Positions 1-64,000 of a stretch of 64,000 nt of DNA are shown here, piece after piece. A program made the translations under genes and the position numbers. The notes under the pieces were generated by a model that did not search any database, was not told the DNA's origin, and worked only from the letters and a program-made list of their open reading frames with translations. Within the stretch, counting starts at the first letter, position 1, and each line of letters begins with the position of its first letter. This DNA comes from Linyphia triangularis. Lineage: Eukaryota; Arthropoda; Arachnida; Araneae; Linyphiidae. The stretch is taken from the NCBI GenBank assembly GCA_963978545.1, contig OZ021732.1, positions 50,201,214-50,265,213 of the forward strand, read 5' to 3'.

Positions 1-687
1 CGTTGCTCTTCGGAAAGTGTTTGTAGTATATCTGCAGCTTCAACTCGCAGAGATGTAGCTAACTGGCAGGCTTTTGTCACAGAGTCCCATCCGTTGGCGA
101 CAATTGTAAATTGTGTCTTATACACTTGCCAGGAAGATTTTCCATCGTAAGTCGAAAGCTTAATTGAAGGTCGGGAGGCAACTACTGGTACACATTTCAA
201 ATCTTCCGAAACAGTTCTGCTCGATAGTCTCTTCTCTAACATTTGGTCTATCTTTTCTTCTATCTCACCCAAATTTTCTTCTAGATTCTTCTTTTCCAGA
301 ATCTATCTTTTTCTCCAAATCATTAAACTTGAATTCTACATTCTCGAATTTCTCTTCTAAGCTATTACACTTCTTTTCGACGTTCTCGAACTTTCCAGCA
401 AATTTGTCTTCTGTTTGTTTCACGCTTTCTTCCATAGTTGCTAAAAGATGACCTTTAATTCCTTCTGCCCGGCAGAGATCGCAGCAATATTCTTCTGCAT
501 TTTCTCTTTGCCAGAGAAAATCTCTCTTCATCTCATCTAGGCCAAAGAAAATCTCGTTCTTCATCTCTTCTTCGCTCGCTTTCATTTCTTCCTGCCCTTT
601 GGATAATTCCTTCTTCATTTCTTGCATGAAAGCCAAAAGCTGTTTAAGTTTTTCATCTTGTTCCACCATTACTCTGGTTATCGGCAT
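1..687 (-). pseudogene. gag: Ty3/Gypsy gag, 5' part, frameshifted
   Basis: Retrotransposon Gag (capsid-type) fragment that begins just inside the LTR at 712-1364 and runs off the window at base 1. The ATG is at 687. The first 140 codons are strongly charged coiled-coil sequence (Lys/Glu/Met rich) ending in a stop at 265. Further left, another frame of the same strand resumes with a capsid-like stretch containing YDGKSSWQVYKTQF and an EAADILQTL motif. These match the Gag at 44051-45523 of the second Gypsy element in this window (FDGKSSWRVYQTQF; EAADILQTL). So at least one frameshift or stop lies around 190-265 and the copy is probably dead. The similarity between the two elements is seen directly; the capsid role is known for the family. 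Confidence 0.75.
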
Positions 688-692
688 TCAAA

Positions 693-709
693 TCCCACTT
701 CTGACACCA
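693..709 (-). other. tRNA primer-binding site of Gypsy element 1
   Basis: Read on the minus strand, TGGTGTCAGAAGTGGGA lies two bases inside the LTR. The same 16-17 bases follow the 5' LTR of the second Gypsy element (45538-45554). Ending in the complement of a tRNA CCA tail (TGG) and sitting next to the LTR is what is expected of a primer-binding site. I do not assign the primer tRNA. Confidence 0.65.
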
Positions 710-711
710 GT

Positions 712-1364
712 TGTTGCGTGGATGGGTTCGAAAGACTTGAAGCCAAAGCAGATCAAAACTTGCAGAAATTTATTCCGATATAACTCTTTGCAGATTCTCT
801 TACAACTCCAGAACTTCTCATTCTAATAGACTCAATACAGCTCTTTACACGAGAATAGAGCACAACAGCAGTTAAAAACTTGATACACAACTGCTAAAAT
901 CGCCGTAAAAGACAATGCAATACAGTTCGCTTTTAGAACTACTCTGAATGCTCACTAAGAGACAACTAACTTACTCCCTCTTGGTCGGCCTTATATAGGA
1001 AAGTTAAATCTTCGTGAATCTTCTAGAGATAGAAATTTGGAGAATTTCCCAGATCGTAGTCGAAAAGCCCTATATATGTACATGGGGACCGAAAATGTCA
1101 AGTTTGGCGACATTTGACAATTTCTCGCCAACTTGGCGAGATTGCCATTAACCATAATGTTAAATAGCCTGCCCCTTGTAATACTCGTTTTCCACGAGTT
1201 TTACAAAGGCCAGGTTATCCATAGTTTTCAAGCATTAGGAGTCACATTGCAGGAAAGCAAAGACAAACGAACTCTTGCACTGCCTTATGCGAAATGTACA
1301 TAAATTTTTCTATGTACATAATTAATACAACGAAATATTTACAAATATACAGAAATTCGTAACA
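712..1364 (-). repeat. 5' LTR of Gypsy element 1
   Basis: The minus-strand sequence starts TGTTACGAATTT and ends CGCAACA, the usual TG...CA ends. The LTR is about 653 bp. A TATATAAG-type box lies near 993-1000 (minus). The solo LTR at 55774-56491 is the same family in the opposite orientation and is longer (718 bp), so this copy carries internal deletions. Gag lies on its downstream side. The partner LTR is outside the window. Confidence 0.8.
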
Positions 1365-2938
1365 TTATGTTTGATTGTCGTAGAAACGTAACAAAAGAAT
1401 TTTTTTTTTTTTTTTTTTTTAATATTTCTCTTTATTTCGTATTAAGTGCTAAATACTGATATTTCACATTAAAATTTACATGTTAAATCTTTCATAGCTA
1501 TTTCTCTATGACGAAAGAAATTTTTTATAGCCTTCCCGTGGAAACCAAAAGATTACGTACTTAACATTTTAATTATTCTTTAAAAATTCAAGATTCTTTT
1601 TGCAGTATTCCTAGTGTTAATTATTGTGATGTTTTATTTTAATGTTTTTCCTAAATTTCACAAGTTCGATTCATATCGTCCCTTTTTTTTAAAAAGGGAA
1701 TATTTACAAAATAGAAAATTTCGCACTCCCTCGTTTTCCCCCCTACTATTTTCATTTGGGTGTAAACGCGAAGCCGCTGTACCGCCGTACTTAGCGGCAC
1801 CTATCGGACACTCTCAAGGAGACTTCCCTGAAAAAATTACTTGCAACTGAACACTGGAGTTCTTTGACTATAAAAACAATCTAGGTGCACGCCAAGTTCA
1901 TTGCCAGCCATCTTTTACCGGAAGCCACTCAGCAGTATTTTGACATCTCATATCTGCGTATTACACATTTGATTTCCAATTTTGCCAAAAATAAACTTTT
2001 TCGGGGCAAATTTCTACTTTTCATGATTGCTTTTTGTAAGGTGACTACTTTTTCAACTGAAATGGATATATTGCAAAAAAAAAAAAGTTATATTTTTACT
2101 TAATTGGTGCAGTGATTTAAAAAATTTTTTGTATAATTTTCAATAGCTTTTAAGTGTATGGAAAATATTGAATATTGGTGCCATTTTAACTGTCTTTTAG
2201 CCAAGTTTAAACTTTAGTTTTGAAGTTTTTGAAAAGGGAATAAAGAAAATCGAAAAAACACATGGAACTACAAAATGATCATCAAAAAACTTAAAATGTT
2301 TGAAAATATCGATATATCAGTGACTTTTATCAATACTTTTAATATCGATATTTTTTTAGAAATATCGATAAAAATATCGTCGTATCGATATATCGCCGAC
2401 CTCTAATAGCACCCCAAAACTCATTCACAGATCATCCAATTACTGTGGTACTTCTAGCAGAGCTGGAAGTATGAAATTTGGTATGCTTGTAAGGTTTAAC
2501 ATATATACAAAGGAGAAAATCAAAAAATCGAGATTTTCCCCTCCGAATTCCTTAAAGGGGGCTATTTTCGAATTTTTTTAATCTCGATTCTAATACACTT
2601 CTATTAGGACTAGAATCATAAAACTTCGAATAATAGTAGCTCTGACCCTATAAAAATAGAGGAGAAACTTGCCACACGCCGCAAAGCCTCTAAAATCAAG
2701 AAATAATAATAATAATAATAAAAAATGTACTTGGCATTATAAAACTGACCATTGGCGATATTTTATCGCCTACGAAATGATCGCCAATCGTTAATTTTTT
2801 TCTCCTTTGCCAATTTTTTTTACATATCTGAATAAACTATTTAAAATAATTTTATATTGTCATCATTCCTATTGAAGGCATAAGTACGTCATGGATTGTG
2901 GTCCGGTAAATTTCACTTTCTTAGAAAATTCTCGTAAA
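1365..2938. other. AT-rich non-coding stretch with decayed repeats
   Basis: No credible gene. It holds a T homopolymer at 1400-1420, an ATCGATA-rich segment at about 2300-2400 ending in CGCCGACCTC, which resembles one end of a hAT-type element with no partner end visible, a (AAT)n run at 2702-2720, and short open frames without recognisable content. Confidence 0.5.
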
Positions 2939-3444
2939 ATGGACAATTCCCGCATTTTTTAAAAACGAGTGAAATTAGTTTATATTTATGAAGAATTTCT
3001 TTCTGATTCCAAATATTTAAACAAAAGTTCTTTAAAAAAATTAGTTATTTAAATATTAAGAAAAGAAAAGGCACCAAAACCGAGCCCAAACCATTGAACA
3101 AAATCTGTGACGTCAAGAGATTTTTCCATTTCTATGGTTATCTTGAGGTTTCTGTCAAATAGTTGGCGTTCATTTGGTAGACCATATAGATTGGCGCGAT
3201 TTGTGAGAAACTTGCAAAACTTGTTTCCTCTGCTGCATTTCAAGCCAAGATGTTTGAGATCTTTTGACGTCACATTCAATTCTAGCCGAATGAATCGTTT
3301 TTTCGCCAACGTCTAACAGGGGAACTTTGATTGCAAATTTAAAAAAAAAAAAAAGTGCATAGAGCAGAAATTTTTGTGTTTATGGCCTTTTCGAAACATT
3401 TAGAATTGAATAAAAAATATTTAAAAAATACGGGAATTGTCCAT
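2939..3444. mobile_element. Short inverted-repeat element (MITE-like)
   Basis: The 25-bp ends are inverted copies with one mismatch: ATGGACAATTCCCG at 2939-2963 and its complement at 3420-3444. A second nested inverted pair built on TGACGTCAAAAGAT lies at about 3106-3120 and 3258-3275. An 86-codon open frame (minus, 3049-3309) spans the middle but resembles no family I recognise, and the inverted-repeat symmetry produces open frames on both strands. Probably non-autonomous. No clear target duplication was found. Confidence 0.55.
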
Positions 3445-4789
3445 TCTTTGCCAACTAGATGTTGTTGAGAATGTTTTTTAAAATTTTCCTTAAAACCAAA
3501 TTATTAAAAGAATAAAGATGTCGGCTAATTATTTAGATCTCGTACTTCGCCACCAACAAAAAGTTTGTCAACAGTCAACTGTATAATAAATTCCATAACC
3601 CTTTCAATACCAGGAAGTTTTTTTGAAAGTTTAAAAATTATGAACACTAAACATTTGAAAACCAGTTATTGTTGTGCAAATAAATGATAAATTTTAAATT
3701 ATTACCTTAAAAAGGAAATGAAATCCCAACAATAACATCTCTGTAAAAAGGCGCCAAGTTCTTCATGCAATGATTACATCCATGAACCTTTTTGAGATCT
3801 AAAGTAGAGTCAACTTTAAAGTTGTTGTAAATTACGGGCAATAAAATTTAGTAATTTTTTTTCTCTAAGTCAAAATTCCCCTGCATTGGCCTAAATTTAT
3901 AGCTACAAAAATGTTTGTGTGACTTGGCCATTACTCATCAGGGAATCAGAATAGGTAATGCATACATGCGATTCTTCCGCGAATTTCATCAAAATTATCC
4001 ATCATCCACAGAAAAACTTGTCAATTTTGAAAATAGATGTATTCAATTTTTTTTCGGAAATCGTATTGTAAAGTCTGCTTTCGTCCTTTTTTCCCGTAAT
4101 GTTTCTAAGAAAAATCCTATTCACCTTCGAAATCTCAAATTAAATAAAAAAAATACATAAAATTTGTGAATTTATCGTCGATTTTTTTTTTGGCGAAATA
4201 GCTCCGATTTTCTCTCCAAATTTGATTTTGAAAAATTCCTGTGGATTGAATCTTGAATGCCAAATAATCGAACTTTTACTGTATTTAACTATTATTACAG
4301 GGTGTCCAGCAGTTGGCAAATATACTTGGAATTTGTTGCAAGTCGGGAAAGTCATGAATTATGCTTGAAATTCGTCTTTATTGTTGGAATTTCCGGTTTG
4401 AATCCAGACATTTTTTCTCCTCTTCGTCATCAGAAAAAGTCTCCTTATGGAAGTTAAAAAATTGGGAACTGTTTCCAAGGATGTGATTCCTTCGCGAGTC
4501 GGCGAATTCCCCTCCCCCCCCCCTTTTTTTTTTTACAAATTTCAAATGAAATCAGCCTTTTTTTCTACAATTTTCCCCTTGATCTCGCAGATAGAGAGTG
4601 TTTCTCCTTCCCTTAGAAATTTTCTCTTACTTTAAACATGGTTCTATTCGAAGATTTTTGATCGAAATTTCGACCATGCCGGAGATCGATAGATTTTCCT
4701 GACAAATACGAAATCTGCACGAGTTCAAACTCCTTCAAACCACCAGTTGGATGAATACTTTCCCCCAGCATTTTTCTTTAATATTATAC

Positions 4790-5650
4790 CCTCTACCTAC
4801 ATTATTTACGTTGATATGCAATGGACATTTTGCTGAACTTTACGGGGATGAAATGGCCGTTTTTCCGTGATTGGCGTACGCTATCGCCGAGAATTACGTT
4901 TTTGCATGATGATCATTTTTGACGGATGTTCCACCTATATATATGGTTGCTGATTTTATTGCAAAAATTTGCACCTGTCAGTAATGGTACATTTCAGCTG
5001 AAATACGGATTTCCTCTCTTTTCTTATTAAAGTTTCGATTATTCTTGAGATCGAAACAAATCTGCATTGCAATCTTATTGAGCTTATTGGCAAATCTAAC
5101 AGCCACGAATCTTATGTGTGATCAGACTTCCTCAAACCTCCGATGTAAAGGCCAATTTTCCTGCAGATTACCAGTCTCTATCGCCATTATTTACGTTGGT
5201 GTGTAGTACTTAGTTTCGCTGAGCGTTGCGCTGACTTAAGGTCTGCAATTACCGAAATTTACGCTGCTACGACGGGTACTATCACCGAGATTTACGTTGT
5301 TGTAGTGTTCATTTTCGCTGAGTGTTGCGCCGATATAATAGCCACTATTCCGAAGATTTGCCCCTAATATCTATAGTTGTTGCTATCGCCGAGGTTTACG
5401 TAGTTGTAATAGACATTTTTGAAAAGTGTTACGTCGATGTAATTTTTCAGACATTTCCAACGATGTATTGAGCACTAATGCTGATATTTACGTTGGTGTG
5501 ATGTTCGTTTTTTCCGATTGTTGCTTTAAGATTTTGCCCAGATTTTCGTCGATACGGTGGCCACAATCGCCGATATTTACGTTGGAGTAATGGTAATTTT
5601 CAACTAGGTTTAAGCCGTTTTAATAGTTGCTATTGTGAAATTTACGGTGC
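4790..5650 (+). repeat. Irregular array of TTTACGTTG motifs
   Basis: The motif (C)GCCGA-N-ATTTACGTTG-N-TGT recurs about nine times, near 4803, 4880, 5182, 5247, 5285, 5390, 5482, 5568 and 5640, at uneven spacing (about 35 to 300 bases). Companion words recur between copies (TTTCGCTGAGTGTTGCG at 5212 and 5308). The block is less AT-rich than its surroundings. It reads as a strongly diverged tandem repeat; no coding frame persists through it. Confidence 0.5.
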
Positions 5651-5884
5651 TCTCTACGTGTCTGCCTAGGTCTAGGTTTCCTGTGATGTGATAGCCGCTA
5701 TGCCCGTAATTAGTGTCTGTGTGAAGATCGGTTTTGCCTTTTGATTTGAATGGATGCAGAATGACTTAAGATTTTAATTTAATTTTGGGCAAGAAATTTG
5801 TCTCAATTGTCCAATTTTACTGTATATTTTTATTTAAAGTTGTAATTTTAACTGCTATAATATATAAAATAATGTGTTTAGTCA

Positions 5885-5917
<33 letters not shown>

Positions 5918-6407
5918 GATTTTGCATTTTAACTCGAGCTATCAATTATGGTTAAAAAGTTTAAGCATATTTTTTTTATATAATTGTTTAAAACTGGCTT
6001 GTTCAACTGTGGAAATTTAAAGTTTTTTTGCTTGGGTACTGTATTATGGTAAGTTACATGTAGAACCTCCCTCCCTTAGCACTTAGCAACAGAAATTTTA
6101 GTGACAAACAATTGTTTTCAAAGGAAACTGAAAGAAAAAACTGCAAATATTGCCAAATTACAGAGAAATGTTTACCTGAAAAAAAAAAGAAAAAAAATCC
6201 TAGGTCTCAAACATTCATTAATTAGTAACATTCCTTTTTACCTAGTATTCCTGTATTACCTAGTAACATTTAGACCTTCATATTTATGACTTGGTAAACT
6301 GTCTTATTTTATTTTTTTTTATTATTTTTTTTTCACTCTCAAGAAAGAGCCTTTTAAAAACCCTCTCTTACTATTTTCAATATAACAACCCGATTCTTAT
6401 ATGATGG

Positions 6408-6592
6408 TTGGTTGTATTCAGATTATCTGGCGTCGTCAGCAACACGAGGGCTATAATGCGCCGAAACATTCGTCATTAGACAAGCCAACATACATTTACA
6501 AACACCCATGCCAACACGGAACTCGAACCCGCAACCTCGCGGTCTAGAAGCTAGCACGCTAACGTCGCTAACCACTATACCGTTTGGTCGGC
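6408..6592 (-). mobile_element. tRNA-derived SINE, copy 1
   Basis: About 180 bp. On the minus strand it has a tRNA-like head: an A box around TATAGTGGTTAGC and a B box GGTTCGAGTYCCG. These are followed by a body (GGCGCATTATAGCCCTCGTGTTGCTGACGGCGCC in pieces) and a tail ending in AACC units. It is flanked by the 12-bp target duplication CTTATATGATGG (6396-6407 and 6593-6604). This copy has a small internal duplication in the head (ctaacgtcgctaacc). Pol III transcription and LINE-driven retroposition are known for the class. Confidence 0.9.
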
Positions 6593-8048
6593 CTTATATG
6601 ATGGTAAGCCATTTATTAATTTCATAAAAAAATTTAATTTCTAAAATTTACTCAACACACTACTAAGTGAGGTATACTTTGGAAAATATGGTGATAATTG
6701 GTCGCAAGAGGGGCCCTTGAAAGTTTTTTAATGATGCTTGAATTTTTATTAGAAACTTTGCTGGACACCCTGTATTATAATTTCTGAATGTGTACAAAAA
6801 CATTTAAATCAAGTTTCCAGTTATGATTAATACATGAACACAGTTGTCTTTATTCATTATCCAAAATTTAACTAAGATTTGTATTGAATTTTGTGCGCGA
6901 TATGTTTTTGTAAAATGACAAAAAAAAAATTCAGCTAATTTTTTGCTTGACTCATCACATGTATGGTAATGGTCAAGTGTCAAATATTTTTGCAGCTATA
7001 TATTTAGGCCTAGCAAGGGAATTTTGACTTAGAGAAAAAAAATTACCAAATTTTATTGCCCGTAATTTACAACTTTAAACTTGACTCTACTTTAGATCTC
7101 ATACTTTTCACGACCGTAATCATTATATGAAGAACTTGGCGCCTTTTTGCAGAGATGTTTTTGTTGGGATATACATGCATCGGGTTTGGGAGACCACGTT
7201 CGTTATGACTGCACTCATCCAAAAATGTATACAGAATGACTGTAAAAAAAGTGTTAATAATTCAATAGTCCCGAAAATATTTAAACGCGAGAAAAGTTAT
7301 TACACATATTAATAAACTTGAACTAAATACTAACATACCAAGAGATACACGAAGTAAATTATTGCAAATCTTTTTTAAGCATTGGAAAAAAGGATTGTAA
7401 AAAAATTAATTGTAATCCGCAAATGGCCAAAATAATAAAACGGTTGGATTTCGAACTCCGTCGGTTGGTTGGTTTGTACGCTCAACGGCCTATCGTTAAA
7501 CACAATGACAGCTAATCAAGCCAGGACCTACAACTTAACATGGATTCCGAACCACAATGAACATCCAGGATTCGAACACGGCACCTTTGGCAAGCGAGGC
7601 CAGAGCGACGAGGAACTCCGTCGATACTGTAATTTTTAACTGTGCATTGTACATGCTGCAATTCCAGAAGACTTAACTGCATTTGATATTAGAGCTTTGA
7701 TACTGCACCAAATCAATGTTTATTCGCTGAAAACTAAAACCCGTAATAGACACTAAGATTAAAAATAAATATATATACTTAAAGTGTAAAACTAAAAATA
7801 CTAAATTAAGTAATACAAACCACTTTCTTTTAAAAATTAAAAAAAAGTATTTGTGAGGTGATGTCCTTAAGTGACAATTAAAGATGTTGAGTGTTAAAAA
7901 AACGTATGTATATGTTTTGAATTAAATTTGCAAGGATGTTATTACCGTAAAATGGGGTGAATCGGAACGAAACTTCATGAAATTACAAAGAAACTGTTAT
8001 TTTATACAAATAAAATACTTTTACTTTTATATTTTTTTATTCGGCTAA

Positions 8049-8229
8049 AGTTGTTTGTTTTCAGATTATCTGGCGCCGTCAGCAACACGAGGGCTATAAT
8101 GCGCCTAAACATTCGTCATTAGACAAGCCAACATACATTTACAAACACCCATGCCCTACACGGGACTCGAACCCGCAACCTCGCGGTTTAGAAGCTAGCA
8201 CGCTAACCACTATACAGTTTGATCGGCTG
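8049..8229 (-). mobile_element. tRNA-derived SINE, copy 2
   Basis: Same family as the copy at 6408-6592, with a B box at about 8165-8178. It is flanked by the target duplication TTCGGCTAA (8040-8048 and 8230-8238). Diagnostic variants are GCGCCTAAAC in the body and CAGTTTGATCGGC at the head end; the latter recurs in the hybrid copy at 10715-10891. Confidence 0.88.
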
Positions 8230-8392
8230 TTCGGCTAACGTGTTTGGAATCTTAGAACATATGTTTTGTAGGATTTTCAACTGTCCTTTTTAACAAAAAT
8301 TCTGAAACAGCGTGAATAAAATTTAGTGAGTTTTTGCCTCTCCAGAACTTATCCCGTAATCACTAACATGTGCCTGTTATTGACTTAACTTA

Positions 8393-10027
8393 CAGTGGGT
8401 AAAAAAAGTCTCCGTACGGAAGCCAAAGTTACAAATAAATTAGTATAATTTCTAATCTTTTGCTTCATATCTTCAGTAATTACTGAAATATGTTTAATTT
8501 GATTCTTTAAAATAAGTTTATAATAAATGTCTGTTTTTACGAAACGCATCAAGTATTTAAATTGAAATATTTAAGAGATGTTGATAAGAGCCATGCAAAA
8601 AAAGTTTCCGTACGCCCTATGAAAATTAATTCTGGCTTTTTCCACAACAGACTTGCACTACATTTTTAAAACTGAAGTGTACGCAAGTGTTAAGAAGACA
8701 TGATAGCAGCAATTGTTTAATTATAGCTTGTAGCTCGTCTTAAAATGGAGTTTCTAAATCTACTCGTGAGTTGATGATTCAGTTATGAAATGGATTATTT
8801 ATGAAAAAAATTGGCGAAATCTTTAATGAATTGAAGTCTATACAATATATTAATGAAAGACACCGATATGCTTCAAATTTTTGAGGATAGAGATCGATCA
8901 GGAAAATTTTCAAAGCTAAAACGCTTGCATAAAGGAAATATCCTATAGTAAAGTTCAAGATAATCTGTGAATAAGTGCACCTTATGTCGCACATGGCTCA
9001 AAAATTGATAAAAACAATTAAGTGACATCTCAAACGGGAAGAAATGTTATTAAAATAGCGGGTCTGAATGGACTTACAGCCCACAAGAAGTAGCAGAAAA
9101 AAAAGAGCATCGATTTTGCAAAGTCCTTTTTAGTGATGAATTAAAATTAAATATCCAAGGGTCATATAATCGAGTTATGGTCAGGAGAAAACGAAATCAA
9201 CAAATGTTAACTTATAATTTATGTGGAACTGTCAAACACGGTGGAGGAGACGTTATGGTGTGGGGTTGTATGGAGCTGCTGGTATAGGCAATTTACGCTA
9301 CGTCGAAGGAAATAAGCATAGGTACGTGTATCTTGAAATTCCAATGCCAAACATCTTAACCAGTGCACATAAATTGTCACTTGGGAATTGACTTCAATGT
9401 GTTTAGAAATTCTTAAGTCATGTGCGACTTGAGGTGCTCTTATTCGCGGATTATATTGAACCTTACTATAGGATATTTCTTTTATGCAAGCGTTTTAGCT
9501 TTGAAAATTTTTCCGATTGATCTCTATCTTCAAAAATTTGAAGCACATCGGTGTCTTTGAATAATATATTGTACTAGACTTCAATTCATTAAAGATTTCG
9601 CCAATTTTTTTCCCTAGATAATCCAACATTTCATAACTGAATCACCAACTCAAGAATAGGTTTAGGAACTCCATTTAAAGACAATCAGCAACAAGCTCAA
9701 ATTAAACAATTGCTGCTATCATGTCTTCTTAACACTTGCGTACACTTCAGTTTTAAAAATGTAGTGCAAGTCTGTTGTGGAAAAAGCCAGAATTAATTTT
9801 CATAGGGCGTACGGAAACTTTTTTTGCATGGCACTCAGCAACATCTCCTAAATATTTCAATTTAAATACTTGATGCGTTTTGTAAAAACAGACATTTATT
9901 ATAAACTTATTTTAAAGAATCAAATTAAACATATTTCAGTAGTTACTGAAGATATGAAGCAAAAGATTAGAAATTATTCTAATTTATTTGTAACTTTGAC
10001 TTTCGTACTGAAACTTCTTACGCACTG
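8393..10027. mobile_element. Tc1-like element A with about 600-bp inverted arms
   Basis: It begins CAGTGGGTAAAAAAAGTCTC after TA and ends ...CGCACTG before TA (1635 bp). The left arm (8393 to about 8999) and right arm (about 9417-10027) are inverted copies, far longer than usual Tc1 ends. The roughly 420-bp centre (9000-9416, plus strand) encodes broken Tc1-family transposase. A frame with CKVLFSDELKLNIQGS holds the conserved FSDE-type catalytic Asp region, and KHGGGDVMVWGCM matches the family's GG-VMVWG block; stops and frameshifts follow. So the copy is a non-autonomous deletion derivative. Confidence 0.8.
9055..9370 (+). pseudogene. Tc1-type transposase remnant (element A)
   Basis: Short plus-strand reading segments contain VLFSDELKLN and HGGGDVMVWGC, the middle DDE-domain landmarks of Tc1-family transposases. 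The N-terminal HTH domains are missing because that region is replaced by inverted-arm sequence, and the C-terminal Glu segment is not recognisable. The frame breaks after GCMELL. The product would be nonfunctional. Confidence 0.65.
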
Positions 10028-10714
10028 TATGCATTTTTAGATAAGTATAAACATCCGCGCCCTACTTAATTTAACTTGGTTTTGAAAAGTTTTTATTTGA
10101 CGAATTTTTATGTTTTGCCTCGTCTTGAATTTGAGATTTGCGGGATAAATAGGAACACAAGAAAAGTGGTGTTAAAAAGCAGTTTTTGGCAAGGTTATCT
10201 TCCACACAAGATTCAACGACTGATGAGTAATTATTCTTTTTAAGACAATAATCAAGAGAGCAAGCTTAAATAAATGTCAGAGGAGCCTAGTTTCCGCTTG
10301 GCAGAAAACCCAGTTGTTTGAGTAGTTTGTCTCTACATGACTTCGTTATCTTTAAGATATATGAAAAAATGCAATCCATATCTATAAAGACTATATACAC
10401 CCACAAGATTGTGGCTATATAAGCGTGTTTTACAAAAAGCACCCACAGGAATGAAGAGATTTTCTGAAACAAATGAGGATGCTTTTCTTCTTCCTCAATA
10501 TATTTAAGGAATTTGTCGTCATACGACACACAAAGTAGATTACAAAATATTAATAGTTTTAAAAATTAGAATGAGTTGACACACTTTCAAACACGATTTT
10601 TTTTTTCAATTATTTTGTCAATAAATTTATTATCTGCCATACTAAATTTTTGTATGATAATTTTGTGTTCTTATTCACTTACAATGCAGTATTATTATAT
10701 ATTTTTTTCAACCT

Positions 10715-10891
10715 GGTTGGTTGTATGCAGATTATCTGGCGCCGTCAGCAACACGAGGGCTATAATGCGCCGAAATATTCGTCATTAGACAAGCCAACAT
10801 ACATTAAAAACACCAATGCCAACACGGGACTCGAACCCGCAACCTCGCGGTCTAGAAGCTAGTACGCTAACCACTATACAGTTTGATCGGC
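10715..10891 (-). mobile_element. tRNA-derived SINE, copy 3 (hybrid at duplication junction)
   Basis: Family member at the junction of the tandem duplication. Its left part and left flank match the SINE at 13769-13944 (GCCGAAATATTC; left flank TTTTTTCAACCT). Its right end and right flank match the SINE at 8049-8229 (CAGTTTGATCGGC then TGTTCGGCTAACG). It has no target duplication of its own. That is the pattern left by unequal crossing-over between two SINE copies. Confidence 0.8.
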
Positions 10892-11056
10892 TGTTCGGCT
10901 AACGTGTTTGGAATCTTAGAACATATGTTTTGTAGGATTTTCAACTGTCCTTTTTAACAAAAATTCTGAAACAGCGTGAATAAAATTTAGTGAGTTTTTG
11001 CCTCTCCAGAACTTATCCCGTAATCACTAACATGTGCCTGTTATTGACTTAACTTA

Positions 11057-12893
11057 CAGTGGGTAAAAAAAGTCTCCATACGGAAGCCAAAGTTACAAAT
11101 AAATTAGGATAATTTCTAATCTTTTGCTTCATATCTTCAGTAACTACTGAAATATGTTTAATTTGTTTCTTTAAAATAAGTTTATAATAAATGTCTGTTT
11201 TTACAAAACGCATCAAGTATTTAAATTGAAATATTTAAGAGATGTTGATAAGAGCCATGCAAAAAAAGTTTCCGTACGCAATATGAAAATTAATTCTGAC
11301 GTCTTCTACAAAAGACTTGCAGTAAATTTTCAAAACTGAAGTGTACGCAAGTGTCATGAACACATGATTGCAGCAATTGTTTAATTATAGCTTGTAGCTC
11401 GTCTTAAAATGGAGTTTCTAAATCTACTCGTGAGTTGATGATTCAGTTATGAAATGGATTATTTATGAAAAAAATTGGCGAAATCTTTAATGAATTGAAG
11501 TCTATACAATATATTAATGAAAGACACCGATATGCTTCAAATTTTTGAGGATAGAGATCGATCAGGAAAATTTTCAAAGCTAAAACGCTTGCATAAAAGA
11601 AATATCCTATAGTAAAGTTCAAGTTAATCTGTGAATAAGTGTACCTTATGTCGCACATGGCTCAAAAATTGATAAAAACAATTAAGTGACATCTCAAACG
11701 GGGAGAAATGTTATTAAAATAGCGGGTCTGAATGGACTTACAGCCCACAAGAAGTAGCAGAAAAAAAAGATCATCGATTTTGCAAAGTCCTTTTTAGTGA
11801 TGAATTAAAATTAAATATCCAAGGGTCATATAATCGTTGGTTGGTTGGTTGGTTGTATTCAGATAATCTGGCGCCGTCAGCAACACGAGGGCTATAATGC
11901 GCCGAAACATTTCGTCATTTAACAAACCAACATACATTTACAAACACCCATGCCTACACGGGACTCGAACCCGCAACCTCGCGGTCTAGAAGCCAGCACG
12001 CTAACCACTATACAGTTTGGTCGGCGGTCATATAATCGAGTTATGATCAGGAGAAAACGAAATCAACAAATGTAAACTTATAATTTATGTGGAACTGTCA
12101 AACACGGTGGAGGAGACGTTATGGTGTGGGGTTGTATGGAGCTGCTGGTATAGGCAATTTACGCTACGTCGAAGGAAATAAGCATAGGTACGTGTATCTT
12201 GAAATTCCAACGCAAAACATCTTAACCAGTGCACATAAATTGTCACTTGGGAATTGACGTCAATGTGTTTAGAAATTCTGAAGTCATGTGCGACTTGAGG
12301 TGCTCTTATTCGCGGATTATATTGAACCTTACTATAGGATATTTCTTTTATGCAAGCGTTTTAGCTTTGAAAATTTTCCCGATTGATCTCTATCTTCAAA
12401 AATTTGAAGCACATCGGTGTCTTTGAATAATATATTGTACTAGACTTCAATTCATTAAAGATTTCGCCAATTTTTTTCCCTAGATAATCCAACATTTCAT
12501 AACTGAATCACCAACTCAAGAATAGGTTTAGGAACTCCATTTAAAGACAATCAGCAACAAGCTCAAATTAAACAATTGCTGCTATCATGTCTTCTTAACA
12601 CTTGCGTACACTTCAGTTTTAAAAATGTAGTGCAAGTCTGTTGTGGAAAAAGCCAGAATTAATTTTCATAGGGCGTACGGAAACTTTTTTTGCATGGCAC
12701 TCAGCAACATCTCCTAAATATTTCAATTTAAATACTTGATGCGTTTTGTAAAAACAGACATTTATTATAAACTTATTTTAAAGAATCAAATTAAACATAT
12801 TTCAGTAGTTACTGAAGATATGAAGCAAAAGATTAGAAATTATTCTAATTTATTTGTAACTTTGACTTCCGTACGTATACTTTTTACCCACTG
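11057..12893. mobile_element. Tc1-like element B with long inverted arms and a SINE
   Basis: Copy of element A within the duplicated segment: CAGTGGGTAAAAAAAGTCTC after TA at 11055-11056, ending TTTTTACCCACTG before TA at 12894-12895. Without the SINE it is about 1.63 kb. The same broken transposase landmarks (FSDELKLN, GGGDVMVWGC) lie on the plus strand near 11785-12150, now split by the SINE. Confidence 0.8.
11837..12025 (-). mobile_element. tRNA-derived SINE, copy 4
   Basis: Full-length family member inserted in element B, flanked by the 13-bp target duplication GGTCATATAATCG (11824-11836 and 12026-12038). The tail is a (TTGG)n run on the plus strand; the same SINE in the direct-repeat copy has three more units. 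Confidence 0.92.
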
Positions 12894-13019
12894 TATACAT
12901 TTTTAGATAAGTATAAACATCCGCGCCTTACTTAATTTAACTTGGTTTTGAAAAGTTTTTATTTGACGAATTTTTATGTTTTGCCTCGTCTTGAATTTGA
13001 GATTTGCGGGATGAATAGG

Positions 13020-13195
13020 TTGGTTGTTTTCAGATTATCTGGCGCCGTCAGCAACACGAGGGCTATAATGCGCCGAAACATTCGTCATTAGACAAGCCAA
13101 CTTACATTTACAAACACCCATGCCAACACGGGACTCGAACCCGCAACCTCGCGGTCTAGAAGCTAGTACGCTAACCACTATACCGTTTGGTCGGC
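13020..13195 (-). mobile_element. tRNA-derived SINE, copy 5
   Basis: Full-length family member flanked by the 14-bp target duplication GCGGGATGAATAGG (13006-13019 and 13196-13209). It is absent from the equivalent point of the left duplication unit (about 10141), which gives a clean empty-site comparison. Confidence 0.92.
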
Positions 13196-13768
13196 GCGGG
13201 ATGAATAGGAACACAAGAAAAGTGGTGTTAAAAAGCAGTTTTTGGCAAGGTTATCTTCCACACAAGATTCAACGACTGATGAGTAATTATTCTTTTTAAG
13301 ACAATAATCAAGAGAGCAAGCTTAAATAAATGTCAGAAGAGCCTAGTTTCCGCTTGGCAGAAAACCGAGTTGTTCGAGTAGTTTGTCTCTACATGACTTC
13401 GTTATCTTTAAGATATATGAAAAAATGCAATCCATATCTATAAAGACTATATACACCCACAAGATTGTGGCTATATAAGCGTGTTTTACAAAAAGCACCC
13501 ACAGGAATGAAGAGATTTTCTGAAACAAATGAGGATGCTTTTTCCTTCCTCAATATATTTAAGGAATTTGTCGTCATACGACACACAAAGTAGATTACAA
13601 AATATTAATAGTTTTAAAAATTAGAATGAGTTGACGCACTTTCAAACACGATTTGTTTTTTCAATTATTTTGACAATAAATTTATTATCTGCCATACTAA
13701 ATTTTTGTATGCTAATTTTGTGTTCTTATTCACTACAATGCATTATTATTATATATTTTTTTCAACCT

Positions 13769-13944
13769 GGTTGGTTGTATTCAGATTATCTGGCGACGTC
13801 AGCAACACGAGGGCTATAATGCGCCGAAATATTCATTAGACAAGCCAACATACATTTACAAACACCCATGCCTAACACTGGACTCGAACCCGCAACCTCG
13901 TGGTCTAGAAGCTAGCACGCTAACCACTATACCGTTTGGTCGGC
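13769..13944 (-). mobile_element. tRNA-derived SINE, copy 6
   Basis: Family member flanked by an imperfect 13-bp duplication (TTTTTTCAACCTG on the left, TTTTTTCACCCTG at 13945-13957). Diagnostic variants are GGCGACGTC and GCCGAAATATTCATT. It is the right boundary of the tandem duplication. Confidence 0.88.
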
Positions 13945-14467
13945 TTTTTTCACCCTGTAAACGTTCACACAAATTGTAACGAGTGTTCAGATTCACCGCT
14001 TTCTGAAGTGTGAATCAGGACACGATAAATTTTTTTTTGAATAAATGCAAGTCATGGTTTTTTTCAACATTTTTGGGAGTTATACTCAAAGAAGGCAAGT
14101 TTCCATGTCAAAAATATGTTCGCTAACTGTCTTATTTCACCCGATTTTTAATTTGAAAGTTGAAAAGTGCTCAGATTCATCCCATTTTACGGTACCTTTT
14201 GTACGTTTTCGTAAACTATGCCACGAATATAAAGTGTGCAGAATAGAACGGGTATTTGGAATAAAATCTTTTAACTGGTTAATGTAAAATCTTTTGCAGA
14301 TTCTGATTCAGTCTCCAAACATATTGGTGTCTTTCACGCCTAAAATTATAGTAATGTTTGGCTAATTTGATCAACACACATTTTAAAATCTGTTTTACTT
14401 TGCATTAAAATTTATTCTATTTTTAAACGTGCCGATTTCTTACTTCAATTTATTACATTAAAGGTTA

Positions 14468-17400
14468 GTCATAGTCATAGTCATAGTGAATGGGGAGGTC
14501 AGTTGAGCCTAGGTGCTGATTCCACTAGGGAATATTGCACCAACCCCTTTATTTTACGACCCCCTGTCAAAGAAAACCAGATTCCTTAAGAAAGGTCAAA
14601 AGGCTTTTGACAGGTTCCTCGTGGATTGTATCAAGTTCTGTTCCAAGACCTAAGCTTGAGTGCCTAATGTGAAGAAGAGCTTCACATTCAAAAAGTATAT
14701 GGTGGGCTGTTTCCTCTACCATATTGCACTTCCTACATAAAGGTTCTTCTTTAAATATTCCCATTCTATGAAGGTGTTTTCTTAGGTGATAGTGGCCTGT
14801 AAGAAATCCAACTATCACTCTCACCTTATCCCTGCTAAGACGCAGGATCTGAGATGATAGTTTCATGGAAGGTTCTTGGATCATAAGCCTCGCATGTTTT
14901 TGATCGGTGGTTTGTTTCCACCTTTCTGTAGTTTCTTTAAGCATTTTTTCTCCTATCACCCTTTTTGCAGTAGTCTTGGAGATCCCACAAAAAGGTTCAG
15001 GACTTAAAGGTAGGTCTGCAGTTCCCAGTTTAGCAAGCTTATCTGCAGTTTCATTTCCTTCTACACCAATATGACCTGGCACCCATGTAAGAAGGATCCT
15101 GTTATGGGTCCCCAAGTCTTGTAGAAGGTTTCTGCATTCCCAAACAAGTTTAGAGCTTATTTGAAATGAGTTTATTGCCTTTAAAGCTGCTTGACTGTCG
15201 CTAAATATGTAGATCTTCCTATTTGAGTAGGATCTTCTAGAGCATTCATGTAGACAGTAAATGATGGCAAGCAGTTCCGCTTGAAATACTGTGGCATGTT
15301 TTCCTAGTCGGCGGGCAATCCTTACTTTAGGTCTAACTCCACAGATTCCAGCACCTGCCTTTTCGTTCCGTTTGGAGCCATCTGTGTACCACACAATGTC
15401 TCCATTCGTAAGCTTGTAGTTTTCCTCTTTCCATTTCTCTCTTGGGTCAATAAGTACTTCGAAGGGTCTATGAAAGAGGAATCTTGTCTCCATGATGTCA
15501 GAGGGCATCAAAAGTATAGGATCAAAGAATTTTTGGTTAATGCTAGTGTGGGACACTTGGCTGGCATAATTCATCCACAACCCAGCATTTTCCAGTCTGT
15601 AAGAGCTTCTTCTGGCAACACCACTGATGAAGATATCAAGTGGGACAACAGAAAGAATAGTTTCCATGGCTCTGGTGGGAGTAGAGGACATAGCACCTGT
15701 TATACTCAAACAGGCAGCTCTTTGAAGGCTGTCTAGTTTGGTCTTAACAGTCAATTGTTCCGTCTTTTTCCACCAGACCACTGCAGCATAAGTCATAGTA
15801 GGTCTAATAGCCATTGTATATAGCCAATAGGTCATCCTTGGCTTTAGACCCCATGATTTACCAAGAACTCTTCTACATCGTAGAAGTCCTACTTTTGCTT
15901 GGTTTATTTTGTTTTTCAAATGCTGATTCCAGGTTAATTTAGTGTCCAGTATAACTCCCAAATATTTAACCTCATTCAGCATATTTACTTTTTCTCCCAA
16001 CAGGGTAGGTGTATCTCTTTCATCAATGCAGGTTCTTCTTCGCGTAAATGGGACAAGAGTAGTCTTTTGAGGATTTACTCTCAAATTCTTCTCACAACAC
16101 CATCTTGCGATTCTGTTCAGGGTCCCTTGCATGATATTTGTCACTGTTTTTTCATCTATGCCTGATATGTATACGACGATGTCGTCTGCATATCCTTGAG
16201 CATAAATGCCGCTTTGATTGAGGTCTGCTAATAGGTCATCAACCACCAGGTTCCATAACAGAGGGGAGAGAACTCCTCCCTGAGGGCATCCCCTAGTGGG
16301 TCTAGCCTCAAGTGTTGCCCCAAACAACTCGGTTGTAATAATTCTGTCTGCAAGTAAGGAGTTAATCCAGTTGCAGATAAGTGGTTCAATAGCTCTGCCA
16401 GCAGCGGCAGCAGCGATTGAGTTAAAAGAAGTGTTATCAAAAGCACCCTCAATATCTAGGAAAGCTGCCAAAGCCATTTCCTTGAACTCCAGGGTCTTTT
16501 CAATCTTTACAACCAGGTGTTGCAAAGCCACCTCTGTAGATTTACCTGATTGATAAGCAAATTGGTTCTTGTGAAGAGGTCTGGTGCTCCTCAACACATC
16601 CCTGATGTGTCTATCAATTATCTTTTCCATGCACTTAAGTATGAAAGATGAAAGACTAATAGGACGAAAGTTCTTAGCCTGGTCATATTGGTTTTTCCCA
16701 GGTTTGGGCAGAAAGACTACTCTTGCCTTTCTCCATTGTCTAGGGATGTATTCAAGAGCCAGACTGGCTCTGAACATTTTGCACAGGATCTGTGAGATGA
16801 GTTCAGCCGATTTCTGAAGCATAATCGGCATTATCCCATCTGGTCCTGGAGTTTTATATGGTTCAAAAGAGTTGATAGCCCATAATACCTGTTTATCAGT
16901 AAAGAGTTTCTTGGCAACTATCCAATTTTCCCTCCTCACCTTTTTAGGAAATCCCAAGGGAGAGGGGTTCAATTCATTGGATACCAAGTTGGATTTGGGA
17001 AAATGTGTTTCGACCAGAGTCTCTATAACTTCTTGGCCAGTCTTGGTATAGCCACCGGAATCATTCTTAAGAGTCCCCACCAAAATTGGCGTATCTCTTT
17101 TAAGAATTTTATGGAGTCTAGCACCTTCAGCAGTACTTTCAACTGAATCACAGAACTTCCTCCATGAATTCCTTTTGGCCATTCGAACAGCTTTGTTGTA
17201 TTCTGCAAGTAGGCACTTATATTCTTCCCACTTACCAGATTTTTTTGCTTTCCTGAAAAGTTTTCTTACTGCCTTTCTCTGTCTCATGAGATCTTGGTTC
17301 CACCAAGAGTTTGGTTGTGTACCCTTTCTCATAAGCAGAGGACAGTTGTTAATGTATGACATGTGGATCGCCTGTTGCAGACCGTCTGCAAGCAGTTCCA

Positions 17401-18073
17401 GATCATAAGTGTCATAGATTTTCTGGGAAAAGTCCTCCAGGTAATTTTGGAGTTCATTATTGAATAAAGTCCAGTTCGTCCTTTTGGGATCCCTAAACGT
17501 TTTTTCCCAGCGATATTCGGATTTTAATAAAAAATGGATAAATTGATGGTCTGCCATTGAAGGCTTCTCATCAACATGCCATTTTTCAACATAACTACTT
17601 AATTCTGGACTGGCTAAGGTTATGTCAAGTACTTCCTTTCTTACACTGGTAATGAAGGTCGGTTTATTTCCTACATTTAAAATATCTAGGTTATTTTCAA
17701 GTATAAAGTCTAAGAGTAACTCACCTCTATCATTGATGTTTGAGCTGCCCCAGATTGTGTGGTGTGCATTCACATCACAACCAAGAAGTAATCCTGATTG
17801 TTGTTCTGCACACACAGTCAACAATCTCTTCAGTTCTGCACTCACAGGATCTTTTTCTTCATATGGCAGGTACCCAGAGCCTATCAAAATTTCTTTGGTT
17901 CTCCCGCCATCATGAAGTGTTATCTTAGCAACTGCCAAGTCCCTAGAACAGAGTTCATGAATCGGCAGTGCATCAATGTTGTTGTTGATAAGCAAGCAAG
18001 CTCTAGGAGAAGAGCTCGCAAGATCATAAATCAACTTACCTCCACTGTCCCTTAATCCCCTGATGCCTTTTTT
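14468..18073 (-). mobile_element. 5'-truncated LINE (I/LOA-type with RNase H)
   Basis: Non-LTR retrotransposon of about 3.6 kb on the minus strand. The 3' end is short TATGAC units (plus: gtcatagtcatagtcatag, 14468-14486) instead of poly(A). The 5' end is truncated inside the endonuclease domain near 18073. It lies exactly between the two 2.81 kb direct repeats. The open frame of more than 1160 codons suggests a recent insertion. Confidence 0.9.
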
Positions 18074-18076
18074 TGG
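14567..18076 (-). CDS. LINE polyprotein: endonuclease (partial), reverse transcriptase, RNase H
   Basis: Pol protein of a non-LTR retrotransposon, which nicks target DNA and reverse-transcribes its own RNA there. Counting from 18097 (upstream codons belong to flanking DNA; no native start remains), residues 40-190 are APE-type endonuclease, with GCDVNAHHTIWGS and the terminal ADHQ standing for the family's SDH; its N-terminus is lost. Reverse transcriptase spans about 400-700: KTPGPDG, FRPISLSS, AFLDIEGAFDN, RGCPQGGVLSPLLW and the catalytic YADD at 636-639. RNase H spans about 900-1030, with TDGS, E941, SDSQ and NETADKLAK. A CCHC-like CRKCNMVEETAHHILFEC motif is near the C-terminus. RNase H points to the I/LOA group more than to Jockey or R1; the exact clade needs a tree. 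The stop at 14567 is followed by a short 3' UTR. Confidence 0.9.
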   Translation of the reverse strand, partial: PKKGIRGLRDSGGKLIYDLASSSPRACLLINNNIDALPIHELCSRDLAVAKITLHDGGRTKEILIGSGYLPYEEKDPVSAELKRLLTVCAEQQSGLLLGCDVNAHHTIWGSSNINDRGELLLDFILENNLDILNVGNKPTFITSVRKEVLDITLASPELSSYVEKWHVDEKPSMADHQFIHFLLKSEYRWEKTFRDPKRTNWTLFNNELQNYLEDFSQKIYDTYDLELLADGLQQAIHMSYINNCPLLMRKGTQPNSWWNQDLMRQRKAVRKLFRKAKKSGKWEEYKCLLAEYNKAVRMAKRNSWRKFCDSVESTAEGARLHKILKRDTPILVGTLKNDSGGYTKTGQEVIETLVETHFPKSNLVSNELNPSPLGFPKKVRRENWIVAKKLFTDKQVLWAINSFEPYKTPGPDGIMPIMLQKSAELISQILCKMFRASLALEYIPRQWRKARVVFLPKPGKNQYDQAKNFRPISLSSFILKCMEKIIDRHIRDVLRSTRPLHKNQFAYQSGKSTEVALQHLVVKIEKTLEFKEMALAAFLDIEGAFDNTSFNSIAAAAAGRAIEPLICNWINSLLADRIITTELFGATLEARPTRGCPQGGVLSPLLWNLVVDDLLADLNQSGIYAQGYADDIVVYISGIDEKTVTNIMQGTLNRIARWCCEKNLRVNPQKTTLVPFTRRRTCIDERDTPTLLGEKVNMLNEVKYLGVILDTKLTWNQHLKNKINQAKVGLLRCRRVLGKSWGLKPRMTYWLYTMAIRPTMTYAAVVWWKKTEQLTVKTKLDSLQRAACLSITGAMSSTPTRAMETILSVVPLDIFISGVARRSSYRLENAGLWMNYASQVSHTSINQKFFDPILLMPSDIMETRFLFHRPFEVLIDPREKWKEENYKLTNGDIVWYTDGSKRNEKAGAGICGVRPKVRIARRLGKHATVFQAELLAIIYCLHECSRRSYSNRKIYIFSDSQAALKAINSFQISSKLVWECRNLLQDLGTHNRILLTWVPGHIGVEGNETADKLAKLGTADLPLSPEPFCGISKTTAKRVIGEKMLKETTERWKQTTDQKHARLMIQEPSMKLSSQILRLSRDKVRVIVGFLTGHYHLRKHLHRMGIFKEEPLCRKCNMVEETAHHILFECEALLHIRHSSLGLGTELDTIHEEPVKSLLTFLKESGFL

Positions 18077-19321
18077 CTCAAAAATTGATAAAAACAATTA
18101 AGTGACATCTCAAACGGGGAGAAATGTTATTAAAATAGCGGGTCTGAATGGACTTACAGCCCACAAGAAGTAGCAGAAAAAAAAGATCATCGATTTTGCA
18201 AAGTCCTTTTTAGTGATGAATTAAAATTAAATATCCAAGGGTCATATAATCGTTGGTTGGTTGGTTGGTTGGTTGGTTGGTTGTATTCAGATAATCTGGC
18301 GCCGTCAGCAACACGAGGGCTATAATGCGCCGAAACATTTCGTCATTTAACAAACCAACATACATTTACAAACACCCATGCCTACACGGGACTCGAACCC
18401 GCAACCTCGCGGTCTAGAAGCCAGCACGCTAACCACTATACAGTTTGGTCGGCGGTCATATAATCGAGTTATGATCAGGAGAAAACGAAATCAACAAATG
18501 TAAACTTATAATTTATGTGGAACTGTCAAACACGGTGGAGGAGACGTTATGGTGTGGGGTTGTATGGAGCTGCTGGTATAGGCAATTTACGCTACGTCGA
18601 AGGAAATAAGCATAGGTACGTGTATCTTGAAATTCCAACGCAAAACATCTTAACCAGTGCACATAAATTGTCACTTGGGAATTGACGTCAATGTGTTTAG
18701 AAATTCTGAAGTCATGTGCGACTTGAGGTGCTCTTATTCGCGGATTATATTGAACCTTACTATAGGATATTTCTTTTATGCAAGCGTTTTAGCTTTGAAA
18801 ATTTTCCCGATTGATCTCTATCTTCAAAAATTTGAAGCACATCGGTGTCTTTGAATAATATATTGTACTAGACTTCAATTCATTAAAGATTTCGCCAATT
18901 TTTTTCCCTAGATAATCCAACATTTCATAACTGAATCACCAACTCAAGAATAGGTTTAGGAACTCCATTTAAAGACAATCAGCAACAAGCTCAAATTAAA
19001 CAATTGCTGCTATCATGTCTTCTTAACACTTGCGTACACTTCAGTTTTAAAAATGTAGTGCAAGTCTGTTGTGGAAAAAGCCAGAATTAATTTTCATAGG
19101 GCGTACGGAAACTTTTTTTGCATGGCACTCAGCAACATCTCCTAAATATTTCAATTTAAATACTTGATGCGTTTTGTAAAAACAGACATTTATTATAAAC
19201 TTATTTTAAAGAATCAAATTAAACATATTTCAGTAGTTACTGAAGATATGAAGCAAAAGATTAGAAATTATTCTAATTTATTTGTAACTTTGACTTCCGT
19301 ACGTATACTTTTTACCCACTG
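18074..19321. mobile_element. Truncated Tc1-like element (copy of element B)
   Basis: Right two-thirds of element B duplicated with the direct repeat. It lacks the left inverted arm and ends TTTTTACCCACTG before TA at 19322-19323. It carries the same broken transposase segments and SINE, so it cannot move on its own. Confidence 0.85.
18253..18453 (-). mobile_element. tRNA-derived SINE, copy 7 (duplicate of copy 4)
   Basis: Identical to the SINE at 11837-12025 except for a longer (TTGG)n tail. It shares the GGTCATATAATCG flanks, so it was copied with the direct repeat and is not a new insertion. Confidence 0.9.
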
Positions 19322-19447
19322 TATACATTTTTAGATAAGTATAAACATCCGCGCCTTACTTAATTTAACTTGGTTTTGAAAAGTTTTTATTTGACGAATT
19401 TTTATGTTTTGCCTCGTCTTGAATTTGAGATTTGCGGGATGAATAGG

Positions 19448-19623
19448 TTGGTTGTTTTCAGATTATCTGGCGCCGTCAGCAACACGAGGGCTATAATGCG
19501 CCGAAACATTCGTCATTAGACAAGCCAACTTACATTTACAAACACCCATGCCAACACGGGACTCGAACCCGCAACCTCGCGGTCTAGAAGCTAGTACGCT
19601 AACCACTATACCGTTTGGTCGGC
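19448..19623 (-). mobile_element. tRNA-derived SINE, copy 8 (duplicate of copy 5)
   Basis: Duplicate of the SINE at 13020-13195 with the same GCGGGATGAATAGG flanks, carried along in the 2.81 kb direct repeat. Confidence 0.9.
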
Positions 19624-20196
19624 GCGGGATGAATAGGAACACAAGAAAAGTGGTGTTAAAAAGCAGTTTTTGGCAAGGTTATCTTCCACACAAGATTCAA
19701 CGACTGATGAGTAATTATTCTTTTTAAGACAATAATCAAGAGAGCAAGCTTAAATAAATGTCAGAAGAGCCTAGTTTCCGCTTGGCAGAAAACCGAGTTG
19801 TTCGAGTAGTTTGTCTCTACATGACTTCGTTATCTTTAAGATATATGAAAAAATGCAATCCATATCTATAAAGACTATATACACCCACAAGATTGTGGCT
19901 ATATAAGCGTGTTTTACAAAAAGCACCCACAGGAATGAAGAGATTTTCTGAAACAAATGAGGATGCTTTTTCCTTCCTCAATATATTTAAGGAATTTGTC
20001 GTCATACGACACACAAAGTAGATTACAAAATATTAATAGTTTTAAAAATTAGAATGAGTTGACGCACTTTCAAACACGATTTGTTTTTTCAATTATTTTG
20101 ACAATAAATTTATTATCTGCCATACTAAATTTTTGTATGCTAATTTTGTGTTCTTATTCACTACAATGCATTATTATTATATATTTTTTTCAACCT

Positions 20197-20372
20197 GGTT
20201 GGTTGTATTCAGATTATCTGGCGACGTCAGCAACACGAGGGCTATAATGCGCCGAAATATTCATTAGACAAGCCAACATACATTTACAAACACCCATGCC
20301 TAACACTGGACTCGAACCCGCAACCTCGTGGTCTAGAAGCTAGCACGCTAACCACTATACCGTTTGGTCGGC
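20197..20372 (-). mobile_element. tRNA-derived SINE, copy 9 (duplicate of copy 6)
   Basis: Duplicate of the SINE at 13769-13944 with the same variants and flanks, carried along in the 2.81 kb direct repeat. Confidence 0.9.
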
Positions 20373-20979
20373 TTTTTTCACCCTGTAAACGTTCACACAA
20401 ATTGTAACGAGTGTTCAGATTCACCGCTTTCTGAAGTGTGAATCAGGACACGATAAATTTTTTTTTGAATAAATGCAAGTCATGGTTTTTTTCAACATTT
20501 TTGGGAGTTATACTCAAAGAAGGCAAGTTTCCATGTCAAAAATATGTTCGCTAACTGTCTTATTTCACCCGATTTTTAATTTGAAAGTTGAAAAGTGCTC
20601 AGATTCATCCCATTTTACGGTACCTTTTGTACGTTTTCGTAAACTATGCCACGAATATAAAGTGTGCAGAATAGAACGGGTATTTGGAATAAAATCTTTT
20701 AACTGGTTAATGTAAAATCTTTTGCAGATTCTGATTCAGTCTCCAAACATATTGGTGTCTTTCACGCCTAAAATTATAGTAATGTTTGGCTAATTTGATC
20801 AACACACATTTTAAAATCTGTTTTACTTTGCATTAAAATTTATTCTATTTTTAAACGTGCCGATTTCTTACTTCAATTTATTACATTAAAGGTTACTAGA
20901 TATCCTTTGCAAGACATTGGTAGTGTTTATTTAACTATTCAATCTAATCACATTTTCACTCCTCGTAACGCTTAAAACG

Positions 20980-20985
20980 TTTATT
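20980..20985 (-). terminator. Poly(A) signal of the secreted-peptide gene
   Basis: AATAAA on the minus strand (TTTATT on plus), about 275 bases after the stop at 21260. It gives the gene a plausible short 3' UTR that ends just before the direct-repeat boundary at 20895. Confidence 0.4.
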
Positions 20986-21259
20986 TCATAAATCCTACAA
21001 TTTTAAGAGCACAAATATATTTTATGTATCACATGAAAATGCACACTGAAACAAAAAGGATTTAAAAACATTAAAAATAGTATGCAATCAATCCAAGCGA
21101 TCGCATAGAATAATTAAACATAACAATTGGTAATTCGGTCTCTAAAATAGTAAATGTCAACTTTAGGAGGGGCGTTTAAATGAATTCCTCGAATTATGAC
21201 AATCACACATTTTGAGTAGCAACAGTCTTGAAAAAACTGCTTCGCCAAGGAACATTGAA

Positions 21260-21613
21260 CTATCCAAAAAACTCTCCAACCATTAAATCCACAAAATATT
21301 GTGCTGCTGCCCTTAAAATCTTCCACAGCAAAACACGAAAAGCCAACCGCGCAAAGAAAGATGGTGCCCCTGGGAAGAGACGCCCCTCAGAATCAGTTTC
21401 GTTTATTTGTTGCACCTCCAAGAACTCATTTTCGAAGCGAGGTTGATGCACATCCTGGGATTCAAAGTCGAAGCTTCTTGCAGATCTTGGTGAAAAGAAA
21501 TATTTTTGAAAGTCATACAAGCCAGTTTCTGCTTCCCGAGAATCGGGTATGGCTATTGCTTCCAGTGCGATTATCGAAAAGCACAGGCAAAACAAGCTCA
21601 CTAAACATTTCAT
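21260..21613 (-). CDS. Small secreted prepropeptide, function unknown
   Basis: Single-exon frame of 117 codons. I chose the ATG at 21613 because it begins a textbook signal peptide: Lys2, then a hydrophobic run to about residue 20 (MKCLVSLFCLCFSIIALEAI). In-frame codons further upstream look non-coding. Residues 21-78 are acidic and hydrophilic with one N-glycosylation sequon (Asn71) and end in Ser-Glu-Gly-Arg. Residues 79-117 form a hydrophobic, mildly basic, probably amphipathic helix segment with the terminal residues Phe-Phe-Gly. Signal, acidic propiece ending in an E-x-R-like processing site, then a short helical C-terminus is the layout of many arthropod secreted peptide precursors, including linear antimicrobial and venom peptides. 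That reading is inference; there are no cysteines in the C-terminal part and I recognise no homologue. A TATA-like TTTATAA lies near 21827-21833 (minus) and AATAAA at 20980. Confidence 0.5.
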   Translation of the reverse strand: MKCLVSLFCLCFSIIALEAIAIPDSREAETGLYDFQKYFFSPRSARSFDFESQDVHQPRFENEFLEVQQINETDSEGRLFPGAPSFFARLAFRVLLWKILRAAAQYFVDLMVGEFFG

Positions 21614-22408
21614 TTTAACTTGTTTTCGTAATAATTCATACGATGAGATGCCCAAGTGTTCGATTCGGAGCTGCAGTTGACATTCCACAGTCGAACATTT
21701 CAGTTCTGATCGTCTACCCACTACTTCGAAACTGAGTAAGTTTGTTAATTTGCTTTTGGGAGGCAGCTGCAATAACCGGTACATCTTCCACAATAACCGA
21801 AACCAATCTCGCAGCTTCTCTATGGGTTATAAATGTTATGTGAGACGGTCCACGCTGACCTGAAAATATGATATCACACTGGACTAAAAGAAAACCCAAC
21901 CAGAAAAAAGTGCATCCCTGATCTACCTAGCAGAAATCATAGGTTATAAAGTGCAATCTGTCCCTGCTAAGTGAAGATACCTTTGAAAAATGTGTGGTGA
22001 TTTTTTCGATTGCCAAAAAATGGTTTTTACGATTTTGATCAAAAACGTTCTAATAGCGTTTTTTTTTTTTTTGGTGTTCTCATCATCACCGAAATTCATT
22101 TGAAATTTCGATGAAAGCTTTAAATCACGAAAAAAGAACGTTTTACAAGTATGAAAACAGTGTTTTCCAACGGCCACCCGTTTATTTTGTGTGTTGCCGG
22201 ATTATTGCTCCGCAAGATGCGTGCTTGTTCCAGTCTTCTTCCACAATGAGCTTTTATTTATGCAAATTTTTTCTTTTTGAAAAAAAAAAATTGTATTATT
22301 TCCTTTTTTTTCCCCCCTTTCTTTTTTCTAAAAATACAAATGTCTTGTTTGGAGTTTCTGTTTAAATCAATTTTACAGCCTTGTTTAGGAATTTACAGAG
22401 TGCATCGA
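21614..22408. other. Non-coding stretch upstream of the secreted-peptide gene
   Basis: Contains the presumed 5' UTR and promoter of the minus-strand gene (to about 21830). Beyond that is AT-rich DNA with short homopolymers. No gene or repeat end was recognised. Confidence 0.4.
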
Positions 22409-23490
22409 TTTTTTTTTTTTTTTTATTTTTTTTTTTTTTTTTTTTTTTTGTTCTTGATTAGACCAGTCCATAACCCAGTCGTAGCACAATGGGATGCAAC
22501 TAAGCCTTTTCTTCATGTTTTGCCGTTGAGTATCGTATTTTTCACATTCGAGGATGAAATATTCAGGGGTTTCCAGTTTATTGCAGCCGACCAAACGGTA
22601 TAGTGGTTAGCATGCTAGCTTCTAGACCGCGAGGTTGCGTGTTCGAGTCCCGTGTTAGACATGGGTGTTTGTAAATGTATGTTGTCTTGTCTAATGACGA
22701 ATGTTTCGGCGCATTGTAGCCCTCGTGTTGTTGACGGCGCCAGATAATCTGAATACAACCAACCAGTTTATTGCAAGAGTTGTACAGGGGAAGTAATAAG
22801 GTTGAAATGGTAAAGAGATGCATTGAGGGTGGTGGACTTAGACGAGCAATTGAACGTCCATAAGCCTGTTGGGGGAGTACTTTTCTAACAAATTAGATGA
22901 TGGGTTGATCCAGGGAAATCTTTTGGAATAAATATTTTGGTTTCTGTTTTGAATTTGTGCAAGTGCATTTTTCCGTTTTATTTCTTTAATGATATCTTCC
23001 GGGGAGATGAGTGAACAAATAAAGTCTTTTGAGGTCGCTTGTCGTGCTGTTTGGTCTGCGAATTCCTTTTCAGGAATTTCGATATGAGTTGGAACCCAAA
23101 CTAGCTCACATTTGTCTATTGTTGAGGATAAATTATAGAAGGAATTTAAAAGGAGTAGGCTGACTTTGGGTGATTTAAGTTTAAGATGTTGAAAGGCGAG
23201 AACGTTTGATTTGCTGTCTGTGAGGATAATTTTTTTTTTTTTTTTGCTTTATCTTTAAAAAATTTCAGGGCAAGGTCAATTGCCAAAGCTTCAGCGGTGT
23301 ATATAGAGTTGAGGTTTGGTATTCTTCCCGAAGCGGTGATTTTTGTGTTGAGGTTAGCCGCTGCGATAGCAGTTGAGTCGGAGGTAAAAGATGCTTCTGT
23401 AGAAACGATCAAAAATTCACCCCAGTGATCCTTTTTATGTGCTTCGAAGAGGGCGCGAACAGCTACCCGTTTTTCAATCAAATTTTCAGG
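22409..23490 (-). pseudogene. LINE 3' fragment: RNase H and C-terminus, with poly(A)
   Basis: The minus-strand frame at 23481-23146 carries RNase H-like sequence (IPNLNSIYTAEALAIDLALKF, matching the family's TAEL-AI--AL). A second frame near 23130-23040 reads LVWVPTHIEIPEKEFADQTA, corresponding to WVPSH-GI-GNE-AD. The C-terminal ETPEYFILECEKYDTQRQNM (near 22560-22500) matches the CCHC-like end of I-type LINEs. The frame is broken, interrupted by a SINE, and followed by a long T run on plus (22409-22449) that is the LINE's poly(A) tail. The family is distinct from the intact LINE at 14468-18073, which ends in TATGAC units. Confidence 0.7.
22586..22764 (+). mobile_element. tRNA-derived SINE, copy 10 (plus strand)
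   Basis: The only copy with the tRNA-like head on the plus strand: it starts GCCGACCAAACGG, has the A box in TATAGTGGTTAGC and the B box GTTCGAGTCCCG at about 22643, and ends ACAACCAACC. It is flanked by the 11-bp target duplication AGTTTATTGCA (22575-22585 and 22765-22775). It sits inside the LINE fragment. Confidence 0.92.
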
Positions 23491-25805
23491 CTACGTGAAT
23501 CAAAATAAATCAAAAGATGCATGCATATCTCTAACCTATCTTAATTTTTAAACCTTTATATTAACTTTGACCCTGTTTGTTTGTGGCGTGAGAAATCGTC
23601 ATAGTGGTTAATGATCCACTTGTAATCATCCAATCGAGTTGAAACTTGGCGAGTAGACCTCGTTGTTGATTATAATGTACTCTATCAAGTTTTTTTGTGT
23701 GTGTGTGTGTGCATGCGCGTGTGTGAAGGGGGGGGGGGGGAGAAAGATAACCGTCATAATACGGAATGTATGTTTTATTCGTAGTAGTCAAACACTGAAA
23801 ACTTGAACCGAGTTCAAATTCCCTTAACTGACTTGCAATTGCACAATAAAAGTTGGTAATGCATGTAAAATTTTTTTAGTAAAACTTTGTTTTTGTTAGT
23901 TTTTACTATTCAAATAAAAAATAAAATATTAGCTTTAGCACTACCCTGTTGTACTAAACCTGCACAAAGACTCTATTTTCTCGGATTCAATTTTCCCATC
24001 CAAAACTAGAAGCGAACTACTATTTGAGTAACCAAGCTTGCCTACTTGGCGAGGTTTGTAATAATTACCATCAAAAATATTGTCAAAATATCCAAGTTTC
24101 CCATTTGTTAACATAGGGAAATGAAAGTATTGTGCTTGGTTTTAAAAAGATCGATATTTTTTTTTAAATTAAGTGAAAGTATGGAAAAGCAAACGCTAAA
24201 AAGTTACTCCGAACCTTTTTTGATTCCTATGAAAAGAGTTTATTTGCTGAAGAAAATTAAGCCATTTTTTTTTTTACCCTCTCTTTTTAACAAATTGTTT
24301 AGAGAGAAGTTCCGTTTTTTGTAAAAGTTAAATTTTGTTTAATTTCAAAAATGGAGTTAATTCTATCTTAGTATTAATGGGAATGGACCCCAGGCCCCCT
24401 TTTAAAGCTGACGTTTTCTCTCTGCATGGGGTTTATAAAAATTATAATACTGTCACTTTTAAAATAATTCAGCCATGGAAATTACACTACTTTTTTATAA
24501 TTCCTTGCATTATTTATTTTTACAGGGGATATGCAATACAAATGCAATTTTTTCTACATTTTGGACGAAGTATGTTTTGATCAATCTATACACGTAGGAG
24601 TATGTTCAATTACTCGTTGTAACATTCTAGGTTAAAGTGAAGACTTACAGTTTCAGCTGGGGCGATATATTTGATCCAATTACCTCAACACCTGCCTTTG
24701 AGGTGCGTACCAGACGATTAAAGTGACAAGAAATAACAAAAACAGGCATTCATCTTTTTATCTGGGCATTGCGGTTTTTACCCTCGTATGATTCAAATTA
24801 TAGACAATATAATTCGAATAATATTTTCTAAGTAACATCTTCTTGAGATCTTTATATAATTTTAGTATTTACTAATATTTTTTCAAAAAGTTTTTAAAAA
24901 GTTATACATTAAATTATAAACACAAATAAAATTATAAAAACAAAAAAATTAGTTGATTTCACTTTAAAAATAAATTGATCTTGATATTTAGTTTTCATCG
25001 TAGTGAAAAATTTGCTTATATAACATTCTTATACAAAATTACAAAGAACTTGAAACTTTCTGGGCATTTACTTCCTTTAACTACATAAGATTTTTGTGCT
25101 TTGGTTACAAATTGTGACATTGCACTATGGTTTCTGGAGTCTGATTTTTGGCCAAGAGTACATTTTTTAACTTTTAAAAACAAATTTTTAATCTTGTTAT
25201 TCCAAAAAAAAAAGAACATTCCAAATTACAAAGTTCCAAAAATATTTTTAACTGTTATTTTCATTGTTCAATATCGTCTGGTTTAAAACCTGTTGGCGGT
25301 TTTCCATTTTATATTTTTTTCATGAATTTTCTCGAATTTTAATGTTGAATAATTCAATATTTTTTCTTGAAATTAACTGTTCTACATAGAGAAAGATTTG
25401 TATTTTTATTTTATATCAAATGGGTATCATAAGTTTGATGGAAATATTGAAAAAATAAGAATATTCAAGGTATGATTTTTTTAAATTTTTTTTTTTAATT
25501 TTTTTTATTTTTACATCTTATAATTTAAAGTGACTTTTAAAAAAATTCTTCAGTTTTCCATAACAAATTTTCACGTTTATGTTCCTGGTTATTTCAAGAT
25601 AAAATTTACCTACAAATGCCTGAAATTATTTGAAAAAATTATTGTTATTCATTTGTGTACATTCAAAATCAGAGACCCCTTTTAGTTGTGGCTGAAAGAA
25701 TGTTCTGTTGTTAATAATTTCAACCCAGCTTTTAATCACTCATGCAAAACTGTTACGGAAATTATAGATTTTTTAGTTAAAATAATCTACAATCATAAAA
25801 CAAAG
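23491..25805. other. AT-rich non-coding DNA
   Basis: No supported gene. It holds a (GT)n tract with a GCATGCGC interruption at about 23695-23726 followed by a G run (about 23728-23740). The remainder is AT-rich with short open frames of no recognisable composition. Confidence 0.45.
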
Positions 25806-26360
25806 AGTCTGTGTGTATGTGGGTCTATCCTTGAGTTTTTTGGTTGTTTTCAGATTATCTGGCGCCGTCCGTAACACGAGGGCTATAATGCGCCGAAACA
25901 TTCGTCATTTGACAAACCAACATACATTTACAAACACCCATGCCTTACACAGGACTCGAACCCGCAACTTCGCGGTCTAGAAGCTAGCAAGCTAACCACT
26001 ATACCGTTTGGTCGGCGGTCTATTCTTGAGACTTTATAGAAAGTGACTTCTAATATCATAGATTTTGAAATTTTAAACGCAAGTAGTAATGGGCTTTTAA
26101 TTATGCTTTTGACAAAAAGAATGTTACAATTTTAATTGGTTTTTGAAACTAATTTTAAAATTTTGTAACGTATTTTTCATAAAGTGACTACAAGATGTTA
26201 AAATTTTAAAGAGTTTTTAATTTTTTTTTTTTTTTTTTTTTAAGTTTGTTTACAAAGCTATTTAAAATAGGCTTAGATCTCTGAAACTTTCAACATAAGT
26301 AGTTTTTGGCCTTCTAATTGGATTTTTGACAAACAGAATCTTAAAATTTTCATTCAAAAT
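25806..26360. repeat. Helitron-like tandem-repeat block (split by a SINE)
   Basis: Diverged units with the words CTGAAATTTTCAACATAAGTAG, TTTTGGCCTTCTAATTGGA (each in part) and TTTTTGACAAACAGAAT, the same unit that recurs about six times at 50240-51070 inside the Helitron. It is preceded by GTCTGTGTGTATGTGGGTC, comparable to GTCTGTCTGTCTGTGGCTC at 50192. Probably a fragment of the same Helitron family; no ends or helicase remain here. Confidence 0.55.
25836..26016 (-). mobile_element. tRNA-derived SINE, copy 11
   Basis: Family member flanked by a 14-bp target duplication with one mismatch (GGTCTATCCTTGAG at 25822-25835, GGTCTATTCTTGAG at 26017-26030). It was inserted in the Helitron-like repeat block. 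Confidence 0.88.
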
Positions 26361-27968
26361 GGCCCTTTGAGAAGACAACAACGAGGTTTACTCTTGTATG
26401 GATTTCATAGATACACGAGTCTACTTCGAAAACTCTTTAAAATAAATGCATTTTATGCCATATTTTCACACTTCCGTATATTCAAAGTTTTGAACACTAA
26501 CACACCTAGAGGTTACTCGCGTCGACAAAGTATCTTTTAACATTTAAATACATGAAAAAATGTACGTAATACAAAAATAATAGCAAGTAAATTTGCTACA
26601 AATAATACTTGTTTCTTAGAAGTGTGAGTGAAATAGCTCTGAACTTTTTATCTATCTTTTATATATAAAAAAAAAAAATCCTTTGAAAATGTAGGACAGC
26701 TACCGAAATACGAAAAGATAGAAGTCATTACACTGTTGCATTGATGCGACAAATGTTGTGGAGAGTCGCGCATCTGCCGCAGCCAGTTTTCATGCATTAA
26801 ATGATATAATAAAATAATTCTTTTTCGAAGATGTTATTGCACATGTGGAATGGATAGAATCTTCTGTTAGTCACATGTTCAGGATATGACATGATTGGGT
26901 TTGGAATCTAATATAATATTTCGTTTGGAATGTACTGCATGTAAAAAAAAAAAAAAAAAAAAATCTCATTGTCGTATTGCATTTTGCAGTTCTTTTTTAA
27001 ATGTTTTATAATGGAGAATTGAAGAAATATGTCCGATGGAATTTCACGTAAATCATATAAACTGAACTCCGTGTTTCGAGTAGTAGCATCCAACATTTTG
27101 TGCTTTGTCTCTTTGTCTTCAGTTACAGTCTGGAAGTGTATAAACTTAATAGAAGCATTATAAATCTATATTAATGTACAGGATCGTGATGATCACTCTT
27201 CCAAAGCTATTCCACCAATTTTTATGTTGAAAATATCATTTGAAAGGGCTTTTACTATAGATGTAAAAATCGAGCATAAAGTGCCAAAAAGTAATTTATT
27301 AAGTTATATAACTTGAATTTTTTTATTTAGTGTTCTATCGAACCCTTTTTCGTTTTTCGATAATCTGAATGTTTTGACACCTAATACGATTTGTGTGGTT
27401 TACTCTTTTCGTTCCTGACCTTAACTTTTTTGATGCTAATATTACCTACTCATTTTTTTTTTTAATTGATTGAGGTAATTCTTTTGAAAGGTTGAGTCTT
27501 TTGCAGTTCAACCTTCGAATGCAGGTTTTTATTTTCGTCAGCACTATCAACGTTACTAGCGAATACATGAAATTAATAAAATAAATGAATTATCTTCTGA
27601 GACACTTACAGAGACCATTTTCAACCTCATATATTATTTGGACATTTTATGTGTAGATTAAGGTTTTGTTTTAAAGAAATTGCCGCTGGATATATTTTTG
27701 GCCAAATTCTTATTTTATATAATTGAGGATACACTTTCAATATTTGAGTCACCGGAACAGAAGATTATATCATATGTTTTATTGTATTTGCATATTGACC
27801 AAGAGGTATGATGTTTTTTTTATCTATAGTTTAGGGGTAAATGAGAAGTGGGTGAAGCTACTAGTAGACTATAATTTTCATAAAAATACCATATTATAAG
27901 GATGTAAATTTTTAGAAAATATTGCCTGTATCAGGAGCAATGCTGAAAAGCGTTGAGAACTTTAATGA
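26361..27968. other. AT-rich non-coding DNA
   Basis: No gene or recognisable repeat ends. It contains A and T homopolymers (for example 26942-26961). Scattered open frames are short and of AT-driven composition. Confidence 0.4.
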
Positions 27969-28030
27969 TGTGTACATATATGTCTCAACTAACACAGCGG
28001 GCTGTCTTAGTTGAGACATATATGTACACA
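27969..28030. repeat. 62-bp near-perfect palindrome
   Basis: Arms 27969-27992 and 28007-28030 are exact inverted copies of 24 bases (TGTGTACATATATGTCTCAA...). The 14-base centre continues the symmetry: after one C/C mismatch, ACAGC pairs with GCTGT around a 2-base GG centre. The whole can form one hairpin of about 29 base pairs. It has no similarity to the other repeats here. It could be a hairpin RNA source, a palindromic junction or a tiny element. Confidence 0.8.
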
Positions 28031-28512
28031 TGTAAGACAGCTTTGCCATCATAGTGATTACTCAATGGTTAAGTACATAAATAACGAAAAAAAAAAGTTA
28101 TATTTTTTCCCAACTTACGGTAATCTGTAATTTCTAGAACTTATGTCATTTAAATAAATATCGTAAAGCAACATACTTTGTTTATTTTTCTGTTTGATAA
28201 TTGCATGAAGAATTGCAAGAATCGGTTGCCTTTTGAATAAATATATTACTAAAAGAACGCACGCGAGTTTTGTTTCCAAGTGATAAAAACAAATACTGCA
28301 ATAGTTTTTACGCGATGAAGAATCGAGAGAGCATTTTAATTTATTACCGATGAATTTTACATCTGACCATAAAACTAAAATGAATTTCTTGTACAAAGGA
28401 GAAATTTTTCGCATTTTTAAGCACAATTTTTAGACATATTGCATTTTTTTTTTAAATTCTATTTTTGTAAAATTATTTCATTTTTCTCTAATCACTTGAA
28501 AGAAAATTTTGT

Positions 28513-28551
<39 letters not shown>

Positions 28552-28776
28552 GATGAACTATCTGTTAACAGAAAAAACACGAATCACGAAATTTCAATGA
28601 ACTTTTCCTTTTTTCATAATAGGGGGGAAAAAAATGGGAAATGTTTCCCAGTATGAAAATTAGTGGGAAATGTTCCTGTGAAAAGTACAAGTAATTTTAT
28701 TTGTCTTTAGCATATAAATGTACATCTGATATCTTTCTGTTATTTAAAAGGCCTTTAACCATCTTTTCCCCCACGC
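28031..28776. other. AT-rich non-coding DNA with T homopolymer
   Basis: Contains a T run of about 36 bases (28515-28550) and no supported gene. A 103-codon minus frame (28115-28426) has no recognisable domain and low-complexity surroundings. Confidence 0.4.
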
Positions 28777-29740
28777 CAGGGCCTGATTTAGAAATTTTTT
28801 TACTGTAGGCCCAACGTTCAGAGAGGGGCCCCCAATATCAAATATTTATTTCCTTACGTCACAATATAACCAGATCAAGCTACATTCGTTAAGACTAATT
28901 TTTTACAATTAAAACTCATAGTTTACTTTCACACGATTTTTTTGTTATAATTAGTATGATCTTGATTTCCTCAAAACTTTTGAATTAATCAAGACCCCCC
29001 CCCCCCCCCCGAACACTGATTTTAAAGCACACTTTCCTGTATTTTAAACTTACATTTTACCAAAGGGTCCACAAATTATATAATAATGAAGATTACTTAA
29101 TTTTATTACAATAATTGTAAATAATACAAAGTAACCTTTCCACTGTTTCCACAATCTCACCAAAAAGGAGGGCCAAAAAAGTCAACGGAAGAGCCTGCAA
29201 ACCAACCAATCACAAAGACTCTTTCATTTCATAATATAAGAAGTTGTATATGGTTGGTGAACAATTGAACATCTCTTCACAAGAGGCGAGGGAAAGAGAA
29301 CAGCGGCGTATAGCCCTCGTCTCCGTGTACATATGAAGAAGTTGTATATGATTGGCTGAACCGGAAAGATTTGCTTAATTAAGTTTTATTAGGTTAACCT
29401 ATCTAACTTAACTCTCTGTGACTATAAAAATATGGAATTTGCAGATGTGCAACTAAAAAAATTTTATTATTTTTGTTCAGTACTTCCCATAAAAAGACCA
29501 TTATATTTAAAATTTTCAGAAAACTTTCAAAATTTGGGGGCCCCCAAAACTATCTGTGACTATAAAAAATATGAAATTTGCAGATGTGCAACTAAAAAAA
29601 TTTTATTATTTTTGTTCAGTACTTCCCATAAAAAGACCATTATATTTAAAATTTTCAGAAAACTTTCAAAATTTGGGGGCCCCCAAATTTGGGGGCCCTT
29701 AGGCCCGGGCCTAGTGGGCCTAATGGTAAATCAGGCCCTG
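28777..29740. mobile_element. Non-autonomous hAT-like element
   Basis: The inverted ends are CAGGGCCTGATTTA (28777-28790) and its complement (29727-29740). They are flanked by CCCCCAC-type 8-bp sequences that match at about 7 of 8 positions. TIRs starting CAGGG and 8-bp duplications are typical of hAT. The interior has a direct duplication of about 130 bp (about 29416-29544 and 29546-29690) containing self-complementary GGGGGCCCCC words. The 110-codon frame there is a by-product of the duplication. There is no transposase. Confidence 0.65.
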
Positions 29741-31929
29741 CCCCCACCATCTATTAGTGTATAATATATGAAAGGACGTCAAAATTTTTAGGAAACTCTT
29801 CGAATGGTATAAACCATAGATATAGTATAAACTAATAAACAGTATAAATGAAAGTAATATAGACGCGAACATTTTACTAAAATTTCATTACTTCAGTATT
29901 GCGCAGAATTTTAAATGGATATGATGCTCTAAAAGAAGATAATTTTTTTTGCATTGTATGTGTTCCATTGTATAATTTAGCGTATTGTGCCTCCACAGTT
30001 AATTAGCGTTAATTTTTTAATGTAATTTATGCATTATGCCCAATATTTAGAGCATTTAATAACTTAGTTTTCTAAATGGATTGACAAATCCATTAAGTTA
30101 CAATTCTCACTTTTTTGCGTTAACCTCTAATGATGATAACTAACGCAAACTTTGAAGAATATAAACTTATTCTTTATATTTTTAAGTTTGATTTTTTTTA
30201 AAACTGAAACAAAAATTTAATTTATATTTTAATGTTAATATTGTTTCATTTTACTTTAGTGTACTTTCTTTGAGAAAGTGATAAATTCTTTGAGAAATTT
30301 TTCAGAAAATATAGGATTTCTCGATTTCTAAAAAAAACAAACATCAAAAGTTGATCCGTAGAATCTGAAAGATAGTTAATTCTGATCAGAAAATATTTAC
30401 ACACTTATATCTGTCTGTGCCTTTTTAAAAGAAAATCGGCTTGTACTGAATTTGGTCTACTAGATATTGAGAGTGATTGTGCAGCAAGTTTACTTTAGCC
30501 AGACAGCTGAGTTTGATCAGCCGAGCTGAAGCTTTCGAAAAGAGAATCGAACTAGGTAGAACAAAAACCATATTTTTTGAAGATAACAAAATACATATCA
30601 AATGGGAATTAAATTAACCTTATTCGGCATTCTTTATCATTCTAGAACTAGGTATTTATTGGCTTAGCTTTTCCCTAACTAATAAACTAATCCCATAAAT
30701 CAACACATTTTACAAACTTCTTGTTTTGTTAGTAGCCTCATGAAACGTGTAAACCAGGCCAAACGGCCCACTTTGATCGATACGGACGACTCTTTATGAA
30801 TGTATTACACGTTTTAAATTGCCTTTTTAAAGTTTCAAACTATATAGAAGCATGAATTGATAAAATGATGAAAGAACAATTATTAAAGCTTTATATAACC
30901 AGTTTTTAGTATTAAAGCTTTTTTTATTTTTTAGTTTTGCACAAAATACTATTTGTCAGTACTAATATAATGTAGTTCTTTGGTTTAAGTTTTTTATTCA
31001 GCAAAGCAACATTCCGAAAACTTTAGGGTAAATTAAGTTCATCAGAAAATTATTCACAAAATGTTTTCGATATAAGGCTAACAAAACAATGGATATTTAA
31101 TTTTAGTTTAAATTTACAGATAAAAATAGCATAAAAAATCATTCACTTGTTCAAAAGTTGTAATTCTCGGACGAATAATGATTTCATATTGCGAGAATTA
31201 ATATGTTAAATTGATGTCAGCCAATTTTTATTTAAAAATTTACCGCATACGTCATTCCATTTTAGAACTCACTATATAGATTCAAAGAATCATTGCAGCT
31301 TTAAAAGAAGATAATAGTTTTGTGGAAATTGCAAACATTGGTTCAAAACACGAAATTAAATTTAAATAATGTATTGGCGGTAAACGTGTCGTGATCTTAT
31401 ACTTTTGGCTTTAGTTTAACGAGCTATCCAGCAGAGTTTACTTAACTGCTACGATAGGAACGTTTGATTATTCCTGCTAAATCAGATTTCCAACGGAAAT
31501 TCTTCTGCACACCTGGAACCTCAGTAAACGTTTGAGTATAAAATCTACCTTTCTAAGAAAATGTCATGCAGAGGCAAGGGTACACGTCATACTCAATGAT
31601 GTGGAGTAAAATGACTCATGTATGAAGCATTTTCATTCGTGTTTAAACTAGCTATTGTGCAATTTAGACAGAGTAGCAAATGTAGTGTAAGTCGCTTATC
31701 ACTGCACAAATATTGTGGCATGTTAGTAATCAACAGACTTTAACACATTAATACCAAGGAATTCTTTTTTGTGTCTCGAAGATTGAGAGATAACTCTATT
31801 AATGGGTAAAACATATTTCTTTTTACTTTCAATTACCCATATGTATACATAGGGTAATAAAAGTATAGTATTAGGTTTTTTTTTGTGGTTTTTTTTTAAC
31901 GTTTTGGAACATCCTGATTTCAAAAATGT
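29741..31929. other. AT-rich non-coding DNA
   Basis: I see no gene, repeat end or structured motif that I can support in this stretch. Confidence 0.4.
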
Positions 31930-32530
31930 GGTCTAGAAAAAATGTATATCTATATGTGTATCTGTGGTCAGCATAACTCTCGAACAAATTGACCTACAAT
32001 GTTAAAATTTGGCGTGCGGGAAGTTGGTGGCCATTAAGGATTTCGTCAAAATCGCTCATTCGCATAAGGTAGCTGCCATTGAAAAATTAATGTTTTTCAA
32101 AAGGTTTTTTTGATCAAAATTGCTGTGGTAATGCCTCTTAAGGTGTTCTAAAGATCCCCTCCTCCGAAATTTCCGTAGAAATGCATTAATGCCGTAAAAA
32201 GTTAAAAAACGAATGCCTTCAACACAGAGTCCTCTTTGCTTGAATATAGCTCATAAACGTCCTTTTTTCTCCTCTTCTCAGTTTCACTTATAAGAAAAGA
32301 TAATATAAGAATTATCGAAAAGTATATCGCCAAAGGCACCATTTTGGCGAAGTTTTTTTTTTTTTTTTAGACCTGTATAAGGATTACTGCAAAAAATATC
32401 GCCAAACTGTCCATTTTTTCTAAGCGAATGATGGAAATATGAAAACTTTAAATGACAAAAATTCACATCAGTTATATAGTATGATTGAAAGTTGGGTGAT
32501 GTTCCACACCCCTAGTTGTTTCTCGAATGG
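31930..32530 (+). repeat. Dispersed repeat family X, copy 1
   Basis: Shares ordered blocks with 49030-49580: GTCAGCATA-CTC, AATTTGG-GTGCGGG, ATGCCTCTTAAGGTGTT, TTTCCGTAGAAAT, then ATATCGCCAAACT-TCCATTTT. It also shares blocks, in reverse orientation, with 56560-56930 (GTGTGGAACATC, ATTTTTGGCAATAATTTTTA). Interior lengths vary. The superfamily is unknown and no terminal repeats were identified. Confidence 0.55.
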
Positions 32531-33898
32531 GGGAAAGGGAGAGGATTGTATTACTGGGGGAAATTGTGTTTTTAAGGGCAAGCTTGGGGAGGATAGTGGC
32601 ACATTTTTCCACTTCTTTTTACAAGTCAGTTAACACATTTCAAACTGTTAGAGAAACTGAAAAGCACTTGAATAAGACTTCAAAAAACATTAACGATTAC
32701 ATACAACTATTGGAAAGGCACCAAAATTTGCTGGAACTTAATACCTAAATTTGACATTTTAAAGGGATTAAAAACTAAAACTAATAAGTAGTAATAAATA
32801 ATAAAGTATTAAGTACCTTTTCATTATTTTTATTTTTTTAAATGATTTCTTCTATTACTAATTCTTTTAACTGACTTTTTCAAACTTCAATAGGCATGGT
32901 GTACTGTACTTCTGTTAAGAGCACAAGCTCTTAAATTCTTTTATTCTATTTATAGTTTAGTCAGAAAATAAGACACATTTTTTTAATTACAACAAAAGTT
33001 TTGATTTAATATTCATGGAAAAAAATAATCTAAAAAAAATATATATATATAAAAAAAAAAATAGTACAGAAGATTGAATAAAATAACCTGTATTACATCA
33101 CTTAGCAGTGGACCTTACTAGCTTTAACAGCGGAAAATGTTTTTATTAGTTTACATTTTGACCATATTATCATATTATTTTTTAAAAATATTTTTCTTAT
33201 TTCTGCTCCCTTCTTAAAATCACATGTGTGCGATCGCATAAGCCTTAGGCCGGCCCTGATTAATAGGATGATCCAACAAATTTCTATCTCTCCGTTTCCT
33301 TCTAGAATAAAGGATATGTAATAACCGTAACCTTCTTTTATCCATATTTCAATTTTACACTTATATTGTAAAGTAAAACTTAAAAAATAACTCAATACTT
33401 TTAATCAACGCTTATCCAGATACTGCATTCATTGGGTGAAAATAATAACCAAATTCTTCGAAGATGCGGGCGAAACTTCCTCAGTTATGGGCTCGTGTGA
33501 AAAGGCACGCGTTTGCGAGCCCGTGTCAGCACTCGCATCCGCAACCGTGTGAAAGAGACCTTAGCGAGCGAGGAGAGTCTTGTTCAGAAGCTTTTTAAAT
33601 ATCCCACATACTCGCTTCGAAATATTCATTTCTTTTTAAATGTTAGCCAAGAAACTAGATTTTGTTGTTCTCGACAATTTTTCGAATTCGAAAACACCTG
33701 ACACTTTAAAAGTTTATTTTTATGTACTTTGAACATAGAATAAAAAACATTCTCATTTAGACAAATTTTAAACATTCCACACTCACTTCGAAATTTCCAA
33801 TTTTTAAATTTGTTTTATCTGAAACTTAAACATTTAGATTATTCACCATACTATTAATAGAAATTTACAATTAATTGTATATTAAATTAAATTATACA
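32531..33898. other. Non-coding stretch before the Helitron
   Basis: AT-rich, with an isolated transposon-like end CTTAGGCCGGCCCTGATTA near 33245-33263 and a short CpG-containing block at about 33460-33590. No supported gene. Confidence 0.4.
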
Positions 33899-33909
33899 TC
33901 TTAATATAT

Positions 33910-34381
33910 TGTTATGAATTTTTCCGCTGAGGCAATGACGGCACAGTTTTTCAGATAAAAACTAGTATTTATTCTCTTCAGAAAACTCACAAAATTTATT
34001 CACAGATAACAGTGCAATCACTATTAATCTTCAATACAAGCTTCAACAAGAACAGCTTCGAATATAGCGATTATACAAGCTCACTCCAATAGGCCAACAA
34101 AGCGATCGCGATCAGCTTTCAACGAAATCCGAAGTACATCTGAAAACTTTCCCGTTCTCCAGTCCTTTATATACAAGCGCGTGAGACATTCTCGAAATTT
34201 CCAGCCAATTCATCGGAAACGAAATATCTCGAAACTTCTCGATTACTTTAGGTGTTGCCACCTTTTTCTAACTTGTATAATCGCTATTAATTAATAAATA
34301 AAATAAGATAAAAATAAATGACAATAGAATTTTGAAATAATACGTCACTATTTACAATATATACAGACAATTCGTGCAACA
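33910..34381 (-). repeat. 3' LTR of Gypsy element 2
   Basis: TG...CA ends on the minus strand (TGTTGCACGAA... to ...TCATAACA). It contains a TATATAAAG box at about 34165-34173 (minus). Next to it, on the internal side, lies the polypurine tract. Confidence 0.92.
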
Positions 34382-34393
34382 TTTCCCCCTTCT
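34382..34393 (-). other. Polypurine tract of Gypsy element 2
   Basis: The minus-strand purine run AGAAGGGGGAAA directly abuts the 3' LTR, as expected for plus-strand priming in reverse transcription. Confidence 0.7.
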
Positions 34394-34485
34394 TAAAGAC
34401 TGCACATCCCGGGCAGTGAAGTCCTTAAGAGGAAAGGCAATTCAATCACTTCTACTATAATATGGGGCTAGTCTATTGTTATGTA

Positions 34486-34656
34486 CAGTCTGTAGCAAAA
34501 TTATTCGAACAATTGTACTCCATTATTCAAAGAATATAAACAAGTCAAGTAAAATATCATTGGTTTAAATTATATCTTCACATGGATATATTATTACGTT
34601 TCGTTGATTCACCAAAATTATTTCGTACGGGCATAATATTTATAATTCAACTATGA
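34486..34656 (+). repeat. Left terminal inverted repeat of the 8.4 kb element
   Basis: 171 bp, inverted copy at 42722-42892 with three substitutions by eye. A 38-bp internal portion recurs directly at 34775-34812, at the edge of the satellite array, with the variant base of the right arm (GTTAAG, not GTCAAG). Confidence 0.92.
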
Positions 34657-34774
34657 TAAGTAGTTTATACCATGGCCTACAATTATAAAAATAATCAATT
34701 TTAGGGTGCTTTTAAAATATTTGTGTTAAATATAACAAAACCTCGACTGAACGATAAGAAAAGTTTCGGTTCGA

Positions 34775-34812
34775 CAAAGAATATAAACAAGTTAAGTAAA
34801 ATATCATTGGTT
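34775..34812 (+). repeat. Partial internal copy of the terminal repeat
   Basis: CAAAGAATATAAACAAGTTA... repeats bases 34534-34571 of the left arm and ends where the satellite begins. It suggests a local rearrangement at the array's left edge. Confidence 0.75.
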
Positions 34813-36192
34813 ATTATCTGGCGCAATCACCAACACAAGGGCTATACTGCACCGAAACAATCGTCGTTGATAAGGAAATAAATTTTAGAATAACAGTATT
34901 CAAATTATCTGGCGCAATCACCAACACAAGGGCTATACTGCACCGAAACAATTGATAAAGAAATAAATTTTAGAATAACAGTATTCAAATTATCTGGCGC
35001 AATCACCAACACAAGGGCTATACTGCACCGAAACAATTGATAAAGAAATAAATTTTAGAATAACAGTATTTGGTTGTATTTAAATTATCTGGCGCAATCA
35101 CCAGCACAAGGGCTATACTGCACCGAAACAATTGATAAAGAAATAAATTTTAGAATAACAGTATTTGGTTGTATTTAAATTATCTGGCGCAATCACCAAC
35201 ACAAGGGCTATACTGCACCGAAACAATTGATAAAGAAATAAATTTTAGAATAACAGTATTTGGTTGTATTTAAATTATCTGGCGCAATCACCAACACAAG
35301 GGCTATACTGCACCGAAACAATTGATAAAGAAATAAATTTTAGAATAACAGTATTTGGTTGTATTTAAATTATCTGGCGCAATCACCAACACAAGGGCTA
35401 TACTGCACCGAAACAATTGATAAAGAAATAAATTTTAGAATAACAGTATTCAAATTATCTGGCGCAATCACCAACACAAGGGCTATACTGCACCGAAACA
35501 ATTGATAAAGAAATAAATTTTAGAATAACAGTATTTGGTTGTATTTAAATTATCTGGCGCAATCACCAACACAAGGGCTATACTGCACCGAAACAATTGA
35601 TAAAGAAATAAATTTTAGAATACCAGTATTTGGTTGTATTTAAATTATCTGGCGCAATCACCAACACAAGGGCTATACTGCACCGAAACAATCGTCATTG
35701 ATAAATTTTAGAATAACAGTATTGAAGGTTGGTTGTATTCAAATTATCTGGCGCAGTCACCAACACAAGGGCTATACTGCACCGAAACAATCATCATTGA
35801 TAAAGAAATAAATTTTAGAATAACAGTATTGAAGGTTGGTTGTATTCAAATTATCTGGCGCAACACAGGGGCTATACTACACCGAAACAATCGTCATTGA
35901 TAAAGAAATAAATTTTAGAATAACAGTATTGAAGGTTGGTTGTATTTAAATTATCTGGCGCAGTCACCAACACAACTGCACCGAAACAATTGATAAAGAA
36001 ATAAATTTTAGAATAACAGTATTGAAATTATCTGGCGCAATCACCAACACAACTGCACCGAAACAATTGATAAAGAAATAAATTTTAGAATAACAGTATT
36101 TGGTTGTATTCAAATTATCTGGCGCAACACAAGGGCTATACTGCACCGAAACAATTGATAAAGAAATAAATTTTAGAATAGCAGTATTGAAG
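34811..36192 (+). repeat. Satellite array derived from the SINE 3' half
   Basis: About 15 copies, 76-107 bp each, most often 95 bp, of a monomer with two parts. The first is 60-75 bp related to the SINE body and tail (TTATCTGGCGCAATCACC, ACACAAGGGCTATACTGCACC). The second is an unrelated spacer of about 30 bp (AAATAAATTTTAGAATAACA). Aligned by eye with the SINE, a well-preserved copy at 35729-35803 has about 10 mismatches in 75 bases. The tRNA-like head is missing in every copy. Confidence 0.9.
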
Positions 36193-36458
36193 GAGAAATG
36201 CTAGTGAATAAACAGGGGTACATTAAATTGTTTTATGTAACGATGGGGTTGTAACCTTGTCCCCGACAATGGGAGTTCATGCAGCTAGTAATATAACAAA
36301 ATTGGAAAGTGAAAATAACAAAACCTCTGCTGAACTTAGCTTTTAGTGAGAATTTCAAAAGAAAAGTTTCGAAAATGTGTTCGACAAAAAAATACAATTT
36401 TGCACCTGACAGCTAACCCAATACTTTGATAGGTCACGCCTATTTTTTTATCGATTGC

Positions 36459-36467
36459 TATAAAAGG
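36459..36467 (+). promoter_or_regulatory. TATA box of the 161-codon gene
   Basis: TATAAAAGG, 45 bases before the ATG at 36504, in a less AT-rich setting. A start site about 30 bases downstream leaves a 5' UTR of roughly 15 bases. Confidence 0.65.
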
Positions 36468-36503
36468 AGTAGAACTCTGCAGACCACATACACTTGCTAA
36501 ACG

Positions 36504-36989
36504 ATGTCTTGTAATACCGTTTGTCAAGCTGAATTCTTCTATTACGGGGGCAAATTTCAGCCCCGTAAAATTTACTTCACAAGTGTATATGACAGCAACG
36601 ACTCACTAACAGTTAAGGTAAGGGACGACTCCCTTACCTTATTCTCATATGAAGATGTCGTAAAAAACCTGGAGTTACCGACCAATCCATTCATCCAAGG
36701 TTTAGAAACAGACTGTCTCAAGGAGATAGAAGTGTCCAAGCTACCGGCGTACTTGGCGGACCAACTCATGAGGGATCTGAATCCCCATAGCTGCCCGGCG
36801 AGATTAGGAACTATAGACAGCGCCACGTATTTCTACTTAAAGTCGATCATTCCCAGTGGTCTGATCTTACTGGGGGCCAATCTGTTGGAAGAACAGATTG
36901 GCCTCAATGGACTCAATATCTGCCAGGCTGTCGCAGATAAACTGTATCTTAAGCGGCAGCCTGGCGATGAACCCTATTGGGATTGCTAA
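36504..36989 (+). CDS. Unknown 161-residue protein of the 8.4 kb element
   Basis: I do not recognise this protein. The frame starts at the first ATG after a TATA box and is followed 11 bases past its stop by AATAAA (37001), so it makes a complete compact transcription unit without introns. The base composition is clearly richer in G+C than the flanks, and the frame has mixed, globular amino-acid composition: an N-terminal part with beta-strand-like segments (KIYFTSVYD, LTVKVRDDSLTLFSYEDV), a middle EVSKLPAYLADQL helix and a C-terminal DEPYWDC. No signal peptide or membrane segment. The FSYEDVVKNLEL segment is faintly like the start of viral BRO-N-type domains, but that is too weak to name. 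The next gene downstream, on the same strand, is ALKBH2-like. Confidence 0.65.
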   Translation: MSCNTVCQAEFFYYGGKFQPRKIYFTSVYDSNDSLTVKVRDDSLTLFSYEDVVKNLELPTNPFIQGLETDCLKEIEVSKLPAYLADQLMRDLNPHSCPARLGTIDSATYFYLKSIIPSGLILLGANLLEEQIGLNGLNICQAVADKLYLKRQPGDEPYWDC

Positions 36990-37000
36990 TTTTTGTAAGT

Positions 37001-37006
37001 AATAAA
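37001..37006 (+). terminator. Poly(A) signal of the 161-codon gene
   Basis: AATAAA 11 bases after the stop codon, giving a very short 3' UTR. Confidence 0.6.
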
Positions 37007-37242
37007 TGTTAACTTTTTGTGAATGAATATTTTTCTCTTGTCTGACCTTACCATATTTTTTATAACGTTTTATCTGGAATAATCTACAAAAATGTTTAAG
37101 AATTACTTATTATTTAAAAAAAAATCTGAAATTTATACTAAGCATATTTTAATTTAAAAAGGCATGTATATAGAATCTTCGTGGTGTGCAGAATGTATTT
37201 TTAAAGTATATGGTGTGTAATTCTCATCAAAACAATTATCCT

Positions 37243-37815
37243 GATTGAATTTTCTAGTTTTTTAAATTCCATAGGTTCAATAACAAAATGCATCTATCTT
37301 TTAAAAACAATTGTAGACAGGTTTTTTTTATATTATTTAATCAGAAAGAAATATTCCAAACTGAGTTGATACTCAGACCGTTTTTTAAAAAAATCGTTGA
37401 GGATAATATTTATTTAGACTTGAACTTTACAGACATTAAAGAAAGAATCTCCTTGAAAATATAATTGACTATAGTCACGATTCGATCGTCACTTACCATT
37501 TCAATTAAGGTTTCGTAAAATGTAAGAAATTATCTGAAACTAAGATTGAATATATCGAATTTTCTAGTAGGTGATTAATTCAATAACAAAATGGATATAT
37601 CTCTACAATTGTAGACTGAGTTGGTCAGAAAGAAATATTCCAAACTGTAATATAATTATTCAGACTGTTTTTTTAAAAAAATCGTTGAGGATAATATTTA
37701 TTTCGACATATTAATTCGGATAATATTAAAATATAATTAACTGTAGTTACGATTCGATCGTGACTTACCTTTTCAATTAAATAAATACCACCTGCTAATG
37801 TAAGAAATTATCTGA
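37243..37815 (+). repeat. Two diverged tandem copies of about 300 bp
   Basis: Copy 1 (about 37243-37545) and copy 2 (about 37546-37815) share GATTGAAT, CAATAACAAAATG, CAGAAAGAAATATTCCAAAC, AAAAAAATCGTTGAGGATAA, ACGATTCGATCGT and GTAAGAAATTATCTG in the same order. Non-coding; it fills most of the space between the two plus-strand genes. Confidence 0.7.
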
Positions 37816-37963
37816 TTGAATTTTTTTTATCAAAACATAGGATATTCTTAAACTCAAAGCACTACTTTCGATATGTTTTGACGTAATAATTTCTATGTCA
37901 TTAGTTTAAGAAACATGGGATGTTAATAAAAAAAAAAAAAAACAATTATATTAAAATAAATTG

Positions 37964-37971
37964 TATAAATA
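37964..37971 (+). promoter_or_regulatory. TATA box of the ALKBH2-like gene
   Basis: TATAAATA, 31 bases before the ATG at 37995 and 46 before the ATG at 38010. Its place argues against translation from the earlier in-frame ATG at 37920, which would put the TATA box inside a Lys/Asn-rich coding stretch. Confidence 0.6.
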
Positions 37972-37994
37972 ACACCGAAAATATTTGTACTCAT

Positions 37995-38576
37995 ATGAAA
38001 GCCAGTCTAATGTCAACTGATTTGAATATCGAACTTGTTGAAAGCTTTTACGATACAATTAAATCACAACAATTATTTCATGAGTTGTTACAGTACAAAT
38101 ATGAAAAACTACAAATGAACTTTAATGGGAAAAATTTCATCCCCAAAAGAAAAGTGTTGGGTTTTGGAGACATTGGTGTCAATTATGTTTTTTCTGGAAC
38201 GTGTGTATTTTCCAAACCATGGACTCCTTCTTTATGGCAAATAAAATTAGATGTGGAAAACAAGACTAAACAAAAATATAATTTTGCACTTTTAAACTTT
38301 TACTCTAATGGAAATGCTAAAATTTCTCCTCATAAAGATAATGAAAAAGACTTGAATCCAGACTCTATCATTCCAACTTTAAGTCTTGGAGCTACAAGGA
38401 TTATGAAATTTACCCGGCCCAAATTTAAGTCCAGTAAAATCCAATTACCAAATGGATCGCTTCTGCTTATAAAACCACCAACTAACAAGTTTTGGAACCA
38501 TTCTATTTCTGCCGAGCTAGCCGTAATACATCCAAGAATAAGTGTTACTTTTCGAAATATAAAAAACAATACTTGA
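37995..38576 (+). CDS. ALKBH2-like 2-oxoglutarate/Fe(II) dioxygenase
   Basis: AlkB-family enzymes oxidatively remove methyl groups from N1-methyladenine and N3-methylcytosine in DNA. From the ATG at 37995 the protein has 193 residues, normal for ALKBH2-type proteins; 38010 is also possible. Landmarks in order: KVLGFGDIGVNYVFSG (substrate-lid region), FALLNFYSNG (the N-x-Y/F position), the metal ligands in SPHKDNE (HxD), TLSLGATR, NGSLLLIKPPTN, the distal His in WNHSI, and the 2-oxoglutarate Arg in PRISVTFR. All key residues appear present, so activity is plausible. It is intronless, has a TATA box close to the ATG and AATAAA at 38625 and 38645, and lies in a transposon: unlike a normal host copy. 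Whether it came from a host or a virus is unknown. Confidence 0.88.
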   Translation: MKASLMSTDLNIELVESFYDTIKSQQLFHELLQYKYEKLQMNFNGKNFIPKRKVLGFGDIGVNYVFSGTCVFSKPWTPSLWQIKLDVENKTKQKYNFALLNFYSNGNAKISPHKDNEKDLNPDSIIPTLSLGATRIMKFTRPKFKSSKIQLPNGSLLLIKPPTNKFWNHSISAELAVIHPRISVTFRNIKNNT

Positions 38577-38624
38577 ATTTACGCAAAGATGCGTAAAAAA
38601 TTTTTACAGTATATAATTTAATTA

Positions 38625-38650
38625 AATAAATTTGAGGTAATAGCAATAAA
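38625..38650 (+). terminator. Poly(A) signals of the ALKBH2-like gene
   Basis: AATAAA at 38625-38630 and again at 38645-38650, the second inside the first 172-bp tandem unit. A small inverted repeat, TTACGC/GCGTAA, follows the stop at 38579-38596. Confidence 0.55.
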
Positions 38651-39332
38651 TAAAAAGAGTTTATTACATACATAAAGTATCTTTTATTTTTACAAAACAA
38701 ATATATTTTTAAACACAATCAATTTATGATGAAAAAAGTGTCTAAACGTTGAAATAACTTTATATACAGAGCATCGGAAACATTTTAAACAATAGCGACT
38801 TTTGCTCGGTTTGAGCAATAAATAAAAAGAGTTTATTACATACATAAAGTATCTTTTTTTTTACAAAACAAATATATTTTTAAACACAATCAATTTTATG
38901 ATGAAAAAAGTGTCTAAACGTTGAAATAACTTTATATACAGAGCATCGGAAACATTTTAAACAATAGTGACTTTTGCTCGGTTTGAGCAATAAATAAAAA
39001 GAGTTTATTACATACATAAAGTATTCTTTTTTTTACAAAACAAATATATTTTTAAACACAATCAATTTTATGATGAAAAAAGTGTCTAAACGTTGAAATA
39101 ACTTTATATACAGAGCATCGGAAACATTTTAAACAATAGTGACTTTTGCTCGGTTTGAGCAATAAATAAAAAGAGTTTATTACATACATAAAGTATTCTT
39201 TTTTTTACAAAACAAATATATTTTTAAACACAATCAATTTTACATTTATGATGAAAAAAGTGTCTAAACGTTGAAATAACTTTATATACAGAGCATGAAT
39301 ATCGGAAACATTTTGGACAATAGTGACTTGAA
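38642..39332. repeat. Four tandem 172-bp units between convergent genes
   Basis: Starts at 38642, 38814, 38986 and 39158, exactly 172 apart. Each unit holds AATAAATAAAAAGAG on plus and TTTTATT or T-run words usable as poly(A) signals on minus. Each also holds a copy of the end of the minus-strand zinc-finger-like frame (TGTCTAAACGTTGAAATAAC). The fourth unit retains that frame; the others are extra copies of the gene end. Confidence 0.9.
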
Positions 39333-39860
39333 TGTCTATGCAAAGTTCGTATTTCTATAGGCAAATTTCTTTGAAGTTCAATTTTTGCATAATGTCCTGT
39401 GACGTATAACATGTCAATATGCATTTTTTTTTACATAATAATAAACGTCATTATGCCAATCATTTGAACGAATAGATCGTGTTTTATAATGAGTAAATGT
39501 TGCTAAGGTGAATCGAATAGGTCCTCGCTTGAAAGGGCTGGGTGGGAATTGAAATTCTAAAATTCCGATTACCGGTTTCATTAATCTTATTGGTGAATTT
39601 TCACGGCTTGAAGAATTTTCACGTTTTGGAGATCGTATTGGAGAATTTTCACGTTTTGGAGATCGTATTGGAGAATTTTCACGTTTTGGAGATCGTATTG
39701 GAGAATTTTCACGTTTTGGAGATCGTATTGGAGAATTTTCACGGCTTGAAGAATTTTCATGTTTTGGTGACTTTAATGGTATAAATGAAGCATCCCCTTC
39801 AACTTCCATTATGATTTGATTATTTCTGCAAATGTCGCTAGAATATATAGGCGAATTCAT
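39224..39860 (-). pseudogene. Ser-Pro-Ile-Arg repeat protein with Cys/His-rich C-terminus, split by a frameshift
   Basis: Convergent to the ALKBH2-like gene. The ATG is at 39860. The first frame (to 39414) has a short acidic lead (IIMEVEGDASFIPLKSPKHE). Then come four to five near-identical 10-residue units of the type RENSPIRSPK, encoded by 30-bp DNA repeats at about 39600-39750, then a basic segment. It ends at a stop just after an A9 run. The next frame begins at the overlapping ATGCATATTGA (39424) and runs 66 codons to 39224, with a Cys/His-rich part (HYCPKCFRYSC...HFFHHKCKIDC) that could bind zinc. A one-base length change in the A9 run would join the two, so this may be a slippage site, a sequencing error or a real break. 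No known family recognised. Confidence 0.5.
39600..39750 (-). repeat. 30-bp coding minisatellite
   Basis: On plus, GATCGTATTGGAGAATTTTC plus ACGTTTTGGA recurs four times with almost no change, preserving the reading frame of the minus-strand Ser-Pro repeat protein. Confidence 0.85.
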
Positions 39861-39884
39861 ATTTTTTTTATTTTTTGACGTCAA

Positions 39885-41539
39885 TAAGCTCTTGTATAAA
39901 AAGTTCAGTCATGATTGGGGAGCAGGTGTGTTTTAGTTTATCGACAGTTCGCAAACGAAAGTTTCACTTCAGAAATTTGGATTGCACAACTAAAAATAAT
40001 TTTCTTGGAGTCTAATCTAACAAACAGAAAAATTTCTTTAAAAAAAATACTTGCTGTATAAAGCGATACTGTAAAATACTTGGAGGCTCCCCCTACACTG
40101 GGTCTCTTATTAGGTTTATCCAAAAGCATAGATCACAACACTCTAATGGTTTATTAAAAATATACAGGAACTCAGAGTTTTTTAAAAATCCTGCATTGTC
40201 ATAGCGCCAATATCAAAAACATTTCTATCAGCCTATGTATCAAAATTTATTTATTAAAAATGAACGTGCATCCAAATATCACTTGTTTATCAAAGTAATT
40301 TTATTATTTATTTATTAAAAACAAATTGGCAGACAATGCTATCTTAAAGCGATACGGCAAGTTGGTTTATTAGTTAAAAGCAATCTGACAGGCCCAAAAT
40401 TTGATAGAATGCTTTGTCCTATCTACCAAGTTTCAGCTTGAGGGAGGCCTCCACATATTCTCCTCAAGTTAAGTTTGATGCAATTTATATCAAAAAAAGG
40501 TAACGATAAAAGAAAATTAGTTTGCAATTATTTCAACTAAACAGACTGCAATTTTTGGACCTCTGAATTTTTTATAGAGAGTAGATTACTGGTGGCCGAA
40601 ACTGGGCAAAAATTGACTTTTAATAAGTTGAACTAATGCGCCATAACTTGTCAGCATTTTTTTTATTTAGTAACCCTCAGATATCGGTCTACTTGGGAGC
40701 CAAGTTGGCAAAAAATATTACGTCGCTTACTTTTAAAAGATATAAGTTTTTCCGAGCCGTTTTCTCATTGAAAATGCAGTGGGTTGCCAGACGAAAAAGT
40801 TTGTTCTATGTAGTTACGACATATTTGGCAATCGGATTTTAGTTCAATTCATTCCAAGTCGATTAGTTTCGACAGACCAGTAGATTCCTTATCTCTTCAA
40901 TTTCTATAAAAAATAATGTTCCAAAAATTGCAGTCGGACTATAATTTGAAAGATTTAGTCCAAATACTTGGGGAGGGGGCATTTTTGGAATGTATTGGTC
41001 ATCACAATTTGGCTTAAAAGGAATTTTTAAACGAAAGTTTTTCAGTGGTCGATATGCTTAGGTAGTATCACAAATTAGAAGAAGACATATATTTTTAAAT
41101 GTGCTGCCACATTACAGTGGCTTTGGAACTGTCTCTTCAATTTTCACCAACAAGCAGACAGTTGCTACAACAGAATTCTTTAAATGTGATTAACCTTTTA
41201 TTTCCTGCTAGAGAAAAAATATGCATAGTTGTCTTGAATTGATTACTTGTTGTAAGTAGTAAAATTGACTCTGAGTTGAACTATTAGATTTTGGATTAAA
41301 GAAAGTATTGGACGAAGTACTACCGAACAGAATGCTCTGAGAAATGGAATCTGCATTTACTAACTCTATCTGAATAACTCTGAAATAAATTTGAATCACT
41401 CTGAAATAATTTTCAAATGTGATACAATTCATAAACAAAATCATATACACATTTGAAATAGGTCCCACATCCAATTGTGTACAAATTCTTTCAAAAAGAT
41501 CTACTTGGTAATTAGGAAATTCTTGTCATTGAACCGACA
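39885..41539. other. Element interior without recognised genes
   Basis: AT-rich. Short frames (for example minus 41208-41474, with a small internal FRVIQI repeat) lack recognisable domains. I looked for DDE-transposase landmarks here on both strands and saw none. Confidence 0.45.
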
Positions 41540-41645
41540 CTATACTAAACTTCAACTTAACTAGATATTACTTGTGGTTTGGCGAGAATTACGCCGCCAA
41601 AATGGATTAAATACCTACCGTGATGTCTAGTTAAGTTTAGTATAG
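41540..41645. repeat. Small inverted repeat (about 105 bp)
   Basis: CTATACTAAACTT...AACTAGA at 41540-41566 (with a 6-base insertion) faces TCTAGTTAAGTTTAGTATAG at 41626-41645. The centre has GGCGAGAATTACGCCGCC. Probably a tiny MITE or hairpin. Confidence 0.55.
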
Positions 41646-42117
41646 AGGCTGATTTATTCTTCTGCGTGTATAATTTTCTTTTTACAGTATTAAAAAATAT
41701 ACCAGCCTGTGCAAAACTCCATTTTAATTAAGGTATACAATTAAGATGATTTCCTTTAGGTTATAATTTCAAACTTTTTGGAAGTATAATGCATTTTTAT
41801 GTATAAACTTTCTTTTTCCGTCAATTTTTGAATTGCAGTGACTAATTAGGAGAACATACATAAATAAACTAGCTTAGAGGTAATATTTTTATTGCAAATT
41901 GACGCCAAAAAAATTCAGATGTGCATAAAAAATGTGTTTATAACAATATATATTAGATGCTCAACAATTATTGTTAACAAAACAAAATTAGAATTCTGTA
42001 AATCGGATAATTTATTAAGAAGTTATGACCGTAAAGTCATATGATACCAAAATGTCATTCTTCAGAAAAAGCGTTTAAAGTTTACTGTACTAATGAATGT
42101 GAAATTCCTACTTTATC

Positions 42118-42190
42118 GGGCCCGATGGCCTGGTGTGTTAAGTTTTGTTTTACATTCGAAAGGTTCCTGGTTCGAAGCCCGGTAACCTTT
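42118..42190 (+). other. tRNA-like segment with A and B box words
   Basis: TGGCCTGGTGTGTTAAG resembles a pol III A box and GGTTCGAAGCC a B box, 45 bases apart, followed by TTTTTTT. The T-arm has one mismatch and the acceptor ends do not pair, so it is not a functional tRNA. It could be a SINE head or a tRNA pseudogene. It is different from the resident SINE. Confidence 0.4.
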
Positions 42191-42269
42191 TTTTAGATTT
42201 GGAAATTTTTTATTATGAGGATTCTTATGGAAAATATTTTACAAAATACCTGTTTAAAACATGCAAGTG

Positions 42270-42395
42270 TTTTAAAGACAATTATAGTTTTTTTTCTATG
42301 AATTTTTATCTAAAAAAAATCATTATTTATAAATGTAAGGGTTATTATTTTTTTGAATAAAAATTCATAGGAAAAAACTATAATTGTCTTTAAAA
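42270..42395. repeat. Large hairpin (about 40-bp arms)
   Basis: TTTTAAAGACAATTATAGTT... at 42270-42310 and its complement at 42355-42395 pair with only a few mismatches across a 44-base loop. It directly follows the tRNA-like segment. Confidence 0.75.
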
Positions 42396-42474
42396 ATTTG
42401 CCTGTCAACAAATCTTCAAAGAAATAATTTTATTTCTTGTTATATGTTAACAATTATTTATTAACCATGTATAA

Positions 42475-42715
42475 TAAAAAATATAAAATTTTAAAAAATA
42501 TAAAATTTTAAAAAATATAAAATTTTAAAAAATATAAAATTTTAAAAAATATAAAATTTTAAAAAATATAAAATTTTAAAAAATATAAAATTTTAAAAAA
42601 TATAAAATTTTAAAAAATATAAAATTTTAAAAAATATAAATTTTTAAAAAATATAAAATTTTTAAAAATATAAAATTTTTAAAAATATAAAATTTTAAAA
42701 AATATAAAATTTTAT
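42475..42715. repeat. 17-bp AT minisatellite
   Basis: About 14 units of ATATAAAATTTTAAAAA, the last few with small shifts, ending a few bases before the right terminal inverted repeat. The unit contains the palindrome AAAATTTT. Confidence 0.92.
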
Positions 42716-42721
42716 TAGTAG

Positions 42722-42892
42722 TCATAGTTGAATTATAAATATTATGCCCGTACTAAATAATTTTGGTGAATCAACGAAACGTAATAATATATCCATGTGA
42801 AGATATAATTTAAACCAATGATATTTTACTTAACTTGTTTATATTCTTTGAATAATGGAGTACAATTGTTTGAATAATTTTGCTACAGACTG
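42722..42892 (-). repeat. Right terminal inverted repeat of the 8.4 kb element
   Basis: Inverted copy of 34486-34656 ending GACTG before TA. The Gypsy pol frame reads 17 codons into it and stops, so the insertion truncates that frame. Confidence 0.92.
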
Positions 42893-43969
42893 TACAACTC
42901 TAGGTTTACAGGAGGGTGTCCGTTGAATCCTTACCACGACGTCGTTGATCCTCTTAAGGACCACATACGGCCCTTCCCAGTTCGTCTGGAGCTTAGGGGA
43001 GAGTCCTTTCCGACGTTTAGGATTCCATAACCACACCTTGTCACCTTCCTGGAATGAACGGTCCATGACCTTGGCATAGTACCGGATCTTCACGCGCTCC
43101 GTCATGATGTTGTTTCTCTCTCTGGCGAACCGATGTACGGCTTCCAAACGTGCCTGCAGATCATCTAGATACTGGACAGGCGAGGAAGGAGTGTCCTGTG
43201 GTTGTCCAAAGAGGAGGTTGCTGGGGAGCCTAAGGTCTCTTCCACACATCGTTAGAGATGGAGAAAATCCGGTGGTCTCGTGAGTTGCACTCCCGTATGC
43301 CAACAGAAGCGGTGAACGTTTCTGATCCCCATCTTGCTGGTTATATGATTTTGAGATTGAGTCCGAATCATCCGCGGGTGCAGCTGATAGATCCCGGGAC
43401 CTCCGTTCGATGCTTGTAACAGGAGTACGGATGTCGATTCCCTCTTCACTAACTTTGTCCATTTCCACATGAACCACTTCCTGGGAGGGTTTCATCAGCG
43501 TCACTTTCTTCGGTTCTCTGTCCGAGGCTGGTGAGGTACTTTTCATAGATGTGGACTCTTCAGCATTCTCCAGGACATTGTCTTCATGAGCCATAATCCG
43601 ATATACGCACAGCTCTTTCATTTCTAGATCGTGCAAAGGAACTTCGCCTCTCCATGTTTGCAGCTTGCTTTTCTCAAAATTCAGCGTAATTCCATTTTTC
43701 TTCAAAAAGTCTAGTCCGAGAATGCACGGATCTACGATTTCGGCAACATAAACGGTGTGCTTGTAGGTGCTAAATCCAAGGGCAATGTCCACTTCCAATT
43801 TCCCATGCACAGAGATATTACCACCGGACACAGTTTGTAGCGAAACAGAGGGCGCTGTGTAGAGGAGTCGGCTGTTCCGGCGACGAGCCACGTCCGTCCT
43901 TACGATCGTTACGTTCGCTCCCGAATCGACGATTAGACGACATGGAGTTCCGTCGATCTCCCCCTTCAC
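42839..43969 (-). pseudogene. pol: Gypsy pol remnant: protease fused to integrase C-terminus
   Basis: An aspartic protease domain opens the frame with LIVDSGANVTIV (D-S-G catalytic triplet), followed by the GLDFLKKNGI flap-helix region. It is in a different frame from gag, so expression would need a frameshift near the gag stop (44051). After about residue 200 the sequence jumps to an integrase tail (LAYGSATHETTGFSP, GRDLRLPSNLLFG, NWEGPYVVLKRI). Reverse transcriptase, RNase H and the integrase catalytic core are absent, which shows an internal deletion with its joint near 43320-43400. The end is displaced: the last codons from the TA at 42893 are transposon sequence, and the true final 14 codons lie beyond the 8.4 kb insertion near 34443-34484. 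Confidence 0.85.
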
Positions 43970-44050
43970 GAATAAACCCTGGTTTCCTCCTTGTCGGGAT
44001 GAAACGTGGAAACGACTGGTCGGGGCTTCACCTGTTCTACATTGCAGCTC

Positions 44051-45523
44051 CTACCCTGCGAGATGGCATCTTCTTAGATTCAGTTGTTGAGATTCCGTGG
44101 TAGTGTTATCCCTTTTCTTTTTCAAATCAAGGCAGTTACGTCGTAGATGCCCTTCCCGTTTGCAGTGCCAGCAAATGACTCTGGTCCTTCGATCCCTGGC
44201 TCCGGGATAGCTTCTCATCATTCGATCAATTTTGCTTTCCAGTTCTCGAAGCTTTCTGGTGACAAAGTCAGAAGAATCCTCGGCTAATGCACCACGCACA
44301 TATCGTCGGTCTTTTCCAGAAGCTAGCTGCGCGGCTTCTACTCTCATGGCGTACACGAGGGCCGACTTCAGGTTTTTGTTTTGGGATAACCTTACCGCCT
44401 GCTGCACATCGGGATCTTGAATAGCGTCGATGAAATACTGCAGAGAAAGATCGTCTCGTACGTCTGAGGGACAGTCTGGGAAAGCGAGGAGCGACAGTCT
44501 TTCTATATCCGATGCCAATTCTTGAAGAGTTTCATTGGCCTTCTGCTGTCTCACTTTCAATTGCAGTCTGTTGTAATCCTTTAGATGCTGCTCCCCAAAC
44601 CTTAATTCCAACGCACTTGCCAGCGCCACGAATTCTCCCCGCTTCTCTTCAGGTAGTGTCTGTAAAATGTCAGCAGCTTCACCTCGAAGAGATGCTGCGA
44701 GATGGAATGCTTTCGAAGTATCGTCCCAACCATTCGCAGAAGCAATCATTTCAAATTGCGTTTGATAAACGCGCCAAGACGACTTCCCATCAAAAGGGGC
44801 CACTTTGATGTTAGAGCGCGGCGCCATAAAGGGGATGGAAGCGTTATCCCAATTAGGTGACGCTATGGCCAGAGCTTCACGCGTTTCCATTTTTCGCAGC
44901 CTTTCTTCTACAACGTCAATGAATTTGTCTTGCTCTTCCTTTAAGGTGGAAACTTTTTCTTGCATGGTGGAAACTTTTTCTTGCACGGTGGAAACTTTTT
45001 CTTCAACTTCATTTCTCACTGTCTTAAGATCTTCTCTGACATCCAAAATATCCGCCTTCATTGATTGAAGAACACTCTCTGTGCGCTCCATAAATCTATC
45101 AACGGACGCAGAAGATGATTCTTGCTTGGATGCTAAAGCTTTAATATCCGATGATGTCGCTTCTTGGCTGGCGGTGATTGCGGCGGCGAGTTCAGCGTTA
45201 GTCGTTTCTTGGCGGGTTTGACCAGCGGCGATTGTAGCGGCGAGTTCGGCATTTGTCGTTTCTTGACGGGCTTGACCAGCGGCGATTGTAGCGGCGAGTT
45301 CGGCATTTGTCGTTTCTTGACGGGCTTGACCAGCGGCGATTGTAGCGGCGGTTGATTCTTGTCCGGCTTTTATTTCGACGATTGTAGCGGCGGTTGATTC
45401 TTGTCCGGCTTTTATTTCGGCTTTCATTTCAGCGGCCGTGGATTCTTGTCCGGCTTTTATTCCAGCAATCATTTCCATCAACTGCTTCATTTGGTCTTCC
45501 ATCATTCCTCTAGTTGTCGGCAT
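44051..45523 (-). CDS. gag: Gypsy Gag (coiled coil, capsid, zinc knuckle)
   Basis: 490 residues from ATG 45523, 15 bases inside the primer-binding site, uninterrupted. Residues 1-210 are an Ala/Glu/Gln-rich coiled coil with direct repeats: AGQESTAA units, then three copies of AGQARQETTNAELAATI-type units encoded by 51-bp repeats at about 45180-45340, and EKVSTxQ heptad-like copies. Residues 235-400 match a retrotransposon capsid (NIKVAPFDGKSSWRVYQTQF, AADILQTL, ERLSLLAFPDCP). Residues 451-464 are a CCHC zinc knuckle, CWHCKREGHLRRNC. The Gag of element 1 at 1-687 is a relative. Gag assembles the particle in which the element RNA is reverse-transcribed. Although pol is deleted, this gag could still be expressed from the intact LTR. 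Confidence 0.9.
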   Translation of the reverse strand: MPTTRGMMEDQMKQLMEMIAGIKAGQESTAAEMKAEIKAGQESTAATIVEIKAGQESTAATIAAGQARQETTNAELAATIAAGQARQETTNAELAATIAAGQTRQETTNAELAAAITASQEATSSDIKALASKQESSSASVDRFMERTESVLQSMKADILDVREDLKTVRNEVEEKVSTVQEKVSTMQEKVSTLKEEQDKFIDVVEERLRKMETREALAIASPNWDNASIPFMAPRSNIKVAPFDGKSSWRVYQTQFEMIASANGWDDTSKAFHLAASLRGEAADILQTLPEEKRGEFVALASALELRFGEQHLKDYNRLQLKVRQQKANETLQELASDIERLSLLAFPDCPSDVRDDLSLQYFIDAIQDPDVQQAVRLSQNKNLKSALVYAMRVEAAQLASGKDRRYVRGALAEDSSDFVTRKLRELESKIDRMMRSYPGARDRRTRVICWHCKREGHLRRNCLDLKKKRDNTTTESQQLNLRRCHLAG

Positions 45524-45537
45524 TCAAAATTACGAGA

Positions 45538-45554
45538 CCCCACTTCTGACACCA
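45538..45554 (-). other. tRNA primer-binding site of Gypsy element 2
   Basis: TGGTGTCAGAAGTGGGG on the minus strand, one base inside the 5' LTR. Same site as in element 1 (693-709) apart from the last base. Confidence 0.7.
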
Positions 45555-45555
45555 C

Positions 45556-46027
45556 TGTTATGAATTTTTCCGCTGAGGCAATGACGGCACAGTTTTTCAG
45601 ATAAAAACTAGTATTTATTCTCTTCAGAAAACTCACAAAATTTATTCACAGATAACAGTGCAATCACTATTAATCTTCAATACAAGCTTCAACAAGAACA
45701 GCTTCGAATATAGCGATTATACAAGCTCACTCCAATAGGTCAACAAAGCGATCGCGATCAGCTTTCAACGAAATCCGAAGTACATCTGAAAACTTTCCCG
45801 TTCTCCAGTTCTTTATATACAAGCGCGTGAGACATTCTCGAAATTTCCAGCCAATTCATCGGAGACGAAATATCTCGAAACTTCTCGATTACTTTAGGTG
45901 TTGCCACCATTTTCTAACTTGTATAATCGCTATTAATTAATAAATAAAATAAGATAAAAATAAATGACAATAGAATTTTGAAATAATACGTCACTATTTA
46001 CAATATATACAGACAATTCGTGCAACA
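45556..46027 (-). repeat. 5' LTR of Gypsy element 2
   Basis: 472 bp with the same ends and TATATAAAG box as the 3' LTR, with four substitutions by eye (CCAAC/TCAAC, AGTCC/AGTTC, GGAAAC/GGAGAC, CCTTTTT/CCATTTT). It is followed by ATAT, the second copy of the target duplication. Confidence 0.92.
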
Positions 46028-46391
46028 ATATATAAATTACGTGTCACGTTGTTTGAGCCCAATGGACTCCAAAAATACTTAAACCGATTTTAATCAAATT
46101 TGCACACCGTGTGCAGTTTGATCTAACTTAAAAGATAGGATAGCTTACATCTCAATTTTTATAGCCGCAATATTGTTTTATTGCAAATTATTTGTTTCTT
46201 ATTTGACAGTCACAATTATCTGTTAGCTCCAAATGATTCTAACAGATGGCGCTGTGTTGAAAGTACCAACGTTTCACACAAGCTACAATTTAATGGCATG
46301 TGATTTATTACCGCCGTACTGAAAAATTTATTTTTGTGAAAGGGTTTAGTTCTTTATTTCAATATTAATACACGCTGCACCGAGGTAGTGA

Positions 46392-46476
46392 CAGGCGCGG
46401 ATTTAGGGGGGGTGCGGGGGGTGCGACCGCACCCCCCATGATGTATCTCGTCAAAATAATTTTTGAATGGCCGTTT

Positions 46477-46519
<43 letters not shown>

Positions 46520-48444
46520 ACATTTCTTTAATATTTGTAAGATCTATTTTTTATTTAATATCAATATCGATGGATATAGAGGGGGTAAACAAAATTAAGC
46601 TTTTTCTGACATTTTTCATGTTTCATTAATACAGATTCTTAAGCCACCTAACCGAGCTCCTTATTTCACAATCCGTAGAAGGAATAGGCTTGAGAGGGGA
46701 CGAGTAGATCGCGATTGTGATGACATGCAATGTACCGGTCAACGAATCTTTATCCCTTGTGTGATTCTCAAATTAAAAAAATTTCTCACAATACCATTAA
46801 AAAATTTCTCAATTTCAGCACGATTTTCTCATTTGTGAGTAGGAAATGGGACCAATAACTGGCAGGTTTTTTTTTTCCAATTAGCATTCTGCAGGTATAC
46901 TTCTTGTCTTCTTGATCAGAGGGCAATTAATTATACAGGTTTAATATCGGGGTGCCATCGCACCCCCTAAACGTACAAAAAATCATGCACTAAAAATATT
47001 AAAAACAAAACAAAAAAACAAGAACCTTTCATTATAATTGGAAAATAAAATGCCTAATTCCTAATTAAAAAAAAGCTTTGATCAAATCAGTACAATAGCA
47101 TTACTGCAATTCTACAGAGGTTGTAAGAAGTTCCGATGAAGAAGCTATCGCTAAATTAGGACCAAGAAAAGTTTCCCTTCGTTCTCTCCAGAAGATCAAC
47201 AAAAACGACCCCTTCTTTCTTGACCTTGAATTTGAAACTAAGGACACAAAGCAATAAAACTTGTGGGGCATACTGTCCCCTCCCATGCACGTGACATTGC
47301 ACCATTGTGAGTTGCAAATTACTAAAATGCCTCTACTCTGGGTGGAAGTGACAAGTGAATGGAATGGTCATTTTTGCTTGAGTTGGAGTGTGCGTGCGAT
47401 GTCAAGACTTTGTTTCTTCAATTGGTATGGCAGTGCAAGATAATCGACAGTAATATATAAGCATGATAAGATTTTTTAAATGTTACTATTTATTTTACAA
47501 AATGTAATGTTTCATTAACAATTTGTTTCAGTTTAGACGTTTGCTTTTTTTTTTCTAAATATGTTTGAATATTTCATTTTTTACAGAATAATCAGAAGTA
47601 GTGATTTATACTATACACTCATATTTGGCATTTTATGCAATTATCAACGTAACTCTCAATTCAATACCACCAGTATATGAATAGATTATAATAAAATATG
47701 TAATTCTTGTAAAAATAAACTGGTTTTACTGGATTAACCCCTTGTATCTGCACCCTTTCATATGCAAAATCATAAAAGCCCTTTGATAATGTCAAACAAA
47801 ATTGCTTTCGTAAATTATAAAATTTAATTTATCCTTAACAGTATAAAGTGAGTTCCATATTACCTTTTAACTTCTTCTCAAAATATTCAGGATCATAGCC
47901 AAACACGTTTTTAAATATTGCTATATGCTCCAATCTCACACCTCGCGAAAATTCACCAGATCTAGCAATATTTGGCTCTCTGTAGTCTGTTTTCAAATTG
48001 AGTAAACACTTGTCAAATTGAGTAAACTCGCGTCGATTGTTGAGCTACTTCCTGATAGTTTTCTGAGGTTTCTCTTATTTAAGATGAAGTCCATTTTTCT
48101 CTTGAAAGACCATCTGGTAGATGTTCTCTGCTTGATAAACAAACTAATCAGAATTTAACGTTGTTCCGGTGCAATATCTGGAAATATCCGGTACAGCGAC
48201 ATTTATTGCTACTAGAATATCAAGTAATTTAACATATTGTAATTTCAAAACTGGTCAGCTTAGATTGCAAATTTGTAAATATTGCGCATTCGCAGCTTTT
48301 GACAGTTTTTATTTGCTCTGTTAAATAAAAGCCAAAATTGTTTTGTGCGAGTTGATTATTTAAGTATAAATTACTGAAATATTAGGAACAATACCGATGA
48401 CTTACAAATAATTTAAATCATTTAATGTTAAAATCTTTTTAAAT

Positions 48445-48475
<31 letters not shown>

Positions 48476-50105
48476 TATTTTAATTTTAAATGTGTTTTTG
48501 TGTTTGTGACTCAAAATTGATGGTAAATGACTACTAATATATCTAATATGAGACACAATATGTAACCGATTAGAGATGCTACTTGTGATGAAAAAGCAGG
48601 TCCTATGGTTATATGAAAATTATTATTATTACAATTTCACCTGCTGTAACTAATTTAGTTTGGAATTTTATTTGAATAAAACGCAGAGAGTTAAAACAAA
48701 CTAATTTTCAGATAATGTTAAGTTTATTGTTTGAAAAATCTGCTGCTTTTTTTTTATTTTTTTATTATGGTGATTTGTGTGTTGACGGTTTAAGATGGGC
48801 TTTGAGTACATTTTCCTAATTTAAGTTCTTTTTAAATCATATTTATAAGAGAAAATATACAGTTATGTTAAACCAAACTGAAAATTTATATTAAAGTACA
48901 GGTTGGGTACAATAAAAATCCGTCTTTTTAGAGAATTTTTGCAACTAAAGGAAAATATAAAACTTTAAGATGAAAAGGGCTTATATGGCTTATCAATAAA
49001 GGCTTATTAATATCAACTTATATCAATAAAGTGGTCTAGATAAAATGTCTATGCGTGCATGGTCAGCATAGCTCCTAAACGAATTGACGTACGATATTCA
49101 AATTTGGTGTGCGGGCTAGTGGTAGCCATGGGACCTACGATTAGGTTTGAGCATTCACATAAGGGTGAAATCATGAATCTAATGCCTCTTAAGGTGTTTT
49201 AATCGCCCCCCACCTCCGAATTTCCCGTAGAAATCTGATAAAAGCGTAAAAAGTTGAAAAATGTGTGTCTTTAACGCAGAGCTCTCTGCCCTTGTGCATC
49301 GCCCATCAACTATTGATATCTTTCTGCTTTTCGTTCAAAAAAGGACAGTGTAATGTCTATTGAATATCATCACCAATTTCGTCGGTTATGCGTTTTTTTT
49401 TTTTTTATTATTATTACTATTTTTCTTGTCCCACGTAAAAATTATTGCCAAAAATATCGCCAAACTCTCCATTTTCATTTAAATGAAGGAAAATTTGGAA
49501 ACAGTAAATAATACCATATCAAATTTGAATGCAGTGACCAATATTATAGTGTGTAGTCTCAAGTTTATGTAACTTATATTTTAATTTACTAATGTGATGT
49601 CAAACAGAGTTGAAAAGAATTGTTTAACTTTGGAAATTATTAAAACCTTATGAATATAGAGTGTTACGTACCTGCAATGTTGTCTAAAGTTGTTAAACGA
49701 TCTATCGCCTTTTTCTGCATCAATTGATTTATGATGTTGAATGTATTGGTAAATTAACTTGTATAAAAAAGTTGAATTTTCATGGTTGCTGAGCTTTTTA
49801 CACTTCACCTAATCTGCATGAGATATTTTTTTGTGCTCTTAAATATTTTTTGTTTAATAAAAAATACTAAATATTTAAAATTTAATTTTTTATTACATTT
49901 TCGGGGTAATTTGTTACATGGGGTGCAAAAGAGGATTGTCAAACCCTCTAATTTTTATTTTGCATTGAACCCTGATAGTATCATACTAATTGATGATACC
50001 CCTTCCCCCCCCCCCTCTTCCCCAAGTTGACAAACTATCACCGCCACTGTAAACACTCCCGTTCATAATCGCACCCCCCTTGATTGACCTCTAAATCCGC
50101 CCCTG
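46392..50105. mobile_element. hAT-type element, 3.7 kb, transposase not recognised
   Basis: Inverted ends CAGGCGCGGATTTAG (46392-46406) and CTAAATCCGCCCCTG (50091-50105) with the perfect 8-bp target duplication GGTAGTGA (46384-46391 and 50106-50113). These are hAT diagnostics. The interior is AT-rich, with A, T and C homopolymers (46485-46517, 48448-48476, 49402-49414, 50005-50014) and a copy of dispersed repeat X. The short open frames lack hAT transposase or zinc-finger landmarks, so it is taken as non-autonomous. Confidence 0.85.
49030..49580 (+). repeat. Dispersed repeat family X, copy 2
   Basis: Block order matches 31930-32530 (GGTCAGCATAGCTC, TTGGTGTGCGGG, ATGCCTCTTAAGGTGTTTT, ATATCGCCAAACTCTCCATT). 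It lies within the hAT element. Confidence 0.55.
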
Positions 50106-50239
50106 GGTAGTGAGCAATTTAATGGCATGTGATTTATTACCTCAACTGATTTATTTATTTTTATGAATTGGTTTAGTTCTTTATTTCAATTCTGTCTGTC
50201 TGTCTGTGGCTCTGTGGATCAATAGAAACCTACTTAAAA

Positions 50240-51070
50240 TTGGAATTGAGCTCTGAAATTTTCAACATAAGACAAATAGAGAAACAGCTCTGAAATTTTA
50301 AACATACGTAGTTTTAGCCATCTATTTAGACTTTTGAAAAACAGAATGTTAAAATTTTAATTAGTTATTTTTTAATTAATTTTCTTAATTAATTTTTTTT
50401 TTTTTTTTACAAAATGACTTCTAATAGGACTACAGTTTTGAAATTTTCAACATAAGTACTTTGGGCCTTCTAATTGGACTTTTGAAAAACAGAATTTAAA
50501 ATTTTTATTTAGTTCTTTTTTAATTAATTTTTTTAATTAATTAATAAATATTTTACAAAACGATTTACAATAGGGCTACAGCTCTAAGATTTTCAACACA
50601 AATAGTTTTGCCCTTCTCATTGGACTTTTGACAAAAAGAACGTTCAAATTTTTATTTAGTTCTCTTTTGATTAATTTTTTAATTAATAAATATTTTACAA
50701 AACAATTTCTAATAGGGCTACAGTTCTGACATTTTGAACATAAGTAGTTTTGGACTTCTAATTAGACTTTTGAAAAACAGAATTTTTAAATTTTATTTGT
50801 TTTTTAATTAATTTAATTAATTAATCAACAAATATTTTACAACACGATTTCTAATTGGGCTACATTTCTGAAATGTTCAACACAAATAGTTTTGGCCTTC
50901 TGATTGGACTTTTGACAAAAAGAACGTTATAATTTTAATTGTTTTTTTAATGAATTTTTAATTAATATTTTCACAAAAAGTGACTTCTAATAGGCCTAGA
51001 ACTCTGAAAGTGTCAACATAAATAGTTTTGACCTTCTAATTTTGCTTTTTACAAACATCACGTGTTAAAA
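50240..51070 (+). repeat. Tandem units of about 135-145 bp inside the Helitron
   Basis: About six diverged units, each with CTCTGAAATTTTCAACATAA-type words, TAGTTTTGGCCTTCTAATTG-type words, CTTTTGACAAAAAGAA and a TTTTTAATTAATT stretch. A (GTCT)n run at 50192-50205 precedes them. The same unit family occurs at 25806-26360. Confidence 0.75.
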
Positions 51071-51457
51071 TATTCTTAAAGGAGTGCTGTGTTATAATTA
51101 TTAACGGGGCTTTTTTGGCCTTGTTTCTCGACAAGGGAGAAGTTTCTAATATTAAGGCTTTCCTTACAATTAGTTTTTAGTGTGTGAAGCGACCTTACGC
51201 TTACGCAGCAATGAACCTTTCATCGAGCAATAGCATAGCCGGCCACGTGTTATTTAGACTGAAGTATAAATTGAATTCATATTATAGTAAAAGTAATACA
51301 GTAGAATTCTTCTTGCTTTTTAATTATTAGTGCTTCATTGTTCAAAAATCTTCATTTAAAATATATACATATAAGTATTATCACATAGTTAATACCTGGA
51401 ATGCTACCACATAATCTTTGATTAAAGATTGGTTCACCAATTATTCTCCTGCGTAAT

Positions 51458-51830
51458 TTGAATCCACCTCGATTATGCTACGGTACGCGTTTGGTCATCA
51501 AAAAGATCACCGGAAATATACTTGAAACTACCATTTTAACTGGAAAATTTAAAGGAGAAGTGGTCCTGTTGCCACGTATTCCGATGATACCATCAGAATC
51601 TACGATACCCTTCAAAAGGTTACAGTTTTCAATTCGTTTAGCTTTTGCCACGTCTATAAATAAGTCTCAAGGCCAAACAATGTCCATTTGTGGTTTAGAT
51701 TTGGAAAATCCATGTTTTTCTCATGGGCAACTATGTTGCATGTTCACGTGTAGGAAAACCGTCGAATCTATTTGTGTTAGCTAAAGACAGGTTAACCAAA
51801 AATATTGCGCACCGATTAGTGCTAAATTAA
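51458..51830 (+). pseudogene. Helitron helicase C-terminus (Pif1-type), frameshifted
   Basis: The frame encodes the last part of the Pif1-family helicase of Helitron Rep-Hel proteins: NPPRLCYGTRLVIKK, ETTILTGKFKGEVVLLPRIP, PFKRLQFSIRLAFATSINKS followed by QGQ (helicase motif region) and LENPCFSHGQL. A one-base shift near 51740 moves the rest to another frame, where CSRVGKPSNLFVLAKDRLTK continues and ends at a stop (about 51830). Upstream helicase motifs and Rep are missing. The helicase unwinds the donor strand during rolling-circle transposition; this copy is dead. Confidence 0.85.
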
Positions 51831-52179
51831 ACTGAAATTGAAAGTATTTATAATTCCAAATAATAAACATTATTGTTAAAGATTTAAAACTATCTGCCCT
51901 ACCTACCTCATTTATAAGTTTAAGTGTCACGTGTTATTTACTAACAACTTTGTAATGTATTCATTTGTTACAAACTTGAATACAAAAAATAAAAAAATTT
52001 AAATTTATTTCTTTTGTATTGATTTTTGCTCAATATCAACGGTAGTAGAAAATCAATCATGGAGGTCGCCATGTTTTTTTACAAATGGCATCTGTGTGAA
52101 AAAGAATGGTGGTCCCCATAACTGGTGTTCTCCTACCGTTTCCCTTGAATGCTTTACTACTAAGTAATATAACAAAAAC

Positions 52180-52213
52180 CTTAGCCACAGCAACGCGTGG
52201 CCGGGTCTGCTAG
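52180..52213 (+). other. Helitron 3' terminal hairpin and CTAG end
   Basis: GCCACAGCAACGCGTGGC forms a stem of five to six base pairs about 10 bases before the terminal CTAG (52210-52213), followed by T. It fits the 3' terminator of Helitrons. Confidence 0.8.
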
Positions 52214-52228
52214 TTGAATAATAATTAA

Positions 52229-55160
52229 GGGTCATTCCATGTCAAATCAACACGGCTCCCAACCCGACTCCTTTAGAATTTCATAAAATTTGGTCCACTT
52301 ATTAGATTCATAGAGAAAAGAAAAAATGCCAAATATTAGGTTTCAATCTCGTTTGGTTTCCGAAATATAGAGTTTCAAAAATGGACGAAAAGGGCAAAAT
52401 TTAGCATTTATTGCTTTATATATTTGGGTATATTTTTTCCCTACTTATCATAAAATATTGAATTTGGTGTCAAAAGAAAGAAAAAGATTTGATCTTTCTA
52501 ATGATGTATTATTTACGTGTATTTTTTTTTAATTTTTATTTTAAGGTCAAACAATTTGACCTTTGACCTTGAATATCTAAAAAAAGGGTATTTTTATTTT
52601 TTTCAAAAAAATATATATTATTCTTACATTAATTTTCTACACAAATATATTAGTCTCATTTTGGGACCGCAATGGGATGCCAAGTTATAAATTCCAATCG
52701 TAACTGTAGTCCCACTCTTATCCTACAAAATGGTTTATATGTAAATAACTTTTCTTTTTAAAATCTCTTTATATACATGTAATGCAAATAAAACTTTAGC
52801 CTTAATTATTAGCTAAAAATTATAATTATTTATCTTTCATTTGTTATAACTTTTTAACTTTAAGAGCAAAAACTAATTGTTTACTATCAGTGTTGAGAGT
52901 GATTAAAGAGCAAAGAGGAGGAAATTCAAAATTCATTGAAAAAGCTCGCAGAAGGAATACACAAAAATTCAACAACAAAAGTATGCAGGATTCAGTAATT
53001 TTAAAGATACAATGAAATTTCTCTTACTATATAATAATTACATTTCAAATATTAGGAGTTAGTGAAGTAATCTGTGAGGAAAGGGGAGATAAGAGGGAAA
53101 ATCTTTTCTTAGACATGAGGAAATGTATACTTTTTGCAGGAAAAACTGGTTTAGATCAGAAATATGTGGATCCTCAAAACAGGGACAAAGAGAAGGAAAA
53201 TGTTACATAAAAAGACAAAATGGAGGAAATCGTCCAAAAGGAGGAAAACTGTCATCTCTGTATACATTGAAAAAATTACATTTTTCAGCATTGCATTAAG
53301 TATGAAACATCGTTTGCTGTAAAAATAAAAAACATGACATGGATAATTGGTAATAATGAGCTTTTGAGATAATTATTTAAAAGGAATGTTATATGCAACA
53401 GAAACATTTGTTCATACAAATTATTTGGAAAAAATCATATTTCGAAATTAGAAAACAGAAATACTTACTATTTTTCTATTGATACATTATCTTTAAACTA
53501 TTGTTGAAACTAATTTATCAGATGCATAAGTAACTTCCTTACATATGTAACTTCTATTAATTATTGTGACTTTTTTTCACTTGATTCATTGCATATGTAA
53601 CTATTGATTTTATAATTTCTTTTTTTGTTTGACTTTTTTTCGACCATGGAATTAGAATACATTTTGCACAGAAGTTGGTTGATAGAAATGAGTCTGAATG
53701 CATGAAATTTTTGAGTACCTGGAATAGTTCGGGCGGTTAAGAATCGTTAAGATTTTTTTTCTTTCATACTGTAAGGAAGTTACATATGCAAACTGCATTC
53801 CTTCAATATTGGCAGCTGCCCATTCAAATAACTGAAGAGAATTCATTATCTGATCTTTATATGGGCGCTTCAAACTGGTCACGAGCGGCTAGCCTCCAAT
53901 GCCATCTGAAACTCCTTTACCATGAGCAGTGGCAAAAAAAAATCTATTCTGCTTTAATTCCAAAATCTTTTTTATGGAAACACAGGTTTATAAAAAAATT
54001 TCGATTTTTGTAGTGAGAAGCTGCATTATCAGAAAAGTACAAAAGTTTGTTAGGTTTCACATTGAATTTTTTTCCGATGAATTCGATCAAATGCCTTTGG
54101 AATAAGTGAACTGCTGTTGCGTCATGGTGGAGACAGTCAGAAGCTACTACGAAATTAAAATTGTCTACGACTTGGTCAGTGTATCTTCTATAATAAACCA
54201 CAAATGGATGTATAGTCGCTGGCGAATTATTGCAGTGGAATCCTTGAATTGCATCTTGAGGAATAAAGGAGAAATTTTCAGAAAAATCACAAACAACTAC
54301 ATATTCACCTGATTTCAGATTTTTTTTGCAAGCACTAAAAAAAGACGATTTTTCCTTAGCAATGAATGAATGCCGTATAAGTTCGGTAAGTTTATCCAGA
54401 AATGAATCAATAAAGTCATCACAAGGGCTCGACAAAGTTTCCATTGTAATATGGTGTTAATATGGCTTGGGTGTATGGGATATATTCCCATATACTTTCC
54501 CCTTGCTACGCAACTGAATAAAATAACCAAGATGAAAATCTTCACCATTTCCTTCCTTTTTAAAACTAGTCAATTTACAACCGATTCTCATTATATTCGA
54601 CTGCATTAGGATATGCGAATATGGGATTCTTCAGTTCGCACTCAAAGACGATTATTGCGTGGAATTAAGGACAAGAGTTCATATTTGAATTTATATTTTG
54701 GCATCCCATTGCTGTCCCATTATGAAACTAATGTATTTGTATAGAGAATTAATGTAAAAATAACATATATTTTTTTGAAAAAAATAAAAATTCCCTTTTT
54801 TGAGATATTCAAGGTTAAAGGTCAAACCGCTTGACCTTAAAATGAAAATTAAAAAAATATCCAAAAATAATACATCTTTAGAAAGATCAATTCTTTATCT
54901 TTTTTTGACACCAAAATCAATGTCTTATGATAATTAGGGACAAAATTATAATCAAATATATAAAGCAAGAAATGCGAAATTTTGACCTTTTGGCCCATTT
55001 TTGAAGCTCTGCATTTCAGAAACCAAACGATATTCAAACTTAATATTGGCCATTTTTTCTTTTCTCTATAAACCCAACAAGTGAGCAAAATTTTATTAAA
55101 TTCTGAAGAGGTCGGATTGAAAATGTCACTTTTTTGTGTTGATTTGACATGGAATGACCC
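52229..55160. mobile_element. TTAA-flanked DNA transposon with about 500-bp inverted repeats
   Basis: The ends GGGTCATTCCATGTCAAATC (52229 on) and their complement (to 55160) are flanked by TTAA at 52225-52228 and 55161-55164. The arms remain recognisably inverted for about 500 bp, including CTTTGACCTTGAATATCT near 52560 and its mirror near 54810. It carries a broken transposase on the minus strand. A TTAA target occurs in piggyBac and Kolobok superfamilies; the protein is not a typical piggyBac, so Kolobok-like is the better guess. It inserted 11 bases past the Helitron end. Confidence 0.8.
53652..54444 (-). pseudogene. DDE-type transposase of the TTAA element, frameshifted
   Basis: From ATG 54444, 166 codons include VVCDFSENFSFIPQDAIQGF, HPFVVYYRR, FVVASDCLHHDATAVHLFQ and LLYFSDNAASHYKNRNFFIN. 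The Asp in DFSEN and the Asp in FSDNAA are candidate catalytic residues of an RNase H-fold transposase. After GIKAE there is a break in an A-rich run, then FATAHGKGVSDGIGG in another frame and, in a third, 53882-53652 (PYKDQIMNSLQLFEWAAANI). So at least two frameshifts disable it. The N-terminal region before 54444 is not clear. Confidence 0.65.
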
Positions 55161-55164
55161 TTAA

Positions 55165-55773
55165 TTGAATTAAATCCTAACTTATCAGATCTTTTGTTTC
55201 TAATGAAAGGCATTCTAAAGAATGGGAGATTTAAATGTGCATAGCAGAATGAAACAATTCCAAAAGTGCATAACTTTTCAAATTTTTGAAGTTCCAAACG
55301 CAATTATTTGTTCTCTGTGTATATATATACACACAGAGAGAACCAAAAATTAAACAGAGACAGTGAATGAATATATATATATATATGTATATAATTCAAT
55401 ATCCAAAAACTTAATAAAGAGTTCTAAATGTGTGAGTAAGAAAATGTATAGGAATTGTGGTGACTATTTACTGACGCATAAGAAATACACTTATACTACA
55501 AAGAAATATTACTCTTCATAATATTACACTACTTCATTTTAAGAAGTCTTTGGTATTAAAAGCACATCCCATACCTTTACCCCACTTTTTTAAATACCGA
55601 CTTTGCTGGAAGTGGGGATGATGGATGATAAGAAAAATTTAAATCAAATGTAGCAATAGATGTGGTATTTCTTAATGATAATGATGTGAATGGCTCTATG
55701 CTTCCTAAGTCACGCCATTTTTTTTTGCATAAGAGTCGATGTTAAGCGTATCTTTTAATTTTAAATGAAATAT
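55165..55773. other. Non-coding spacer with palindrome and (TA)n
   Basis: Contains a near-palindrome TTCTCTGTGTATATATATAC... at about 55311-55342 and a (TA)n tract at about 55372-55385. No gene recognised. Confidence 0.45.
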
Positions 55774-56491
55774 TGTTACGAATTTTTGTATATTTGTAAA
55801 TATTTCGTCGTATTAATTTTGTAAATAGTAAAATTTATGTACATTTCGCATAAGGCAGTGCAATAGTTCGTCTTCGGTTTCCCGGCAATATGGGTGTTAT
55901 CGCTTGATAACGAATTTTACAGAGGTAACTCTAGGAAGCGAATTTTAAGGAGCAGGGCATTTAACATTATGGTAATGGAAATCTCTCCAAATTGGCGAGA
56001 TAGAGAAAAGTTGGTGATGGTTTTGGCGACTAATTTTTGTCACCAAATTTGGCGAGAAATCGACAAATATCGCCAAACTTGGCGACCATTTGGCGACATT
56101 TTCGGTCCCCATGTACATGTATAGGACTTTTCGACTACGATCTGGAAAGTTCTCCAAATATCTACTTCTAGAAGTCTTAAGAAGGTTTGACTCCTATATA
56201 AGTCGGCCGAGGAGGTTAGTCAGTTAGTTCTTGGATTTTGAGTCACTGAATTAGTTGACTGGAGATACTGAGCGAACTGTATTGCATTGTCTTTTGCGGC
56301 GATTAAGCAGTTGTGTTGTCAAGTTTTTAACTGCTGTTTTGCGCTCTATTGTTGTGAAAAGAGCTATATTGTGTCTACTAGAACGAGAAGTTCTGGAGCT
56401 GTAAGAGAATCTGTGAAGAATTATATTATATAAATTTCTGCAAGTTTTGATCTGCTTTGGCTTCAAATCTTTCGAACCCGTCCACGCAACA
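55774..56491 (+). repeat. Solo LTR of the Gypsy element 1 family
   Basis: 718 bp, TGTTACGAATTT...CGCAACA, with no internal sequence on either side. It is flanked by the target duplication ATAT (55770-55773 and 56492-56495). A TATATAAG box lies near 56197. It matches the LTR at 712-1364 in opposite orientation and contains several (T/A)TTGGCGA words. Solo LTRs arise by recombination between the two LTRs of an insertion. Confidence 0.88.
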
Positions 56492-56559
56492 ATATATTTC
56501 TGATGTAACTGTACTTGTTTGGAATCTGCTAAGGAAATAATTTTATCGCAAGAATTGTA

Positions 56560-56930
56560 CATGTAGTTTTAAACCAAGGTACCAATGTTTTTGTGACACT
56601 TTAAGGCGAAATCACGTGCTAAATTGAAAAGTGTATTAATAAATTAAGTAAATTCTAGGGGTGTGGAACATCGCATAACTTTCAATTACACTATAGAATA
56701 TTGGTCATTGCAGTAAAATTTAACAAGTAGTTACTAACCATTTTCTTATTTTCACTCATTGAAATAAAAATGGCCAGTTAGCCGATATTTTTGGCAATAA
56801 TTTTTATGTGAGCAAAGAAGAAAGAAAAGAAAAAAAAAAGAAAGAAAACACCGATATGTCAAAATTGGTGGTTTTAATTCTGTTGTTTCTGAGTAAAAAA
56901 TTTTCGTCTTAAGTTTGCTTTATTTGGCGA
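56560..56930 (-). repeat. Dispersed repeat family X, copy 3 (inverted)
   Basis: Shares GTGTGGAACATCGCATAACTTTCAA-type and ATATTTTTGGCAATAATTTTTA-type words (in part) with the other copies, on the opposite strand. Truncated. Confidence 0.4.
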
Positions 56931-59900
56931 ATTTACTTCTCTATATAAAAGCCCTCACTCTCTGACTCATTACTATTTCTCCCACTTTCCTTACAGCCAT
57001 AATTCTGCAAATTGGCACAAATATCAGGAAATTCAAACGTACCAAAAGTAAGGTATTCCGAACTCGATTAACTAATTTTAAGGGGAGTAAAAAGGGTTAA
57101 ATCTTCCAAGCATAAGGTTATCTGTTCACACTCTTATACTAGAGATAAGTCAAGGAAAGTCAAAACTCGAATTTAACGAAACGACAACACTCGTTCGTGT
57201 AAAATATTTATACCTTTGCGTATTACCTATTCTGCAGCAATGCTCACGATAGGGCAACTCGGAGAAAATGAAAGCATTGATAGTTACGAGCGATGTTTTA
57301 AATTTCAAATGTATAAGAGATGTCTGGTTTAAAAACAGGCTTAGTCGCAATTTTTTTTAAATGTTTTTTTTATTTTTTTTATTATCTATGTTTCACAAGT
57401 TTCAATGCTTTACATCACCTAGTACAGCGGTATTGACCAAAAGAGATTGTATCCAGTTAAAAATTGCATTCAAACTCGTGACCTATCAAGAGTTGAAGGA
57501 ATGTAAAAGGTTTTACAGTTAAAGGTATACAGTTCATGAAAACGAATAGAGCCAGTTTTTTTAACCATCGAACTGTCTTGAGCTCTAATGTTATGGGATA
57601 ATTAAATGCCTTGTTATCAGCGTTGAAAAACGCTGTGTAAGAGAATTAAACTAGAAACGTAAGTATTAAGACACCACCCATTTTTTATTGTGTTTAATGG
57701 AACTCACATTATGTTCGAAGCAATAAGTGAAGGTAAATTTTAATCTTCATTAGCATTCAGATTCAGGGAAATAATGAAAGTTTCAGGAAGAATTTCCTTA
57801 AATTGAAGTATCTTTGTTATAAATACCCAGAAAGATCTTATATATCCCAATAAAATTTCGGAATTGTTATGTAAAGTAAAATTGAACCAACCTAAATGGG
57901 TCTTTTGCCTGTAGTTTGTCGTAATTTTTGTATTTGTATAAAAGATAAACGTTGCATTCACCATCTAGTCTTCCATTTTTATAAAAACAGTATTCTGTTG
58001 CATTGTACTGATACCATATCTACTATGTACTAGGTGAACGTTCTGCTACAGAGTGATCCCTCATTTAAAAAATTTCATTATATGTAAATAATGTCTTTAC
58101 AAATAGAATAATATTTATTTAAAATACTAAAACTAAACTTAAATCGATTGAAAAAATGTATGTGTTATTTTTTTGTGTTGCTTCCGGTGCTATTTTTAGA
58201 GATGTACATTGTTTTAGAGAAATTGTTTACTTCCATCTTTCTTACTTAGAAATAATAGATAATAGTGCGTCAAGGTCTCACATAAGTGATAATTTCTCTG
58301 TTAAATGTTTATTTTTATCATTTATTACTATTCTTTAATTCCACCAATTTTCAGCGTCGCGTGGTCAAGCAGGGAGCTCATGTAATCGTTTCCTTTATTT
58401 TAAAATCATGCATTACATATTAATTTCCATTAAGAAACGCACCAAAAACTACTCTAAGAAACCTTTTTCTAAGCTTTTATGGATATAATTTACTCTTTAA
58501 GAAAACTTCCTGAGCTGCATATTAATTAGCATCTTATATAATAAGTTACCTCTGTAATACGTTGCGTAAAGAACGAAGTAAATGTTCCACTTAGAGATAG
58601 CATGCGCATTCCTACTCTGATTCAATTATCTCTGTTTCTCTTGAAGCTGCTTGTCTTTGGTTAGATCCCACATTAGAGAAAAGTTAAATGGTCGGAAGAA
58701 ATGTTAACCTCATTATTAATTCATTAACGATTATTACGTTATTGTTTTAAGATTTTAGTTAGAAACCACAATCCAGTAGATCAAATGGAAAACTTGAGAC
58801 GGCTTTCAAAAATAAAAACAAATATTATATACTCATTAGCATAAAATGCTAATAAGTACCGACTCATCCCTAGTATTTTTTTTTTTTTTTTTTTTTTTAT
58901 AAACAACCTAATATATTCCATCTTAATTAGACTTAGCAATGCATATTCAACAAAATTTGAAGCATTTCGCAAAATAATCTATAGACTCCATCCATCCAGT
59001 TACAAAAGGTAAAGAATAACTGTCATAGGTTTAAATATTTAAATTTGGTCTTAAATTTAATTTTTAATATTTTTACACTCATACAATAGATTTCAGCAGT
59101 TAAGAAGTTGTGATGAAAGATCAGATTTTGATCTTGAGATCAAGATTTTTTCCCAGACCTGCATGGATAAATCTTTCTTTCATCTTGGTCGATTGTTTTT
59201 TCCAATAAAATTTTTTGTAAAACCTTTCATCTCATATAACAATTGTGAAAGCATATTTTCAGAGAAATTTACATCGCCATCATCCTGCGATCGATAAAAG
59301 TTATTTTCTTCTTTCGAGTATGAAAGTAAAATGCATTATGCATCCATTTTTTTTTTTTGTCTATTTCTTATCCAATGTCAAAAAGATCAGGATTTTTGCT
59401 ACTTAGTAATTTTCTTCTCCGGCATTATTTAGTTTTAAATTGGAACAATTTCGTCAATCATACACAATTTCCCATTTTTGATGTTTATTTTAGTTTAAAA
59501 TTTTCTTAGAGAAATCCTTTGAGTAAAGTTGCCTTAATGATTGTTGTTGAACATTATAAATTTTTTGAGCAGTGAAAAAGCGTTCCTAAATAAGCAATTG
59601 AGTTGCCGGGAAAAATAGCTTCTCGTTTGTGTTGACATGAGAGGAGATAAACAATTCCGTAATCTTATCAATCGATCGACCACACCATATTCGAACGGCA
59701 TCGTATGTTCGATAACAGGCAACGTACGAACATTCCTTCGGGATACTCTAGAATCAGCTGAATGTTGCCGGTTTTCTACTTCTTAAAACAGTTTTTGTAA
59801 TAGTTATCACTGACATATTTACTTTACAGAAAACACAGCCTTCTAGTAAAGCAATATTTATAAACTCCCCAAAAAAAGTTGTAGAAAATTTATACGCATT

Positions 59901-60746
59901 ATTTTTATTACATTGATTTTTCAATAGAATGTTTGCCTGGTAAAAAGAAGTAGGGCGTAAGCATTTCTATCGCATGCCAAAAGCAATTTAAAGCATAATT
60001 TCAGTTCTCTATTATTGGGTTATTTATTCCCGCCAAAAATACGTTCTTTTACTATGGTTTATTCAGTTTCAAGAATTACAGCATACTCTAGTTCTAACAT
60101 TTTTAATTAAGTGCAATTAAACCTTATTGCGTGAAGCATTTATTTTAAAATGATATAGAGTGAGTTATAGAAAGCAAACACGACATTATTGTAGAATGTC
60201 AAAAAATGTTGCTTTATAAACATTACACCATGGTCCCTCACTAGTCAATACGGATAATTCATTTTCTAAGTAGAATCCAAAATATTGTATTAAATTATAT
60301 ATTTAAATAAGCATTATAAATTTTTTTCATCGCTTAATTTTATGCTCTGAAACAAATAATAATTTTCTAAAAATAGGGAGAGATAAGCTATGACTTCGAA
60401 TAATTAGGAAAGTATACATAGACATTTAATTTTCATTTAGAATTTTTTTTAGTGTTCTTAATTTATCAAACACGTATATTAACTTATAATGACCCCCCCC
60501 CCCTCCCAAAAAAAAAAAAAAAAAAAAAAAAAAACACGTTTCATATATTTTTTCTTAAAAATCAAAATATTTTTAGTTCCCTAATTTTTCTGTTAATACA
60601 ATTAACATGATATATAAATTAATTAAATCTTAATATGTTTTTACTGTTCAGAGTTTCAGTTTCTGGTTGGGAAACCTATCATTAAAGTGGGTACATGTAA
60701 AGCGAAAACTTATATTCATTAAAACTCGAATTAATTAACAAAGGAA
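56931..60746. other. AT-rich intergenic DNA downstream of LARP6
   Basis: No supported gene or terminal repeats. It has homopolymers (for example T run 58877-58898; C9 then A run about 60495-60534). Remaining open frames are short and AT-driven. Confidence 0.45.
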
Positions 60747-60752
60747 TTTATT
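60747..60752 (-). terminator. Candidate poly(A) signal of LARP6
   Basis: AATAAA on minus. Another candidate lies at 60822-60827. Either gives a 3' UTR of roughly 0.9-1 kb after the stop at 61727, which is otherwise gene-free and AT-rich (60753-61726). Confidence 0.3.
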
Positions 60753-61726
60753 GAATGGAACGAATAATATTTCACAGTATAAGTAAAAATGTATAAAAGT
60801 TTTGAACAGAAATGAAAATATTTTATTTATTTTCATTTAACAACAGAAGACATGAGTATATTACATATCTGCAATAAAACAAGCAATAGGGCTGCAGATA
60901 CGTACATTAATTCATCAAAAAGTGAAAATAAGTGTCAGTGAGCAATAAATATTTAACAAAAACTATTTACACTATATACAAGAAATACTGATAATTTACC
61001 GCCTTCTCACATAATTGTCACTGTATGTCAAACAGTATGTGACTGCTTTGGTGGGATTTGAGCTTATATTGCAATTATAAATACTATTGAAGCTCCTAAC
61101 TATTTTATAATACCAATATCATGGGAGCCTAAATATATTATGAAAATTATTAAATATATTGAATAAGGTATTATTAAATGTTTCTGGTATTTTATGATGA
61201 TTAAAAGGAACATAAATATACATTTTAAATGCTTTTTTAAACAAAAGCTTATTTTGTTAAATAACATTATAGCATTGACTATGAAGCTAAATTGAACTTA
61301 AAAGTCAACAAATACATGACATAAACTTAGTTTTAAATAATCATTCACTAAATAATTGTAATAGTATAAGAATTTCACAGAAACACTTGTTTAGATCGAA
61401 ACATATCACAAATCATAAAATGAGAGTGAAAAATGATAATTATTCATTGATTCAAATGATAAAACAAGATGCTACTTTTTTTATCTACCAAGTGATATTT
61501 ACAAAAACAATGTGATAATACTTTCCCTTCCTTTGAAGAAAGGTTGATTAAAAATGAAAGTCAAAGTTCTAACAACTCCATGGATTGCTACAAACAAAGC
61601 AAACTTCTCTTACTTTCATGGTTTTCCTCACTGGAGGACGCCAGAAAGTGAAATTGTCCTAATAACTATTTAAAGAGTTCTAATTACTTTAAAAAAGTTT
61701 CTAAATATTCTCTTTTGAGAGCGATC

Positions 61727-63088
61727 TTACTCTGCCGTCGATGGTAGTCTAGGTCTTGTGCAGAATCCATTTGTGCCATCAGGACCTCTTGGCATCCGGA
61801 TGGTCTGGACCGGGTGACTCTTCATCATGAGCAGGGACCCGGTCGATGCGGAGCTAGCCAAGAGATTCGAATCGGACAGCATCATCTCTTCTCTTCTTTT
61901 GCGCCAGGGGCTGGTAACGGTGACTTCAGTACCGCGTCTCAGCTGCAGACGGTCTCCTCTTGATGAGGAATGCTGAAGACGATCTCTCGATGAGGATAAT
62001 GCAAGATGACGGTTGGTCAGGGATGCAAAGGATGACTTAGGATCGTTGAAGATTGAACTGGGATTGCAGCTGTGCCTCCTTGGGTGCTTGCTATCGAAAG
62101 GGTTGCTGATGGTGTTGGGAGAGGAAGACAGGTATCCGGAACTCTGAGAACTCATCGATCCGCTGGAGCTGCGACGGGTCCTGGTCTGCTCGGAATCTTG
62201 GTCACCCTCCAGAGCTGATTTCTTCTCGGTGTTGGATGATCGCCTGTTCTTCTTTTTCTTTTTGGGGCTCTCTTTCGGGGACGCATTAGTGTCGGTCGTG
62301 GGAGGGGAAGCCGTCTTCTTCGGGCTGCTCTCCACCTTTGTTTTCTTAACCAGCACGGGCAAGACTGTTATTCCTTCGATCTGAATACCTTCAAGTGCTT
62401 TCTTGGCTGCAGCCTGCTCTTCGAACTCGACTAAAGCACAGATTTTGGATGCCAAGTCAGGGTTCTTGGCTATGAACTTCTTCACGTCGGTCGGGATGGA
62501 GCCGCCCGGTCTCAGAATCCTGACCAGGTGGATGTCACCGAACTTGGCGAATATATCACTGATCTCCGACGATGGGTTCTCGGAAGTAAAGCCGGTGACA
62601 ATGATGGATCTTGAAGTGACCGTCTCATCGTGTTCGGGTAGAGGAATCAGTCTCTTCACCTTGGTGCCATCGGAATTGAGTGCCAGAAGAGTCGACTTTT
62701 GGACACTGTGGGCCACCGCTTTCCAATTTCGACTTAAGCTTCTCACTTTGCGAAAAGACGCCAGAAGTTTCAGACTGACATATCCTTCCTTGTTTCGTCT
62801 CACGTGCTTCAGGAGGAAAGGATCCTTAAGGATGTTGGCATCCGAGAGGTAGAACTCGACAGTCTTCATGATTTTCTCTAACGTTTCTTGGTCGGGAAGA
62901 TCACTGGACAGCAAGTTCTGTTCAGAACTATCGCATTCGATGCCAGAATCCTTCGGCTCGGAATCGGACAGGTTCAGTCCATCACTTTGGCTCTCGCAAG
63001 ACATTTCGTCCTCGGCTTTGACTAGTTTGAGACTTGGAATATTTATATCGATGTTTTCCATCATCATTGTAACAACTTCAGCAGTCAT
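61727..63088 (-). CDS. LARP6: La-related protein 6 (LARP6)
   Basis: RNA-binding translational regulator; vertebrate LARP6 binds collagen mRNA stem-loops, and the family acts mainly in the cytoplasm. I chose ATG 63088 (453 residues); the frame is open further upstream but has no better ATG. Acidic Ser-rich N-terminus, then the La motif at about 64-150 (TVEFYLSDANILKDPFLLKH, GYVSLKLLASFRKVRSLS). The LARP6-type RRM is at about 160-248 (SIIVTGF, FGDIHLVRILRPGG, CALVEFEEQAAAKKALEG). Next is a basic KKKKKNRR stretch and a long Ser/Arg-rich disordered region, then the C-terminal SUZ-C/LSA motif IRMPRGPDGTNGF (about 430-443), the hallmark separating LARP6 from other La proteins. Single exon, complete, and G+C-richer than everything around it. 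The best host gene in the window. Confidence 0.95.
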   Translation of the reverse strand: MTAEVVTMMMENIDINIPSLKLVKAEDEMSCESQSDGLNLSDSEPKDSGIECDSSEQNLLSSDLPDQETLEKIMKTVEFYLSDANILKDPFLLKHVRRNKEGYVSLKLLASFRKVRSLSRNWKAVAHSVQKSTLLALNSDGTKVKRLIPLPEHDETVTSRSIIVTGFTSENPSSEISDIFAKFGDIHLVRILRPGGSIPTDVKKFIAKNPDLASKICALVEFEEQAAAKKALEGIQIEGITVLPVLVKKTKVESSPKKTASPPTTDTNASPKESPKKKKKNRRSSNTEKKSALEGDQDSEQTRTRRSSSGSMSSQSSGYLSSSPNTISNPFDSKHPRRHSCNPSSIFNDPKSSFASLTNRHLALSSSRDRLQHSSSRGDRLQLRRGTEVTVTSPWRKRREEMMLSDSNLLASSASTGSLLMMKSHPVQTIRMPRGPDGTNGFCTRPRLPSTAE

Positions 63089-63215
63089 ATTTGATAATGC
63101 AAAAGGGAAACAAATTCCAAACGTTGGAAGGGTCGAAAGAAGCAAACTTTTACAGATATCTTCTCTCAATGGCCTCCCGAATGTTTGTTTGACGAGAGAT
63201 GCTGGCTCCGATCTG

Positions 63216-63223
63216 ATATAAAG
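63216..63223 (-). promoter_or_regulatory. TATA-like element of LARP6
   Basis: On minus, CTTTATAT in a G+C-rich context (CCCGCGCTTTATATCAG), about 130 bases upstream of the chosen ATG. It would give a 5' UTR of about 100 bases. Confidence 0.45.
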
Positions 63224-63275
63224 CGCGGGAACGTCGACGTTCTGCTTTTATCCTACTTCAGATTGTTCCGATCGC

Positions 63276-63286
63276 ACGTGATTGGC
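63276..63286 (-). promoter_or_regulatory. CCAAT box next to a CACGTG E-box
   Basis: CACGTG (63276-63281) immediately followed by ATTGG on plus, which is CCAAT on minus. It lies about 55-65 bases upstream of the TATA-like element, the usual distance for a CCAAT box. Confidence 0.5.
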
Positions 63287-63365
63287 TGGAGGGGAAGAAA
63301 CGAACGATCCTTCCACGTCGTCCGGTGTGACACAAAACAGCGCCGGATTACTCATCAGATGTTAG

Positions 63366-63373
63366 TGACGTCA
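63366..63373. promoter_or_regulatory. Palindromic CRE site TGACGTCA
   Basis: Full consensus CREB/ATF-type 8-mer about 145 bases upstream of the LARP6 TATA-like element. Together with the E-box and CCAAT box it supports an upstream promoter region. Confidence 0.45.
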
Positions 63374-64000
63374 CAGGGTGATGTGGAAGCCAGATTACAC
63401 TTTTCTTCTTAACACCCATAGGGCTTCCCATCTCTCGAGCTCGGGTCATGTGATGCTGATGATGCGAGTGATTAGGATACCTTGGAATGACAGACTAGAG
63501 ACGTGAGAGATTAACAGGTGTTTCTTGTTTTCTTTCGAAAGGAATGTACATATTGGAAAAAGTTGCATCACTCTCTAAATAGCATGCGGTTGTAAAAAAA
63601 TTGTACTTCAAGTACTCATAATTCGAGTTTTTTTTTAAATAATGAAATTCTCTTTTTTACACACGCATTTGATTACTGAGTAAGAAAAAATTAAAAATTA
63701 AATTAAAACTTAAATGCCACTTATGACAGTAGAAGTATACATAAGATTTCATAAATACCAAGAACTAAGTTGTGAAAACCATATAAATTTTTTTTTTATA
63801 TAATAACGTGCAAAAATTATTTTTTTAAGTAGGAAACGAGGCTAAAGTAAGACTTCATAGTGAAGAGTGCGGTAAAGTAATTTCATTGCACTAGTGCAAT
63901 ACAATACTTTACAGCACGCCTCTTGCTTTTTATATGTGGTCTTAGTATAGAAATAACATATTTTTAAGAGAGAATCATTGACTGGAGTTATCAACATTAA
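63374..64000. other. Upstream region of LARP6, no gene seen
   Basis: The first 170 bases keep the higher G+C of the promoter region; the rest is AT-rich. No gene recognised to the window end. Confidence 0.4.

Follow-up and report, generated by a model that had tools for sequence, protein, structure and literature searches.

A probable large, non-autonomous composite element with Tc1/mariner-type ends and gene cargo in the genome of the spider Linyphia triangularis

In the 64,000-nucleotide stretch of Linyphia triangularis DNA analysed here (the window), a Gypsy-type retrotransposon is interrupted by an 8407-bp block with Tc1/mariner-type inverted ends, in which open reading frames and repeat arrays are found. 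The question is whether this block moved as a single unit and, if so, what kind of element it represents. A preliminary description, made from the letters alone, considered a giant non-autonomous element with captured cargo, a virus-transposon hybrid and a viral segment mobilised by Tc1 ends.

The block is bounded by two terminal inverted repeats (TIRs) of 171 bp each, identified by inverted-repeat pairing at 34486..34656 (plus strand) and 42722..42892 (minus strand), which begin with CAGTCTGTAGC and differ at three positions (98.2% identity; TIR positions 22, 61 and 139); CAGT is a typical start of a Tc1/mariner end. Comparison of the flanks showed a TA target site duplication at 34484..34485 on the left and at 42893..42894 on the right. 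In the inverted-repeat scan the arms measured 175 nt, because the flanking TA and two extra bases per side were counted in. Thus, both the TA duplication and the inverted repeats characteristic of the Tc1/mariner superfamily are found on each side, in agreement with the preliminary description. The host, recognized from its LTR pair and protein matches, is an internally deleted Gypsy-type LTR element on the minus strand (33910..46027; LTRs at 33910-34381 and 45556-46027), flanked by ATATAT on both outer sides and displaying protease and integrase-end matches within a single 403-aa ORF. When the two flanks are joined over one TA, a continuous minus-strand open frame is restored that ends in NWEGPYVVLKRINDVVVRIQRTPSCKPRVVHNNRLAPYYSRSD followed by a stop, which we read as the likely C-terminal end of the Gypsy integrase; the precise break in the pol frame noted earlier was thus confirmed. 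Because this empty site is in frame and holds a single TA, the block is, in the assembled sequence, one bounded insertion and not two separate MITEs with unrelated DNA between them, a reading named beforehand as one that would refute the original proposal.

Even with as many as four mismatches allowed, no further match to the first 20 TIR bases was obtained in the 64-kb window, and an exact TIR 21-mer was found neither in IMG/VR nor in GTDB genomes (zero matches in each). Direct repeats of the kind seen in IR/DR-type Tc1 ends reached a score of 12, equalled in 92 of 2000 shuffles, i.e., the motif is weakly present and not significant.

The LTRs of the host differ at 4 of 472 bases (0.85%), so the Gypsy copy is young and the block would have arrived recently. 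Material in the interior is older: a direct duplication revealed by repeat comparison (37276..37780, plus strand; copies at 37276-37508 and 37579-37780) is 72.6% identical, and the AlkB-type ORF described below is 79-80% identical to the nearest relative found. Given a young host and an older interior, these pieces most likely entered together with the ends, as judged from sequence divergence. The same data bear on a scenario in which a small MITE entered the Gypsy element and its interior of 8 kb was acquired afterwards in situ, through nested insertions and the expansion of arrays. Several segments do resemble nested elements and arrays are capable of fast growth, but an LTR difference of 0.85% leaves little time to build a mosaic of about 8 kb that includes an old duplication, and the possible nested elements lack convincing target site duplications; this course of events is distinctly unlikely. 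The dating has its own difficulties. The TIR pair (3 of 171 positions) has diverged more than the LTR pair (4 of 472), although the TIRs should be the younger pair, which needs either end differences that predate the insertion or small-number chance. Furthermore, some interior parts may postdate the move, which would count against a composite element, and the age argument would lose force if this Gypsy copy arose by replication of an element that already contained the block.

No transposase family was listed, and no remnant was found, when all six frames were searched against Pfam at E≤1, a search in which the filters of the tool remove most matches above about 0.1. The sole DNA-binding match, to HTH_28 at 35980-36045 (E 0.061; 13.9 bits, where the cut-off is 25), falls within a 95-bp array and spans a stop codon, and we take it as chance. 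The earlier impression that no transposase is visible was therefore borne out, and because none was listed in six frames, the element is not assigned to the autonomous Tc1/mariner members. Taken together, the block is probably a large DNA element of composite, non-autonomous type that bears Tc1/mariner-type ends and was moved in trans, i.e., the giant element with captured cargo proved the best fit among the options first considered, while neither viral option did (see below). According to this model, a Tc1/mariner-type transposase encoded elsewhere would have recognised both 171-bp ends, and the whole block would have entered the Gypsy element at a TA within the integrase end, for which ends, TA duplication and empty site are seen directly. 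Before that move, the interior would have been assembled from sources unrelated to one another, among them an ALKBH2-like gene fragment in a single frame, a gene-sized frame of orphan status and a portion of a SINE-like repeat that had been expanded into an array, together with the other arrays and possible small nested elements. These pieces probably accumulated by nested insertion and during imperfect repair, with template switching, of gaps left by earlier excisions.

The interior is indeed a patchwork of three ORFs, arrays and possible small nested elements. TIR nucleotides 43-80 recur as a 38-nt direct copy (34775..34812, plus strand; repeat comparison) that abuts the start of a tandem array with a 95-bp unit (34813..36188, plus strand; tandem-repeat scan and repeat comparison). 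The unit holds about 75 bp of a SINE-like repeat of about 180 bp that occurs at 11 further sites in the window, outside the element; the array is thus an amplified part of a dispersed repeat and not an independent satellite. The exact junction of the TIR fragment with this SINE-derived array hints at accretion by gap repair. Tandem-repeat scans also identified a 172-bp array with 3.8 copies (38642..39296), a 30-bp repeat at 39608-39743 inside the third ORF and a 17-bp AT-rich array adjoining the right end (42475..42714). Hence, arrays of the satellite type are present as first described, except that the one at 34813-36188 derives from a dispersed repeat. The inverted-end search yielded two possible nested MITE remnants, a 392-bp segment with 16-bp inverted ends (40544..40935) and a 106-bp segment with 13-bp inverted ends CTATACTAAACTT (41540..41645); target site duplications were looked for at both and not found. 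A near-palindrome at 42259..42405 (81% over 150 columns; inverted-repeat comparison) is possibly a nested foldback element. Over the whole window, tRNA and Rfam scans returned no hits.

The three ORFs are most likely passengers that specify putative proteins only. ORF1 (36504..36989, plus strand; 161 aa) is an orphan: its length was reached in none of 2000 shuffles, no relative was found at E≤1 among 17 candidates in a search that requires shared 5-residue words, no sequence match was obtained in the PDB, and the structure model (mean pLDDT 36.8) is too poor to be of use. ORF3 (39414..39860, minus strand; 148 aa) consists in part of the in-frame 30-bp tandem repeat, its length was reached in three of 2000 shuffles, and its coding status is unsure. 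Of the two unknown genes originally proposed, ORF1 is thus well supported and ORF3, with its internal repeats, less so. One stretch of ORF3 resembles four extended AlkB proteins at weak pairwise E values of 0.69, 1.5, 2.4 and 13; kinship to these proteins was rejected, as a profile search did not confirm it.

The remaining ORF, on the plus strand at 38010..38576, comprises 188 aa from the ATG, the frame being open from 37905. It matches PF13532 (76.1 bits), and its oxygenase domain is nearer to ALKBH2 than to ALKBH3 (best PDB matches 102.1 and 50.2 bits, respectively). The ALKBH2 key residues are present; H140, D142, H196 and R208, which we take to be the metal- and cofactor-binding residues, are invariant across seven aligned rows. 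In the tree, its clade adjoins the ALKBH2 of the spider Araneus with support of 100/97, and this placement suggests a captured gene. The ORF aligns with the N-terminal approximately 185 aa of a family of extended proteins, the three longest of which (P0084-P0086, 455-485 aa) also possess a part with weak resemblance to PC4 and, at the C-terminus, a Cys/His region; this extension is partly present in P0001. The ALKBH2-like domain in the preliminary description is thereby confirmed, but the ORF is shorter than its relatives, truncated by some 270-300 aa relative to the three longest, and no clear trace of the missing part was seen among the 1528 ORFs of the window (best E 0.32). The structure model of P0084 (mean pLDDT 40.6) was too poor to interpret. 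No earlier description of this AlkB plus PC4-like protein family was found in the open-access literature, where no paper combined AlkB, PC4 and spider, and the family is testable in its own right.

These ORFs raise the alternative that the block was formerly an autonomous multi-gene Tc1/mariner-type element that lost its transposase, with ORF1, the AlkB protein and ORF3 as original genes having a role in its life cycle. ORF1 and the AlkB ORF share a compact layout, noticed post hoc, with TATA-like boxes from a motif scan, of presumed function, 45 nt upstream of the ORF1 start codon (TATAAAAG, 36459..36466, plus strand) and 46 nt upstream of the AlkB ATG (TATAAATA, 37964..37971, plus strand), and with AATAAA, presumably a signal, beginning 12 nt past the ORF1 stop (37001..37006, plus strand) and 49 nt past that of the AlkB ORF. 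Such boxes are common in the element, with 24 on the plus strand (14 of them within the 17-bp array) and eight on the minus strand. The retention of the four key residues and a length of ORF1 beyond every ORF in the shuffles also favor original genes. On the other hand, the AlkB ORF lacks the 270-300 aa without trace in the window, differs from its relatives at 4 of the 63 columns invariant among them, including D111N beside the metal motif, and shows no significant constraint on its branch (4/63 vs 12/75 columns, p 0.11), and no transposase remnant emerged from the Pfam search. We therefore regard original genes as unlikely. A more specific proposal, that the element is a decayed, in-trans-moved member of a spider multi-gene Tc1/mariner-ended lineage whose original ALKBH2 plus PC4-like gene (455-485 aa) would repair or demethylate element DNA during movement, is very doubtful.

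Virus-transposon hybrids of the Teratorn and Polinton kinds are distinguished by viral replication, capsid and packaging genes, none of which was listed in the six-frame Pfam search of the window element. A viral origin, as a hybrid or as a viral segment on Tc1 ends, would fit the orphan ORF1 and the compact layout, and some viruses have AlkB domains (PMC544882). However, single-protein scans of IMG/VR, sensitive to close relatives only, identified no relatives of the AlkB ORF, ORF1, P0001 or P0084, so that the virus comparison of the cargo proposed at the outset was negative, and the AlkB ORF clusters with spider ALKBH2. Six phage records with distant AlkB matches (25.8-37.7% identity among the five matches listed) have no bearing on origin. 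Both viral options are thus without support, and we consider them highly improbable.

The composite element shares with MITEs and other non-autonomous Tc1/mariner elements the TA duplication, the inverted ends, the lack of a transposase and presumed movement in trans. MITEs are a few hundred bases long, and with its 8407 bp, 161-aa ORF, AlkB domain and large arrays the element falls outside their short, non-coding definition. A close parallel is ToxTA (formerly ToxhAT) of Bipolaris sorokiniana and relatives, described in PMC12506042 as a likely non-autonomous Tc1/Mariner element of 14 kb with a TA duplication, 74-bp TIRs, gene cargo, an outside transposase and nested transposons. Like ToxTA, the spider element is kilobase-sized, with a TA duplication, long TIRs and gene cargo, and no transposase of its own was found in it; the comparison is by features, not homology. 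ToxTA is fungal with other cargo and shorter TIRs, while here the host is an animal and the contents include AlkB and orphan frames and a SINE-derived array. In view of this precedent, the element would add an animal example to a known kind, and in the open-access literature searched no animal case of a large cargo-bearing Tc1/mariner element was found. In ciliates, the Tec (Euplotes) and TBE (Oxytricha) elements belong to the Tc1/mariner group and have three ORFs, and the TIRs of Tec measure about 700 bp (PMC7325037; PMC4724952). Unlike the present element, in which none was found, they encode a DD34E transposase (PMC7325037). In Tetris, a foldback element of Drosophila virilis that is apparently non-autonomous, end-linked tandem repeats can feed satellite arrays (PMC4079207); there the repeats sit within the TIRs, whereas in the spider element the array is internal to the ends, stems from a dispersed repeat and is accompanied by gene cargo.

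Judging from the clean insertion in a young Gypsy element, Tc1/mariner-type ends are able to transport patchwork DNA of more than 8 kb in an animal, as has been proposed in fungi for the 14-kb ToxTA (PMC12506042). Transposons could spread DNA-modifying enzymes by way of non-autonomous elements that bear genes. Orchid (Phalaenopsis) Gypsy elements likewise carry an AlkB-domain demethylase, of the RNA-demethylase type and active in vitro according to PMC9289625; these are LTR retrotransposons, whereas the spider element has TIRs and a predicted, truncated protein of the ALKBH2 type.

The 8407-bp block is bounded by two inverted 171-bp arms (34486−34656 and 42722−42892), each with a TA on its outer side, which differ at three positions. 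When the flanks are fused over a single TA, the result is an unbroken minus-strand frame with the end PSCKPRVVHNNRLAPYYSRSD*; as present in the window, the minus-strand Gypsy frame stops at 42839, within the right arm. Such features mark a single insertion event. With up to four mismatches allowed, the 20-base end motif does not recur across the window, i.e., no internal ends are seen. The interrupted Gypsy element (33910−46027) has ATATAT on both outer flanks and LTRs of 472 bp each, which differ at four of 472 positions. Unless this Gypsy copied itself when it already contained the 8.4-kb block, the block should not predate it. The rate of difference between the terminal inverted repeats (TIRs), 3/171, exceeds that of the LTRs, and either the TIR difference predates the insertion or the excess is small-number noise. 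The 403-aa Gypsy ORF displays protease matches followed by weak integrase-end matches under the cut-off; because no reverse transcriptase match is found between these parts, pol looks internally deleted.

The region 34486−42892 was read in six frames, with X for stops, against Pfam at E ≤ 1, and neither a transposase nor a viral hallmark domain was listed. The one family over its cut-off is 2OG-Fe(II) oxygenase, and four fall under theirs: FtsL (0.017), PPO1_DWL (0.041), HTH_28 (0.061) and DUF2457 (0.87). Only HTH_28 among these four could hint at a transposase; its match (35980−36045) sits in the 95-bp array and spans a stop codon. Scans of IMG/VR with the window AlkB ORF, ORF1 and two database relatives of the former, P0001 and P0084, yielded no relative, where single-protein scans reach close relatives only.

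The system closest in kind is ToxTA, a fungal element described as 14 kb long with a TA duplication and 74-bp TIRs, which its authors regard as probably non-autonomous, of the Tc1/Mariner type, and in need of other transposases (PMC12506042). Tc1/mariner elements with several genes are described in the ciliate Tec and TBE families (PMC7325037, PMC4724952), ends linked to tandem arrays in Tetris (PMC4079207), and an AlkB domain, active in vitro, in orchid Gypsy elements (PMC9289625). In the linyphiid element, a transposase made elsewhere would most likely move everything between the ends. The patchwork interior, an old internal duplication (copies 72.6% identical) and the young Gypsy suggest that the interior was built up before the last move, most likely through nested insertions and gap repair that went wrong.

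Several arrays contribute to this interior. The unit of the 95-bp array (34813−36188) matches 11 places outside the element, of which eight were aligned, omitting three in the duplicated block 18074−20895. These eight are repeats of about 180 bp, and ∼75 bp from one end is present in the array unit; the other half we take, by eye, to resemble a tRNA-derived SINE head. The eleven places with this SINE-like repeat lie within 20 kb (6402−26020), which is unusually dense. A 38-nt copy of TIR positions 43−80 ends exactly where the array begins. The window offered no source for the 172-bp array, and for the 17-bp array only a short AT-rich match. Inside the element, a stretch at 42106−42190 appears tRNA-like by eye, although neither ARAGORN nor Rfam listed anything for it; it may be a further SINE remnant.

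In the PDB, the AlkB ORF (188 aa from 38010) matches human ALKBH2 (102.1 bits) better than ALKBH3 (50.2). Its closest relatives found are the database proteins P0084 (80% over 184 aa), P0001 (71%) and P0002 (55%). Among these three, P0085 and P0086, only P0002 has a named source, the spider Oedothorax gibbosus. A query with the C-terminal part of P0001 retained four of 11 candidate proteins, P0001 included. In P0084, P0085 and P0086 (469, 455 and 485 aa, respectively) the AlkB domain is followed by a region that is weakly PC4-like and then by a C-terminal segment in which Cys and His residues are conserved. The weak PC4 match is found in P0084 only (Pfam E 0.0082, under the cut-off), which also weakly matches MoSub1 in the PDB (E 0.27); P0001 has a weak cold-shock match (E 0.048) in place of PC4. 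Part of the extension is carried by P0001 (324 aa) and P0002 (267 aa). The window ORF is without the extension of its longer relatives, and among 1528 window ORFs a profile of that extension picked up no clear match (best E 0.32).

An AlkB tree was built from 84 of 87 rows, omitting three longer ones; its sequences come from the AlkB ORF and P0001 C-terminal queries, so that it is thin in animal ALKBH2 and human ALKBH2 is absent. It places the window ORF and the five database proteins in one clade (support 99/96) that adjoins the ALKBH2 of the spider Araneus ventricosus (100/97). These nearest named relatives, from Oedothorax and Araneus, point to a spider as the host. At 0.22, the window branch exceeds the P0084 branch (0.07) in length. 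Of the 63 columns in which the other five all agree, the window ORF differs at four; the same count is 2/61 for P0084 and 1 to 12 for the remaining members. Window-specific changes affect 4/63 conserved and 12/75 other columns (p 0.11); as a test of constraint on this branch, the difference is not significant.

ORF1 (36504−36989, plus strand) is longer than any ORF produced when the sequence around it was shuffled 2000 times (maximum 152 aa), with a TATA-like box 45 nt upstream and AATAAA 12 nt downstream; no relatives were found in the protein search, PDB sequences or IMG/VR. ORF3 (39414−39860, minus strand), much of which is made up of a 30-bp repeat, was equalled in three of 2000 shuffles.

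Elsewhere in the window, a 2.8-kb block is present in two direct copies (11658−14467 and 18074−20895; 99.6% identity), between which a 1176-aa ORF (14567−18097) looks by eye like a LINE pol. An ORF at 51422−51784 gives a Pif1 2B-domain match over the cut-off (29.7 bits) and may represent the terminal piece of a Helitron helicase. On the minus strand, an open frame of 506 codons (61727−63247) resembles, by eye, a La-related protein exon; it may be the window's only genuine host gene.
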